From contig JAFGWN010000049.1 in NCBI GenBank assembly GCA_016937115.1, forward strand, positions 1 through 46,079: a DNA stretch of 46,079 nucleotides. The letters run 5' to 3'. The notes below the pieces were generated by a model. That model worked only from the letters and a program-made list of their open reading frames with translations. It made no database searches and was not told where the DNA came from. The DNA comes from Balneolaceae bacterium. Its GTDB lineage: Bacteria; Bacteroidota; Rhodothermia; Balneolales; Balneolaceae. Of this stretch, positions 1 through 46,079 are shown piece by piece (positions within the stretch are counted from its first letter, which is position 1; each line of letters begins with the position of its first letter). Both the position numbers and the translations under genes were made by a program.

Positions 1-230
1 AGCTCTAACTCATCATCATGCCCTTCCATTTCGCCCCGGATAGCTTCCGCAAACCGGATTGATTTATTCCTGGATTCAAACTCATAATAAAACACGCCAG
101 GTGGATGATGCGGTCGCCGCTCACCTTCAAACAGAATATCCTGTGCCGGTTTTTCACGCACGGCCTCGATCTCGGCTTCCACCGCCTTAATCGCTTTCTT
201 GATGAGTTTTTTGGTTTCTTTATCGGTCAA
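1..230 (-). CDS. Hypothetical protein, N-terminal part only (runs off left edge); not in the supplied ORF list
   Basis: Reverse strand is open from a TAA at 276-278 to the window edge: ...LTDKETKKLIKKAIKAVEAEIEAVREKPAQDILFEGERRPHHPPGVFYYEFESRNKSIRFAEAIRGEMEGHDDELE. No ATG or GTG before TTG at 228-230, so the start is uncertain. Confidence 0.5.
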   Translation of the reverse strand, partial: MTDKETKKLIKKAIKAVEAEIEAVREKPAQDILFEGERRPHHPPGVFYYEFESRNKSIRFAEAIRGEMEGHDDELE

Positions 231-282
231 TGGGGTTGTTGGGTTTTTGGTATTGATTCTATTTACAGTGGGACGTTAGCAT

Positions 283-355
283 CCACACGCGAGATGTGAA
301 ACGTGAGACGGTTCGTTTCACATCTGCCGTTTGCCGTCTCACGCCTGTCGTCTGC
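283..355. repeat. Degenerate heptanucleotide array with head-to-head halves and a hairpin
   Basis: + strand 314-355: cgtttca catctgc cgtttgc cgtctca cgcctgt cgtctgc. - strand reading 310 to 283: cgtctca cgtttca catctcg cgtgtgg. Inverted repeat gatgtgaaacg (293-303)/cgtttcacatc (314-324). Confidence 0.8.
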
Positions 356-712
356 CTATCTTGTTTTCTTTATCATGTTGGAAAGCATGGCAAATACGTG
401 GTTCATGCGGTCATCAAAATCCGAAAGTTTATCATCGGGCACAAAACTCAATTTGCGCGATACTTCCAATTGCGTATCGATCTCAACCAGAGACGAACGC
501 GCTATTTCATAAAAACGGCGCCGTTCCTTCGCTGATTTACGTGCTGCGCCTTCCGCAATATTTGATGCGATGGAGACCGCCGCCCTCCGCATCTGGGAAG
601 ATAAGCCATATTGCTCACTTTTCGGAAAGGAACGTGTAATTTCATAGATATTTGACGTCAATACGATGCTCTTTTTCCACACCTCCAGTTTCTTATGCTG
701 TAAATTAATCAT
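356..712 (-). CDS. Four-helix bundle protein (23S rRNA intervening-sequence protein / Avd-like family)
   Basis: MINLQHKKLEVWKKSIVLTSNIYEITRSFPKSEQYGLSSQMRRAAVSIASNIAEGAARKSAKERRRFYEIARSSLVEIDTQLEVSRKL is the family signature. ATG at 712 preceded by GGAGAGAG; the listed ORF extends to a TTG at 724. Confidence 0.9.
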   Translation of the reverse strand: MINLQHKKLEVWKKSIVLTSNIYEITRSFPKSEQYGLSSQMRRAAVSIASNIAEGAARKSAKERRRFYEIARSSLVEIDTQLEVSRKLSFVPDDKLSDFDDRMNHVFAMLSNMIKKTR

Positions 713-745
713 GACTCTCTCCAATCTTAGTTAAAGTTAATGCCA

Positions 746-787
746 CGTCTCACATTTGCCGTCTGCCATCTGTCTTCTGCCGTTTCA
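746..787. repeat. Degenerate heptanucleotide array, same family as 314-355
   Basis: cgtctca catttgc cgtctgc catctgt cttctgc cgtttca: six uninterrupted 7-nt units. Confidence 0.8.
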
Positions 788-789
788 GG

Positions 790-1554
790 TTATTCATATA
801 AGTCATCCAAATCAGCACCGGCTAAATCACTAAAAAGCCGGCTCACCTTTTGTGTTACCGCCTCGAAATACGCCTTCCCCTTTTCTGCCGTGGCTTTTTT
901 GGGATTTCCCACACCGGTATCTTTGGTCACTTTCAACCATTTGCGCTCGGCCCAGGCCCAGTTTTCGCGCAGTGCTTTTATTTTATACTCTTTAGCTTCA
1001 CCATTTCCGGCATCGTCCAGCGGGCGTACAAGTTCCGGACAGAGATACATCACCATGCTGGTCTCCATCTCATCAGCGTGATCACCGTTGGGGTGATCAA
1101 AAAAATCAGCTTTGTCTACTGCCTGAAACCAATTGCAAAAACTGATAAACATATCGGGATATTTTACGCCCAGCTCGCGAATCATCGGCTTGAAATTATT
1201 ACCTCCGTGGCTGTTTAGAATGAGCAGCTTGTGAATACCCTGTCGGTTCAGTACTTCAATCACATCATTTAATACAGCAGCCTGCGTGCTCGGGTGCATA
1301 TTTATGTCCAACTTAATGTTGGTCTGCCCGGTGTTCACCCCGAATGGAATAGTGGGTAAAATCATAATTTTTGCACCTGCTTCCCAAGCCAGCCGCCCCG
1401 CTTCTGCCGCTACTTCTTCTGCCTCATAAATATCGGTCGCATACGGCAAGTGATAGTTGTGGGCTTCTGTTGCTCCCCACGGTAAAACCACTAAATCAAC
1501 CCGTTGGTCTTTCAAATCTTTCCAATTGCTTTCGGCTAAAATATATTTTCGCAT
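790..1554 (-). CDS. Creatininase family protein
   Basis: LVVLPWGATEAHNYHLPYATDIYEAE, LLILNSHGGNNFKPMIRELG and GDHADEMETSMVMYL are creatininase-family metal/active-site motifs. Confidence 0.9.
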   Translation of the reverse strand: MRKYILAESNWKDLKDQRVDLVVLPWGATEAHNYHLPYATDIYEAEEVAAEAGRLAWEAGAKIMILPTIPFGVNTGQTNIKLDINMHPSTQAAVLNDVIEVLNRQGIHKLLILNSHGGNNFKPMIRELGVKYPDMFISFCNWFQAVDKADFFDHPNGDHADEMETSMVMYLCPELVRPLDDAGNGEAKEYKIKALRENWAWAERKWLKVTKDTGVGNPKKATAEKGKAYFEAVTQKVSRLFSDLAGADLDDLYE

Positions 1555-1615
1555 AATTTTAAGATATTTCGACTTCGCTCCACTTCGTACGTTGTGTTCA
1601 ATACGACATTACAAA

Positions 1616-1650
1616 ACATTCATCATTCAACACTCATAATTCATTAATTC
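1616..1650. repeat. Degenerate heptanucleotide array, AT-rich family
   Basis: acattca tcattca acactca taattca ttaattc: five consecutive 7-nt units ending 1 nt from the GntR stop codon (1652-1654). Confidence 0.7.
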
Positions 1651-1651
1651 C

Positions 1652-2503
1652 CTACTGATCCCACAATTCTGCCCGGATGGTATTTGCGCTTTTATCCGAT
1701 ATCTGGTACCTCAGCATAACGCGGCTGCGTTCGGGCACTTTATCTTCCACCAGCTTGGCACAGGGTGAGGTGTAAATAATCAAGTCGGTATCGCGAACAA
1801 ACAGCGGCAGTGATTTGCCATAGGTAGCGCCTGCAACAAAAGAGCCCTCAAAATTTATTTTCGCCTTTAAAGCATCAATAATTTTGGGAATCGTTTCATC
1901 TTCCGCCACAACAAGCCCGATTGTCTCAATTGCCGCCCGGTCCACAATGGAGAGCAGCGTATCCGCATGAATGCTATAGATAATCGGCAGCAGGCGCCCT
2001 TTTTCGGCAAACTCCCGAAATTTATTGATCAGCTGAATGGGCACAAACAACGCATCGTACTTTACTGTTTTATTATATTCATCGGGCATCAGCACTGCGC
2101 TACGCACCCCCACCTCTTCACGAATAGCATCAGCCAGCATGCGGCCAAGTTCGCCGGTTTCTCCAACCGTAGCACACGTTTCAATGCGGTCGGGCCAATC
2201 CATAAAGCTCAGCTGCTCCTGAAAAAGCTCATCGATCTCGGAATCATCCAGTCCATAACCGACCAGTTCCTCCAGCAGCTTGCGCATTTTCTCGGCCCCA
2301 ATCTCCAGCCGGTCGGCTTTGTCGAGATTGGTGTTCTGCCGTTCCACGATGAAACCGCGACCTTGTTCCCCGTGCACAAGACCTTCATCTGCTAAAATAT
2401 GATACGCTTTGCGCACCGTGTGGAAACTGGTTTCCAGCTGCCGGCCCAGCTCTCGTGTAGATGGCAGCACTTCGCCCACCTGGAACTGCTTGGTAACAAT
2501 CAT
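1652..2503 (-). CDS. GntR family transcriptional regulator with sugar-binding-like C-terminal domain
   Basis: Winged-helix segment FQVGEVLPSTRELGRQLETSFHTVRKAYHILADEGLVHGEQGRGFIVE. Reading frame continues upstream (LLKTSAKYIADRIRL) without an ATG, so the listed start truncates the first helix. Confidence 0.85.
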   Translation of the reverse strand: MIVTKQFQVGEVLPSTRELGRQLETSFHTVRKAYHILADEGLVHGEQGRGFIVERQNTNLDKADRLEIGAEKMRKLLEELVGYGLDDSEIDELFQEQLSFMDWPDRIETCATVGETGELGRMLADAIREEVGVRSAVLMPDEYNKTVKYDALFVPIQLINKFREFAEKGRLLPIIYSIHADTLLSIVDRAAIETIGLVVAEDETIPKIIDALKAKINFEGSFVAGATYGKSLPLFVRDTDLIIYTSPCAKLVEDKVPERSRVMLRYQISDKSANTIRAELWDQ

Positions 2504-2641
2504 CAGCCGGATGCGATCGGCAATATATTTGGCGGAAGTTTTCAGTAGTATCTATGTTTAATCAGTAAAATTAATATTAACAAGCAATATCCTGTTCCAA
2601 AATGCTTTCGAAGCGGAATCAAAAAGTTGGATGCTCAGTGA

Positions 2642-5320
2642 CTATTTCTTGTCCACAAGCTTCTTCAGTTCGGAAACCAGCATCAACGATTCTATGGGCG
2701 TCATCCGGTTGGGATCTACCGCTTCCAGCTTGTCTATTAGCATTTCAATGCTGGGATCAAGCTGCGTCTGAAACAGCGACGGCTGGGTGATCTGCTCCTG
2801 CTTTTTCATCTCTTTGGCCGCTTTCTTTACCGCTGCCTGCTTCTTTTTCGCCCCTTCTTCGAGCGTGCCATTGCTGTCGGTAATGTCAAGGCTGTGATTC
2901 TCCAGATTCTTCAGGATCTCTTTTGCCCGCTCAATAACAATTGAGGGTAACCCGGCCATATCGGCTACCTGAATGCCGTAGCTATGATCGGTACCTCCCG
3001 GAATTAGCTTACGCAGGAAAATAACTTTACCGTCATGTTCTTTCACTTGTACGTTATAATTAACCACATGGTCATACATATTCGCCAGCTCATTCAGCTC
3101 ATGGTAGTGGGTAGCAAACAGTGTTTTAGCAGCAACTGAAGGTTGATTATGCAGATACTCAGCCAACGACCATGCAATGCTGAGGCCATCGAACGTGCTG
3201 GTTCCGCGGCCTACTTCATCCAGCAAAATCAGTGAATTGCGCGTAGCGTTGTTGAGAATATTTGCAGCTTCGTTCATCTCTACAAGGAAAGTACTTTCCC
3301 CGGCCGCCAGGTTATCAGAGGCGCCTACCCGCGTAAAAATTTTGTCTACTAATCCAATGTGCGCTTTCTCGGCCGGCACGAAGCAGCCAACCTGGGCCAG
3401 CAGTACAATCAGTCCGGTCTGTCGAAGGATAATACTTTTCCCGGCCATATTGGGACCCGTAATAATCAGGATCTGCTCATCCTCGTTTTCGAGGTGAATA
3501 TCGTTCGGGATAAACGGGTCGCCCGGCGGCAGGGTCTTCTCCACCACCGGATGCCGCCCTTTGGTAATATCAATGACCTGGTCGTCGGCAATGGAAGGCT
3601 TGCAGTAATTATTGCGAAACGCAATTTCGGCAAAACTCTGCAGGCAATCGAGCTCGGCCATCGCCTGGGCCACCTGTTGGATTTCCTCTGCAAATTCGGC
3701 AACATACAGCCGCAACTCCTCAAAAAGCTCATATTCCAGCGTTTTGCTGCGCTCCTCAGAAGAGAGAATCTTCTCTTCTACTTCCTTGAGCTCCGGGGTG
3801 ATATAGCGCTCGGAATTTACCAGCGTCTGCTTCCGGATAAAGTGGTCCGGTACTTTATCCTTATGTGTGTTTGTCACTTCAATATAGTAACCAAACACTT
3901 TATTATAACCGATCTTCAGCGACGAGATACCGGTTTCCTGCGCCAGCTCGTTTTTAATTTTGGTAATATATTCCTTGCCGTTTCGCGCTACGTCGCGCAG
4001 CTCATCCAGTTCCTCATTAAAGCCGTCTTTAAAAATGCCTCCATCGCGCAGACTGGCCGGCGGATCTTCGTGGATGGCACGGTCGATGCGTTCCTGTACT
4101 TCAATCAAGAGTTTCAGGCGATCAGCAATATCTTTAAGCAGCGGTTCTTCCAACTGGTTAAACTGCATTTTTATGCGTGGCACTTGCGCCAGCGACAACT
4201 TTAGCTGCATCAAATCGCGGGCATTGCCGCGACCCACGCAAATGCGGGATATCAGCCGTTCAAGGTCGCCCACCTGGTCCAGCTCTTCGCGCAGATTCTC
4301 GCGAATTTCATGGTTCACGTTCAGTGCTTCTACCGCATTCAGGCGCTCACGAATGGGCTTTAGTTTTTTAAGCGGACGCATAATCCACTTGCGCAACAGG
4401 CGCCCACCCATAGCCGTTTTAGCCTGATCAAGAATGGAAATAAGCGTGCCTTCCGTACCGCCATCCTGAATGGTGGTAATTAATTCCAGGTTGCGCTTTG
4501 TAGACCCGTCCAGTGCCATAAACTCCCGGTTCTCAAACTTCTGTATCCGGCGAATGTGTCCGAGTGACGCCTTTTGTGTTTCCTGAATGTAGTGCATGAG
4601 TGCACCCGCGGCTATATGTGCCGTTTCAAGCTCTTCCACACCAAAACCCTTCAACGAATGCGTTTCGAAATGCTCGGTGAGCAAATTATAGCCGTAATCA
4701 CCCTCGTAAACCCACTCTTCTATAAAGGTTACATTATATTCTTCAAGCTCTTCGGGAATCTTGTTTTTAAACTTTTGCGAGAGCAGCAATTCCGCCGGGC
4801 TCACTGCCTGCAGCAAATCGGCTACCTGTTCTTTCGAGAGCTGGCTGACCGAAAATTCACCCGTTGATACATCAGCAAAAGAAACCCCGGCGGTACTGCC
4901 CGACCAATAGACCGCCGCCGCGTAGTTATTACGCTTGTGTTCGAGCAGTTTTTCGGATAGTGTGACACCGGGTGTTGTAATTTCGGTCACTTCCCGTTTT
5001 ACAATTTTCCGCCCTGAGTTTTTGGCATCCGAGGGATCTTCAACCTGCTCACATACAGCCACGCGATGCCCTTTCTTCACCAGCTTAGGCAGATAGGTAT
5101 CCAGCGCATGATACGGAAAACCTGCAAGCGGTGTCTGATCACCCCCGTTATTTCTTTTCGTAAGCGTGATCCCCAGTTCTTTACTTACCAGCTTGGCATC
5201 ATCGGAGAACGTTTCATAAAAATCACCCACCCGAAAAAGTAAAATCGATCCCGGGTGTTCCTCCTTGATATCATGATATTGACGCATCAGAGGGGTTAAT
5301 GATTTTGTCTTTGAAGGCAT
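2642..5320 (-). CDS. mutS: DNA mismatch repair protein MutS
   Basis: Full-length 892 aa; TPLMRQYHDIKEEHPGSILLFRVGDFYETF, Walker A TGPNMAGKSIILRQ, LLDEVGRGTSTFDGLSIAWS, TLFATHYHEL. Confidence 0.98.
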   Translation of the reverse strand: MPSKTKSLTPLMRQYHDIKEEHPGSILLFRVGDFYETFSDDAKLVSKELGITLTKRNNGGDQTPLAGFPYHALDTYLPKLVKKGHRVAVCEQVEDPSDAKNSGRKIVKREVTEITTPGVTLSEKLLEHKRNNYAAAVYWSGSTAGVSFADVSTGEFSVSQLSKEQVADLLQAVSPAELLLSQKFKNKIPEELEEYNVTFIEEWVYEGDYGYNLLTEHFETHSLKGFGVEELETAHIAAGALMHYIQETQKASLGHIRRIQKFENREFMALDGSTKRNLELITTIQDGGTEGTLISILDQAKTAMGGRLLRKWIMRPLKKLKPIRERLNAVEALNVNHEIRENLREELDQVGDLERLISRICVGRGNARDLMQLKLSLAQVPRIKMQFNQLEEPLLKDIADRLKLLIEVQERIDRAIHEDPPASLRDGGIFKDGFNEELDELRDVARNGKEYITKIKNELAQETGISSLKIGYNKVFGYYIEVTNTHKDKVPDHFIRKQTLVNSERYITPELKEVEEKILSSEERSKTLEYELFEELRLYVAEFAEEIQQVAQAMAELDCLQSFAEIAFRNNYCKPSIADDQVIDITKGRHPVVEKTLPPGDPFIPNDIHLENEDEQILIITGPNMAGKSIILRQTGLIVLLAQVGCFVPAEKAHIGLVDKIFTRVGASDNLAAGESTFLVEMNEAANILNNATRNSLILLDEVGRGTSTFDGLSIAWSLAEYLHNQPSVAAKTLFATHYHELNELANMYDHVVNYNVQVKEHDGKVIFLRKLIPGGTDHSYGIQVADMAGLPSIVIERAKEILKNLENHSLDITDSNGTLEEGAKKKQAAVKKAAKEMKKQEQITQPSLFQTQLDPSIEMLIDKLEAVDPNRMTPIESLMLVSELKKLVDKK

Positions 5321-5470
5321 AAAGGACTTAAAGCTATATTAGTAATAGTTTATGTACTAATTTATCTTTGATATTTTATGAAAATACAAAGGAACTGATT
5401 AATCTCAATTGACGATATAGGAGTAGAGAATATCGGAACATAATTTACACCGATAAATTAATACACTATT

Positions 5471-6373
5471 GTGCAAAAGTATAAGAATTTCTGGAAATCC
5501 ATCGTAACGTTGGTGAAAGAAAAAGATGTTTTTCATCATGCATCAGCCATTACGTTTAACCTGGTGATTTGCGCCATTCCATTTACCCTGTTGCTGATCT
5601 CAATTATCGGCTATGTGTTAAGCTATGAGGATGCCTTTCGTGAAGTGGTTCGTTATGGGCAGGAAATATTTCCCAGTTTTACCTACGAATCGCAAGAAAG
5701 TGACGTTTTTGAAGGTGCGGTGACTATCGAAACCATGCTCGAGCCGCTAATCAGTGCGCGGCAAGTGTTTGGTATCGTGGGTATCATCGTCCTTATTTTC
5801 TTTTCATTGGGGCTTTTCCATACCATCAAGCACGTAGTATTCGGAATCTTTGAAATTGAAGATCGCAAGCACCCCCTGTGGGAATGGGTACACAACTTCT
5901 TTACGTTCGGCCTTATTGGTGGCGTGATGATATTTTTCGCCATTGGTATTTCTATCTTTTCAGTGATTTCTATCCAGACGATTACACTGCCCTTTTCCGA
6001 TAAAGTGCTGGAACTAAACTGGTTTTACACTTTCATGAATGCCGTCTTCCCCTTGCTGTTCACCTTGTTTATTTTTTATATCCTGTATCGCTACATTAGC
6101 GAGCGGCGCATGAAACGGCGCGTCGCCTTTGTCGGAGCACTTTCATTTACACTACTATTTGGCATTGCCAAAACGCTCGTGGGCTGGTATTTAAATTATT
6201 CCTTTTTCGGGTATCGGTACTATTATCAAGGCTATGCTATACTTATCGTTATTGGCTTCTGGGCGTTTTATACAGCTGCGCTTTTCGTCATTTCAACGAT
6301 TATTGCCCGTTCATACCAAGATGCATTCCTGAAAAAACCCCTTAAAGAGAATCCTTATACCTCTATTTCATAA
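5471..6373 (+). CDS. YihY/virulence factor BrkB family membrane protein
   Basis: 300 aa multi-TM protein, FHHASAITFNLVICAIPFTLLLISIIG; GTG start. Confidence 0.85.
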   Translation: MQKYKNFWKSIVTLVKEKDVFHHASAITFNLVICAIPFTLLLISIIGYVLSYEDAFREVVRYGQEIFPSFTYESQESDVFEGAVTIETMLEPLISARQVFGIVGIIVLIFFSLGLFHTIKHVVFGIFEIEDRKHPLWEWVHNFFTFGLIGGVMIFFAIGISIFSVISIQTITLPFSDKVLELNWFYTFMNAVFPLLFTLFIFYILYRYISERRMKRRVAFVGALSFTLLFGIAKTLVGWYLNYSFFGYRYYYQGYAILIVIGFWAFYTAALFVISTIIARSYQDAFLKKPLKENPYTSIS

Positions 6374-6379
6374 TCAATT

Positions 6380-6985
6380 ATGTCTCCAAAAAAGCTTGAT
6401 GCCAATTTTTACCAGCGATCCGACGTGGTGCAAATAAGCAGAGAGCTACTTGGAAAAGTGCTTTGCACCCAATTCCCGGGTCAGCCGCTTACTTCCGGCA
6501 TCATCACCGAAACCGAAGCCTACTGTGGCCGCAACGATAAGGCCTGCCACGCCAATGATGGCTTACGCACCAAACGCACTGAGGTTATGTACCGTGCCGG
6601 CGGTGTTGCATATGTATATCTCTGCTATGGCATTCATCATCTTTTCAATATTGTGACCAACGTGAAAGACAAAGCTGATGCTGTTCTTGTGCGAGCTGTT
6701 GAGCCTGTTAACGGCATTGACTCCATTCTTGACCGCCGCAATGCTACCAAACTGAAGCCCGCCATAACCGCCGGACCCGGGCGGCTGACCCAGGCGCTGA
6801 ATATTACGACGGATTATACCGGAATTGATTTGACCGGGGATACCATCTGGATTGAAGACCGGGACAAAACCATTTCAAGTAAACAAATAGTTTCCTCACC
6901 GCGTATTGGTATCGATTATGCCGGAGACCATGCCAAACGCCCGTGGCGATTTTGCATTAGCGAAAGTAAATGGATCAGCAAATAA
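6380..6985 (+). CDS. DNA-3-methyladenine glycosylase (AAG/MPG family)
   Basis: ELLGKVLCTQFPG..ITETEAYCGRNDKACHANDGLRTKRTEVMYRAGGVAYVYLCYGIHHLFNIVT; 7 nt after the yihY-like gene. Confidence 0.95.
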   Translation: MSPKKLDANFYQRSDVVQISRELLGKVLCTQFPGQPLTSGIITETEAYCGRNDKACHANDGLRTKRTEVMYRAGGVAYVYLCYGIHHLFNIVTNVKDKADAVLVRAVEPVNGIDSILDRRNATKLKPAITAGPGRLTQALNITTDYTGIDLTGDTIWIEDRDKTISSKQIVSSPRIGIDYAGDHAKRPWRFCISESKWISK

Positions 6986-6988
6986 AAA

Positions 6989-7015
6989 AGCTCATCCCGG
7001 TAACCGGGATGAGCT
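6989..7015 (-). terminator. Intrinsic terminator for the DUF4168 gene
   Basis: agctcatcccgg-taa-ccgggatgagct, 12-bp stem; T-tract on the minus strand (+ strand aaaaa at 6984-6989). Confidence 0.85.
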
Positions 7016-7040
7016 CAAAATGAAGGTGGTTCCGGCTACG

Positions 7041-7547
7041 TTAGCCGTTACCATTTTCTGAATTGTTTTTCTGCTGCTTCATCATCTCTTTTTGGAAACG
7101 CTGCTGCAGTTCTTTGTCGGTCTGCAGAGCTAACTGAATCTGCTGAATACGCTGTTGTGTAAGTTCATTTTCCTGCAGTACCTTTTTCATTTCCTTCTGT
7201 GCATCCTGGCCAATTTTAGCCATCTTGGGCTGGAGATTTTGCATGGCCTTTTGCTCTTCTTCAGTCACTTCTATAGAGTCAGCCATCTTGGGATTTTGCT
7301 TACTCTGCTGAATCATCTGAAACCGCTGGAAATTAATATTTTCCTCAGCGTTAATCGCTTTCTGCATCTTCATATTTACTTTCTGCTGAATTGCCTGTGA
7401 CTCAGCCGCAAGTGAAACAAACATTTTAAGTTCCTGATCCGTTACATCTTCGGCAGGCTGAACTTGTTGTTGCCCTTGCGCAAAAGCTGCGCCAGCCAAC
7501 AAGATAAAGCCCATGACAAATGGTGAAAACTTTTTGATAAAATTCAT
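7041..7547 (-). CDS. DUF4168 domain-containing secreted protein
   Basis: Signal peptide MNFIKKFSPFVMGFILLAGAAFA followed by Q-rich helical DUF4168-like sequence. Confidence 0.75.
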   Translation of the reverse strand: MNFIKKFSPFVMGFILLAGAAFAQGQQQVQPAEDVTDQELKMFVSLAAESQAIQQKVNMKMQKAINAEENINFQRFQMIQQSKQNPKMADSIEVTEEEQKAMQNLQPKMAKIGQDAQKEMKKVLQENELTQQRIQQIQLALQTDKELQQRFQKEMMKQQKNNSENGNG

Positions 7548-7777
7548 AGTATAAAATTAGTTTGAATGAAAGTTACACAGTCTTGAATTAATTAGAGGAA
7601 CATAAAGATTTTTTGTTCCGATTTAAAATTGTCAATCCGATGGCTAATTTGGCACCCAGATCAACAATAACAACAAAATTAATTCAACATTGAAGGAAAC
7701 GCTTTCCCTCTTTTATCCGTTTTGCAATTTACAAACAGACCCTTTTTAAATATTAACTAATTAGGTACAAGTATATT

Positions 7778-8395
7778 ATGAAAAACATAAAAACAGTTAC
7801 GATTACTCTCTTTGCAATAGCTTTTCTTGCTATCAGCGGTTTTACAACAACTGATAAACCCGCAGAAGCTATGGCATGGAAAATTGATCCCGCTCACAGT
7901 AATATTTCATTTGACGTGCGCCACTTCTTTACTCCGGTTACCGGTCAGTTCAAAGATTACAGCTCCGAAATCCACTTCAACCCCGAAAACCTGGAGGAAA
8001 GCAGCCTCAATGTTGAGATTATGGTAAACAGCATTAATACCGGGAATGAAAAGCGCGACGGCCACCTGCAAAGCGACGACTTCTTTAATGCTGAAAAATA
8101 TCCCACAATAACATTTAGCAGTGATAAAATTACGCAAAGCAGTGAAAATTCTTTCGTCGCTCACGGGCAATTAACTATCAAAGACGTGACGAAAGATATT
8201 AAACTTCCCTTCACTCTGCTGGGCATTCAGGATCACCCGCAAAAAGAGAATACTAAAATTGCCGGCGTAAAAATTGAGCACACCATCAACCGAAATGATT
8301 ACAATGTGGGTACCGGTAACTTTGCTGAAACCGCAGTAGTCGGAGGCGACGTTAACCTTGATATCGCGCTCGAAATGCAGCACACGGTGCAATAA
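7778..8395 (+). CDS. YceI family protein (secreted, lipocalin-like)
   Basis: WKIDPAHSNISFDVRHFFTPVTGQFKDYSSEIHFNPENLEESSLNVEIMVNSINTGNEKRDGHLQSDDFFNAEKYPTITFSS. Confidence 0.95.
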   Translation: MKNIKTVTITLFAIAFLAISGFTTTDKPAEAMAWKIDPAHSNISFDVRHFFTPVTGQFKDYSSEIHFNPENLEESSLNVEIMVNSINTGNEKRDGHLQSDDFFNAEKYPTITFSSDKITQSSENSFVAHGQLTIKDVTKDIKLPFTLLGIQDHPQKENTKIAGVKIEHTINRNDYNVGTGNFAETAVVGGDVNLDIALEMQHTVQ

Positions 8396-8417
8396 TTCAC
8401 CATCTCTTTTCATATGA

Positions 8418-8446
8418 GGGGCACATTTTAAAGTGTCCCCATTTTT
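8418..8446 (+). terminator. Probable intrinsic terminator after the YceI gene
   Basis: ggggcac-attttaaa-gtgtcccc stem with one bulge, followed by attttt. Confidence 0.65.
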
Positions 8447-8448
8447 AT

Positions 8449-8784
8449 TTATCCAATCTCTTCGCCATTGGGTACCGCCTTTTCGGTTTGCAGAAGAACA
8501 ATTCCCTCCTCATCGGACATTGCCCCCAGTACCAACACTTCGGATTTAACACCTGCGATATGCTTAACCGGAAAGTTTACGACGGCTACAATCTGTTTGC
8601 CCACCAGATCTTCGGAATTATAATTTTCGGTGAGTTGTGCAGAGCTTGTTTTAATGCCCAGTACACCGAAATCAATCTTCATTACATAAGCGGGTTTACG
8701 AGCTTCAGGATTTAGCTCCGCTTCAACTATTGTACCCGTTCGCATATCCACCTTCTGGAAATCACTGAATTCAATCTGAGTCAT
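8449..8784 (-). CDS. csaA: tRNA-binding protein CsaA-like
   Basis: 111 aa; FQKVDMRTGTIVEAELNPEARKPAYVMKIDFGVLGIKTSSAQLTENY..LVGKQIVAVVNFPVKHIAGVKSEVLVLGA. Confidence 0.93.
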   Translation of the reverse strand: MTQIEFSDFQKVDMRTGTIVEAELNPEARKPAYVMKIDFGVLGIKTSSAQLTENYNSEDLVGKQIVAVVNFPVKHIAGVKSEVLVLGAMSDEEGIVLLQTEKAVPNGEEIG

Positions 8785-8840
8785 TGTTATTTCATCTTAT
8801 CTCTTTATAATTTCATTTAATTTTAGCTATATACTGTGTT

Positions 8841-9770
8841 ATGGAAACAACATCAAAACGCATTGTCTCGCTGCTGCCCAGCACAACTGAAATAGTCGCT
8901 GCATTGGGATTAAAAGATCAGCTTGTTGGGCGGTCGCATGCGTGTGATTTTCCACCCGGAGTGGTGTCGCTACCGACCTGTACGCAACCTAAATTTAATC
9001 CTGACGGACAAAGTTATCAAATTGATCAGCGTGTAAAGGCACTGCTGCAAGAGGGACTTTCGGTGTACCGCGTTAATGCCGAAAAACTTACTGAACTCAA
9101 TCCTGATTTCATTATCACCCAGGACCACTGCGAAGTCTGTGCAGTTTCGGTCAATGATGTTAAAATGGCCACACAGGCATATCTTAACCATGCGGTTGAA
9201 ATCATTTCAGTGTCACCAACTACGCTGGCCGAAGTATATGATTCCATCCGGCAAATAGCCGAAGCGCTCAATGTTGCCAAGGCCGGGCAAGCGCTCACTC
9301 AGTCCATGCAGAATGATTTTAGCGCAATCGGAGAAACGACGGTAAAACAGCCGGCCAAACAACTACTAAACATTGAATGGCTCGATCCGCTGATGACTGC
9401 CGGCAACTGGGTACCCGAACTGGCCGATATCGCAAACTTAAAAACAGAATTGGCTGAAACAGGCGCCCACTCACCCTGGGTTGAGTGGAATGATATACAA
9501 GCTCTCGATCCCGAGATAATCTGCGTTATGCCCTGCGGCTACTCCATCGACCAAACGCTGAATGAAATGCACCTGCTAACGCAACGCAATGGATGGACTA
9601 ACCTGCAGGCCGTAGCAGATAAACAGGTATTCATTGCAGACGGGCATCATTACTTCAACCGGCCCGGACCACGCCTGACCGACTCCGCCCGTATCTTTGC
9701 CGAGATACTTCATCCCACCGCGGTTTCTTCCTACAGAAACCGCGGGTGGATTAACTTCTTTGACCAATAA
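8841..9770 (+). CDS. Cobalamin-binding (BtuF-like) periplasmic-binding-fold protein lacking a signal peptide
   Basis: RIVSLLPSTTEIVAALGLKDQLVGRSHACDFPP..LNPDFIITQDHCEVCAV; N-terminus METTSKRIV has no signal sequence. Confidence 0.85.
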   Translation: METTSKRIVSLLPSTTEIVAALGLKDQLVGRSHACDFPPGVVSLPTCTQPKFNPDGQSYQIDQRVKALLQEGLSVYRVNAEKLTELNPDFIITQDHCEVCAVSVNDVKMATQAYLNHAVEIISVSPTTLAEVYDSIRQIAEALNVAKAGQALTQSMQNDFSAIGETTVKQPAKQLLNIEWLDPLMTAGNWVPELADIANLKTELAETGAHSPWVEWNDIQALDPEIICVMPCGYSIDQTLNEMHLLTQRNGWTNLQAVADKQVFIADGHHYFNRPGPRLTDSARIFAEILHPTAVSSYRNRGWINFFDQ

Positions 9771-9792
9771 AGACTGACACAATAAAATATTC

Positions 9793-10515
9793 ATGACAAA
9801 AAAAGCAATCATCATTGGCGCCACTTCCGGTATTGGCCGCGCCTTGGCTGTTGAACTGCACCAGCGGGGATATACTGTTGGCGCTACCGGCCGCCGTACC
9901 GAGCGGCTGGATGAGCTTGCCGAAATGCTGGGCGATCGAATCCATACTATATTTATGGATGTTGCCGAACCTCAAAAAGCTTTAAAACAACTGGATACGT
10001 GAATTAACGATATGGATGGAATGGATGTCATCGTGCCCAATGCGGGGGTATCCAACTTCAGGGGCAGCGTAGACTGGGAAACGGAGCGCAGGGTTGTAGA
10101 TGTTAATGTTCGCGGTTTTACGGCCCTGGCCAACTACGCTTTTAGCTATTTTGAAAATAAAAAAGAGGGCCATATTGTGGGCGTCTCATCCATTGCAGGT
10201 ATGTTTGGGTACGGACTTTCCGCCACGTATAATGCCTCTAAAGCGTACGTCAGCAATTATTTGCAAGGATACCGGCAGCGGGCAAATCACGCCGATGCAA
10301 ATATTACAATCACCGAAATTCAGCCGGGCTTTGTAGAATCTGAAATGACCGAAGGCAAAAAAGGGATGTTCTGGGTTGCCGATACCCCGAAAGCGGTACA
10401 GCAGATAGCCAATGCCATTAAACGGGAAAAGAATCATGCATACATCACCAAACGCTGGCGGCTGGTAGCCTGGGCCATAAAATTGATCCCAAACTGGATT
10501 TTAAACAAAATATGA
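9793..10515 (+). pseudogene. SDR family oxidoreductase interrupted by one in-frame TGA (10000-10002)
   Basis: ORF 9793-10002 (AIIIGATSGIGRALAVELHQRGY) and ORF 10012-10515 (MDVIVPNAGVSN..YNASKAYVSNYLQGYR) are in the same frame, separated by TGA ATT AAC GAT. Confidence 0.85.
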
Positions 10516-10524
10516 TGAAGAACG

Positions 10525-10995
10525 ATGGCCAATGTTAGCGCCGGTATTCTACTTTTTCGCAGAAAACCTCACCTGCAGGTACTGCTTGGACATCCGGGTG
10601 GGCCCTATTGGCAAAATAAAGACGAAGGAGCGTGGTCGATCCCAAAGGGTGAAGTGAAAAATGATGAAGCACTGATTGATACTGCAAAACGCGAATTCGA
10701 GGAAGAGCTGGGATTTATCCCCGAAGGCGACTACGTGGAGTTGGGCTCGATAAAACAGAAAGGAGGCAAAACAGTACATGCCTGGGCTGTGGAATACCAA
10801 ATTCCGGACGATTTTATCTTCACTCCTCAATACTTTGAGATGGAGTGGCCGCCCAGCTCAGGACAAACCGAAACTTTTCCTGAAATTGACCAGATTGAAT
10901 ATTTTGCCGTTTTCGAAGCCAAAAAGAAAATCAATCCTGCCCAGCAGACGTTTATAAATCGACTTATTGATCAGTGCAGTGCTAAAGAACGCTGA
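10525..10995 (+). CDS. NUDIX hydrolase domain-containing protein
   Basis: WSIPKGEVKNDEALIDTAKREFEEELGF matches the Nudix box. Confidence 0.93.
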   Translation: MANVSAGILLFRRKPHLQVLLGHPGGPYWQNKDEGAWSIPKGEVKNDEALIDTAKREFEEELGFIPEGDYVELGSIKQKGGKTVHAWAVEYQIPDDFIFTPQYFEMEWPPSSGQTETFPEIDQIEYFAVFEAKKKINPAQQTFINRLIDQCSAKER

Positions 10996-11051
10996 CAAGC
11001 TTCAATCGGTTTTCATAATATCAATTAATAATTATAAAAACAGAGGTCACT

Positions 11052-11636
11052 ATGGCTGCTAAAAAAATTTTGATGATTGTCGGCGATTTTGGAGAAGATT
11101 ATGAAATTATGGTGCCTTTTCAGGCGCTGCAGATGGTGGGACATACCGTGCATGCGGTCTGCCCGGATAAAAAAGAAGGCGACACAATTAAGACGGCGAT
11201 CCACGATTTTGAAGGCGATCAAACGTATACCGAAAAACCGGGGCATAATTTTGCTTTGAACGCTTCCTTTGGAAATATCACTCCCGCCGATTACGATGCA
11301 CTGGTGTTACCCGGTGGCCGCGCTCCCGAGTACCTGCGCACAAATGAACAGGTTTTGATTATGGTAAACCATTTTGTGAAAAACAATAAGCCTATCGCCT
11401 CGATTTGTCATGGCCTGCAAATCCTTGCAGCCGCCAATGCGCTTAAAGGAAAAGATATGACAGCCTACCCCGCATGTGGACCTGAAATGGTTATTGCCGG
11501 TGCAAATTATCGGGAAGTGGAACCAACCGAAGTCGTCACCGACGGCAACTTGGTAACATCTCCGGCATGGCCGGGGCATCCGAAATGGCTGGCAGCTTTC
11601 CTCGAGGTACTGGGAACAGAAATATCCCACAACTGA
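11052..11636 (+). CDS. DJ-1/PfpI family protein
   Basis: [70 protein letters not shown]. Confidence 0.95.
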
Positions 11637-11662
11637 TTCTCCAAAAAACTCATTCCATAAAA

Positions 11663-11695
11663 AAGCCCGGCAGTGTTCATGCCGGGCTTAATTTT
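11663..11695. terminator. Bidirectional intrinsic terminator between convergent genes
   Basis: aagcccggca-gtgttca-tgccgggctt, A-tract upstream and T-rich attttctt downstream. Confidence 0.88.
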
Positions 11696-11713
11696 CTTAT
11701 CTCTCTATGAAAG

Positions 11714-12271
11714 TTAATTCCTTAGTGAGGCCTGTTCTTTATTTGCTTTTGGAGACGGCATCATCACTTTGTCAATCACATGAATAACACCATTAGAAGC
11801 TTCAATATTTGTCTTTACCAGTTTTGTGCCATTTACTTTTGCCCCTTCATCAGCAAGCGAAACCTGGATCATTTCACCGTCAATCGTTTGTAAAACCTGG
11901 CCGTTTTTCAGATCGGATGTTGTCACGTTGCCAGCCACTACGTGATACGACAATATTCTCTTGAGCTCTTCTTTATTACTTGCTTCCATCAACTCAGCGA
12001 ACTTGCCGTCCGGGAGCGAAGCAAAGGCCGAATCACTCGGTGCAAAAATTGTTATTTTCGCATTCGAATTGAGGTCATCGTCGAGTTTGGCCGTTCGCAG
12101 CGCCGTAACAAAGGTCGACAAATTATCGGTATGGAATGCTTTTTCAACAATTTTTTCCTTGGGCTTTTCGACTTTCTCTTTCTTTTCTTCAGCCGAAAAA
12201 TCGATCTGTGTTAAGGCGATAATGATAAATACGCCAACTAAAGCCCACACAATTTTCATAGGAAGTTTCAT
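11714..12271 (-). CDS. Fasciclin (FAS1) domain-containing protein
   Basis: LSTFVTALRTAKLDDDLNSNAKITIFAPSDSAFASLPDG..LSYHVVAGNVTTSDLKNGQVLQTIDG..SNGVIHVIDKVMMP. Confidence 0.95.
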   Translation of the reverse strand: MKLPMKIVWALVGVFIIIALTQIDFSAEEKKEKVEKPKEKIVEKAFHTDNLSTFVTALRTAKLDDDLNSNAKITIFAPSDSAFASLPDGKFAELMEASNKEELKRILSYHVVAGNVTTSDLKNGQVLQTIDGEMIQVSLADEGAKVNGTKLVKTNIEASNGVIHVIDKVMMPSPKANKEQASLRN

Positions 12272-12349
12272 AATTCAAACGCTCTTTATTTAATACTGAG
12301 GTATAAATTTGTTTTTATGCTATCAACTTGTCTGTTACATACCCTTGGC

Positions 12350-12374
12350 AAGATGGAATGTTCCATCTTTTTTT
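12350..12374 (+). terminator. Orphan hairpin with T-tract in a divergent intergenic region
   Basis: aagatggaa-tg-ttccatctt followed by tttttt on the + strand. Confidence 0.6.
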
Positions 12375-12632
12375 GATTAAATGACAAGCTATTTACCATA
12401 CTTCAAAACAACGCTACACCCTTCTTTATTGCCCAATAGTTTTTTTGATTAATTCACCTTAATAATGTTTTGAAACATATTTAGTTTTAAACCACTTCAT
12501 CATTAACGATACAATATTATTCATTTAAAGTTTATCTTTATAGATCATTAACATGGGTACTCTTGAAATAGTGAGGAATTACCTGAATATTATTTCTGTT
12601 TATTTCTGGCAGATAACAAATTAACTAATGCC

Positions 12633-13760
12633 ATGAGAAAAGGATTACAGCCATTTCTTATAATTGCTATTGTAATTCTGCTTAGCTCCTGCAACTCATA
12701 TTCAGGGAATGCCCAGCAAGCCATTGAAGGTCTAAGCATGCCCGAAGGTTTTACCGTAGAAGTTTATGCGAATGATGTGGAGGGCGCTCGCTCCATGGCA
12801 CGGAGCTCCGAAGGTATTTTATACGTAGGCACCCGCAGTGAGGGGAAAGTTTATGCCATTCTTGATGAGGATAACGACTACAAAGCGGACAGCGTTATCA
12901 CGATTGCTGAAGGACTGCGAAGCCCCAACGGTGTGGCCCTTCGCAATGGCAATTTATACGTAGCTGAGATCAGCCGTATTTTACGGTTTGATGATATTGA
13001 CAATAACCTGAATAATCCGCCTGAACCCGTTGTTGTGCGTGATGATTTCCCTGCTGAAGGCCATCACGGATGGAAATTTATTGCCTTTGGGCCAGATGAT
13101 AAACTTTACGTACCAGTGGGTGCTCCCTGCAACATATGCAAATCCGAGGATGAAATTTTTGCATCCATTACCCGCATGAATCCGGATGGTTCAAACCGTG
13201 AAATTATTGCTCACGGCGTACGCAACTCTGTAGGGTTCGACTGGCATCCCCAAACCGGGGATTTCTGGTTTACTGAAAACGGGCGCGATATGCTGGGCGA
13301 TAATCGCCCTCCCGATGAACTTAATCATCTGACAGAAACCGGCCAACATTTTGGTTATCCATACCTGCATGGCGATGACATCCTGGATCCTGAATTCGGC
13401 AAACAGGGTAAGACGATGGATATTAACTTTAAGAAACCGGCGCAAAAATTAGGCCCACATGTAGCGGCTCTGGGTATGCACTTTTACACCGGTGCCATGT
13501 TCCCCGATAAGTATAAAAACCAAATATTCATTGCCGAACACGGGAGCTGGAATCGCAGTGAAAAAATTGGCTATCGCATTACACTGGTAAAGCTGAGAGA
13601 GGGCAAAGCGGTTTCGTATGAACCGCTTGTTGACGGATGGCTGCAAGACAAAGAATCGGTTTGGGGACGCCCTGTAGATTTGCTGCAGCTTCCTGACGGT
13701 TCACTGTTAATTTCTGACGATTATGGCGGAATTATTTACCGGCTTACGTATAAAAATTAA
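12633..13760 (+). CDS. PQQ-dependent sugar dehydrogenase / sorbosone dehydrogenase family lipoprotein
   Basis: Lipobox LLSSC; LYVGTRSEGKVYAI..GWKFIAFGPDDKLYVPVGAPCNICKSE..HGVRNSVGFDWHPQTGDFWFTENGRDMLGDNRPPDELN. Confidence 0.92.
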   Translation: MRKGLQPFLIIAIVILLSSCNSYSGNAQQAIEGLSMPEGFTVEVYANDVEGARSMARSSEGILYVGTRSEGKVYAILDEDNDYKADSVITIAEGLRSPNGVALRNGNLYVAEISRILRFDDIDNNLNNPPEPVVVRDDFPAEGHHGWKFIAFGPDDKLYVPVGAPCNICKSEDEIFASITRMNPDGSNREIIAHGVRNSVGFDWHPQTGDFWFTENGRDMLGDNRPPDELNHLTETGQHFGYPYLHGDDILDPEFGKQGKTMDINFKKPAQKLGPHVAALGMHFYTGAMFPDKYKNQIFIAEHGSWNRSEKIGYRITLVKLREGKAVSYEPLVDGWLQDKESVWGRPVDLLQLPDGSLLISDDYGGIIYRLTYKN

Positions 13761-13778
13761 TGATGCAATTATAGTTTT

Positions 13779-14204
13779 ATGAGAACACAATCTGCGAAAT
13801 ACCGAAATATCGGATTATTAATCCTTCGTATTGGGCTGGGTACCATGTTTATTCTGCACGGATATCCCAAGCTCTTTGGCGGCCCCGTAGTTTGGGAACA
13901 GGTTGGAGCTGCCACCGGTGTGCTCGGCGTTGATGTTCTGCCGGTTGCCCTCGGCTTTCTTGCTGGAATTACAGAATTTTTTGGCGGCATCTTCTTATTA
14001 CTCGGTATCTTCTACCGGCCAACACTGGGCTTCCTCATTTTTGTGATGGCTATAGCAGCATCTACGCACATTGCCAGTGGCGATCCTTTTTCTATTATTT
14101 CACATCCCATTGAAATTAGTATTGTGTTTATAGCTATGCTATTCCTCGGACCAGGAAAGTACAGCTTGAAAAACAGGCTGAGCACCCGCCAAAGACGTTG
14201 GTGA
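13779..14204 (+). CDS. DoxX family membrane protein
   Basis: LLILRIGLGTMFILHGYPKLFGGP..FLAGITEFFGGIFLLLGIFYRPT. Confidence 0.93.
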   Translation: MRTQSAKYRNIGLLILRIGLGTMFILHGYPKLFGGPVVWEQVGAATGVLGVDVLPVALGFLAGITEFFGGIFLLLGIFYRPTLGFLIFVMAIAASTHIASGDPFSIISHPIEISIVFIAMLFLGPGKYSLKNRLSTRQRRW

Positions 14205-14334
14205 GAACTCCCATCTCGTATGAAATTGAATACTTAATGGTTTAATAAAATGATAAAGAGGCGAATTATGTGTATATTCGTTGCTTTTATATAATTAATT
14301 ATCATTTATTAAATCTATTACCAGACGTTTTTTT

Positions 14335-15333
14335 ATGCACGATATTGTTTTAATTCCCGGCGATGGCATTGGACCCGAAATAACCAAATCGGTTACCACA
14401 ATTCTTGAGGCCGCCGGCGCAGATATTAATTGGATCCGCTGCTCTGCAGGCCAGAAGGCGAATCAAGGAGAAGGCACCCCGTTGCCGGAAGCAACACTTG
14501 AAGCACTTAACAAATACCCGGTATCACTCAAAGGGCCACTCACCACCCCCGTCGGTGCCGGATTCCGATCCGTTAATGTAGCCCTGCGTAAAAAACTCAG
14601 CCTGTACAGCAATATCCGTCCGGCGAAAACCATGCCCCATATCGAAAGCCGATTTGATAATGTTGATCTGGTAATGTTCAGAGAAAACACCGAGGGACTT
14701 TATATTGGTAAAGAGCAGTGGGTTAAGGAGCACAGCCATGCTGAAAGTATTGCCGTGGTAACAAAACGAGCCAGTGAAAAAATTATTCGCGCATCATTTG
14801 AGTATGCCAAAAACAATAATCGAAAGAAAGTTACGCTGGTTCATAAAGCGAATATCCTAAAGTTTACCTGCGGACTATTTCTTGAAGTAGGTCAGGAAGT
14901 AGCTAACGATTATCCCGATATTGAGTTTGAAGACCTAATTGTTGATAATATGGCCATGCAAATGGTGATGCGACCAGAGCAATTCGATGTTATTGTAACA
15001 ACCAATCTCTTCGGAGATATTCTGTCTGATTTAGCTTCGGGCCTTATCGGTGGATTAGGCGTTACGGGCGCAGCTAATATTGGCGATGACGCAGCCATGT
15101 TCGAAGCGGTACACGGCTCCGCCCCCGATATTGCAGGACAAAACAAAGCGAATCCCATTGCTTTTCTTTTGTCATCATTGATGATGCTTGAACATATTGG
15201 CGAAACTTCTATCGCAGCAAACATTCGTCAGGCTGTTCATGAAACACTGGCGGATAAATCGGTTTGCACACCCGACATCGGCGGGAAAGGAACCACAGAA
15301 ACGTTTACCCAGACTGTTTGTGAAAACTTATAG
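14335..15333 (+). CDS. Isocitrate/isopropylmalate dehydrogenase family protein (probably NAD-dependent isocitrate dehydrogenase)
   Basis: VLIPGDGIGPEITKSV..DLVMFRENTEGLYIGKEQ..NLFGDILSDLASGLIGGLG..FEAVHGSAPDIAGQNKANP. Confidence 0.93.
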   Translation: MHDIVLIPGDGIGPEITKSVTTILEAAGADINWIRCSAGQKANQGEGTPLPEATLEALNKYPVSLKGPLTTPVGAGFRSVNVALRKKLSLYSNIRPAKTMPHIESRFDNVDLVMFRENTEGLYIGKEQWVKEHSHAESIAVVTKRASEKIIRASFEYAKNNNRKKVTLVHKANILKFTCGLFLEVGQEVANDYPDIEFEDLIVDNMAMQMVMRPEQFDVIVTTNLFGDILSDLASGLIGGLGVTGAANIGDDAAMFEAVHGSAPDIAGQNKANPIAFLLSSLMMLEHIGETSIAANIRQAVHETLADKSVCTPDIGGKGTTETFTQTVCENL

Positions 15334-15813
15334 CTCCACGAATTCGGGTCTCATGCTTTCCGTATCCAGAAGAGCAATTGTTGCTCGTTCACCAAAGCCA
15401 TGGGCTGTACCGGGATTAATGGCCAGGGTGTTTTCAACCTGCTTGTTTACTGTTTCATGGGTATGCCCGCTAATGACAACATCGTAACTGCCGCTTTCGA
15501 TTAGCGCATCGGTGATAGGTTGATACGTTCCGTGATAGACCGCCAGCTTATTGCCATCGGCTTCCATTTCGAAAAACTCACCCTTTAATTCGGCCCCGAT
15601 GGTACTGAACTTTTCCATGAGTAAATACCCGTCGCCGTCGTTGTTGCCAAATATCCCCTGTAACGGCACCCCTTCAAAGGGTGGAATGGTAAACGGACTG
15701 CAGTAATCGCCGCAGTGAATCACTATATCAGGATTGCTCTTTTTAAATACTTCAACTGCTTTTTTGATATGCGGCACATGGTCGTGTGTATCAGAAATAA
15801 TTCCGATCAGCAT
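15328..15813 (-). CDS. Metallophosphoesterase, YfcE/MJ0936 family
   Basis: IGIISDTHDHVPHI..IVIHCGDYCSPF..GIFGNNDGD..VVISGHTHETVN..INPGTAHGFGERATIALLD. Confidence 0.95.
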   Translation of the reverse strand: MLIGIISDTHDHVPHIKKAVEVFKKSNPDIVIHCGDYCSPFTIPPFEGVPLQGIFGNNDGDGYLLMEKFSTIGAELKGEFFEMEADGNKLAVYHGTYQPITDALIESGSYDVVISGHTHETVNKQVENTLAINPGTAHGFGERATIALLDTESMRPEFVEL

Positions 15814-15866
15814 GGTTTCCTATTGGTTAAGGTTATTTGTAATTCCTATTAATTAATAACCAATAA

Positions 15867-16814
15867 CTAATTATTATTATCAATCAGTTTAAGCAGTGCA
15901 TACATCGTTTTATTGTACGGAATATCTAAACGATGCTTCTCAGCCAGTCGAACAATCGCTCCTGTGAAAGCTTCGTATTCCAGCTTTTTGCCCTTTTGGC
16001 GATCCTGATAAGTTGATGTAGCAAACCCTTTCAAATCCCGGGCCGGCTCAATGATATTTTTTGCATCTTCATTCAGTAATTCAACTCCTTCGGTTTTTGC
16101 TACCATACGTATTTCATCAAACAAATCATAACACAGCGCCTCGGTCTCCTGCGACTGAAAGAGCTTCTCTACCGTTACATTTGCTATCGCCGTCGACATA
16201 TTAAATACACAATTCCAGGCGAATTTGAGCCACACTTTACGGTCAATATTCGAGGTAATATGCAACGGTATATCCGCATCACCGCAAAGCGCTTGCAACG
16301 CCTGCAAGCGGTCTGTTGTTCGCCCGCTTTTTTCGCCAGCCGTTATTTCACCGAAGGCTTCATGATGAATCACGCCCGGTTGGGCGATACCTGCTCCAAT
16401 CCGGCAAAACCCCTGTATAACATTTTCTCTTCCGAAAGCCTCCGCCAGTTTAGGATAATTTTCTATTCCATTTTGAATGGTTAAAATTTGCGTTTTGTCA
16501 TCAACAATCGGTCTAATTTGCTTAATAGCAGAAGAAGTGTCATAACTTTTGACCGTAAAAAGTATCAGATCGGGTCTTGGGGCTTCCTGCGGATGTTCAA
16601 AAGCATCAACAGCAATCGTTGCAGTATTATCTTCACTTTTAATTTGGAGCCCTTTTTTCTGAATAGCTTCGAGATGGGAACCCCGGGCAATCAACGTAAC
16701 ATTAGCGGAGCTCCGCTGGGCAATTCGTCCGCCAAAATAGCCGCCTACAGCGCCGGCTCCCATCACCAAAATATTTTTATAATCATTCATCAAAAGGAAT
16801 TCTAATTGACTCAA
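15867..16814 (-). CDS. panE: 2-dehydropantoate 2-reductase
   Basis: ILVMGAGAVGGYFGGRIAQ..LILFTVKSYDT..ILTIQNGIENYPKLAEAFG..KVWLKFAWNCVFN. Confidence 0.92.
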   Translation of the reverse strand: MSQLEFLLMNDYKNILVMGAGAVGGYFGGRIAQRSSANVTLIARGSHLEAIQKKGLQIKSEDNTATIAVDAFEHPQEAPRPDLILFTVKSYDTSSAIKQIRPIVDDKTQILTIQNGIENYPKLAEAFGRENVIQGFCRIGAGIAQPGVIHHEAFGEITAGEKSGRTTDRLQALQALCGDADIPLHITSNIDRKVWLKFAWNCVFNMSTAIANVTVEKLFQSQETEALCYDLFDEIRMVAKTEGVELLNEDAKNIIEPARDLKGFATSTYQDRQKGKKLEYEAFTGAIVRLAEKHRLDIPYNKTMYALLKLIDNNN

Positions 16815-16849
16815 TCACGAGCTAAAACACCCGGCATGGAGATATCGTT

Positions 16850-17740
16850 TTAATCAAAAACTAAAAACCGATCTCCCGGCACATAAATTGATACCTGAAT
16901 ATTTGATGAGGCAAGCTTTCCGTTTTTTACGTGCGTTTGTTGTGATCTATTTCGATAGACCAAAACCTGCGATTCACCAACCACTGTAGCGTTATTGCCG
17001 GATACGACAACAGCCGTTGACTCATCAATTCCGATTCCAACCTTGTCTGGATATTCCATCACCGCTGTTAACAACCGATTGTTGCGGGCCCGCTTTACAA
17101 AATGCTGGTCAATGATAACATCTTTTATTAAACCAAGGCCTTCATCCGTGATCAGATTATCCTTTTCCAGATGATAAAATGTAGAAGTGTATTCAGGATA
17201 TTTTTTCTGATCTCCGGTAATCATAATTTTGCTCATAACCGCAGCCCCCGCGCTGGTTCCTGCGATCAGAGCCCCATTTTTATACGCGTCTTCAATAGCT
17301 CTTGCTATCCGCGGGTTTTGTTCAATAACCTTCATAAACCGACTTTGCACGCCGCCGGGAATATAGATCAGGACCGCATTGCGCAATGAATCTATCTGCG
17401 ACGACATAGCTTCTTCACCATCCTCAAAATTAAAAGCTGTCGCCTCAAATCCGCGGTCAATAAACTGTAGCTTTCCGTAATAAGCTGCCGTATCAGGTAC
17501 AGAACTTGCCATGGGCAAGACAACAGCAAAGTTATCTTCAGAAAGATTTGAATAAGCAATCATGCTATCGATCAGAGCATCGGATCGGTGCCCTCCGCCA
17601 ATGATAAACAGCTTACCGATGTTGACGGTTGAATCATTTTCAACTGGAGTTGGATGTGCTTCTGAAAACTCCAGGCACATTAAATTTAACAAACAACCTG
17701 TTAAAAAAGTGTATAAAAAATAAATCAGGAAACGCTTCAT
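16850..17740 (-). CDS. Cyanophycinase-family (peptidase S51) exported protein
   Basis: FIIGGGHRSDALIDSMI..IYIPGGVQSRFMKVIEQNP..ALIAGTSAGAAVMSKIMITG..GLGLIKDVIIDQHFVKRARNNRL..VGIGIDESTAVVV; N-terminal signal sequence. ATG at 17740 preceded by AGGTG; the listed ORF begins at GTG 17749. Confidence 0.92.
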   Translation of the reverse strand: MKRFLIYFLYTFLTGCLLNLMCLEFSEAHPTPVENDSTVNIGKLFIIGGGHRSDALIDSMIAYSNLSEDNFAVVLPMASSVPDTAAYYGKLQFIDRGFEATAFNFEDGEEAMSSQIDSLRNAVLIYIPGGVQSRFMKVIEQNPRIARAIEDAYKNGALIAGTSAGAAVMSKIMITGDQKKYPEYTSTFYHLEKDNLITDEGLGLIKDVIIDQHFVKRARNNRLLTAVMEYPDKVGIGIDESTAVVVSGNNATVVGESQVLVYRNRSQQTHVKNGKLASSNIQVSIYVPGDRFLVFD

Positions 17741-17753
17741 ATTTTTCACCTAT

Positions 17754-17788
17754 AAAAAAGGGCGCTAAAAAATTAGCGCCCTTTTTTT
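17754..17788 (-). terminator. Intrinsic terminator between susD-like gene and cyanophycinase gene
   Basis: aaaaaagggcgctaa-aaaa-ttagcgcccttttttt, minus-strand U-tract at 17759-17754. Confidence 0.9.
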
Positions 17789-17810
17789 GAATTATAAATT
17801 TAATGACGCT

Positions 17811-19166
17811 TTAGTTGCTTCCACCGTAACCATCATTTTGCGTTAAGGCATCGTTGGCATTGATCTCCCGAAGCGGGACCGGATAAACCAGATCAGGAGA
17901 ATTCCATGACAGGCTTCCGACATCTTGCTCAAGACGCTTTTTATCGTGGAGAAAATGGCCTTCAAAAGCCAGTTCAACATATCTTTCATCAAGAATATCC
18001 TGAAGCGTAGGTGTCAAATTTGGACCAAGATTAACCCGCTCGCGGATGATCGTAAGGTCCTGTCCCGGTGTATTGGGTCCAACTTGTGTTCCCGTCCGGA
18101 AATTACTTTCAGCACGTATCAGGTACATTTCAGCAAGGCGAATAACAAGAACATTTCCGTATTGATCTTGCCATTTACCACTGCGTGTTCCTTCGCCGTC
18201 AGCATAGAAAAGATCCAGCCGGTCGTCACCCGATTCATATTTATCTAAATGCTGTTGCTGTATCTCTATATCTCCACGTCCTCCATTTCCTTGTGATGCG
18301 TAAAACGTATGCAAAGAGTTTCCGCCGTCCTGCGAAGTCACCTGTATCGCAAAAATATCTTCCGATGTATTTGCATTACTATTGTTGAAGACATCTGCGT
18401 AATTGGGAACCAGGGTAAATTCTCCTGATTCTATAACTCTGTTAGCTTCGGCGGCAGCGTTCGCATAGTCGCCCTGTTGTAAATAAATACGAGCAAGCAT
18501 GGCGCTGGCAGCATACGTTGTTGCATACACGCTATTGGTAGGCGGTAGCAGGTTTTTGGCCTCTGTCAAATCAGAAATTGCCTGGTTATATATTTCCTGA
18601 ACCGTGTTGCGGGGAATTTCGCTTTCTTCGTTAATGGAGGTTGTAGGTGTTGTAACCAGCGGTACCGCTAAGTTAGAGGAAGGATCACCATCATTCCAGG
18701 CTTTCCCAAACTGACGGGCAAGCTCAAAATACAGCGATCCTCTGATAAACAGCGCTTCACCGCGAACGCGATCCTGATCCCCTGCATTAACAACATCAAT
18801 CGCACTTAGTACATTATTAACCGTATTGATTGTACTATAGGAATCCACCCATGCATCTGCGACAAAGGAGTTGTCAACCTGAATTTCTTTCAGGAAGATC
18901 TGCCGGGGCTGCTCATAGGTTCCTGTCCAGTTTACGTCGCCCTCGTCGGCAAGTAAATCGGGCTGCATTTGCATCAACCCGCCCCAGACGTCGGCATCGC
19001 TAAACTCATTATAAGCGCCAACCAGCACCGCTTTTACATTATCGGAATTATTAAGCGCAAGATCTTCGCTGATCGATTGCTGTGGTTCGGTATCCAAAAT
19101 ACTATCGCACGAGTACACTGCAAAAACAGCTGCAACTAATATGATATATGTTTTAAATTTATTCAT
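17811..19166 (-). CDS. RagB/SusD family nutrient uptake outer membrane lipoprotein
   Basis: Lipobox VYSC; VRGEALFIRGSLYFELARQFG, ASAMLARIYLQQGDYANAAAEANRVIESGEF, VIRLAEMYLIRAESNFR. Confidence 0.96.
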   Translation of the reverse strand: MNKFKTYIILVAAVFAVYSCDSILDTEPQQSISEDLALNNSDNVKAVLVGAYNEFSDADVWGGLMQMQPDLLADEGDVNWTGTYEQPRQIFLKEIQVDNSFVADAWVDSYSTINTVNNVLSAIDVVNAGDQDRVRGEALFIRGSLYFELARQFGKAWNDGDPSSNLAVPLVTTPTTSINEESEIPRNTVQEIYNQAISDLTEAKNLLPPTNSVYATTYAASAMLARIYLQQGDYANAAAEANRVIESGEFTLVPNYADVFNNSNANTSEDIFAIQVTSQDGGNSLHTFYASQGNGGRGDIEIQQQHLDKYESGDDRLDLFYADGEGTRSGKWQDQYGNVLVIRLAEMYLIRAESNFRTGTQVGPNTPGQDLTIIRERVNLGPNLTPTLQDILDERYVELAFEGHFLHDKKRLEQDVGSLSWNSPDLVYPVPLREINANDALTQNDGYGGSN

Positions 19167-19196
19167 AACACTAAAGTTTTTTAATACGGTTGATTA

Positions 19197-22100
19197 TTAA
19201 AGGCCAAGATTAATTCCAATGGCAAAAGTTCTGGGCTGCGGGGCCGAATAAAAATCGTTGCCCAGCGCCAGGTTGCCATCCAGATAATCAGCCGTTACTT
19301 CGGGATCCCAGCCTTCATAATTGGTAAACGTCAACAAGTTTGATCCCGTCACAAATAACCGTGCGCTACGAATATTTGCCTTACTAAGCAGTTCTGCCGG
19401 CAGGTTGTAGGCGAAGGTTAATGTTTTTAACCGCAGATAGCTGCCGTCTGAAAGGTACCGGGAAGAATTAACGTTGCCGTTACCCAACCCAAGGCGGGGT
19501 TCTGGCACATCGGTTTCATCACCGGAATTCTGCCAGCGATCCAGTTGATCAGCTGTTTGATTATCAAAGTACGATGCTCCGGATGACATATAAACTCCAC
19601 CACCATTATAGATGTCATTTCCAACTACAAACTGGAAAAGCACACTCAGATCAAAACCTTTGTAAGAGAACGAGTTATTTAACCCGCCGATGAAATCCGG
19701 ATTGGGATTCCCGATAACAACCTGATTAGCCTGGGAGGGATCATTTGTGGTTCCTGTACTATGATCTACAACACCGAAGCCATCTTCTCCTACATCATTC
19801 ACATAGAACAGCGCATCTCCTGTTTCAGGGTCAACACCGGCATATTCATAACTATAGAATACCCCAATGGGTTCGCCTTCAACCGCTCTGTTAATATACC
19901 CGCCTTCAATAACCTGGCCGTTGATGTCGCCAACTTCATTGCGGTTGGCTGCAATATTAAAGCTGGAGGTCCAAAGGAAATCCCCGGCAGAAATATTTCG
20001 TGTGTTTAAAACAAATTCCACACCTTGATTTGTTAGTTTCCCCACATTTCTTGTCTGTGTAGTAAACCCAGTCGTTCCGGGCACATTAACTCCCAGCAGA
20101 AGGTCTTCCGTATTTTTGATGTAGTAATCTAATTCTCCTGTAATGCGATCATCAAACAGTCCAAAATCTAATCCCACATCAAGCTGGGTGGTTGTTTCCC
20201 ATTTTAGATCAGGGTTCGGTGTTTGCGATGGTTGCAGTGCCGAAGCCCCGGCATACGAAACACCGGCATATAATCCCAACCCGGGGAAATTCCCAATATT
20301 GGCATTTCCCGTTTTTCCATAGCTTGCACGAAGCTTCAGGAAACTGACCGTGCTTGCATCCGACATGAACTCTTCATCCGAAATAATCCATCCCGCCGAA
20401 ACAGAAGGGAAAAAACCATACCGGTTATTTTCACCAAACCGGGATGAGCCGTCCATTCTTGCACTTAATCCCAATAAGTATCGGTCTTTGTATTTATAAT
20501 TCGCCCGTGTAAAATACGACAAGAAACTGTATTCCGTTTCAGAGCCACTTCCCAGCACAATGTCTGCCGCATTTTGAATCTGCGTAAAGCTACTGTTTGG
20601 AAAGTTATCACCCTGAACTTCTGTGTAGTCTTGCTTATAAACATTAGCACTTATACCGGCTATCGCTTCAATATTATGATCCTGTGCAAATATATTGCGA
20701 TAGTTCAGGTAACTATTAGTTGTATAGTTCAATGCTTCAGTAAAAGCGCTGTATGCCGTACCTTCCGATCCGGTATAGTACGAAAGTTCATTATCGTAAT
20801 GGTAGGCTTCGTTTTGATTCAGGATATCGGTGCCAAATTCACTGCGAACGAATAAATTGGGATTAAACGCATACTCCGCATATACATTCCCAAATGTTCG
20901 GTTCAGCTTGGTCTTGAATGTCGAATTATTGGTAATATCCAACGCGTTATAGTAGTACGTATTGATATTGTACTCATTTGTCGCCTGGTAACCGCTTGCA
21001 TCCGGATCATCTTCAAAAATTGGTGAGAAGGGAATCTGGGCAACCATTTGCATGGGGGTCTCAAACAAGTTGTCATTCCCCAAACGGTTATTGATTGTAC
21101 GGTTGACACTCAGATTCAGCCCCACCTTAAATTTTTCCGAAGCATCATGATCAACGTTAATGCGCCCGTTTATGCGGGTGTATTCATTATCAATAAGAAT
21201 ACCATTTTGATTGCTGTAGGCCCCAGAGACAAAGAACCGGGTCTGTTCATTTCCAGCGCTCACACTGGCGTCTACTTCTTGTCCATAAGCATCTTGGTAA
21301 GCCTGATTTTGCCAGTCAAAATCGATGGGGTTGTTCCTCCAGTCAACGCCCTGTCCATAGAAATCAAAAACACTTTCCGTATAGCTTACCCAATCATTAA
21401 TAGCAGCCTGCTCAGAGGCATAGCCATCCGGATTCCCTCTTCTGTTATAATCATATACGGCCCGGTTTTCGGCTGCTTCTAAAAAGTAATTGATATATTC
21501 TGAGGAACGCATGAAATCACGGTTTGTCGCCGGCTCGCTAAAGCTGGTTTGATAATTAACATTAACCTGTGTTCCACCGGCCCTTCCTCTTTTAGTAGTG
21601 ATGAGTACTACCCCGTTCGAACCGCGTGATCCATAGATGGCGGTCGCTGATGCATCTTTTAAAACATCAATCGACTCAATATTGCTGGTATTTAAGGTTG
21701 CCAACGGATTTGTTTCATTATCGAAAGATGACAAACTGGCTGATGTAACCGGTATACCATCAATAACATATAGCGGCTCGGCACTGGCCGAAATAGAAGA
21801 AGTTCCCCGAATACGTACACTAATTCCCTGCCCCAGTTTACCATTTCCGGCATTTATAAATACGCCGGCAGCCCGACCCTGAATAGCAGACTCAAAACTA
21901 TTGACCGGTATTTCAGCTATATCTTCTCCCGAAACCGATGCAATATTACCTGTTAAATCCCTTTTTATTTGAGAACCGTAACCAACAACCACCACATCCG
22001 AAAGCTGCTGGATATCAGTTTGAAGCTCCACATTAATTTCAGTACGATCGTTAACAGGAACCTCCTGGGTAACGAATCCTACAAAAGAAAAAACAAGCGT

Positions 22101-22319
22101 ATTATTACCTTCCGGCACAGATAAACTGTACTCACCCTCCTGATTCGTTGCAATCCCGATTGTTGTTCCTTGGACAACAACAGAAACACCGGCCAAGGGT
22201 TCACCATTAGCAGCACTTGTAACCGTGCCCGATACCGTTCGGTCTTGTGCGTTTGCCTGAAAGCTCATAAAAAACAGCAGTAAACACACCATCCCAAAAA
22301 TTGTAGCTTTTCTTAGCAT
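19197..22319 (-). CDS. SusC/RagA family TonB-linked outer membrane protein
   Basis: CarboxypepD_reg N-domain VSGTVTSAANGEPLAGVSVVVQGTTIGIATNQEGEYSL, plug VVVGYGSQIKRDLTGNIASVSGEDI, DVLKDASATAIYGSRGSNGVVLITTKRG. Confidence 0.98.
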   Translation of the reverse strand: MLRKATIFGMVCLLLFFMSFQANAQDRTVSGTVTSAANGEPLAGVSVVVQGTTIGIATNQEGEYSLSVPEGNNTLVFSFVGFVTQEVPVNDRTEINVELQTDIQQLSDVVVVGYGSQIKRDLTGNIASVSGEDIAEIPVNSFESAIQGRAAGVFINAGNGKLGQGISVRIRGTSSISASAEPLYVIDGIPVTSASLSSFDNETNPLATLNTSNIESIDVLKDASATAIYGSRGSNGVVLITTKRGRAGGTQVNVNYQTSFSEPATNRDFMRSSEYINYFLEAAENRAVYDYNRRGNPDGYASEQAAINDWVSYTESVFDFYGQGVDWRNNPIDFDWQNQAYQDAYGQEVDASVSAGNEQTRFFVSGAYSNQNGILIDNEYTRINGRINVDHDASEKFKVGLNLSVNRTINNRLGNDNLFETPMQMVAQIPFSPIFEDDPDASGYQATNEYNINTYYYNALDITNNSTFKTKLNRTFGNVYAEYAFNPNLFVRSEFGTDILNQNEAYHYDNELSYYTGSEGTAYSAFTEALNYTTNSYLNYRNIFAQDHNIEAIAGISANVYKQDYTEVQGDNFPNSSFTQIQNAADIVLGSGSETEYSFLSYFTRANYKYKDRYLLGLSARMDGSSRFGENNRYGFFPSVSAGWIISDEEFMSDASTVSFLKLRASYGKTGNANIGNFPGLGLYAGVSYAGASALQPSQTPNPDLKWETTTQLDVGLDFGLFDDRITGELDYYIKNTEDLLLGVNVPGTTGFTTQTRNVGKLTNQGVEFVLNTRNISAGDFLWTSSFNIAANRNEVGDINGQVIEGGYINRAVEGEPIGVFYSYEYAGVDPETGDALFYVNDVGEDGFGVVDHSTGTTNDPSQANQVVIGNPNPDFIGGLNNSFSYKGFDLSVLFQFVVGNDIYNGGGVYMSSGASYFDNQTADQLDRWQNSGDETDVPEPRLGLGNGNVNSSRYLSDGSYLRLKTLTFAYNLPAELLSKANIRSARLFVTGSNLLTFTNYEGWDPEVTADYLDGNLALGNDFYSAPQPRTFAIGINLGL

Positions 22320-22594
22320 AAGAACCTCTTCTATTTATTAGATGTTGACTCCTAATTGCTTCAAAAAAATAAAGGTGGATAAAGAAAGGGAAAAGGACAG
22401 TTACAAAATGCCCTGATTTAATTTATTTTTCCTGACCCCAATATTTTAAAACAATGTTAGTTTAGAATTAAATAATTATAAATATATAAGGCAAAATATC
22501 ACGGCGATATCCTTTATTATTTACAAACTATTAAATAAAAGAGGGGCAAACTTGTATCCAAAAATAAATAAACATCACATAAACAATGTAAAGT

Positions 22595-23764
22595 TTATCT
22601 ATTAGTACGCATCCCTTTCATCTTTTCTTTAGCTAATTTCTTATAGGGTTCGCCGGTCTTGGCATCAAGGGTGGTTGCAAAAAATTTAGCTGCATTTTCT
22701 TTATCTCCCATTCGAGAAGCTGCTAACCCTGCATAATAGGCCACAGCGGGATAGTAGTTACGATGGCGCGTTCGGGGTAAGTTTTTACTGTAGGCTAACG
22801 ACTCTTCGAACAGGGAGCGGGCTTCTTCATATTTATCTTTTCGTAGCAGAATGCGCCCCTTCCAAAACAGCAGCTCTTCCCGAAGCACTTTCCGAAATGC
22901 AAGGTTTTCCTGTTCCCACCTTTTTAGCGCTTTATCAATGACCGACCTCGCTTCGTTGTAACGGTTTGTCTTAAAAAGGTTTTTTACCAGCAGCCGCGCA
23001 TAGTAATTGTTGTTGGGATACTGCTCGTACAACGTTTGAAAATAGCCAACCGCTTTTTGGTAATTTTTTTCGTAGTTGTAATTGATATTACCGAGGAAAT
23101 AGGTCGCTTCAGCCCGGGCAAAGATGGCCGTCTCTGATGCATCGCGCATATATTTTAGCCCACTTGGTTTATCGCCATTGGGCAGAAACCACGAGACCGT
23201 CTTCACCACCGGATATTCTTCTGGCAGATATGCAGAATAGTACAATTTTAATCCTTCAGCCAATTTCAAATCGGGCAGGTCGGGCACATTATCTTTTAAA
23301 TAACTATACGCATTATAAGCTTTACGTGCTGCATTCAGGCTGGTAGTCCATTCATCACGATTGGAATACTGCCGGGCAATATAACCGTTAGCCACCGTTC
23401 GTATAATTAACGCATCGGCATGGCCGGGCTGCTCATAGAGTAATTTTGAAGCGGCGTAATCAGCCTTTTTCATCATTTCATAAAAGTAGTCATCCCGCGA
23501 TGTGTCATGTAAATCGGATAACAAAACCCACCAAAACTCCATGCCCTCCATGAGCTGCCAGAGCGGATGCGAAGGATATTTCTCTTTCCATGGGTTCAAC
23601 TTTTGATCGGCACCATTGGCATTGAAATTATAAAGCGAATCGACAGCCGCCTGAGCATCTTGCCGAAATTGCTCATTTTTAATAAGCTCAGGCACCTGGG
23701 CGATAGTGGTGCCTGCCATCATTAATACCAGAAAAGAGAAAAAAACAGACTGAATCGTTTTCAC
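22595..23764 (-). CDS. Tetratricopeptide-repeat secreted protein
   Basis: Signal peptide plus TPR-like repeats (EATYFLGNINYNYEKNYQKAVGYFQTLYEQYPNNNYYARLLVKNLFKTNRYNEARSVIDKAL). Confidence 0.75.
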   Translation of the reverse strand: MKTIQSVFFSFLVLMMAGTTIAQVPELIKNEQFRQDAQAAVDSLYNFNANGADQKLNPWKEKYPSHPLWQLMEGMEFWWVLLSDLHDTSRDDYFYEMMKKADYAASKLLYEQPGHADALIIRTVANGYIARQYSNRDEWTTSLNAARKAYNAYSYLKDNVPDLPDLKLAEGLKLYYSAYLPEEYPVVKTVSWFLPNGDKPSGLKYMRDASETAIFARAEATYFLGNINYNYEKNYQKAVGYFQTLYEQYPNNNYYARLLVKNLFKTNRYNEARSVIDKALKRWEQENLAFRKVLREELLFWKGRILLRKDKYEEARSLFEESLAYSKNLPRTRHRNYYPAVAYYAGLAASRMGDKENAAKFFATTLDAKTGEPYKKLAKEKMKGMRTNR

Positions 23765-23803
23765 AAAAATCTTTTTTGTTGTATAACTCTCCTGAACACT
23801 CTT

Positions 23804-24676
23804 TTATTTTAAATACGCTGTGAACCAGTCTCTGCTTTCTACAAATGCTTTTTGCAGTGGCTCCGGAAATTCGCCATCATCAAACGGGTGGCTTCCGCCA
23901 AAGGTATGGCCGGTATCTTCCAGTAAGATCAATTCCTTATCACTCGATGAGCATGCATCCAATAACTGCTGTGCATTGGTATGCGAAACGGCTTCATCCC
24001 CTTTGGAATGAATAAAAAGTGCCGGAATTCTCAGTTCATCAACCCGGTTTAACGCAATAACCCGGCCGGCATTTTCGCGGGCATCATCCCAAACCACTTT
24101 TTTCACCTGCATAATTTGCCCGGTGCGTCCGTTCTTTATTTCTGTCACACCTTTGGTTTTCCAATCGCGTTTCATTTTATCACTCCATCGCGCGTTGTAA
24201 TCGGCCACAGCCGACCACGTAACCAGGCATTTTATTTCAGGATATTCGGCCGCAGCGGCAACGGCTGTTTGTCCGCCCCGCGAATGACCCAGAATTCCCA
24301 CATCATTTGCATTTAAAGGTTCACCGTCAGCCGTAATTTCTTCTTTGTGGATACCCCGAAGCACGGTGCCCACATCATCCAAATCCTGGCTGAGTGTTTC
24401 ACGTGCAAACAGGTCAAGCCGGTCGAATTCAAGCGGATCTTTACCGATGCCATTCAACGAAAAGTTCATCGCTAACACCGCAAAACCGGTCTCTGCCAGC
24501 CGCCGACAAATAGCTGGAAATGTACCCCAGTCTTTAAACCCCTTAAAACCGTGCAAGAATAAAATTGCAGGAAGTTCTGATAACTTCTCATCCTCGGGAT
24601 GATACACATCAAACCGAATGGGAAGCCCTTCTGATGATTCGATAGCGCTCGTTGTTTTGGAAACAGTCTTGGTCAT
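23804..24676 (-). CDS. Alpha/beta hydrolase (dienelactone hydrolase-like)
   Basis: AILFLHGFKGFKDWGTFPAICRRLAETGFAVLAMNFS..VGILGHSRGGQTAVAAA..IPALFIHSKGDEAVS..LLEDTGHTFGG. Confidence 0.9.
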   Translation of the reverse strand: MTKTVSKTTSAIESSEGLPIRFDVYHPEDEKLSELPAILFLHGFKGFKDWGTFPAICRRLAETGFAVLAMNFSLNGIGKDPLEFDRLDLFARETLSQDLDDVGTVLRGIHKEEITADGEPLNANDVGILGHSRGGQTAVAAAAEYPEIKCLVTWSAVADYNARWSDKMKRDWKTKGVTEIKNGRTGQIMQVKKVVWDDARENAGRVIALNRVDELRIPALFIHSKGDEAVSHTNAQQLLDACSSSDKELILLEDTGHTFGGSHPFDDGEFPEPLQKAFVESRDWFTAYLK

Positions 24677-24687
24677 TATTATCGCTA

Positions 24688-25485
24688 CTAATTTTTTTCG
24701 AACTCCAGTGGATCGAGCTTTACCAGCTTGCGAAGGGCGTTCACTTCATTTTCACGCAGATATCGCCAGCGTCCCATCTTCACATTATTGAGCGTTAACC
24801 CGGCGTATTCAACACGTTTTAATTTGGTAACCTCCGTCCCGAAGTACTCTACCATGCGGCGCACCAGACGGTTGCGGCCTTCAAATATTGTGAGAATAAA
24901 GCCTTCCGGTGTTCGGGATAGTTTGTGAACACTGGCGTTGCCATCTTCAAGCTCAATACCTTGCAGCAGCTTCTGCAGTTCATCATCACGAAGGGAGCGT
25001 TTGGTTTCCACTTCGTACGTTTTTCGAACTTCATAGCTGGGGTGCATCAATCGGTGGGCTAAATCGCCATCGTTAGTTAAAATAAGCAGTCCCATCGTGT
25101 GGCGGTCGAGCCGGCCTACCGGATATACGCGCTTGCCGGTGGCATCTTCAATTTTATCCATCACCGTATCACGCCCTCTGGGATCGTCGGTAGTAGTGAT
25201 GGTATCTTTCGGCTTATTGAGCAGGATATATTCAAACTTTTCCAGGCTCAGCGTTTGTCCTTCTACTTCCACGCGATCGGTACGCTGTACCTTTACCCCC
25301 ATCGCCGTAACAATTTCGCCGTTCACCTTCACTTTTCCTTCGGAAATATAGGTGTCGGCATCGCGGCGGGAGCAAAACCCGCAGTGGGCGATATATTTAT
25401 TGAGACGTATCTTTTCGTCTTTATCATATCCTTGTTTTGCCTGGGATGATGATTTTTGCTGCTTGCCTCTTCGAGATCTGCTCAT
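24688..25485 (-). CDS. rluB: rRNA pseudouridine synthase (RluB/RsuA family)
   Basis: S4 domain IRLNKYIAHCGFCSRRDADTYISEGKVKVNGEIV; VYPVGRLDRHTMGLLILTNDGDLAHRLMHPSYEVRKTYEV; GRNRLVRRMVEYFGTEVTKLKRVEYAGL. Confidence 0.95.
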   Translation of the reverse strand: MSRSRRGKQQKSSSQAKQGYDKDEKIRLNKYIAHCGFCSRRDADTYISEGKVKVNGEIVTAMGVKVQRTDRVEVEGQTLSLEKFEYILLNKPKDTITTTDDPRGRDTVMDKIEDATGKRVYPVGRLDRHTMGLLILTNDGDLAHRLMHPSYEVRKTYEVETKRSLRDDELQKLLQGIELEDGNASVHKLSRTPEGFILTIFEGRNRLVRRMVEYFGTEVTKLKRVEYAGLTLNNVKMGRWRYLRENEVNALRKLVKLDPLEFEKN

Positions 25486-25520
25486 TAAAAATCTTTTTAA
25501 AATTGCGGGTGATGATTCGA

Positions 25521-26300
25521 TTATTGCTGCTCCGTCTCTCCTTCGTCTGCTTCATTTAAAATTCCCTCTGTATCATCCATTTGCTCCACTTCTTCTGTCA
25601 ATCCTTCATCTTCCAGCTTTTCTACAGCGTCCAAAAGAGAAATATCACTTTCATCGCTATCTTCACCGGCTTCCATATCTTCTAACTCAAGCTGACGATC
25701 AAACAGAAACTGGCGGTGTTCGGCCATGTCGTCATCTTTTAAAATCTCTTCAATTTCGCGCGGCTTGGGCAGCTCGTCAATCGAGTTAAGGCCAAAGTGT
25801 TTAAGAAAGTGCTTCGATGTTTTATAAAGGAGCGGTTTGCCCGGGGCATCGAGCCGACCAGATACTTCAATAAGCACTTTTTCCAGCAACTGTCGCAGCA
25901 TATAACCGGAATCTACACCGCGAATGTCATCCACTTCGGGCTTGGTGACGGGCTGCTTGTAGGCCACAATCGCCAGCGTTTCAATTGCCGACTGGGAAAG
26001 TTTGCGATAGGCATCTTCATGCTGAAAAATGCTGAGCCACGGTTCAAACCGTTTGTGTGTGGCAAAAGTATATCCACCGGCAACTTTGGTGATTGTGAAC
26101 GCCAGACCGTTTTCTTCGTACCGCTGGTTTAGTTTTTCCACAAAAGGAGCAATAGCCTCGGGCTCGAGCTCCAGGTTTTCATCCCCCTGGCTGATGAGAT
26201 CACATATTTTTGCGGCATCAATCGGCTCGGGACTGGTAAAAATAAATGCTTCAATCACGGATGAAAGCCGGGTACCGTCAATAAATTGATAATCATTCAT
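25521..26300 (-). CDS. scpB: SMC-Scp complex subunit ScpB with long acidic C-terminal tail
   Basis: VIEAFIFTSPEPIDAAKICDLI..LSQSAIETLAIVAYKQPVTKPEVDDIRGVDSGYMLRQLLEKVLIEVSGRLDAPGKPLLYKTSKHFLKHFGL; acidic ~70 aa tail. Confidence 0.95.
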   Translation of the reverse strand: MNDYQFIDGTRLSSVIEAFIFTSPEPIDAAKICDLISQGDENLELEPEAIAPFVEKLNQRYEENGLAFTITKVAGGYTFATHKRFEPWLSIFQHEDAYRKLSQSAIETLAIVAYKQPVTKPEVDDIRGVDSGYMLRQLLEKVLIEVSGRLDAPGKPLLYKTSKHFLKHFGLNSIDELPKPREIEEILKDDDMAEHRQFLFDRQLELEDMEAGEDSDESDISLLDAVEKLEDEGLTEEVEQMDDTEGILNEADEGETEQQ

Positions 26301-26367
26301 AATTTAGCATCAACAACATTTTGGAAAACAATTCGCTGAACAATATTCGGGTTAAAGATACAAAAAT

Positions 26368-27321
26368 TTAACCGTCCTGATATTCCTGTGCAATAAAAAA
26401 GCCATCATTGCCCTGCTGTTGATATAACGGCATCAGCAGATAGCCATTACACTGCGCCGTTATCTTTCCCTCCTTGTCGGTTGCGAGCCATTCCCCTTTT
26501 TTTACCGTCTGAAAATTATTGAATCCGGCCCGCATCCTAAACTCATCACCGGGCTCTATCATGTGCTGATAGACCAGCTCCACCCGGGCGGGAAGCTGCC
26601 TATTCTCCTCGGCCAGATATGCTTCATGCTGTTCAAATGCCGGTAAGTTGGTAGTGTTAATACAGCCGACCTCATCCAGCATAGCCAGCATAGCTGCGGT
26701 ATTGTTTTTTATTGTGACTTTGTTTTCGTGCTGACCGCCTTCCAGCGCAAACGTTACACAGCCTCTATCCTGATAATAGCGAAATGCCGTTCCCCGCAAT
26801 GTTTTCTCAATCCCAAAAATGAGTGGCACATGCAATTTCGAAAACAAATTAATGTGATCTTCTTTACGAGCCGTTATTGCAAACATTCCTCCTTCGGCCG
26901 AAAAGGAGTGCAAGTCAGCAAATATTACCGGATGCGATGATGTCCCTTCTTCAGGTAGATATTCATCCAGAATATGTAATATCGATTTTATCTGGCGGCG
27001 TTCATTCGACTTCAGCTCATTGCTGGGCGTCCGGCGTATTTTATCAATGATAGACGGGAACCATATGCGGTTCATATCTTCATCGATATAACGCACGCTC
27101 TGTTTAAGCGCTGCAATATTCCCGCGAAGGGCTAAAAAGTGCCCTCTAAACAGGTGGCTTTTCTCCTGAAGGTTTTCAATCACATTCTGCAACGCCGCAA
27201 CGCCGGAAGGCTCATTGCCATGTATGCCTCCGAAGGCAACTACAGTTGGTCCATCGTATTGTCCTTCAATCAAACCAATAACCCGGTTCACCTCTTTTGC
27301 AACGGTACTGCTATTCATCAT
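26368..27321 (-). CDS. Succinylglutamate desuccinylase/aspartoacylase family protein
   Basis: VVAFGGIHGNEPSGVAALQNVI (zinc motif), VIFADLHSFS, VTFALEGGQHEN. Confidence 0.9.
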   Translation of the reverse strand: MMNSSTVAKEVNRVIGLIEGQYDGPTVVAFGGIHGNEPSGVAALQNVIENLQEKSHLFRGHFLALRGNIAALKQSVRYIDEDMNRIWFPSIIDKIRRTPSNELKSNERRQIKSILHILDEYLPEEGTSSHPVIFADLHSFSAEGGMFAITARKEDHINLFSKLHVPLIFGIEKTLRGTAFRYYQDRGCVTFALEGGQHENKVTIKNNTAAMLAMLDEVGCINTTNLPAFEQHEAYLAEENRQLPARVELVYQHMIEPGDEFRMRAGFNNFQTVKKGEWLATDKEGKITAQCNGYLLMPLYQQQGNDGFFIAQEYQDG

Positions 27322-29263
27322 CAGAATCTTGCTTCTCTTCGTCTTTATTTAAATGTAATACCCGTATCAATCGTGCTGCAATGCGCATGTAATTTTGCTC
27401 CGTTATAACGCCCACCAACCGATTATTTTTTACCACCGGCAGGCATCCGATTTTCTGGCTGTCCATAATATCCATCGCCTCAATGATGGACGCCTCGGGA
27501 TGAATCGTGATTGGATTTTCAATCATAATATCTTCTACCGTTTCAGGCAGCGCATCATCATGGTTGATGGTTTTGCTGTATTCTCTAAACAACATACGCA
27601 TTGTTACCAATCCAACCAGTTGTTTTTTATCGTCTTCGACCGGCACATAACGGATTTTTCGCCACTCAATTAAATTGGCAATAAACTCCACAATATCGTT
27701 CTTCTGAACGGTAAAGAGATCGGTCGTCATGAATTCTTCGACCAACAAGTTGGACGGCTGCCAGTGCTTCAGGTCTTCCATGCGAGCGCGCCCCCATTTG
27801 TGAACCGGCTCTCCTTTTTTCTGGTTTTTTATCATTGCTGTAGTGATGGCGGCCAGCGTCTGCTCTTTGGAATTATTCTCCTTCATCAGCGAAGCATAAT
27901 TGTTAATCATCCATGTGGAGGCCGTTTGCCCCGATTGCACGCGCTCTTCAATAATGCCTAAATAACTATCAATATCTGATCCGGAAATCGAAACTTTGTC
28001 AAGACCTTCACGGGCAATGGGCAACAGCTCTTCTAAAATAAGATCACTGGCATTCACACGCTCATTGTCAATCCACCGAAAGGTGGTATCCAGTCCCAGC
28101 TTTGATGCCGCTACAAAATTTAGCCGGGCGTTATCAAAATCCATTACCTGACGTATATCGGGATAGTAATCATCTAATTTATTCAACAGTCCGAGCCAAA
28201 AGGCCGTATTCGCTATCTCATCCGTAACGGTTGGGCCCGACGGGAATACCCGGTTCTCGATACGCAAATGTGCTTTACCGTTCGTTACTCCGTAGCAGGG
28301 ACGATTCCAGCGATAAATCGTACCATTATGTACCTGAAGCGCTTTGAGCTGTGGCGGCGTGCCGTTTTTCATTAGTTGCTCTACATCTTCGTTCACTTCC
28401 GAACTGAGCATCACGCGGTAACGCGCCGCATCTTCCTGGAAAATCTCGAGAATACTTTCATCAACCCACTCATTACCGAATGTTACCCGGGGGCTGCTTT
28501 CGCGCAGATGGTCGCCCACTGTTCGCGTATCAACCGACTGCTGAAACAGAGCAATGCGCGTTTCACTCCATAACCGTTTACCAAATAAAAATGGTGAGCC
28601 TACCGCGCCGGCCAGTACCGGTCCGGTAATCGCCTGTGCAATATTATATTTGCGAACAAATTCTTCGGGCTTAATCTGCAGATGCACCTGGAACCCGGTA
28701 TTACAGGCCTCCAGCAGTGGAGAATCAAATTTCATGAGCAGTTCATCCATTCCCTGGATGCGTAAATCAAACTCTTCGCCGCGCAGCTTGTTAATGGCTT
28801 TGCAAAGCGCCCGGTAGCGCTGTAATGGAGTAAGATTTTTTAAATCAACGTCTACTTTTCGAATGGTTGGCAAAATTCCCGTCAGCACAATTTCACCGCC
28901 AAGCGCCTCGGTTTCTTTACGGACTTTGTCCACGTTTTCTTGCAGGTCTTCCTCCATCTTCGACAGGCAATTGCCTTTAAACTCAAGTGGTTCCAGATTG
29001 ATCTCCAGGTTAAACTTAGCAAGCTCGGTGGTGAAGCGCTCTTCATCATCAAGCTTCGCCAACACTTCCATCGCCATGGGAAAAGCCTTGGAGTGGCGGT
29101 CAACCAAACACAACTCCTGCTCGGCTCCAATGCGGATGGGATCTGTCTCAAACCAGTCGCCTTGCAACATTTTATCCAAAGCACGGATATCCTTTAGCAC
29201 GTACTTCATAAAGCGCTGTACCTCCTCTTGGCTGTCGGCAAGTTTTACGCGTTCTTCACCCAT
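27311..29263 (-). CDS. Glutamate-cysteine ligase-like (GCS2-type) domain fused to a C-terminal CBS-domain pair
   Basis: IGAEQELCLVDRHSKAFP..LNLEPLEFKGNCLSKMEEDLQ..CNTGFQVHLQIKPEEF; CBS pair VEEFMTTDLFTVQKNDIVEFIANLIEWRKIRYVPVEDDKKQLVGLVT and VEDIMIENPITIHPEASIIEAMDIMDSQKIGCLPVVKNNRLVGVIT. Confidence 0.88.
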   Translation of the reverse strand: MGEERVKLADSQEEVQRFMKYVLKDIRALDKMLQGDWFETDPIRIGAEQELCLVDRHSKAFPMAMEVLAKLDDEERFTTELAKFNLEINLEPLEFKGNCLSKMEEDLQENVDKVRKETEALGGEIVLTGILPTIRKVDVDLKNLTPLQRYRALCKAINKLRGEEFDLRIQGMDELLMKFDSPLLEACNTGFQVHLQIKPEEFVRKYNIAQAITGPVLAGAVGSPFLFGKRLWSETRIALFQQSVDTRTVGDHLRESSPRVTFGNEWVDESILEIFQEDAARYRVMLSSEVNEDVEQLMKNGTPPQLKALQVHNGTIYRWNRPCYGVTNGKAHLRIENRVFPSGPTVTDEIANTAFWLGLLNKLDDYYPDIRQVMDFDNARLNFVAASKLGLDTTFRWIDNERVNASDLILEELLPIAREGLDKVSISGSDIDSYLGIIEERVQSGQTASTWMINNYASLMKENNSKEQTLAAITTAMIKNQKKGEPVHKWGRARMEDLKHWQPSNLLVEEFMTTDLFTVQKNDIVEFIANLIEWRKIRYVPVEDDKKQLVGLVTMRMLFREYSKTINHDDALPETVEDIMIENPITIHPEASIIEAMDIMDSQKIGCLPVVKNNRLVGVITEQNYMRIAARLIRVLHLNKDEEKQDSDDE

Positions 29264-29489
29264 AGTCGACCTCTTAACTTATAAGTGTCAAAAATTTGTA
29301 CTGTTAATAATCGCATTTCTGTAGCGGAATGCAAATAGTAAAATACTATGAAATAGTTCTGAAGGAGTTAAACTCCCAAAGGTTATAGTTGTTCAGTTTT
29401 CGTTGCCTAAATGCTGGAAATTTGTATTATTTTTGGGATACAAAGTTTGGTTCCGTCTCTCTGATATCTTGAATTCGACACCAAAACCA

Positions 29490-31925
29490 CTACTCCAATG
29501 CATCAACATTTACGTTGATTCGCACACCACTTGATCTGTCCGGCTTCTGGCCATCGTACCGGTTAAAGGTCTGGTCCAGCAACTGCTCAATCGCGCCGGC
29601 CCCATTCGAAGGATTTATCTTTAGCATCGTCTCCCAACGGTAGTATTGCTGCATACGAGCAATAGCCGCAGGCGATGGACCCAAAACGGGACCAAAATCA
29701 TCAATGACCTCAACCAAACATTGGGTAAAAGCTTGGGCCACTTGCTGTACAAGTCGTTCATTCTTCCCTTTAAAAATAAATCGTATTATGCGGTTATACG
29801 GCGGATAGCCCAGCGATTTTCGATACGAAAGCTCGCGCTGGGCAAACGCCTTGTAATCGTGGGTTTTGGCCGTCTGCAGGGCCGGATGATCGGGCTGCCA
29901 GGTTTGGAAAAAGACGTGCCCTTCCTTTTTGGCTCGTCCCGATCGGCCTGCAACCTGGCTCAACAGTTGATACATGCGTTCGCTTGCCCGAAAGGAAGGA
30001 AATGCCAGTTCAGTATCAGCATTGATTACCCCCACAACTGTTACATTCGGGAAGTCTAACCCCTTTCCTACAATTTGGGTACCCACCAGGATATCCGCTT
30101 CTCCACGGCCGAATTTAGAGAGTATCGTTTCATGCGCATCTTTCCCGGAAGTAGTATCGAAATCCATACGCAACAAGCGGGTATCCGGGAAAAGTTCAGC
30201 GATGTCTTCTTCCAGCTGCTGAGTACCGCTTCCTTTTGTTTCCAGACTTTTTTCTCCGCAGTGGTTACACGCCCGCGATTGGTGCTGGCTGTACCCGCAA
30301 TAATGGCAACGAAGCTGCCGTTTTGCTTTGTGATAAGTCAGGCTAACCGAACAGTTCGGACACTCCGGTAAATGTCCGCAACTTGTACACTGCACATAAC
30401 TCGAAAAACCGCGTCGATTTTGAAGAAGAATAATCTGCTCGTCACGATCCAGTGCTTCCTGCATGTGATTATAAAGCGGAATCGCCAGCGGACCTTTCAT
30501 CGCCGATTGATACTGTTTTAAGTCCAGTACTTTAACCACCGGCATTTGGGCTTGAAACGGGCGCTCATTCAGCCTCAGGAATGTGCTTTTTCCCTTGCGG
30601 ACACCATATAACGAAACCATGCTGGGGGTCGCTGATCCCATCACAATTGGGATATCATTCATATTGGCACGCATAATGGCTACATCACGGCCGTGATAAC
30701 GGGGAGCCGGATCTTCCTGTTTGTATGATGCATCGTGCTCTTCATCTACAATAATAATTCCAAGATTCTGTACCGGGGCAAATACCGCTGATCGCGCACC
30801 AATAGCAATACGCTTTTTACCCTGCTGCAGTGCTTGCCAGGCATCAAACCGCTCGCGTTGCGTAAGCCGGCTGTGCAGTACCGCAATATTATCGCCAAAA
30901 ATCTGATAAAAGCGTCGGACAATCTGGGGCGTCAACCCAATTTCGGGCACCAGGACCAAGCCACCCTCCCCTTTTTCCAGTACTTTTTTCAGCGCATGAA
31001 TATAAACTTCGGTTTTGCCACTGCCCGTAACGCCGTAAAGCAGAAAGCTTGCAAACCGCTCTTTATCAATCGCTTTGGATATCTCACCGTAAGCCGCTTC
31101 TTGCTCCTTATTTAGCGTATTCAGCTTTTCCGGTTCATGCGCATAGGTATAGCTTAAATCATTAGCTTCCACTTCCCGGGCATAAATCAACCCTTCATCC
31201 GCAATACGATTTAAGGTGTATGATTCCAATAATTCATGGGACGTCAACTCGCGGTTAAATTTAGGCAGACCCATCTGCTGTAAAACCTGCAGGGCACGCA
31301 CCCACTTATAAAGTTTGTCTTCCTGTTTATGCTGATCGATTAGCGCGTTCACTTCATCCTGATGCGCCCCTTCTTTCCAATCCCATAATTTTTCGGTCTT
31401 GGGTGATATCTTGAGCTCCGGCTCTTCCCAGATCTCAATCACCTTTTGACCAATCAATGATTTAATTACACCAGCGGACCATCGGTTCCGGGCCTCCTTG
31501 AGCAAGTATTTTTCCTGGCTTTCTATTTCAGCAACGATCTCGTTTTTTTGCTCATCCAAATGAGATTGGTTTGCAGAAGAGATCACCCGAATATACTGCT
31601 CGGCATAAAAATTGAGCCCCGCTGGAAGGGCAGCCTGAATTACCTCACCCCAGCTGCAATAGTAAAACTGATGCATCCATCGTGTCAGCTTTAGCATTCC
31701 AGGAGAGATAATGGGCTGTTGATCCATCACGCGTTCAACTTTACGCGTTTTAAATTCAGGTGTATTGTTATGAATATTAACCACCATCCCAATGGTTTTA
31801 CGCCGTTGAAAAGGAACCCAAACCCGCTTTCCCGGCTGAGTTTGTTCTTTTAAATGGGTGGGAATTGCATACGTGAATGTCTGCCGTACAGCAGTAGAGA
31901 ATACAATATCAGCGTAGGTTTGCAA
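29490..31925 (-). CDS. priA: Primosomal protein N' (replication restart helicase PriA)
   Basis: LLYGVTGSGKTEVYIHALKKVLEKGEGGLVLVPEIGLTPQIVRRF, IIVDEEHDASYKQEDPAPRYHGRDVA, zinc-binding CTSCGHLPECPNCSVSLTYHKAKRQLRCHYCGY. Confidence 0.97.
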   Translation of the reverse strand: MQTYADIVFSTAVRQTFTYAIPTHLKEQTQPGKRVWVPFQRRKTIGMVVNIHNNTPEFKTRKVERVMDQQPIISPGMLKLTRWMHQFYYCSWGEVIQAALPAGLNFYAEQYIRVISSANQSHLDEQKNEIVAEIESQEKYLLKEARNRWSAGVIKSLIGQKVIEIWEEPELKISPKTEKLWDWKEGAHQDEVNALIDQHKQEDKLYKWVRALQVLQQMGLPKFNRELTSHELLESYTLNRIADEGLIYAREVEANDLSYTYAHEPEKLNTLNKEQEAAYGEISKAIDKERFASFLLYGVTGSGKTEVYIHALKKVLEKGEGGLVLVPEIGLTPQIVRRFYQIFGDNIAVLHSRLTQRERFDAWQALQQGKKRIAIGARSAVFAPVQNLGIIIVDEEHDASYKQEDPAPRYHGRDVAIMRANMNDIPIVMGSATPSMVSLYGVRKGKSTFLRLNERPFQAQMPVVKVLDLKQYQSAMKGPLAIPLYNHMQEALDRDEQIILLQNRRGFSSYVQCTSCGHLPECPNCSVSLTYHKAKRQLRCHYCGYSQHQSRACNHCGEKSLETKGSGTQQLEEDIAELFPDTRLLRMDFDTTSGKDAHETILSKFGRGEADILVGTQIVGKGLDFPNVTVVGVINADTELAFPSFRASERMYQLLSQVAGRSGRAKKEGHVFFQTWQPDHPALQTAKTHDYKAFAQRELSYRKSLGYPPYNRIIRFIFKGKNERLVQQVAQAFTQCLVEVIDDFGPVLGPSPAAIARMQQYYRWETMLKINPSNGAGAIEQLLDQTFNRYDGQKPDRSSGVRINVNVDALE

Positions 31926-32143
31926 AGAAAATCAGAATTTGTGCACAGTTAGTTGTGCCAAAGGTTACCTAAATTTTCTACTGCAATCAACAGATCATCT
32001 CAGTCATCAAACCAATAACAGATAGAGCAATAGAAGCAGTAAAGGAACCAGAAAAATAAGATTGGCGCTATGGTAGTTGGTTTTTTCCATATACATAAAA
32101 TCGATTTCTAATTTCTACGAATTTCTGTATTTGCAAGTTCCGG

Positions 32144-33685
32144 TCACCCCAGCCAGCCATCCCGGTCCAGGCTTCGGTACTGGATTGCTTCGGCGATGTG
32201 ATTTGACCGGATATTTTTTGATTTTTCTAAATCAGCAATCGTGCGGGACACCTTTAGAATCCGGTCATACGCCCGCGCCGATAATCCAAGCGATGTAATT
32301 GCCTTTTTAAGTAACTGAGAGCCGGAATCATCAAGCGGACATATTTTGCGAGCCAATTTTGTATTCATCTGCGCATTGCAATACACATTTTTAATTCCCA
32401 TAAACCGCTGCGTCTGTACTTTCCGGGCCTCTACAACCCGGGCGCGGATTGCATCCGAACCCTCTCCCTTGGCTTTACTTGAAAGTTCTTCATAACTCAC
32501 TTTCTGCACTTCAATATGCAGGTCGATGCGGTCGAGCAGCGGTCCGCTTATTTTACTCAAGTAGCGCTGCATCTGTGCCGGCGATGCGCTCGACGGGTTG
32601 GTTGCATCATACCAGTCGCCTGTGGGCGATGGATTCATTGATGCAACAAGCATAATTCGGCTGGGGTAACTTACACTCATACGTGCCCGGGAAATACTTA
32701 CCGAACCATCTTCCAGCGGCTGACGCATTACTTCGAGCGCGCTGCGTTTAAATTCCGGCAGTTCATCCAGAAAAAGGACACCGTTATGCGCCATCGAAAT
32801 TTCGCCCGGCATGGGGATGCTGCCGCCCCCGACCAGTGCGACGTCCGAAACGGTATGATGCGGCGACCGAAACGGTCGGTGGGTTACCAGTGCTTTCCCG
32901 GATGGCAAAATTCCCGACACCGAATGGATCTTGGTTGTCTCCAGGGCTTCATCAAGCGTAAAGGGCGGTAAGATAGCCGGCAGACGGCGTGCCATCATCG
33001 TTTTTCCCGAGCCGGGCGGCCCAACCATGATCACATTATGCCCTCCTGCAGCTGCCACCTCAAGTGCACGTTTTACGTTTTCCTGTCCGCGCACATCACT
33101 AAAATCCAAGATCTCTGCTTGCCCGTTTTGGCTGAACATTGTTTCCAGGTCAACATCAACGAGTGAATGGTTACCCTCATCCTGCAACCATTCCATCACT
33201 TCCTGCAAAGTTTCAAATGCAAATACTTCTATATCTTCAACGACTGCTGCTTCGGGACCATTATCAGCTGGAACGACCATATTTCTGAGACCTTTATTTC
33301 GGGCTTCCACCGCCATCGGCAGTACTCCCTTTACCGGGCGCAGCTTCCCATCCAGTGCCAATTCTCCCAAAATCAGCGTGTGATCCAATTTATCAGTTTC
33401 AATCTGGAGGGATACGGTAAGCAAACTTACAGCGATCGGTAAATCAAACGCGCTGCCTTCTTTGGGTAAATCGGCCGGAGCCAGATTCACGGTAATACGT
33501 CCCTTTGGAAAATCAGCTCCTGAATTTTTGAGTGCCGCCTCAATACGATCACTCGATTCGCTTACCGCCCGGTCGGGCAACCCAACTAAAAAATACTTGG
33601 GTATACCGTGCGACATATTTGTTTCGACTTCAATCAGCCGGGCATCAACACCTATGGTAGAGGCACAATAAACACGCGATAGCAT
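32144..33685 (-). CDS. YifB/ComM family Mg-chelatase-like AAA+ ATPase
   Basis: LSRVYCASTIGVDARLIEVETNMSHGIPKYFLVGLPDRAVSESSDRIEAALKNSG; MVGPPGSGKTMMARRLPAILPPFTLDEALETTKIHSVSG. Confidence 0.97.
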   Translation of the reverse strand: MLSRVYCASTIGVDARLIEVETNMSHGIPKYFLVGLPDRAVSESSDRIEAALKNSGADFPKGRITVNLAPADLPKEGSAFDLPIAVSLLTVSLQIETDKLDHTLILGELALDGKLRPVKGVLPMAVEARNKGLRNMVVPADNGPEAAVVEDIEVFAFETLQEVMEWLQDEGNHSLVDVDLETMFSQNGQAEILDFSDVRGQENVKRALEVAAAGGHNVIMVGPPGSGKTMMARRLPAILPPFTLDEALETTKIHSVSGILPSGKALVTHRPFRSPHHTVSDVALVGGGSIPMPGEISMAHNGVLFLDELPEFKRSALEVMRQPLEDGSVSISRARMSVSYPSRIMLVASMNPSPTGDWYDATNPSSASPAQMQRYLSKISGPLLDRIDLHIEVQKVSYEELSSKAKGEGSDAIRARVVEARKVQTQRFMGIKNVYCNAQMNTKLARKICPLDDSGSQLLKKAITSLGLSARAYDRILKVSRTIADLEKSKNIRSNHIAEAIQYRSLDRDGWLG

Positions 33686-33767
33686 AATTTCCTCATGAAT
33701 CTTTATACGTTTCTTTACGTAATAAGACTATCGAGAAGACAAATCCTTACACATGTTTTTTATTTAA

Positions 33768-34214
33768 TTGGATAATTTCTTAAAAATGAAGCAGGAAGAC
33801 ATTATGAAAACCTCCGAAAAACGAAAGACTTTCTTTGAAGAACTGAAAGGGACAACCGACGAAATAATCAATCAAATCAAACGATTAATCAAAAAAGGAA
33901 ATGCCCGGCAATTAATGATTATCAACAAGAAGGGTAAAATTCTGTTTCAGACGCAACTCACTGCAGGATTGGCCGGCTCTACCCTGCTCACCTTTATGGC
34001 GCCTATCATTTCGGCTTTAGGTATGTTCGCTTTGGTGATGAATGATGTAAAAGTGGTTGTTGAAAAATATCCCGACGACCAGCTTGATGAGGATGAGTAT
34101 GAAGTAGAAGCTGAAGTGATTATCGAAGTTGAAGATGAGGAAGAAGAGACAACCGAAGACTCACAAAAAGATGAGAAACCCGATAAGACCGTCGGGAAAG
34201 ATAAAAAACGGTGA
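33768..34214 (+). CDS. DUF4342 domain-containing protein with acidic/lysine-rich tail
   Basis: EELKGTTDEIINQIKRLIKKGNARQLMIINKKGKILFQTQLTAGLAGSTLLTFMAPIISALGMFALVMNDVKVVVE. Start could also be the internal Met of MKQEDIMKT. Confidence 0.75.
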   Translation: MDNFLKMKQEDIMKTSEKRKTFFEELKGTTDEIINQIKRLIKKGNARQLMIINKKGKILFQTQLTAGLAGSTLLTFMAPIISALGMFALVMNDVKVVVEKYPDDQLDEDEYEVEAEVIIEVEDEEEETTEDSQKDEKPDKTVGKDKKR

Positions 34215-34254
34215 CCTGTAAACAGTTAACAAGGCCTGGAAACTGTGAACTGAA

Positions 34255-35271
34255 TCACTTCCAGTGTTCTTCTGCTATGGCCTCGTCACTAATTTCAACT
34301 TCAGCCAGGAATTTTTCGGCATCTAATGCCGCGCGACACCCCGTTCCCGCTGCCGTTACAGCCTGTCGGTAAATGGGATCCATCGCATCTCCGCAGGCAA
34401 AAATGCCCTCCAGATCCGTTTTCGTTGACTGCCCTTTTGTTTGGATATAGCCAACATCATCCATTGTTAAAACATCCTTGAACAGATCAGTGTTAGGTTT
34501 ATGCCCGATGGCAATAAATACGCCGGTTACGTCATCAAGCGTAGTGATTTCCTGTGTTTCATTGTTGATGACATTCGCGCCTTCCACCACTTTATCGCCC
34601 AGTACTTCATGCAGTTCGGTATCCCACAGGAACTCAATCTTTTCATCATTGAATGCCCGCGTCTGCATGGCTTTGGAAGCACGAAGTTCCTGCCGGCGGT
34701 GTAGCACCGTTACCTTGCTGGCAAACTTGGTTAAGAATGTGGCTTCTTCCATGGCTGTATCACCACCACCTACAACAATAACGTGCTGGTCGCGAAAGAA
34801 CGCGCCATCGCAGGTTGCACAGGCCGAAACCCCTTTGCCACGCAAACGTTGCTCACTTTCCAGCCCCAACCATTTTGCGGAAGCCCCGGTAGAAACGATG
34901 ATGGATTTGGCAAAAAGCTCCGTTTCTTCATCTACTTCAAGCTGATAGGGACGCTTACTAAAATCAATATTTGTAACCATTCCGTAGCGACAGTCGGCAC
35001 CAAAACGCTGTGCCTGCTCGCGAAAATCCTGCATCATCTGCGGCCCCATTACTCCTTCGGGGTAGCCGGGATAGTTTTCTACATCCGTGGTTTGCATGAG
35101 TTGCCCGCCAGGCTCGGGTCCTTCAAATACAAGCGGATTCAAATCAGCCCGTGCTGCATAGAGAGCTGCGGTTAAGCCCGCCGGGCCACTGCCAACAATG
35201 ACAACATCAAATGTTTTTCCTGCAATATCTTCCATTTCTTCAACTATTGATTCTATTAAAATTCCATTCAA
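34255..35271 (-). CDS. trxB: Thioredoxin-disulfide reductase
   Basis: FDVVIVGSGPAGLTAALYAARADLNPLVFEG, CATCDGAFFRDQHVIVVGGGDTAMEEA, GIFACGDAMDPIYRQAVTAAGTGCRAALDAEKFL. Confidence 0.98.
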   Translation of the reverse strand: MNGILIESIVEEMEDIAGKTFDVVIVGSGPAGLTAALYAARADLNPLVFEGPEPGGQLMQTTDVENYPGYPEGVMGPQMMQDFREQAQRFGADCRYGMVTNIDFSKRPYQLEVDEETELFAKSIIVSTGASAKWLGLESEQRLRGKGVSACATCDGAFFRDQHVIVVGGGDTAMEEATFLTKFASKVTVLHRRQELRASKAMQTRAFNDEKIEFLWDTELHEVLGDKVVEGANVINNETQEITTLDDVTGVFIAIGHKPNTDLFKDVLTMDDVGYIQTKGQSTKTDLEGIFACGDAMDPIYRQAVTAAGTGCRAALDAEKFLAEVEISDEAIAEEHWK

Positions 35272-35452
35272 AGGTACAAAAATTAATAGTAAGGATAGAG
35301 TCGATTTTTTCTATTAGGATGATAGAGTGTGCAAATATAATTTGTGTTTCAAAAAGCATTGGAGGATCTGATGCGGTTATCTTATTGTTTTAATTTGCAA
35401 TCCAACAACTTTTCTATAATTTAATTTCTTCAGAAATTCAGCGGAGGTAAAT

Positions 35453-36580
35453 GTGATCATAGCTATACCAAAAGAAACAGCCAAACACGAAAAGCGGGTA
35501 GCGCTTGTGCCTGGTACTGTTGACAAATTAGTTGAAAAGGGATTGGATGTACATATCGAAACCGATGCCGGCCTGGCATCAAACTATCTGGATGAAACCT
35601 ACCGTGAAGCTGGAGCATCTATCGCAGCCAATCACCGTGATCTATTTGCCAACGCCGATATTTTAATAAGCATCCAAACACCGTCAACCGAAGATCTTGA
35701 CAAACTCAAGGACGGAGCTATTCTCATCTGTTTTCTTTGGGCGTTGCAGAATGAAGAAACGGTTAATCAATTAAAGAACAAGAATATTACGGCGCTGGGG
35801 ATGGACGCCATCCCCCGTATTTCACGCGCACAAAATATGGATGCGCTTTCCTCGATGAGTTCAATCGCCGGTTATAAGTCTGCTTTGATTGGAGCAAATG
35901 AGCTCGATCGCTATCTGCCTATGATGATGACGGCCGCGGGGACTATTGCACCGGCTAAAGTGCTTGTGCTCGGTGCGGGTGTTGCCGGTTTACAGGCCAT
36001 TGCAACCGCAAAACGGTTGGGAGCGGTAGTTGAAGCCTTTGATATTCGTCCAGCCGTAAAAGAGCAGGTTGAAAGCCTGGGCGCTACCTTCGTAGAAATC
36101 GGTGAAGTGAACGAGGACACCGAAACAGAGGGCGGATACGCCAAAGAACAAACCGAAGACAAGCAGGAGCGCCAGCGGTCAGTAATTCATGAGCACGCTA
36201 AAAAATCTGATATTGTGATAACAACTGCGCTCATTCCGGGCAAGCCGGCACCACTGTTAGTAACGGAGGCGATGGTGCATGATATGCATCCCGGGGCAGT
36301 AATTGTGGACCTGGCGGCTGAACAAGGGGGCAATTGTGCGCTTACCGAAGCCGGCAAGACGATCCAGGTTAATGAAGTAAAAATTGTTGGTCCTGTGAAT
36401 CTGCCCAGCAGCCTTGCGCATCATGCCAGCCAGCTCTATTCAAAGAATATGATGGCGCTGTTGAATCACCTGCTGGATGAAGAGGCCAAACCAGTTTTCG
36501 ATTTTGAAGATGAAATTACACTGAAGACAACCATAACACACCAAGGTGAAATTATTAGCCCTTTACTTAAGGACAAGTAA
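35453..36580 (+). CDS. pntAA: Re/Si-specific NAD(P)+ transhydrogenase subunit alpha, part 1
   Basis: MIIAIPKETAKHEKRVALVPGTVDKLVEKGLDVHIETDAG; GTIAPAKVLVLGAGVAGLQAIATAKRLGAVVEAFDIRP; GTG start. Confidence 0.96.
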   Translation: MIIAIPKETAKHEKRVALVPGTVDKLVEKGLDVHIETDAGLASNYLDETYREAGASIAANHRDLFANADILISIQTPSTEDLDKLKDGAILICFLWALQNEETVNQLKNKNITALGMDAIPRISRAQNMDALSSMSSIAGYKSALIGANELDRYLPMMMTAAGTIAPAKVLVLGAGVAGLQAIATAKRLGAVVEAFDIRPAVKEQVESLGATFVEIGEVNEDTETEGGYAKEQTEDKQERQRSVIHEHAKKSDIVITTALIPGKPAPLLVTEAMVHDMHPGAVIVDLAAEQGGNCALTEAGKTIQVNEVKIVGPVNLPSSLAHHASQLYSKNMMALLNHLLDEEAKPVFDFEDEITLKTTITHQGEIISPLLKDK

Positions 36581-36637
36581 ATTCCAAAACCTAAATAATC
36601 GCATTTCAATTCGCAGTTATTTGAAATTTAACACATT

Positions 36638-36940
36638 ATGTCAGCCCTGATTTTCAACTTATTTATATTTGTACTGGCTTCTTTTGTTGGTTTTGAACTC
36701 ATCTCAAAAGTACCGCCCACGCTGCACACGCCGTTGATGTCCGGAGCGAATGCCATTTCGGGAATCACCATCATCGGGGCGCTGGTAGTAGCAGGTCAAA
36801 CCGGCAGCATTTATGCCCAATGGATTGGGTTGGTGGCAATCATTTTTGCTACAATTAATGTGGTAGGCGGATTTATGGTGACGGACCGCATGCTGGAAAT
36901 GTTCAAGAAGAAAGACAAAAAGGAGGACACCGATGAGTAA
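36638..36940 (+). CDS. pntAB: NAD(P) transhydrogenase subunit alpha, part 2 (membrane domain)
   Basis: FVLASFVGFELISKVPPTLHTPLMSGANAISGITIIGAL. Confidence 0.96.
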   Translation: MSALIFNLFIFVLASFVGFELISKVPPTLHTPLMSGANAISGITIIGALVVAGQTGSIYAQWIGLVAIIFATINVVGGFMVTDRMLEMFKKKDKKEDTDE

Positions 36941-38351
36941 CTTTTTACCTCCTTCTGTACAGGTCTGGATTCCAGAAATTATTCAGCTTTTTTATCTCTT
37001 GGCAACCGGGGTTTTTATTGTTGGAATTAAGCGTCTGGGATCTCCTGCTACGGCCCGTTCGGGCAATCAGCTTGCAGCACTTGGTATGTTGATCGGGGTG
37101 ATTGTTACCCTTTTTGACCAGCAGATTCTCTCATTTGAATTTATCATTGCCGGTATCGTTATTGGCTCTGCCATTGGTGCTTTTGCCGCCAAAAAAGTAG
37201 AGATGACCGCCATGCCCGAAATGGTGGCGATCTTTAACGGGTTTGGAGGTGGTGCCTCGGCACTGGTTGCGTGGGGCGAATTTTCTCGTGCAGCACCTGC
37301 AGCATTCGGCATCCAGGACCTGGTGACCATTGGGCTCAGTATTCTTATCGGTTCAATTACATTTACGGGAAGCTTTATTGCTTTTGGCAAACTGAAAGGA
37401 TTTATCAGCGGAAACCCGGTAACCTTTCCCGGGCAGAATATCTTCAATCTGCTTCTTACACTTTGTACATTTGGCTTGGTTGGGTGGTTTGCCGTTGATC
37501 CAAACGCACAAATTGCATTCTGGCTTATCTTTGGTATTGCGCTGCTGCTTGGGGTACTCACCGTTATGCCCATTGGTGGTGCCGATATGCCGGTTGTTAT
37601 CTCGCTGCTGAACTCATACTCCGGTCTGGCGGCAGCCATGGCGGGCTTTGTGATCAATAATAATCTGCTCATCATCAGTGGTGCGCTGGTAGGCGCAGCG
37701 GGACTTATCCTCACCAACATCATGTGCAAAGCGATGAACCGCACACTCACCAACGTACTGTTCGGCGCATTTGGAGGAAGTAATTCAACCACTGGTAGCC
37801 CGGCTGCCGATACCGACCGAACCGTTCGTGAAACCACGCCCGAAGATGTAGCCCTGCAGTGTGCTTATGCCGATAAAGTAATCATCACACCGGGATACGG
37901 TCTGGCAGTAGCGCAAGCTCAACACGTGCTCAAAGAGGTGGCTGACAAGTTAGAAGCCCGTGGAGTTGAGGTAAAGTACGGCATCCACCCCGTAGCCGGA
38001 CGAATGCCCGGGCACATGAACGTGTTGCTGGCCGAAGCCGACGTGCCCTACGATCAGCTTTACGATATGGAGCAGATCAATCCGGAATTTAAATCAACGG
38101 ATGTGGTGCTTATTATCGGTGCGAATGATGTCGTGAACCCGGCGGCCAAAACGGAAACTGGCAGCCCTATTTATGGCATGCCGATCCTGAACGTGGACGA
38201 AGCCGACCGGACGATTATTTTTAAACGGAGCCTTAGTCCCGGTTTTGCCGGCATTGATAATGAGCTATTTTATCGGGAATCAAACCAAATGTTCTTTGGT
38301 GATGCAAAGGATTCGCTGCAGAAACTTTCACAGGCATTGAATGATGTTTAG
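36933..38351 (+). CDS. pntB: NAD(P)+ transhydrogenase subunit beta
   Basis: GADMPVVISLLNSYSGLAAAMAGFVINNNLLIISGALVGAAGLILTNIMCKAMNR; VIITPGYGLAVAQAQHVLKEVADKLEARGVEVKYGIHPVAGRMPGHMNVLLAEADVPYD; overlaps pntAB by 8 nt. Confidence 0.97.
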   Translation: MSNFLPPSVQVWIPEIIQLFYLLATGVFIVGIKRLGSPATARSGNQLAALGMLIGVIVTLFDQQILSFEFIIAGIVIGSAIGAFAAKKVEMTAMPEMVAIFNGFGGGASALVAWGEFSRAAPAAFGIQDLVTIGLSILIGSITFTGSFIAFGKLKGFISGNPVTFPGQNIFNLLLTLCTFGLVGWFAVDPNAQIAFWLIFGIALLLGVLTVMPIGGADMPVVISLLNSYSGLAAAMAGFVINNNLLIISGALVGAAGLILTNIMCKAMNRTLTNVLFGAFGGSNSTTGSPAADTDRTVRETTPEDVALQCAYADKVIITPGYGLAVAQAQHVLKEVADKLEARGVEVKYGIHPVAGRMPGHMNVLLAEADVPYDQLYDMEQINPEFKSTDVVLIIGANDVVNPAAKTETGSPIYGMPILNVDEADRTIIFKRSLSPGFAGIDNELFYRESNQMFFGDAKDSLQKLSQALNDV

Positions 38352-38561
38352 TCACAGGTTTGCACGGATCTAAACGGAATAATCTTAAAATAGCCTGAGC
38401 GTCTGCTCATGCTAAGCATCTTTCTCGTACCATCGCTCCGCGGTGGGACATATTCTCAGACGCTCCGCGTCATAAATATACGCAGAGCGTGTATCTGCCA
38501 GCCACAGCTGCAGAGCGACTGTAGGAGAAAATTATTCATTAATTTGTGCTAAATCTGTGGC
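38352..38561. repeat. Structured convergent intergenic element: terminal inverted repeats plus hairpin cluster
   Basis: cacaggtttgcac (38353-38365) vs gtgctaaatctgtg (38546-38559); internal hairpins 38392-38413, 38427-38449, 38459-38471, 38476-38494. Confidence 0.7.
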
Positions 38562-39830
38562 TCACTCCACTTCTGCATCCTGCTCATAAGTTTTGATAGC
38601 CCAGAGAAAACAGATTGTCGCTGCCAGTCCGCAGAAAAAGAACACGCTTAGCAGTGCTTTGGAAACGCCATATGGACCGGTAAACACATGATCGATCAGC
38701 CAGCCCGCAAATGGCGGCCCAATGCCAAATCCCACAATGCTGATCATAAAAAGATAGACCGAACCGGCAAAGCCCCGCATATCATCCTTTACAAAATATT
38801 GGATAAGCGCCGCAGCAAGTCCGTTATAGGATGAGGAGATTACGTTGCCGATGCCGATCAATATAAAGGCCGTAAAAACAGATTCAGCAAAAAGTCCGAA
38901 GTAGTAAAAGGGGAGCCCGCCCAGTGCGGCAACTACAGCCATCCAGAAGCGTCTTGCAGATCCCCATCGCTCGGCCATGCGGTCGGCCAGCCAGCCCGAG
39001 CAGTTCACGCTGATGCCTGTCAAAAACATGAACCAGCCGTAACTTGCAATGTAGGATGGCGCGTTATAGACATCGGTAAATACCGTGCCAATAAACGCCA
39101 GCAATGTGTAACCCAGCATGGCTAAAAATGAGAAGCCAGCCAGGTGTAGCCAAATAGTTTTTTTCGCGGCCATGAAATGCACAACTTCGGCTAATGTTCG
39201 GCCTGATTCATCCCGGTCTTTGCTAAATCTGCGGGTGGGTTCCCGCAAAGCAACCACTCCCACTGCCGCAAGTATAAATCCCGGAATGGCTACCGCATAG
39301 AGCGCAGTCCGCCAATCATAGGCCTGGGCCACCGATCCGCCAATCAGGAATGACAGGCCAATACCCACAAAAATTCCTGAAGCGTAGATGGAAAATACCG
39401 TTGCCCGCTGATTCGGTTTAAAATAATCGGCCAGCAAAGAATAGACAGCCGGGCTAAGCGCCGACTGGCTCACCCCAACAAAGAAACGCGCCGTAACCAA
39501 AAAAATGAATGAATAGGCAACGCCGCTGATGAGGGTCATTAAACTCCAGACGGTTAACCCAACCAAAATAATTCGCTTGCGCGAAAACTGATCAGCCATG
39601 CGTCCCATAAACAATCCGCAGGCCGCATAAACGAGCGAAAATGCCGGGCCGTACAGCACACCGATTTGCGTGTTGCTAAGCCCTAATGCCTGGCGGATAT
39701 TTGTACCCAATACAGCAATGATCTGCCGGTCAACAAAACTGCAGATATAGATCAGTGTAAGAAGCACCAGTGCAAACCAGGCATAATTTGCACTTATTTT
39801 ACGAATCACTGATTTTTGCGAGGTATTCAT
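38562..39830 (-). CDS. MFS transporter
   Basis: VLLTLIYICSFVDRQIIAVLGTNIRQALGLSNTQIGVLYGPAFSLVYAACGLFMGRMADQFSRKRIILVGLTVWSLMTLISG. Confidence 0.94.
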   Translation of the reverse strand: MNTSQKSVIRKISANYAWFALVLLTLIYICSFVDRQIIAVLGTNIRQALGLSNTQIGVLYGPAFSLVYAACGLFMGRMADQFSRKRIILVGLTVWSLMTLISGVAYSFIFLVTARFFVGVSQSALSPAVYSLLADYFKPNQRATVFSIYASGIFVGIGLSFLIGGSVAQAYDWRTALYAVAIPGFILAAVGVVALREPTRRFSKDRDESGRTLAEVVHFMAAKKTIWLHLAGFSFLAMLGYTLLAFIGTVFTDVYNAPSYIASYGWFMFLTGISVNCSGWLADRMAERWGSARRFWMAVVAALGGLPFYYFGLFAESVFTAFILIGIGNVISSSYNGLAAALIQYFVKDDMRGFAGSVYLFMISIVGFGIGPPFAGWLIDHVFTGPYGVSKALLSVFFFCGLAATICFLWAIKTYEQDAEVE

Positions 39831-39956
39831 AGAAGAAATTTAATGATGGCTGAAACTACGAAAGCATTTATTGATAATCATCCAATCAACCATTGTTTTA
39901 ATGCATTGACTTTGCCATTTTCAACACGGCGTAAAATCTCAAATTAATATGACTCG

Positions 39957-40667
39957 ATGCCCAAAAAGCAATATCCCGATCTGCCAAAACTGCCGGAAAA
40001 GTCAGATGGAGAAAAAGCCTATGCCCGAGAAATTTTAGCTGCCCTTTACGAGCATTATCCCAATCCATTCTGTGCCTTGGATCACCGGAACCCCTTTGAA
40101 CTGTTGTGTGCCACTATCTTAAGTGCCCAGTGTACCGATGTTCGGGTAAACAAAGTTACGCCTGACCTTTTCGAGGCCTATCCGACACCCGAAACGATGG
40201 CCGAAGCCCCCATTCACGAACTGGAAGAACTGGTACGATCTACAGGATTCTATCGTAACAAGGCCAAGGCCCTAAAGCAATCGTCACAGACAATTGTTGA
40301 AAAACACGACGGGAAAGTGCCACAGGAAATGGACGATCTGCTGGAGCTGTACGGAGTAGCCCGCAAAACAGCCAATGTCGTGCTGGGTAATGCATTTAAT
40401 ACAAACGTGGGTGTAGTGGTGGATACGCATGTGCGGCGTCTTTCAAATCGATTTGGGCTGACCAATCACGAAAAAAACGTAAAGAAAATTGAGAAAGATC
40501 TGATGGCGCTGTTCCCGCGCGAGCACTGGACGAATCTTTCCCACCTGATGATTCATCACGGAAGAAATGCCTGCAAAGCGCGGATTTCTGAACCGCCGGA
40601 CCATCCGGTTTGTGTGAAGTATGGTAGAAAATGTGAATGCCGAACTATGCGCGAAGCTAATGAGTGA
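39957..40667 (+). CDS. nth: Endonuclease III
   Basis: HRNPFELLCATILSAQCTDVRVNKVTPDLFEAYPTPETMAEAPIHELEELVRSTGFYRNKAKALKQ, LYGVARKTANVVLGNAF, VDTHVRRLSNRFGL. Confidence 0.97.
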   Translation: MPKKQYPDLPKLPEKSDGEKAYAREILAALYEHYPNPFCALDHRNPFELLCATILSAQCTDVRVNKVTPDLFEAYPTPETMAEAPIHELEELVRSTGFYRNKAKALKQSSQTIVEKHDGKVPQEMDDLLELYGVARKTANVVLGNAFNTNVGVVVDTHVRRLSNRFGLTNHEKNVKKIEKDLMALFPREHWTNLSHLMIHHGRNACKARISEPPDHPVCVKYGRKCECRTMREANE

Positions 40668-41901
40668 CCTGTTCAACTCAAAAACTGAACCTATCCCACA
40701 AATCCGCCCGGATTTGGATGTTATCCCCGTACAAAATAACGGCGACTCTTATCTCTATTTCCACGATATTCGCGGATATACAACTGATGATTTTGCACTC
40801 GACTACGGTGCCCGAAATTTACTTGCATTGCTGGATGGCCGAAAAAGCATCAACGATTTAAAACCCTACCTGGGTAAAAAGGTAAATGATGATCAGTTAT
40901 TAGAGTATATCCGTTTTTTAGATAAAAACCGGGTGCTCTTCTCCTCCCACTATCAGACGTATGCCGAGCAATTCGAGCGCGAATATGAACAAGCTGATGT
41001 ACATCACTCCGTTACAGCCGGCAACTCGTATCCCGCTGATCCGAAGGAACTGCGATCTCATTTGGATGATGCTTTCACAACATATGGCGGAAATGAAAAG
41101 GATAGCTCAAACCAACCAATTAAAGCGATGTACGCCCCGCACATCGACCCGCGGGTGGGGATGCAAACATACGTAGAGTCTTTTCAGGCTTTGAAGAACT
41201 TGAAACCCAAGCGTGTGGTTCTGCTGGCCACATCGCACTATGCCAGTCTGCATGCCAATCTGTATAAAAACGAGCCGTTTATTGTAAGCAGTAAAGATTT
41301 TGCGATGCCACTGGGTACCGTTCGGGCTGATAGAGAAGCAATTAGTAACCTGTTGCAAAATGCAAAATCAGCAGGTTTAACCAATCAAGATCGGGCACAC
41401 CGAATTGAGCACAGTATCGAACTCCATATGCTGTTTCTGCAGTATATATGGAATCACGAATATTCGATTGTGCCAATTGTTGTGGGTGGTTTTGATGAGC
41501 TATTCTACATGAAGGAGAGTCACCTCAGTTTCCAGCTGGATACTTTTGCCAGACAACTGCGCGAACAGTTTAGAAATGAGGAGGAGACGTTCTTTTTAAT
41601 TAGCGGAGATTTAGCGCATGTGGGTAAAAAGTTCGGTGATGATCAGCCCGCTGCTGCTATGGAAGATGAAGTCGCGCAATTTGACGGGCAGTTTTTAGAG
41701 GCAGCAGAAAACGGTTCAACCGAACAGATGCTCAGCCTGATAAAACAAAATTATGACCCATACCGCATTTGTGGATTCCCGCCCCTTTATACCTTTTTAA
41801 AAGCATTTCCCGATCTGAAAGGCCAGGTAATCAGTTATGATCGCTGGGATGAAACCGAGCGCGAAAGTGCCGTCACGTTTGGATCGATTCTTTATCAGTG
41901 A
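40660..41901 (+). CDS. AmmeMemoRadiSam system protein B / MEMO1 family protein with N-terminal PqqD-like region
   Basis: MEMO core: TAGNSYPADPKELRSHLDDAF..APHIDPRVGMQTYVESFQAL..VLLATSHYASLHANLYKNEPF..EHSIELHMLFLQYIW..FFLISGDLAHVGKKFGDD. ATG 40660 overlaps the nth stop (ATGAGTGA); the listed ORF begins at 40621. Confidence 0.88.
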   Translation: MSDLFNSKTEPIPQIRPDLDVIPVQNNGDSYLYFHDIRGYTTDDFALDYGARNLLALLDGRKSINDLKPYLGKKVNDDQLLEYIRFLDKNRVLFSSHYQTYAEQFEREYEQADVHHSVTAGNSYPADPKELRSHLDDAFTTYGGNEKDSSNQPIKAMYAPHIDPRVGMQTYVESFQALKNLKPKRVVLLATSHYASLHANLYKNEPFIVSSKDFAMPLGTVRADREAISNLLQNAKSAGLTNQDRAHRIEHSIELHMLFLQYIWNHEYSIVPIVVGGFDELFYMKESHLSFQLDTFARQLREQFRNEEETFFLISGDLAHVGKKFGDDQPAAAMEDEVAQFDGQFLEAAENGSTEQMLSLIKQNYDPYRICGFPPLYTFLKAFPDLKGQVISYDRWDETERESAVTFGSILYQ

Positions 41902-41909
41902 AATCCTTT

Positions 41910-41975
41910 CTTGTCATCCTGAACTCCGTTCAGGATCTAAGATCGCAGATGCTGAAATAAATTCAGCATGACAAG
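41910..41975. repeat. Nested palindromic intergenic element (REP/MITE-like)
   Basis: Outer arms cttgtcat (41910-41917)/atgacaag (41968-41975); inner hairpins cctgaa-ctccg-ttcagg (41919-41935) and gctgaa-ataaa-ttcagc (41951-41967). Confidence 0.85.
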
Positions 41976-41983
41976 GTTACTAT

Positions 41984-42361
41984 TTATTCCTTTATTTCCA
42001 TCTTGTCGGCAAAGTAGGCTGTAAAATCTCGAAGGTCTTCCGCCATCTGCTTTTCTTCCGTTGCATTTTCCAGCGTATCGGCCATGGTTACCATCGTTTG
42101 GTGAAAGAAAATCTTCATCTCGTCAATCGTCATTTCCTTGGTCCACAGATCCAATCGAAGCGTGTCATTTTTTTCATGATCCCACATGGATAGCAGCATG
42201 GCACGGCAGTTGGCCTCCTGCTGGCCCGATAAATCTGTGGCATTCCAGGTGATGCCTTCGGGAATATTATTTTCATCCAGTTCTACAGTAATATTAATGT
42301 CTTTTTTTTGCGTGGCCATACAGTGAGTTGGGTTGATATTAACGGGTCCAAAATTAGCCAA
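41984..42361 (-). CDS. gldC: Gliding motility protein GldC
   Basis: INITVELDENNIPEGITWNATDLSGQQEANCRAMLLSMWDHEKNDTLRLDLWTKEMTIDEMKIFFHQTMVTMADTLENAT..DFTAYFADKM. Start probably the internal Met of MATQKKDIN. Confidence 0.92.
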   Translation of the reverse strand: MANFGPVNINPTHCMATQKKDINITVELDENNIPEGITWNATDLSGQQEANCRAMLLSMWDHEKNDTLRLDLWTKEMTIDEMKIFFHQTMVTMADTLENATEEKQMAEDLRDFTAYFADKMEIKE

Positions 42362-42473
42362 TTATTCACGTCTTCTAAAAAGATATGACGCTGTTTTTAA
42401 TAAATAATGGACTTTTTCTGTAATTAATCACGCAAACTATAGGTAAACCTATCTATAATAAATCGTATAAATT

Positions 42474-43439
42474 ATGAAAAGATCAATGTGTATCATTTGG
42501 ATCATCGGGGTTACCCTGCTGGTAAGTGGATGTAATCAGGGAACCCGGCTGTTAAACAAAATTCCAGTTAACTCCGTAGAAGTAAAAGTGTTGGACCAAA
42601 ATGACACTCCTGTACAGGGAGCGCAGGTCCAGGCTTCGAACGGACGGGAGACAACGACCGACAGCGAGGGAGTAGCCAAGGTTCGGTTTGGGAGTGTAGG
42701 CATTCATACCATCTCGGTATTTGCCGATAATTATATGCCGTCGAATTTTGTGGTTACAATGCCGGCCGACCGTGGTAAAATCGTCACACGACGACTGACT
42801 GGCGAAGTACGTTTTGCAGGCTTAAATTTTGGTGCCATGAACATGTATCCGCTTGTTTTCAATTACATGTTCAGCAGCTACGGATACAGCCCCCAACTGG
42901 AACCGTATAAAGAGGGACAAAGCACGGCCTGGAGTATTTCATCCGGCGAAAGTGATGGAGATGTATTAACCATGAGCAAAGCGTTTTTAAAAGAGATGGA
43001 TGATGGCAAAGAATGGTGGGGTATTGAGCTGTCGAAAATGGGAGAGGATGATTCCAAGTACGTTGCCGAAATCCTTTTTTCTGAAGATCGCAGCAAAATA
43101 TTGCGTTATCGGGAAAAGATCGGAGAAAGCGAAGTGCAGGAAAAACCCGTATCGGAAGGATGGTACACGCAGCCGGTTTCACTTACCGAAGAATCTGAGC
43201 AGGGAGCTGTTAAAGAGGAAAATATCCCCCTTGATACGATGAAAGGAAGCTTCAAAGCCGACCTGCTTGTATTTGGTATAGCACCCAATACAAACTTAAA
43301 GATATGGAAAGCCAAAAATTCGGCTGTACCGGGCGGCGTTCTGAAATATGAGATACAAGGCGATAGTGAGTTAGTATACCGCAACGAACTCATAGACTTT
43401 AAAACGAAGGGGGCTTCTACCATGCTCAACAGTTATTGA
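42474..43439 (+). CDS. Lipoprotein with carboxypeptidase-regulatory/Ig-like N-terminal domain; C-terminal part unassigned
   Basis: Lipobox LVSGC; VEVKVLDQNDTPVQGAQVQASNGRETTTDSEGVAKVRFGSVGIHTISVFADNYMP. Confidence 0.75.
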   Translation: MKRSMCIIWIIGVTLLVSGCNQGTRLLNKIPVNSVEVKVLDQNDTPVQGAQVQASNGRETTTDSEGVAKVRFGSVGIHTISVFADNYMPSNFVVTMPADRGKIVTRRLTGEVRFAGLNFGAMNMYPLVFNYMFSSYGYSPQLEPYKEGQSTAWSISSGESDGDVLTMSKAFLKEMDDGKEWWGIELSKMGEDDSKYVAEILFSEDRSKILRYREKIGESEVQEKPVSEGWYTQPVSLTEESEQGAVKEENIPLDTMKGSFKADLLVFGIAPNTNLKIWKAKNSAVPGGVLKYEIQGDSELVYRNELIDFKTKGASTMLNSY

Positions 43440-43462
43440 GTACATCTAAACAACTATTTAAA

Positions 43463-43502
43463 CAAAAAGCCTCAATTCGTTGATGAATTGAGGCTTTTTT
43501 TG
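43463..43502. terminator. Bidirectional intrinsic terminator
   Basis: caaaaagcctcaattc-gttgat-gaattgaggctttttttg, between convergent genes. Confidence 0.92.
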
Positions 43503-43518
43503 AATAAGGAAGTTAATC

Positions 43519-44841
43519 TTAGTAGCGGTAGTGCTCAGGCTTGTACGGCCCTTCTTTCGGCACATCGATATAGTCGGCCTGCTCATCAGTGAGCTCTTCA
43601 AGCTCGACACCGATTTTTTCAAGATGCAACCGCGCTACTTTCTCATCCAGATATTTTGGCAGCACGTGCACGCCCAGCTCAAAATCATCCGCACGATTCC
43701 AGAGAGCAATTTGTGCCAATGTCTGGTTTGTAAAGCTGTTTGACATCACAAATGATGGATGCCCTGTTGCATTACCAAGATTCATCAGGCGACCTTCAGC
43801 CAGGAGGATAATCTCTTTACCGTCTTCCAACTTGAACAGATCAACCTGTGGCTTAATAGTATCGCGTTCTGCATTCGCTTTCAGCCAGGCAACATCAATT
43901 TCATTATCAAAGTGACCAATATTTCCAACAATCGTTTTGTCCTTCATTGATTTGAAATGGCGATCAGTCAAAATGTCTTTGTTACCCGTGGCTGTAACTA
44001 CAATATCAGCACGTTTTACAGCATCATCCATCTTCTTTACTTCATAGCCATCCATAGCCGCCTGAAGTGCACAGATGGGATCAATCTCTGTAACAATCAC
44101 ACGGGCTCCAGCGCCACGCAGCGAAGCTGCAGAACCTTTACCTACATCGCCGTATCCGGCAACAACAGCAACTTTTCCAGCCAGCATTACATCGGTGGCA
44201 CGCTTTACAGCATCAACACACGATTCACGACAGCCGTACTTATTATCAAACTTAGACTTGGTTACGGAGTCGTTCACGTTCATCGCCGGGGCACCAAGCG
44301 TACCTTCTTTTGCCATGCGGTACAGTCGATTGACGCCCGTTGTGGTTTCTTCGGAAATACCGCGAATACCTTTTAGCAGTTCAGGATATTCATCGTGTAC
44401 AAGGGCTGTAAGGTCGCCGCCATCGTCCAAAATCATGTTCAGTGGCTTGCCATCTTCAAAAAACAGGGTCTGCTCAATACACCACGTATACTCTTCTTCT
44501 GTTTCGCCTTTCCAGGCATAAACCGGCACGCCGGAATCGGCAATAGCAGCTGCAGCGTGATCCTGTGTAGAAAAAATATTGCATGATGACCACTGCACTT
44601 CGGCGCCCAGTTCAACAAGCGTTTCAATCAATACAGCAGTTTGAACCGTCATATGCAGGCAACCGGCAATACGCGCACCTTCCAATGGCTGTTCTTCATT
44701 ATATTCTTCACGAATTGCCATCAAGCCGGGCATTTCTGCTTCAGCCAGGCGAATCTCTTTGCGGCCGAAATCAGCCAGTCCGATATCTTTAACTTTATAC
44801 GGTAACTTTTCTTTTACTTCTTGTGCCATGAAATTCTTCAA
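43519..44841 (-). CDS. ahcY: Adenosylhomocysteinase
   Basis: [115 protein letters not shown]. Likely start is the Met of MAQEVKEK. Confidence 0.98.
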
Positions 44842-44940
44842 TTGATTTAAATTTTTACAGACCCTAAATATAAGGCTTTATACTTATTTATTCAATATTT
44901 CAGCGGATCAGTTCGTTCCAATTTAGCGGGTTACAGAGCG

Positions 44941-45519
44941 CTATTTTCTATACTTTTCAACAATTTTCTTTGCTTTTTCATAATCTTGCCTTGGGCCCTG
45001 GCTGCCCAGTGATATTTTTATAAAATTTCCATTTGTATCCAGAAATATTTTATATGGAATGCTGCGAACACCGATCGTTGCATACAGCTTAGTTGTATCC
45101 AGCAGGTAATTAAAGGCGTAATCGTGATTTTCAGCAAAATCTTTAGCATCATCAGCATCGTCTTCCCAGCCCGGTGTTACCGCTAAAACCGCAAAATTAT
45201 CAGGATACTCTTCTGTCAGCTTTTGTAACCCGGGGAAGCTGTTTGTGCACGGTTTGCACCAGGTTTCCCAAAAATCAATCATAATAACTTTTCCACGAAA
45301 ATCTGAAACGCGGACGGTATCTCCTTTAAGGGTCGTAAATCTGGCCTGCTCAATTGCATTTGTAAACTGCAAAAGGTTGAGGCTTCTCTCCGCCGGGCGA
45401 CTGGTTTGCTCGGTTGAAGCACAACCTGCAGCCAGAATTGCAATACTTAAAATCGAAAATAAAGCGGATATTTTACGAGATTCAAGCTTCATGTTCTCAC
45501 TTTTTTTAAATAAAATCAT
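44941..45519 (-). CDS. TlpA family thioredoxin-like lipoprotein (copy 2)
   Basis: ILAAGC lipobox, [52 protein letters not shown]. Likely start MKLESRKIS. Confidence 0.93.
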
Positions 45520-46076
45520 TCGGATCCCGCCGTTGTTCCTGTCGGGCCTTCACTCGTACTTTTATGCTCTTCAATGATCTTTTTGATTTTCTTGTAATCC
45601 TGATCCGGTCCATAGCTTCCCATGGATGATTTTATAAATGACCCATTCGCATCAACAAAAACCTTATAAGGAATACTTTGCACCTGCAGTTTTTTGTGTA
45701 ACCCATTGGAATCCATCAGGTACTGAAAAGAGTAATCATGGTTTTCTGCAAATGTCTTTGCCTCTTCCCGGGTATCGGTAAATCCCGGCGTTACCGCTAA
45801 AACCACAAAATCATTGGGATACTCTTCTTGCAATTTTTCCAGCGTTGAAAAACTGGCAATACAGGGTTTGCACCAAGTCTCCCAAAAATCGATTAAAACC
45901 ACTTTTCCCTTGTAGTCCGAGACGCTTACACTGTCTCCATCTAAGGTTTGAAAAGAAGCCTGCTGTACATACGCTTCCGGGGTATCATTTTGGGGGGTGT
46001 TAGAAGCATCATTTTTGCCTCCACAGGCTACCACAAAAGAAACCAAGACAAAGAGTAAGAAAAATCTGATGCACAT
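45516..46076 (-). CDS. TlpA family thioredoxin-like lipoprotein (copy 1)
   Basis: VVAC lipobox, [52 protein letters not shown]. Confidence 0.93.
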
Positions 46077-46079
46077 AAG

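Follow-up and report, generated by a model that had tools for sequence, protein, structure and literature searches.

The 210 nt that separate pntB from the convergent gene of an MFS transporter in this Balneolaceae genome are probably a decayed REPIN core nested within a second inverted repeat, i.e., a lineage-specific insert that is tolerated in a tail-to-tail gap. We base this proposal on the anatomy of the spacer, the match of its core to a dispersed sequence family, the linkage of that family to RAYT genes elsewhere and a near-empty orthologous spacer in a relative. The element belongs to a known kind, the REPIN, as a further member, and a stop-adjacent inverted repeat is now linked to a RAYT/REPIN family that spans phyla. 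To our knowledge, REPINs have been little described in this bacterial group.

Anatomy of the pntB/MFS spacer

The window, i.e., the whole stretch of 46,079 nt analyzed here, comes from an assembly of 2.62 Mb in 246 contigs that is 86.6% complete and, among the genomes searched, the only representative of the genus; gene calls are mechanical open reading frames (ORFs). The insert, its parts and its two neighbors are:

36933–38351, plus strand: pntB, the NAD(P) transhydrogenase beta subunit (Pfam PNTB, 636 bits); its stop adjoins the insert
38352–38561, unstranded: the whole insert, a near-full-length imperfect palindrome that fills the pntB/MFS convergent spacer (sequence; RNA and DNA folds)
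38353–38383, plus strand: left outer arm, readable as a degenerate 10-nt array, CACAGGTTTG-CACGGATCTA-AACGGAATAA, which pairs with the right arm
38391–38414, plus strand: small side hairpin, TAGCCTGAGCGTCTGCTCATGCTA, that separates the left arm from the REPIN (fold)
38424–38527, unstranded: REPIN core, CTCGTACC...REP...central hairpin...REP...GTAGGAG (fold and sequence matches)
38430–38446, plus strand: left REP hairpin CCATCGCTCCGCGGTGG (sequence, fold and match to copies in named genomes)
38459–38490, unstranded: central hairpin GACGCTCCGCGTC-ataaatat-ACGCAGAGCGT (three genome copies)
38502–38521, minus strand: right REP arm, degenerate (CCACAGCTGCAGAGCGACTG), the folding partner of the left REP
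38532–38559, minus strand: right outer arm, CACAGATTTAG-CACAAATTAA-TGAATAA in minus-strand reading (sequence, end alignment and fold)
38562–39830, minus strand: MFS transporter gene (Pfam MFS_1, 165 bits); its stop adjoins the insert from the other side

An initial annotation of this DNA had described a convergent 210-nt element whose inverted ends lie 1–2 nt from both stop codons, and the boundaries bear this out: CACAGG starts 1 nt past the pntB TAG (38349–38351), and CTGTG finishes 2 nt short of the stop of the MFS gene (the complement of TCA at 38562–38564). The encoded proteins terminate in ...QALNDV (pntB) and ...DAEVE (MFS), matching the ...QALNEV and ...DAEVE of a relative, G012; hence, the stop codons were not supplied by the insert, and, to judge from these termini, both look native. 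The two ends are indeed imperfect inverted copies, as had been claimed: the outer 60 nt per side align locally with a score of 30, which is reached by 3 of 2000 first-order Markov resamplings (mean 14.9, sd 3.2). On their own, the spacer ends are significant, though not overwhelmingly so.

The whole 210-nt spacer folds as RNA with a minimum free energy of -79.8 kcal/mol (z = -6.1) and, under DNA parameters, with z = -4.8, neither value being equaled by any of 200 shuffles (dinucleotide shuffles for the RNA fold). Pairing runs through the entire spacer, with one side hairpin at 38391–38414 and the outer ~30 nt forming the base of the palindrome; the inverted ends noticed initially are the outer layer of this whole-spacer palindrome. 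Among 220 intergenic regions, drawn from a sample of 20% of the genome's stretches, the spacer ranks second by energy per base, the top-ranked region being the spacer at C154:28733, which carries the same core; it ranks 13th by z against Markov resamplings. No Rfam RNA was detected in the window at gathering thresholds. A classical MITE, with perfect or near-perfect terminal inverted repeats and a target-site duplication, was considered and rejected: the ends are imperfect and gapped, and no duplication is visible in the sequence flanking the insert. RAYT activity is not expected to leave such a duplication.

Within the palindrome, the core of 104 nt comprises two REP palindromes in inverted orientation that form one hairpin, which is the layout of a REPIN; its fold (38421–38528) has z = -3.8, with 0/200 shuffles equal, and it includes a GTAG at 38521–38524. 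The central hairpin, CGCTCYGCG-N-CGCRGAGCG, has three copies in the genome, two of them partial: that of the window, one at C154:28733 between hemC and hemD-like genes with one REP beside the hairpin, and one at C154:16572 between two genes on the same strand. A reversed control pattern gave no match. Two further genomes, both of the same family, contain the hairpin; the other 58 searched have none. The core is diverged: BLAST with the whole element returned only itself above chance, with no full second copy in the genome; likewise, neither the whole element nor its end motif had a convincing copy in 60 relatives, where 3-mismatch matches to the end motif were mostly about as frequent as those to the reversed pattern. 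Active REPIN families typically number hundreds of copies, so that a copy number of three, two partial, is far lower.

The core family and its linkage to RAYTs

A composite core pattern, which required GTGGGA and exact spacing, had no match in 85,462 GTDB species genomes and was replaced for the GTDB scan by the central hairpin pattern. The latter occurs at no fewer than 120 loci, i.e., at least 120, among these genomes; the matches listed are mostly from Pseudomonas, with others from Planctomycetes, Chloroflexi (Ardenticatenaceae) and gammaproteobacterial MAGs. The common layout of the family, GATCGTTCCCACGCTCYGCGTGGGAATGC...GGACGCTCCGCGTCC...GGACGCAGAGCGTCC...GCATTCCCACGCAGAGCGTGGGAACGATC, is an outer REP pair around a central hairpin, just as in the window. 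When the apex hairpin is masked, a score of 34 remains for the alignment of the window core to the copies in named genomes, as against a best of 33 in 200 null trials (mean 21, sd 2.5); the homology of the core thus appears to persist beyond its apex hairpin, the null being beaten narrowly (34 vs. 33).

At five RAYT loci (three from Pseudomonas and one each from Ardenticatenaceae and Planctomycetota), core palindromes lie on both sides of the RAYT gene, and the RAYTs of loci L313, L321 and L325 are 55–56% identical to the first RAYT of this set. RAYTs of the same clade are found in many genomes of the bacterium's own family, at 37–49% identity over most of their length, the best matches reaching 40–49% across almost the entire query. 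Several of these have left flanks of the form CTCGTTCC-GTA-GCTCCGC-TGC-GGAAC followed by a hairpin, and right flanks that are the inverted counterpart, ending in GGAACGAG. The window core aligns to the left flank of one such RAYT (L341) over 59 nt with a score of 36, the maximum of 60 resamplings being 34 (mean 22.5, sd 2.6); the flank match thus appears to outscore its null, if narrowly (36 vs. 34). Between the core and the family flank, the stems have changed on both sides with the pairing kept (ACGCTCCGCGT to AAGCTCTGCTT). Taken together, this alignment and the paired stem changes make the core resemble the joined termini of a RAYT element from which the gene is missing, i.e., a REPIN. Hence, both the five loci and the same-family flank alignment place the core in a family that is linked to RAYT genes.

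The family RAYT clade was not detected in this assembly, where, at 86.6% completeness, one could be missed. The only RAYT-like gene of the genome (on C181) is 25% identical and falls in another group; the palindrome on its flanks, ACATGCCAAGTTTTCAAAACCTGGCATGT, is a different one. Mobilization of the core by this gene was rejected, since another palindrome flanks it. As a separate observation on this locus (L106, G000:C181), AACACATGCCAAGTTTTCAAAACCTGGCATGTGTA occurs on both sides of the gene, at 1686–1720 and 2338–2372, and a related palindrome lies inside it. The missing cognate RAYT lowers the case for present activity more than that for descent.

Orthologous spacers, outer arms and stop proximity

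The convergent pntB/MFS pair is present in ten genomes, this one included. The spacer measures 6 nt (G015), 31 nt (G002), 69 nt (G016), 76 nt (G013), 210 nt (the window) and 624 nt (G012); in four more relatives, it is 794–1162 nt long and another gene may intervene. The pntB of G015 is 84% and that of G012 87% identical to that of the window. In G015, AATGCC alone separates the two stops, and the comparison of empty sites that had been suggested initially thereby yields an equivalent of an empty site, beside the 31 nt of G002; these near-empty spacers belong to other genera, with sequences too different to show the exact junction. As the stops of G015 are only 6 nt apart, the 210 nt either were gained in this lineage or have been lost from the others, and a small ancestral spacer would be the simpler reading. 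The case combines a near-empty orthologous site with a family-specific RAYT whose flanking stems have changed on both sides.

The outer arms lie outside the CTCGT...GAG boundary that the core has in common with the RAYT flanks and are, therefore, treated as a second layer. Each may be read as about three degenerate 10-nt units (CACRGATTNN). The initial annotation had taken the placement of these ends, alongside that of heptad arrays, to suggest a general stop-adjacent repeat class in this genome. For the end motif, CACRGATTTAGCACRGATTWA, this suggestion failed: the genome-wide search for further copies and their distances to stops, allowing up to 3 mismatches, recovered no second match, and in a 538-kb sample the motif was intergenic at the pntB/MFS site only. 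The decad reading is supported by exact arrays of the form GATTN{2,3}CRCRGATTN{2,3}CRCRGATT, which 17 of the 397 genomes examined from the phylum contain, with up to 19 copies in one; the reversed control pattern had no match in the same 397. Some of these arrays form inverted pairs (L176, L163 and L154), most are not inverted, and they are not consistently close to stops. A literature search for the letters of the decad or the core found no paper describing either.

The stop bias that had been predicted for other copies is seen for the inner core elsewhere and not for the end motif, which has no other copies in this genome. Among the matches listed, in named genomes, 14 core copies are convergent, 27 tandem and 8 divergent (24 more overlap mechanical ORFs and 15 sit at locus edges); of the 14 convergent ones, 7 have both stops no more than 20 nt away and 13 have one or both stops within that distance. 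Most REPs between convergent ORFs have been reported to be <20 bp away from the 3' ends of both genes (PMC3733652), and the Tail-repeat-Tail bias of Pseudomonas fluorescens repeats has been explained as the 'least worst' location (PMC2718517). Given this published placement and the same pattern in the core copies of other bacteria, the stop-codon rule is explained without any targeting of stop codons: the element would adjoin the two stops because inserts are purged from promoters, operons and coding regions, whereas those in tail-to-tail gaps are tolerated.

A corresponding stop rule had been claimed for heptad arrays; a stop bias of such arrays is seen in G012, with nothing measurable in this genome. 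In G012, period 7 stands out among periods 5–13, with 31 intergenic arrays and 4 inside genes, and 16 of the 31 lie within 15 nt of a stop as against 4 within 15 nt of a start. The corresponding counts for the seven intergenic period-7 arrays of this genome are 4 and 3. The general class suggested initially thus finds support in the heptads of the related G012, and none from the end motif of the present insert.

Origin of the element, rival explanations and known systems

We envisage the origin of the element as follows. A REPIN would amount to both termini of a RAYT element joined up, minus the gene, and could fold as one hairpin in single-stranded DNA. Going by the RAYT mechanism, a RAYT may have acted in trans on such a hairpin and placed a copy in the spacer; the assembly no longer shows a cognate RAYT, and the copy would have decayed since. 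The outer arms would constitute a separate layer, probably an older spacer palindrome that received the REPIN, or else a second insert around it. The hairpin probably contributes to the termination or 3'-end protection of both mRNAs, which would be a side effect and not the reason for its existence.

That relation might be turned around, with the structure being a bidirectional terminator or mRNA 3'-end stabilizer that was selected at this site to serve pntB and the MFS gene and is not mobile. The convergent position and the strong hairpin would suit this role, the convergent spacers of this genome fold somewhat better than the divergent ones (mean z -1.3 vs. -0.4), and a hairpin-like stretch accompanied by a T-run lies in the spacer of the relative G013 (L364). 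We nonetheless consider it unlikely: the 210-nt structure is not kept in the relatives, whose spacers range from 6 to 624 nt with unrelated sequence, and the core matches dispersed repeats in other phyla. Moreover, the spacer offers only two weak 5-pair terminator-like sites, and an intrinsic terminator, i.e., a GC-rich hairpin with a T-run, was rejected as no T-run follows the main stem. Chance complementarity in an ordinary spacer is extremely improbable: the outer ends alone are occasionally matched by resampling (3/2000) and the site was picked by eye, but the whole-spacer palindrome was equaled by 0/200 shuffles, leading us to reject chance for the whole structure, and the core both matches a family and is repeated in the genome.

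A further possibility is that the arms, rather than the REPIN, define the element as a member of a class of stop-flush inserts bounded by inverted short tandem arrays. The same spacer of G012 does hold a 624-nt insert with inverted heptad arrays and a four-helix-bundle gene, similar cassettes occur elsewhere, and the decad arrays of the phylum include some inverted pairs. However, the decad arms are without another copy in this genome, the other decad arrays are mostly not inverted and inconsistent in their stop adjacency, and the arms fall outside the REPIN boundary, with the REPIN accounting for the core without them; we deem this reading rather improbable. A broader version, in which we place little credence, sees the convergent gene ends of this family as recurrent landing sites for poorly described array-bounded inserts, with heptads around four-helix-bundle genes or decads as here, whose array ends lie at stops; the window element would then be a non-coding, decad-bounded member that took up a REPIN. 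Should the separate observation of four-helix-bundle genes in inverted-heptad cassettes flush with stops hold, it would be a more surprising result than the REPIN.

The preferred reading, that of a decayed REPIN core within a second inverted repeat, places the element beside several known systems. Like REPINs and RAYT-associated REPs (Bertels and Rainey 2011, PMC3116915; Nunvar 2010, PMC2817692), the window core is an extragenic inverted REP pair around a spacer that forms one hairpin, and the likeness extends to the core palindromes that flank RAYTs in other genomes and the related one in this family. In contrast to REPINs, the window element is low in copy number and decayed, its cognate RAYT was not found, and an unrelated outer inverted repeat encloses it. 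Like the GTAG/CGTC-tagged REPs and TIRtrons (PMC3733652), it sits between convergent genes with both stops no more than 20 bp away; this likeness is one of position and layout, with the GTAG noted above as a candidate tag. A further likeness is that the long terminal inverted repeats of TIRtrons flank RAYTs and also occur on their own (PMC3733652). The R0/R1/R2/R6 repeats of P. fluorescens, inverted-repeat elements of 80–177 bp with a Tail-repeat-Tail bias (PMC2718517), are comparable by description. Finally, bacterial heptad tandem arrays (e.g., TAACTGA repeats, PMC4679880) are short-unit intergenic arrays like the window arms, but the latter would have units of 10, only about three of them and degenerate.

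Several arrays and palindromes at other gene ends were also observed. In the 624-nt insert of G012 (L351, 2926–3549), inverted CAGGATA-like heptad arrays start directly at both stops, and the gene within encodes a 124-aa four-helix-bundle protein (PF05635, 23S_rRNA_IVP). At PF05635 loci (L428, L430, L434, L436, L440, L446 and others), inverted heptad arrays often enclose the four-helix-bundle gene, and some of the arrays are flush with the neighboring stops (both, in L428). Period-7 arrays on both sides were found at 5/27 PF05635 loci as against 0/15 RAYT and 0/29 pntB loci, and the mean inverted flank score was 33.6 for PF05635 loci vs. 17.2 for pntB loci. Directly after the pntB stop, G042 has an (ACATCCA)n array (L377) and G004 a heptad palindrome of GATGGAT units (L361), indicating that arrays at the end of this gene are independent in several genera. 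In the window itself, the gene at 356–724 (minus strand) matches PF05635 at 380–694 and has heptad-like arrays (CGTCTGCC, GCCGTCT) on both sides, at 284–355 and 748–790, the right one adjoining the stop of the gene at 790; these are probably the heptad arrays of the initial annotation. Another convergent spacer of the window, at 41902–41983, is filled by a palindrome, TTGTCATCCTGAAC...TTCAGCATGACAAG, which we take to resemble a CGTC-type REP dimer.
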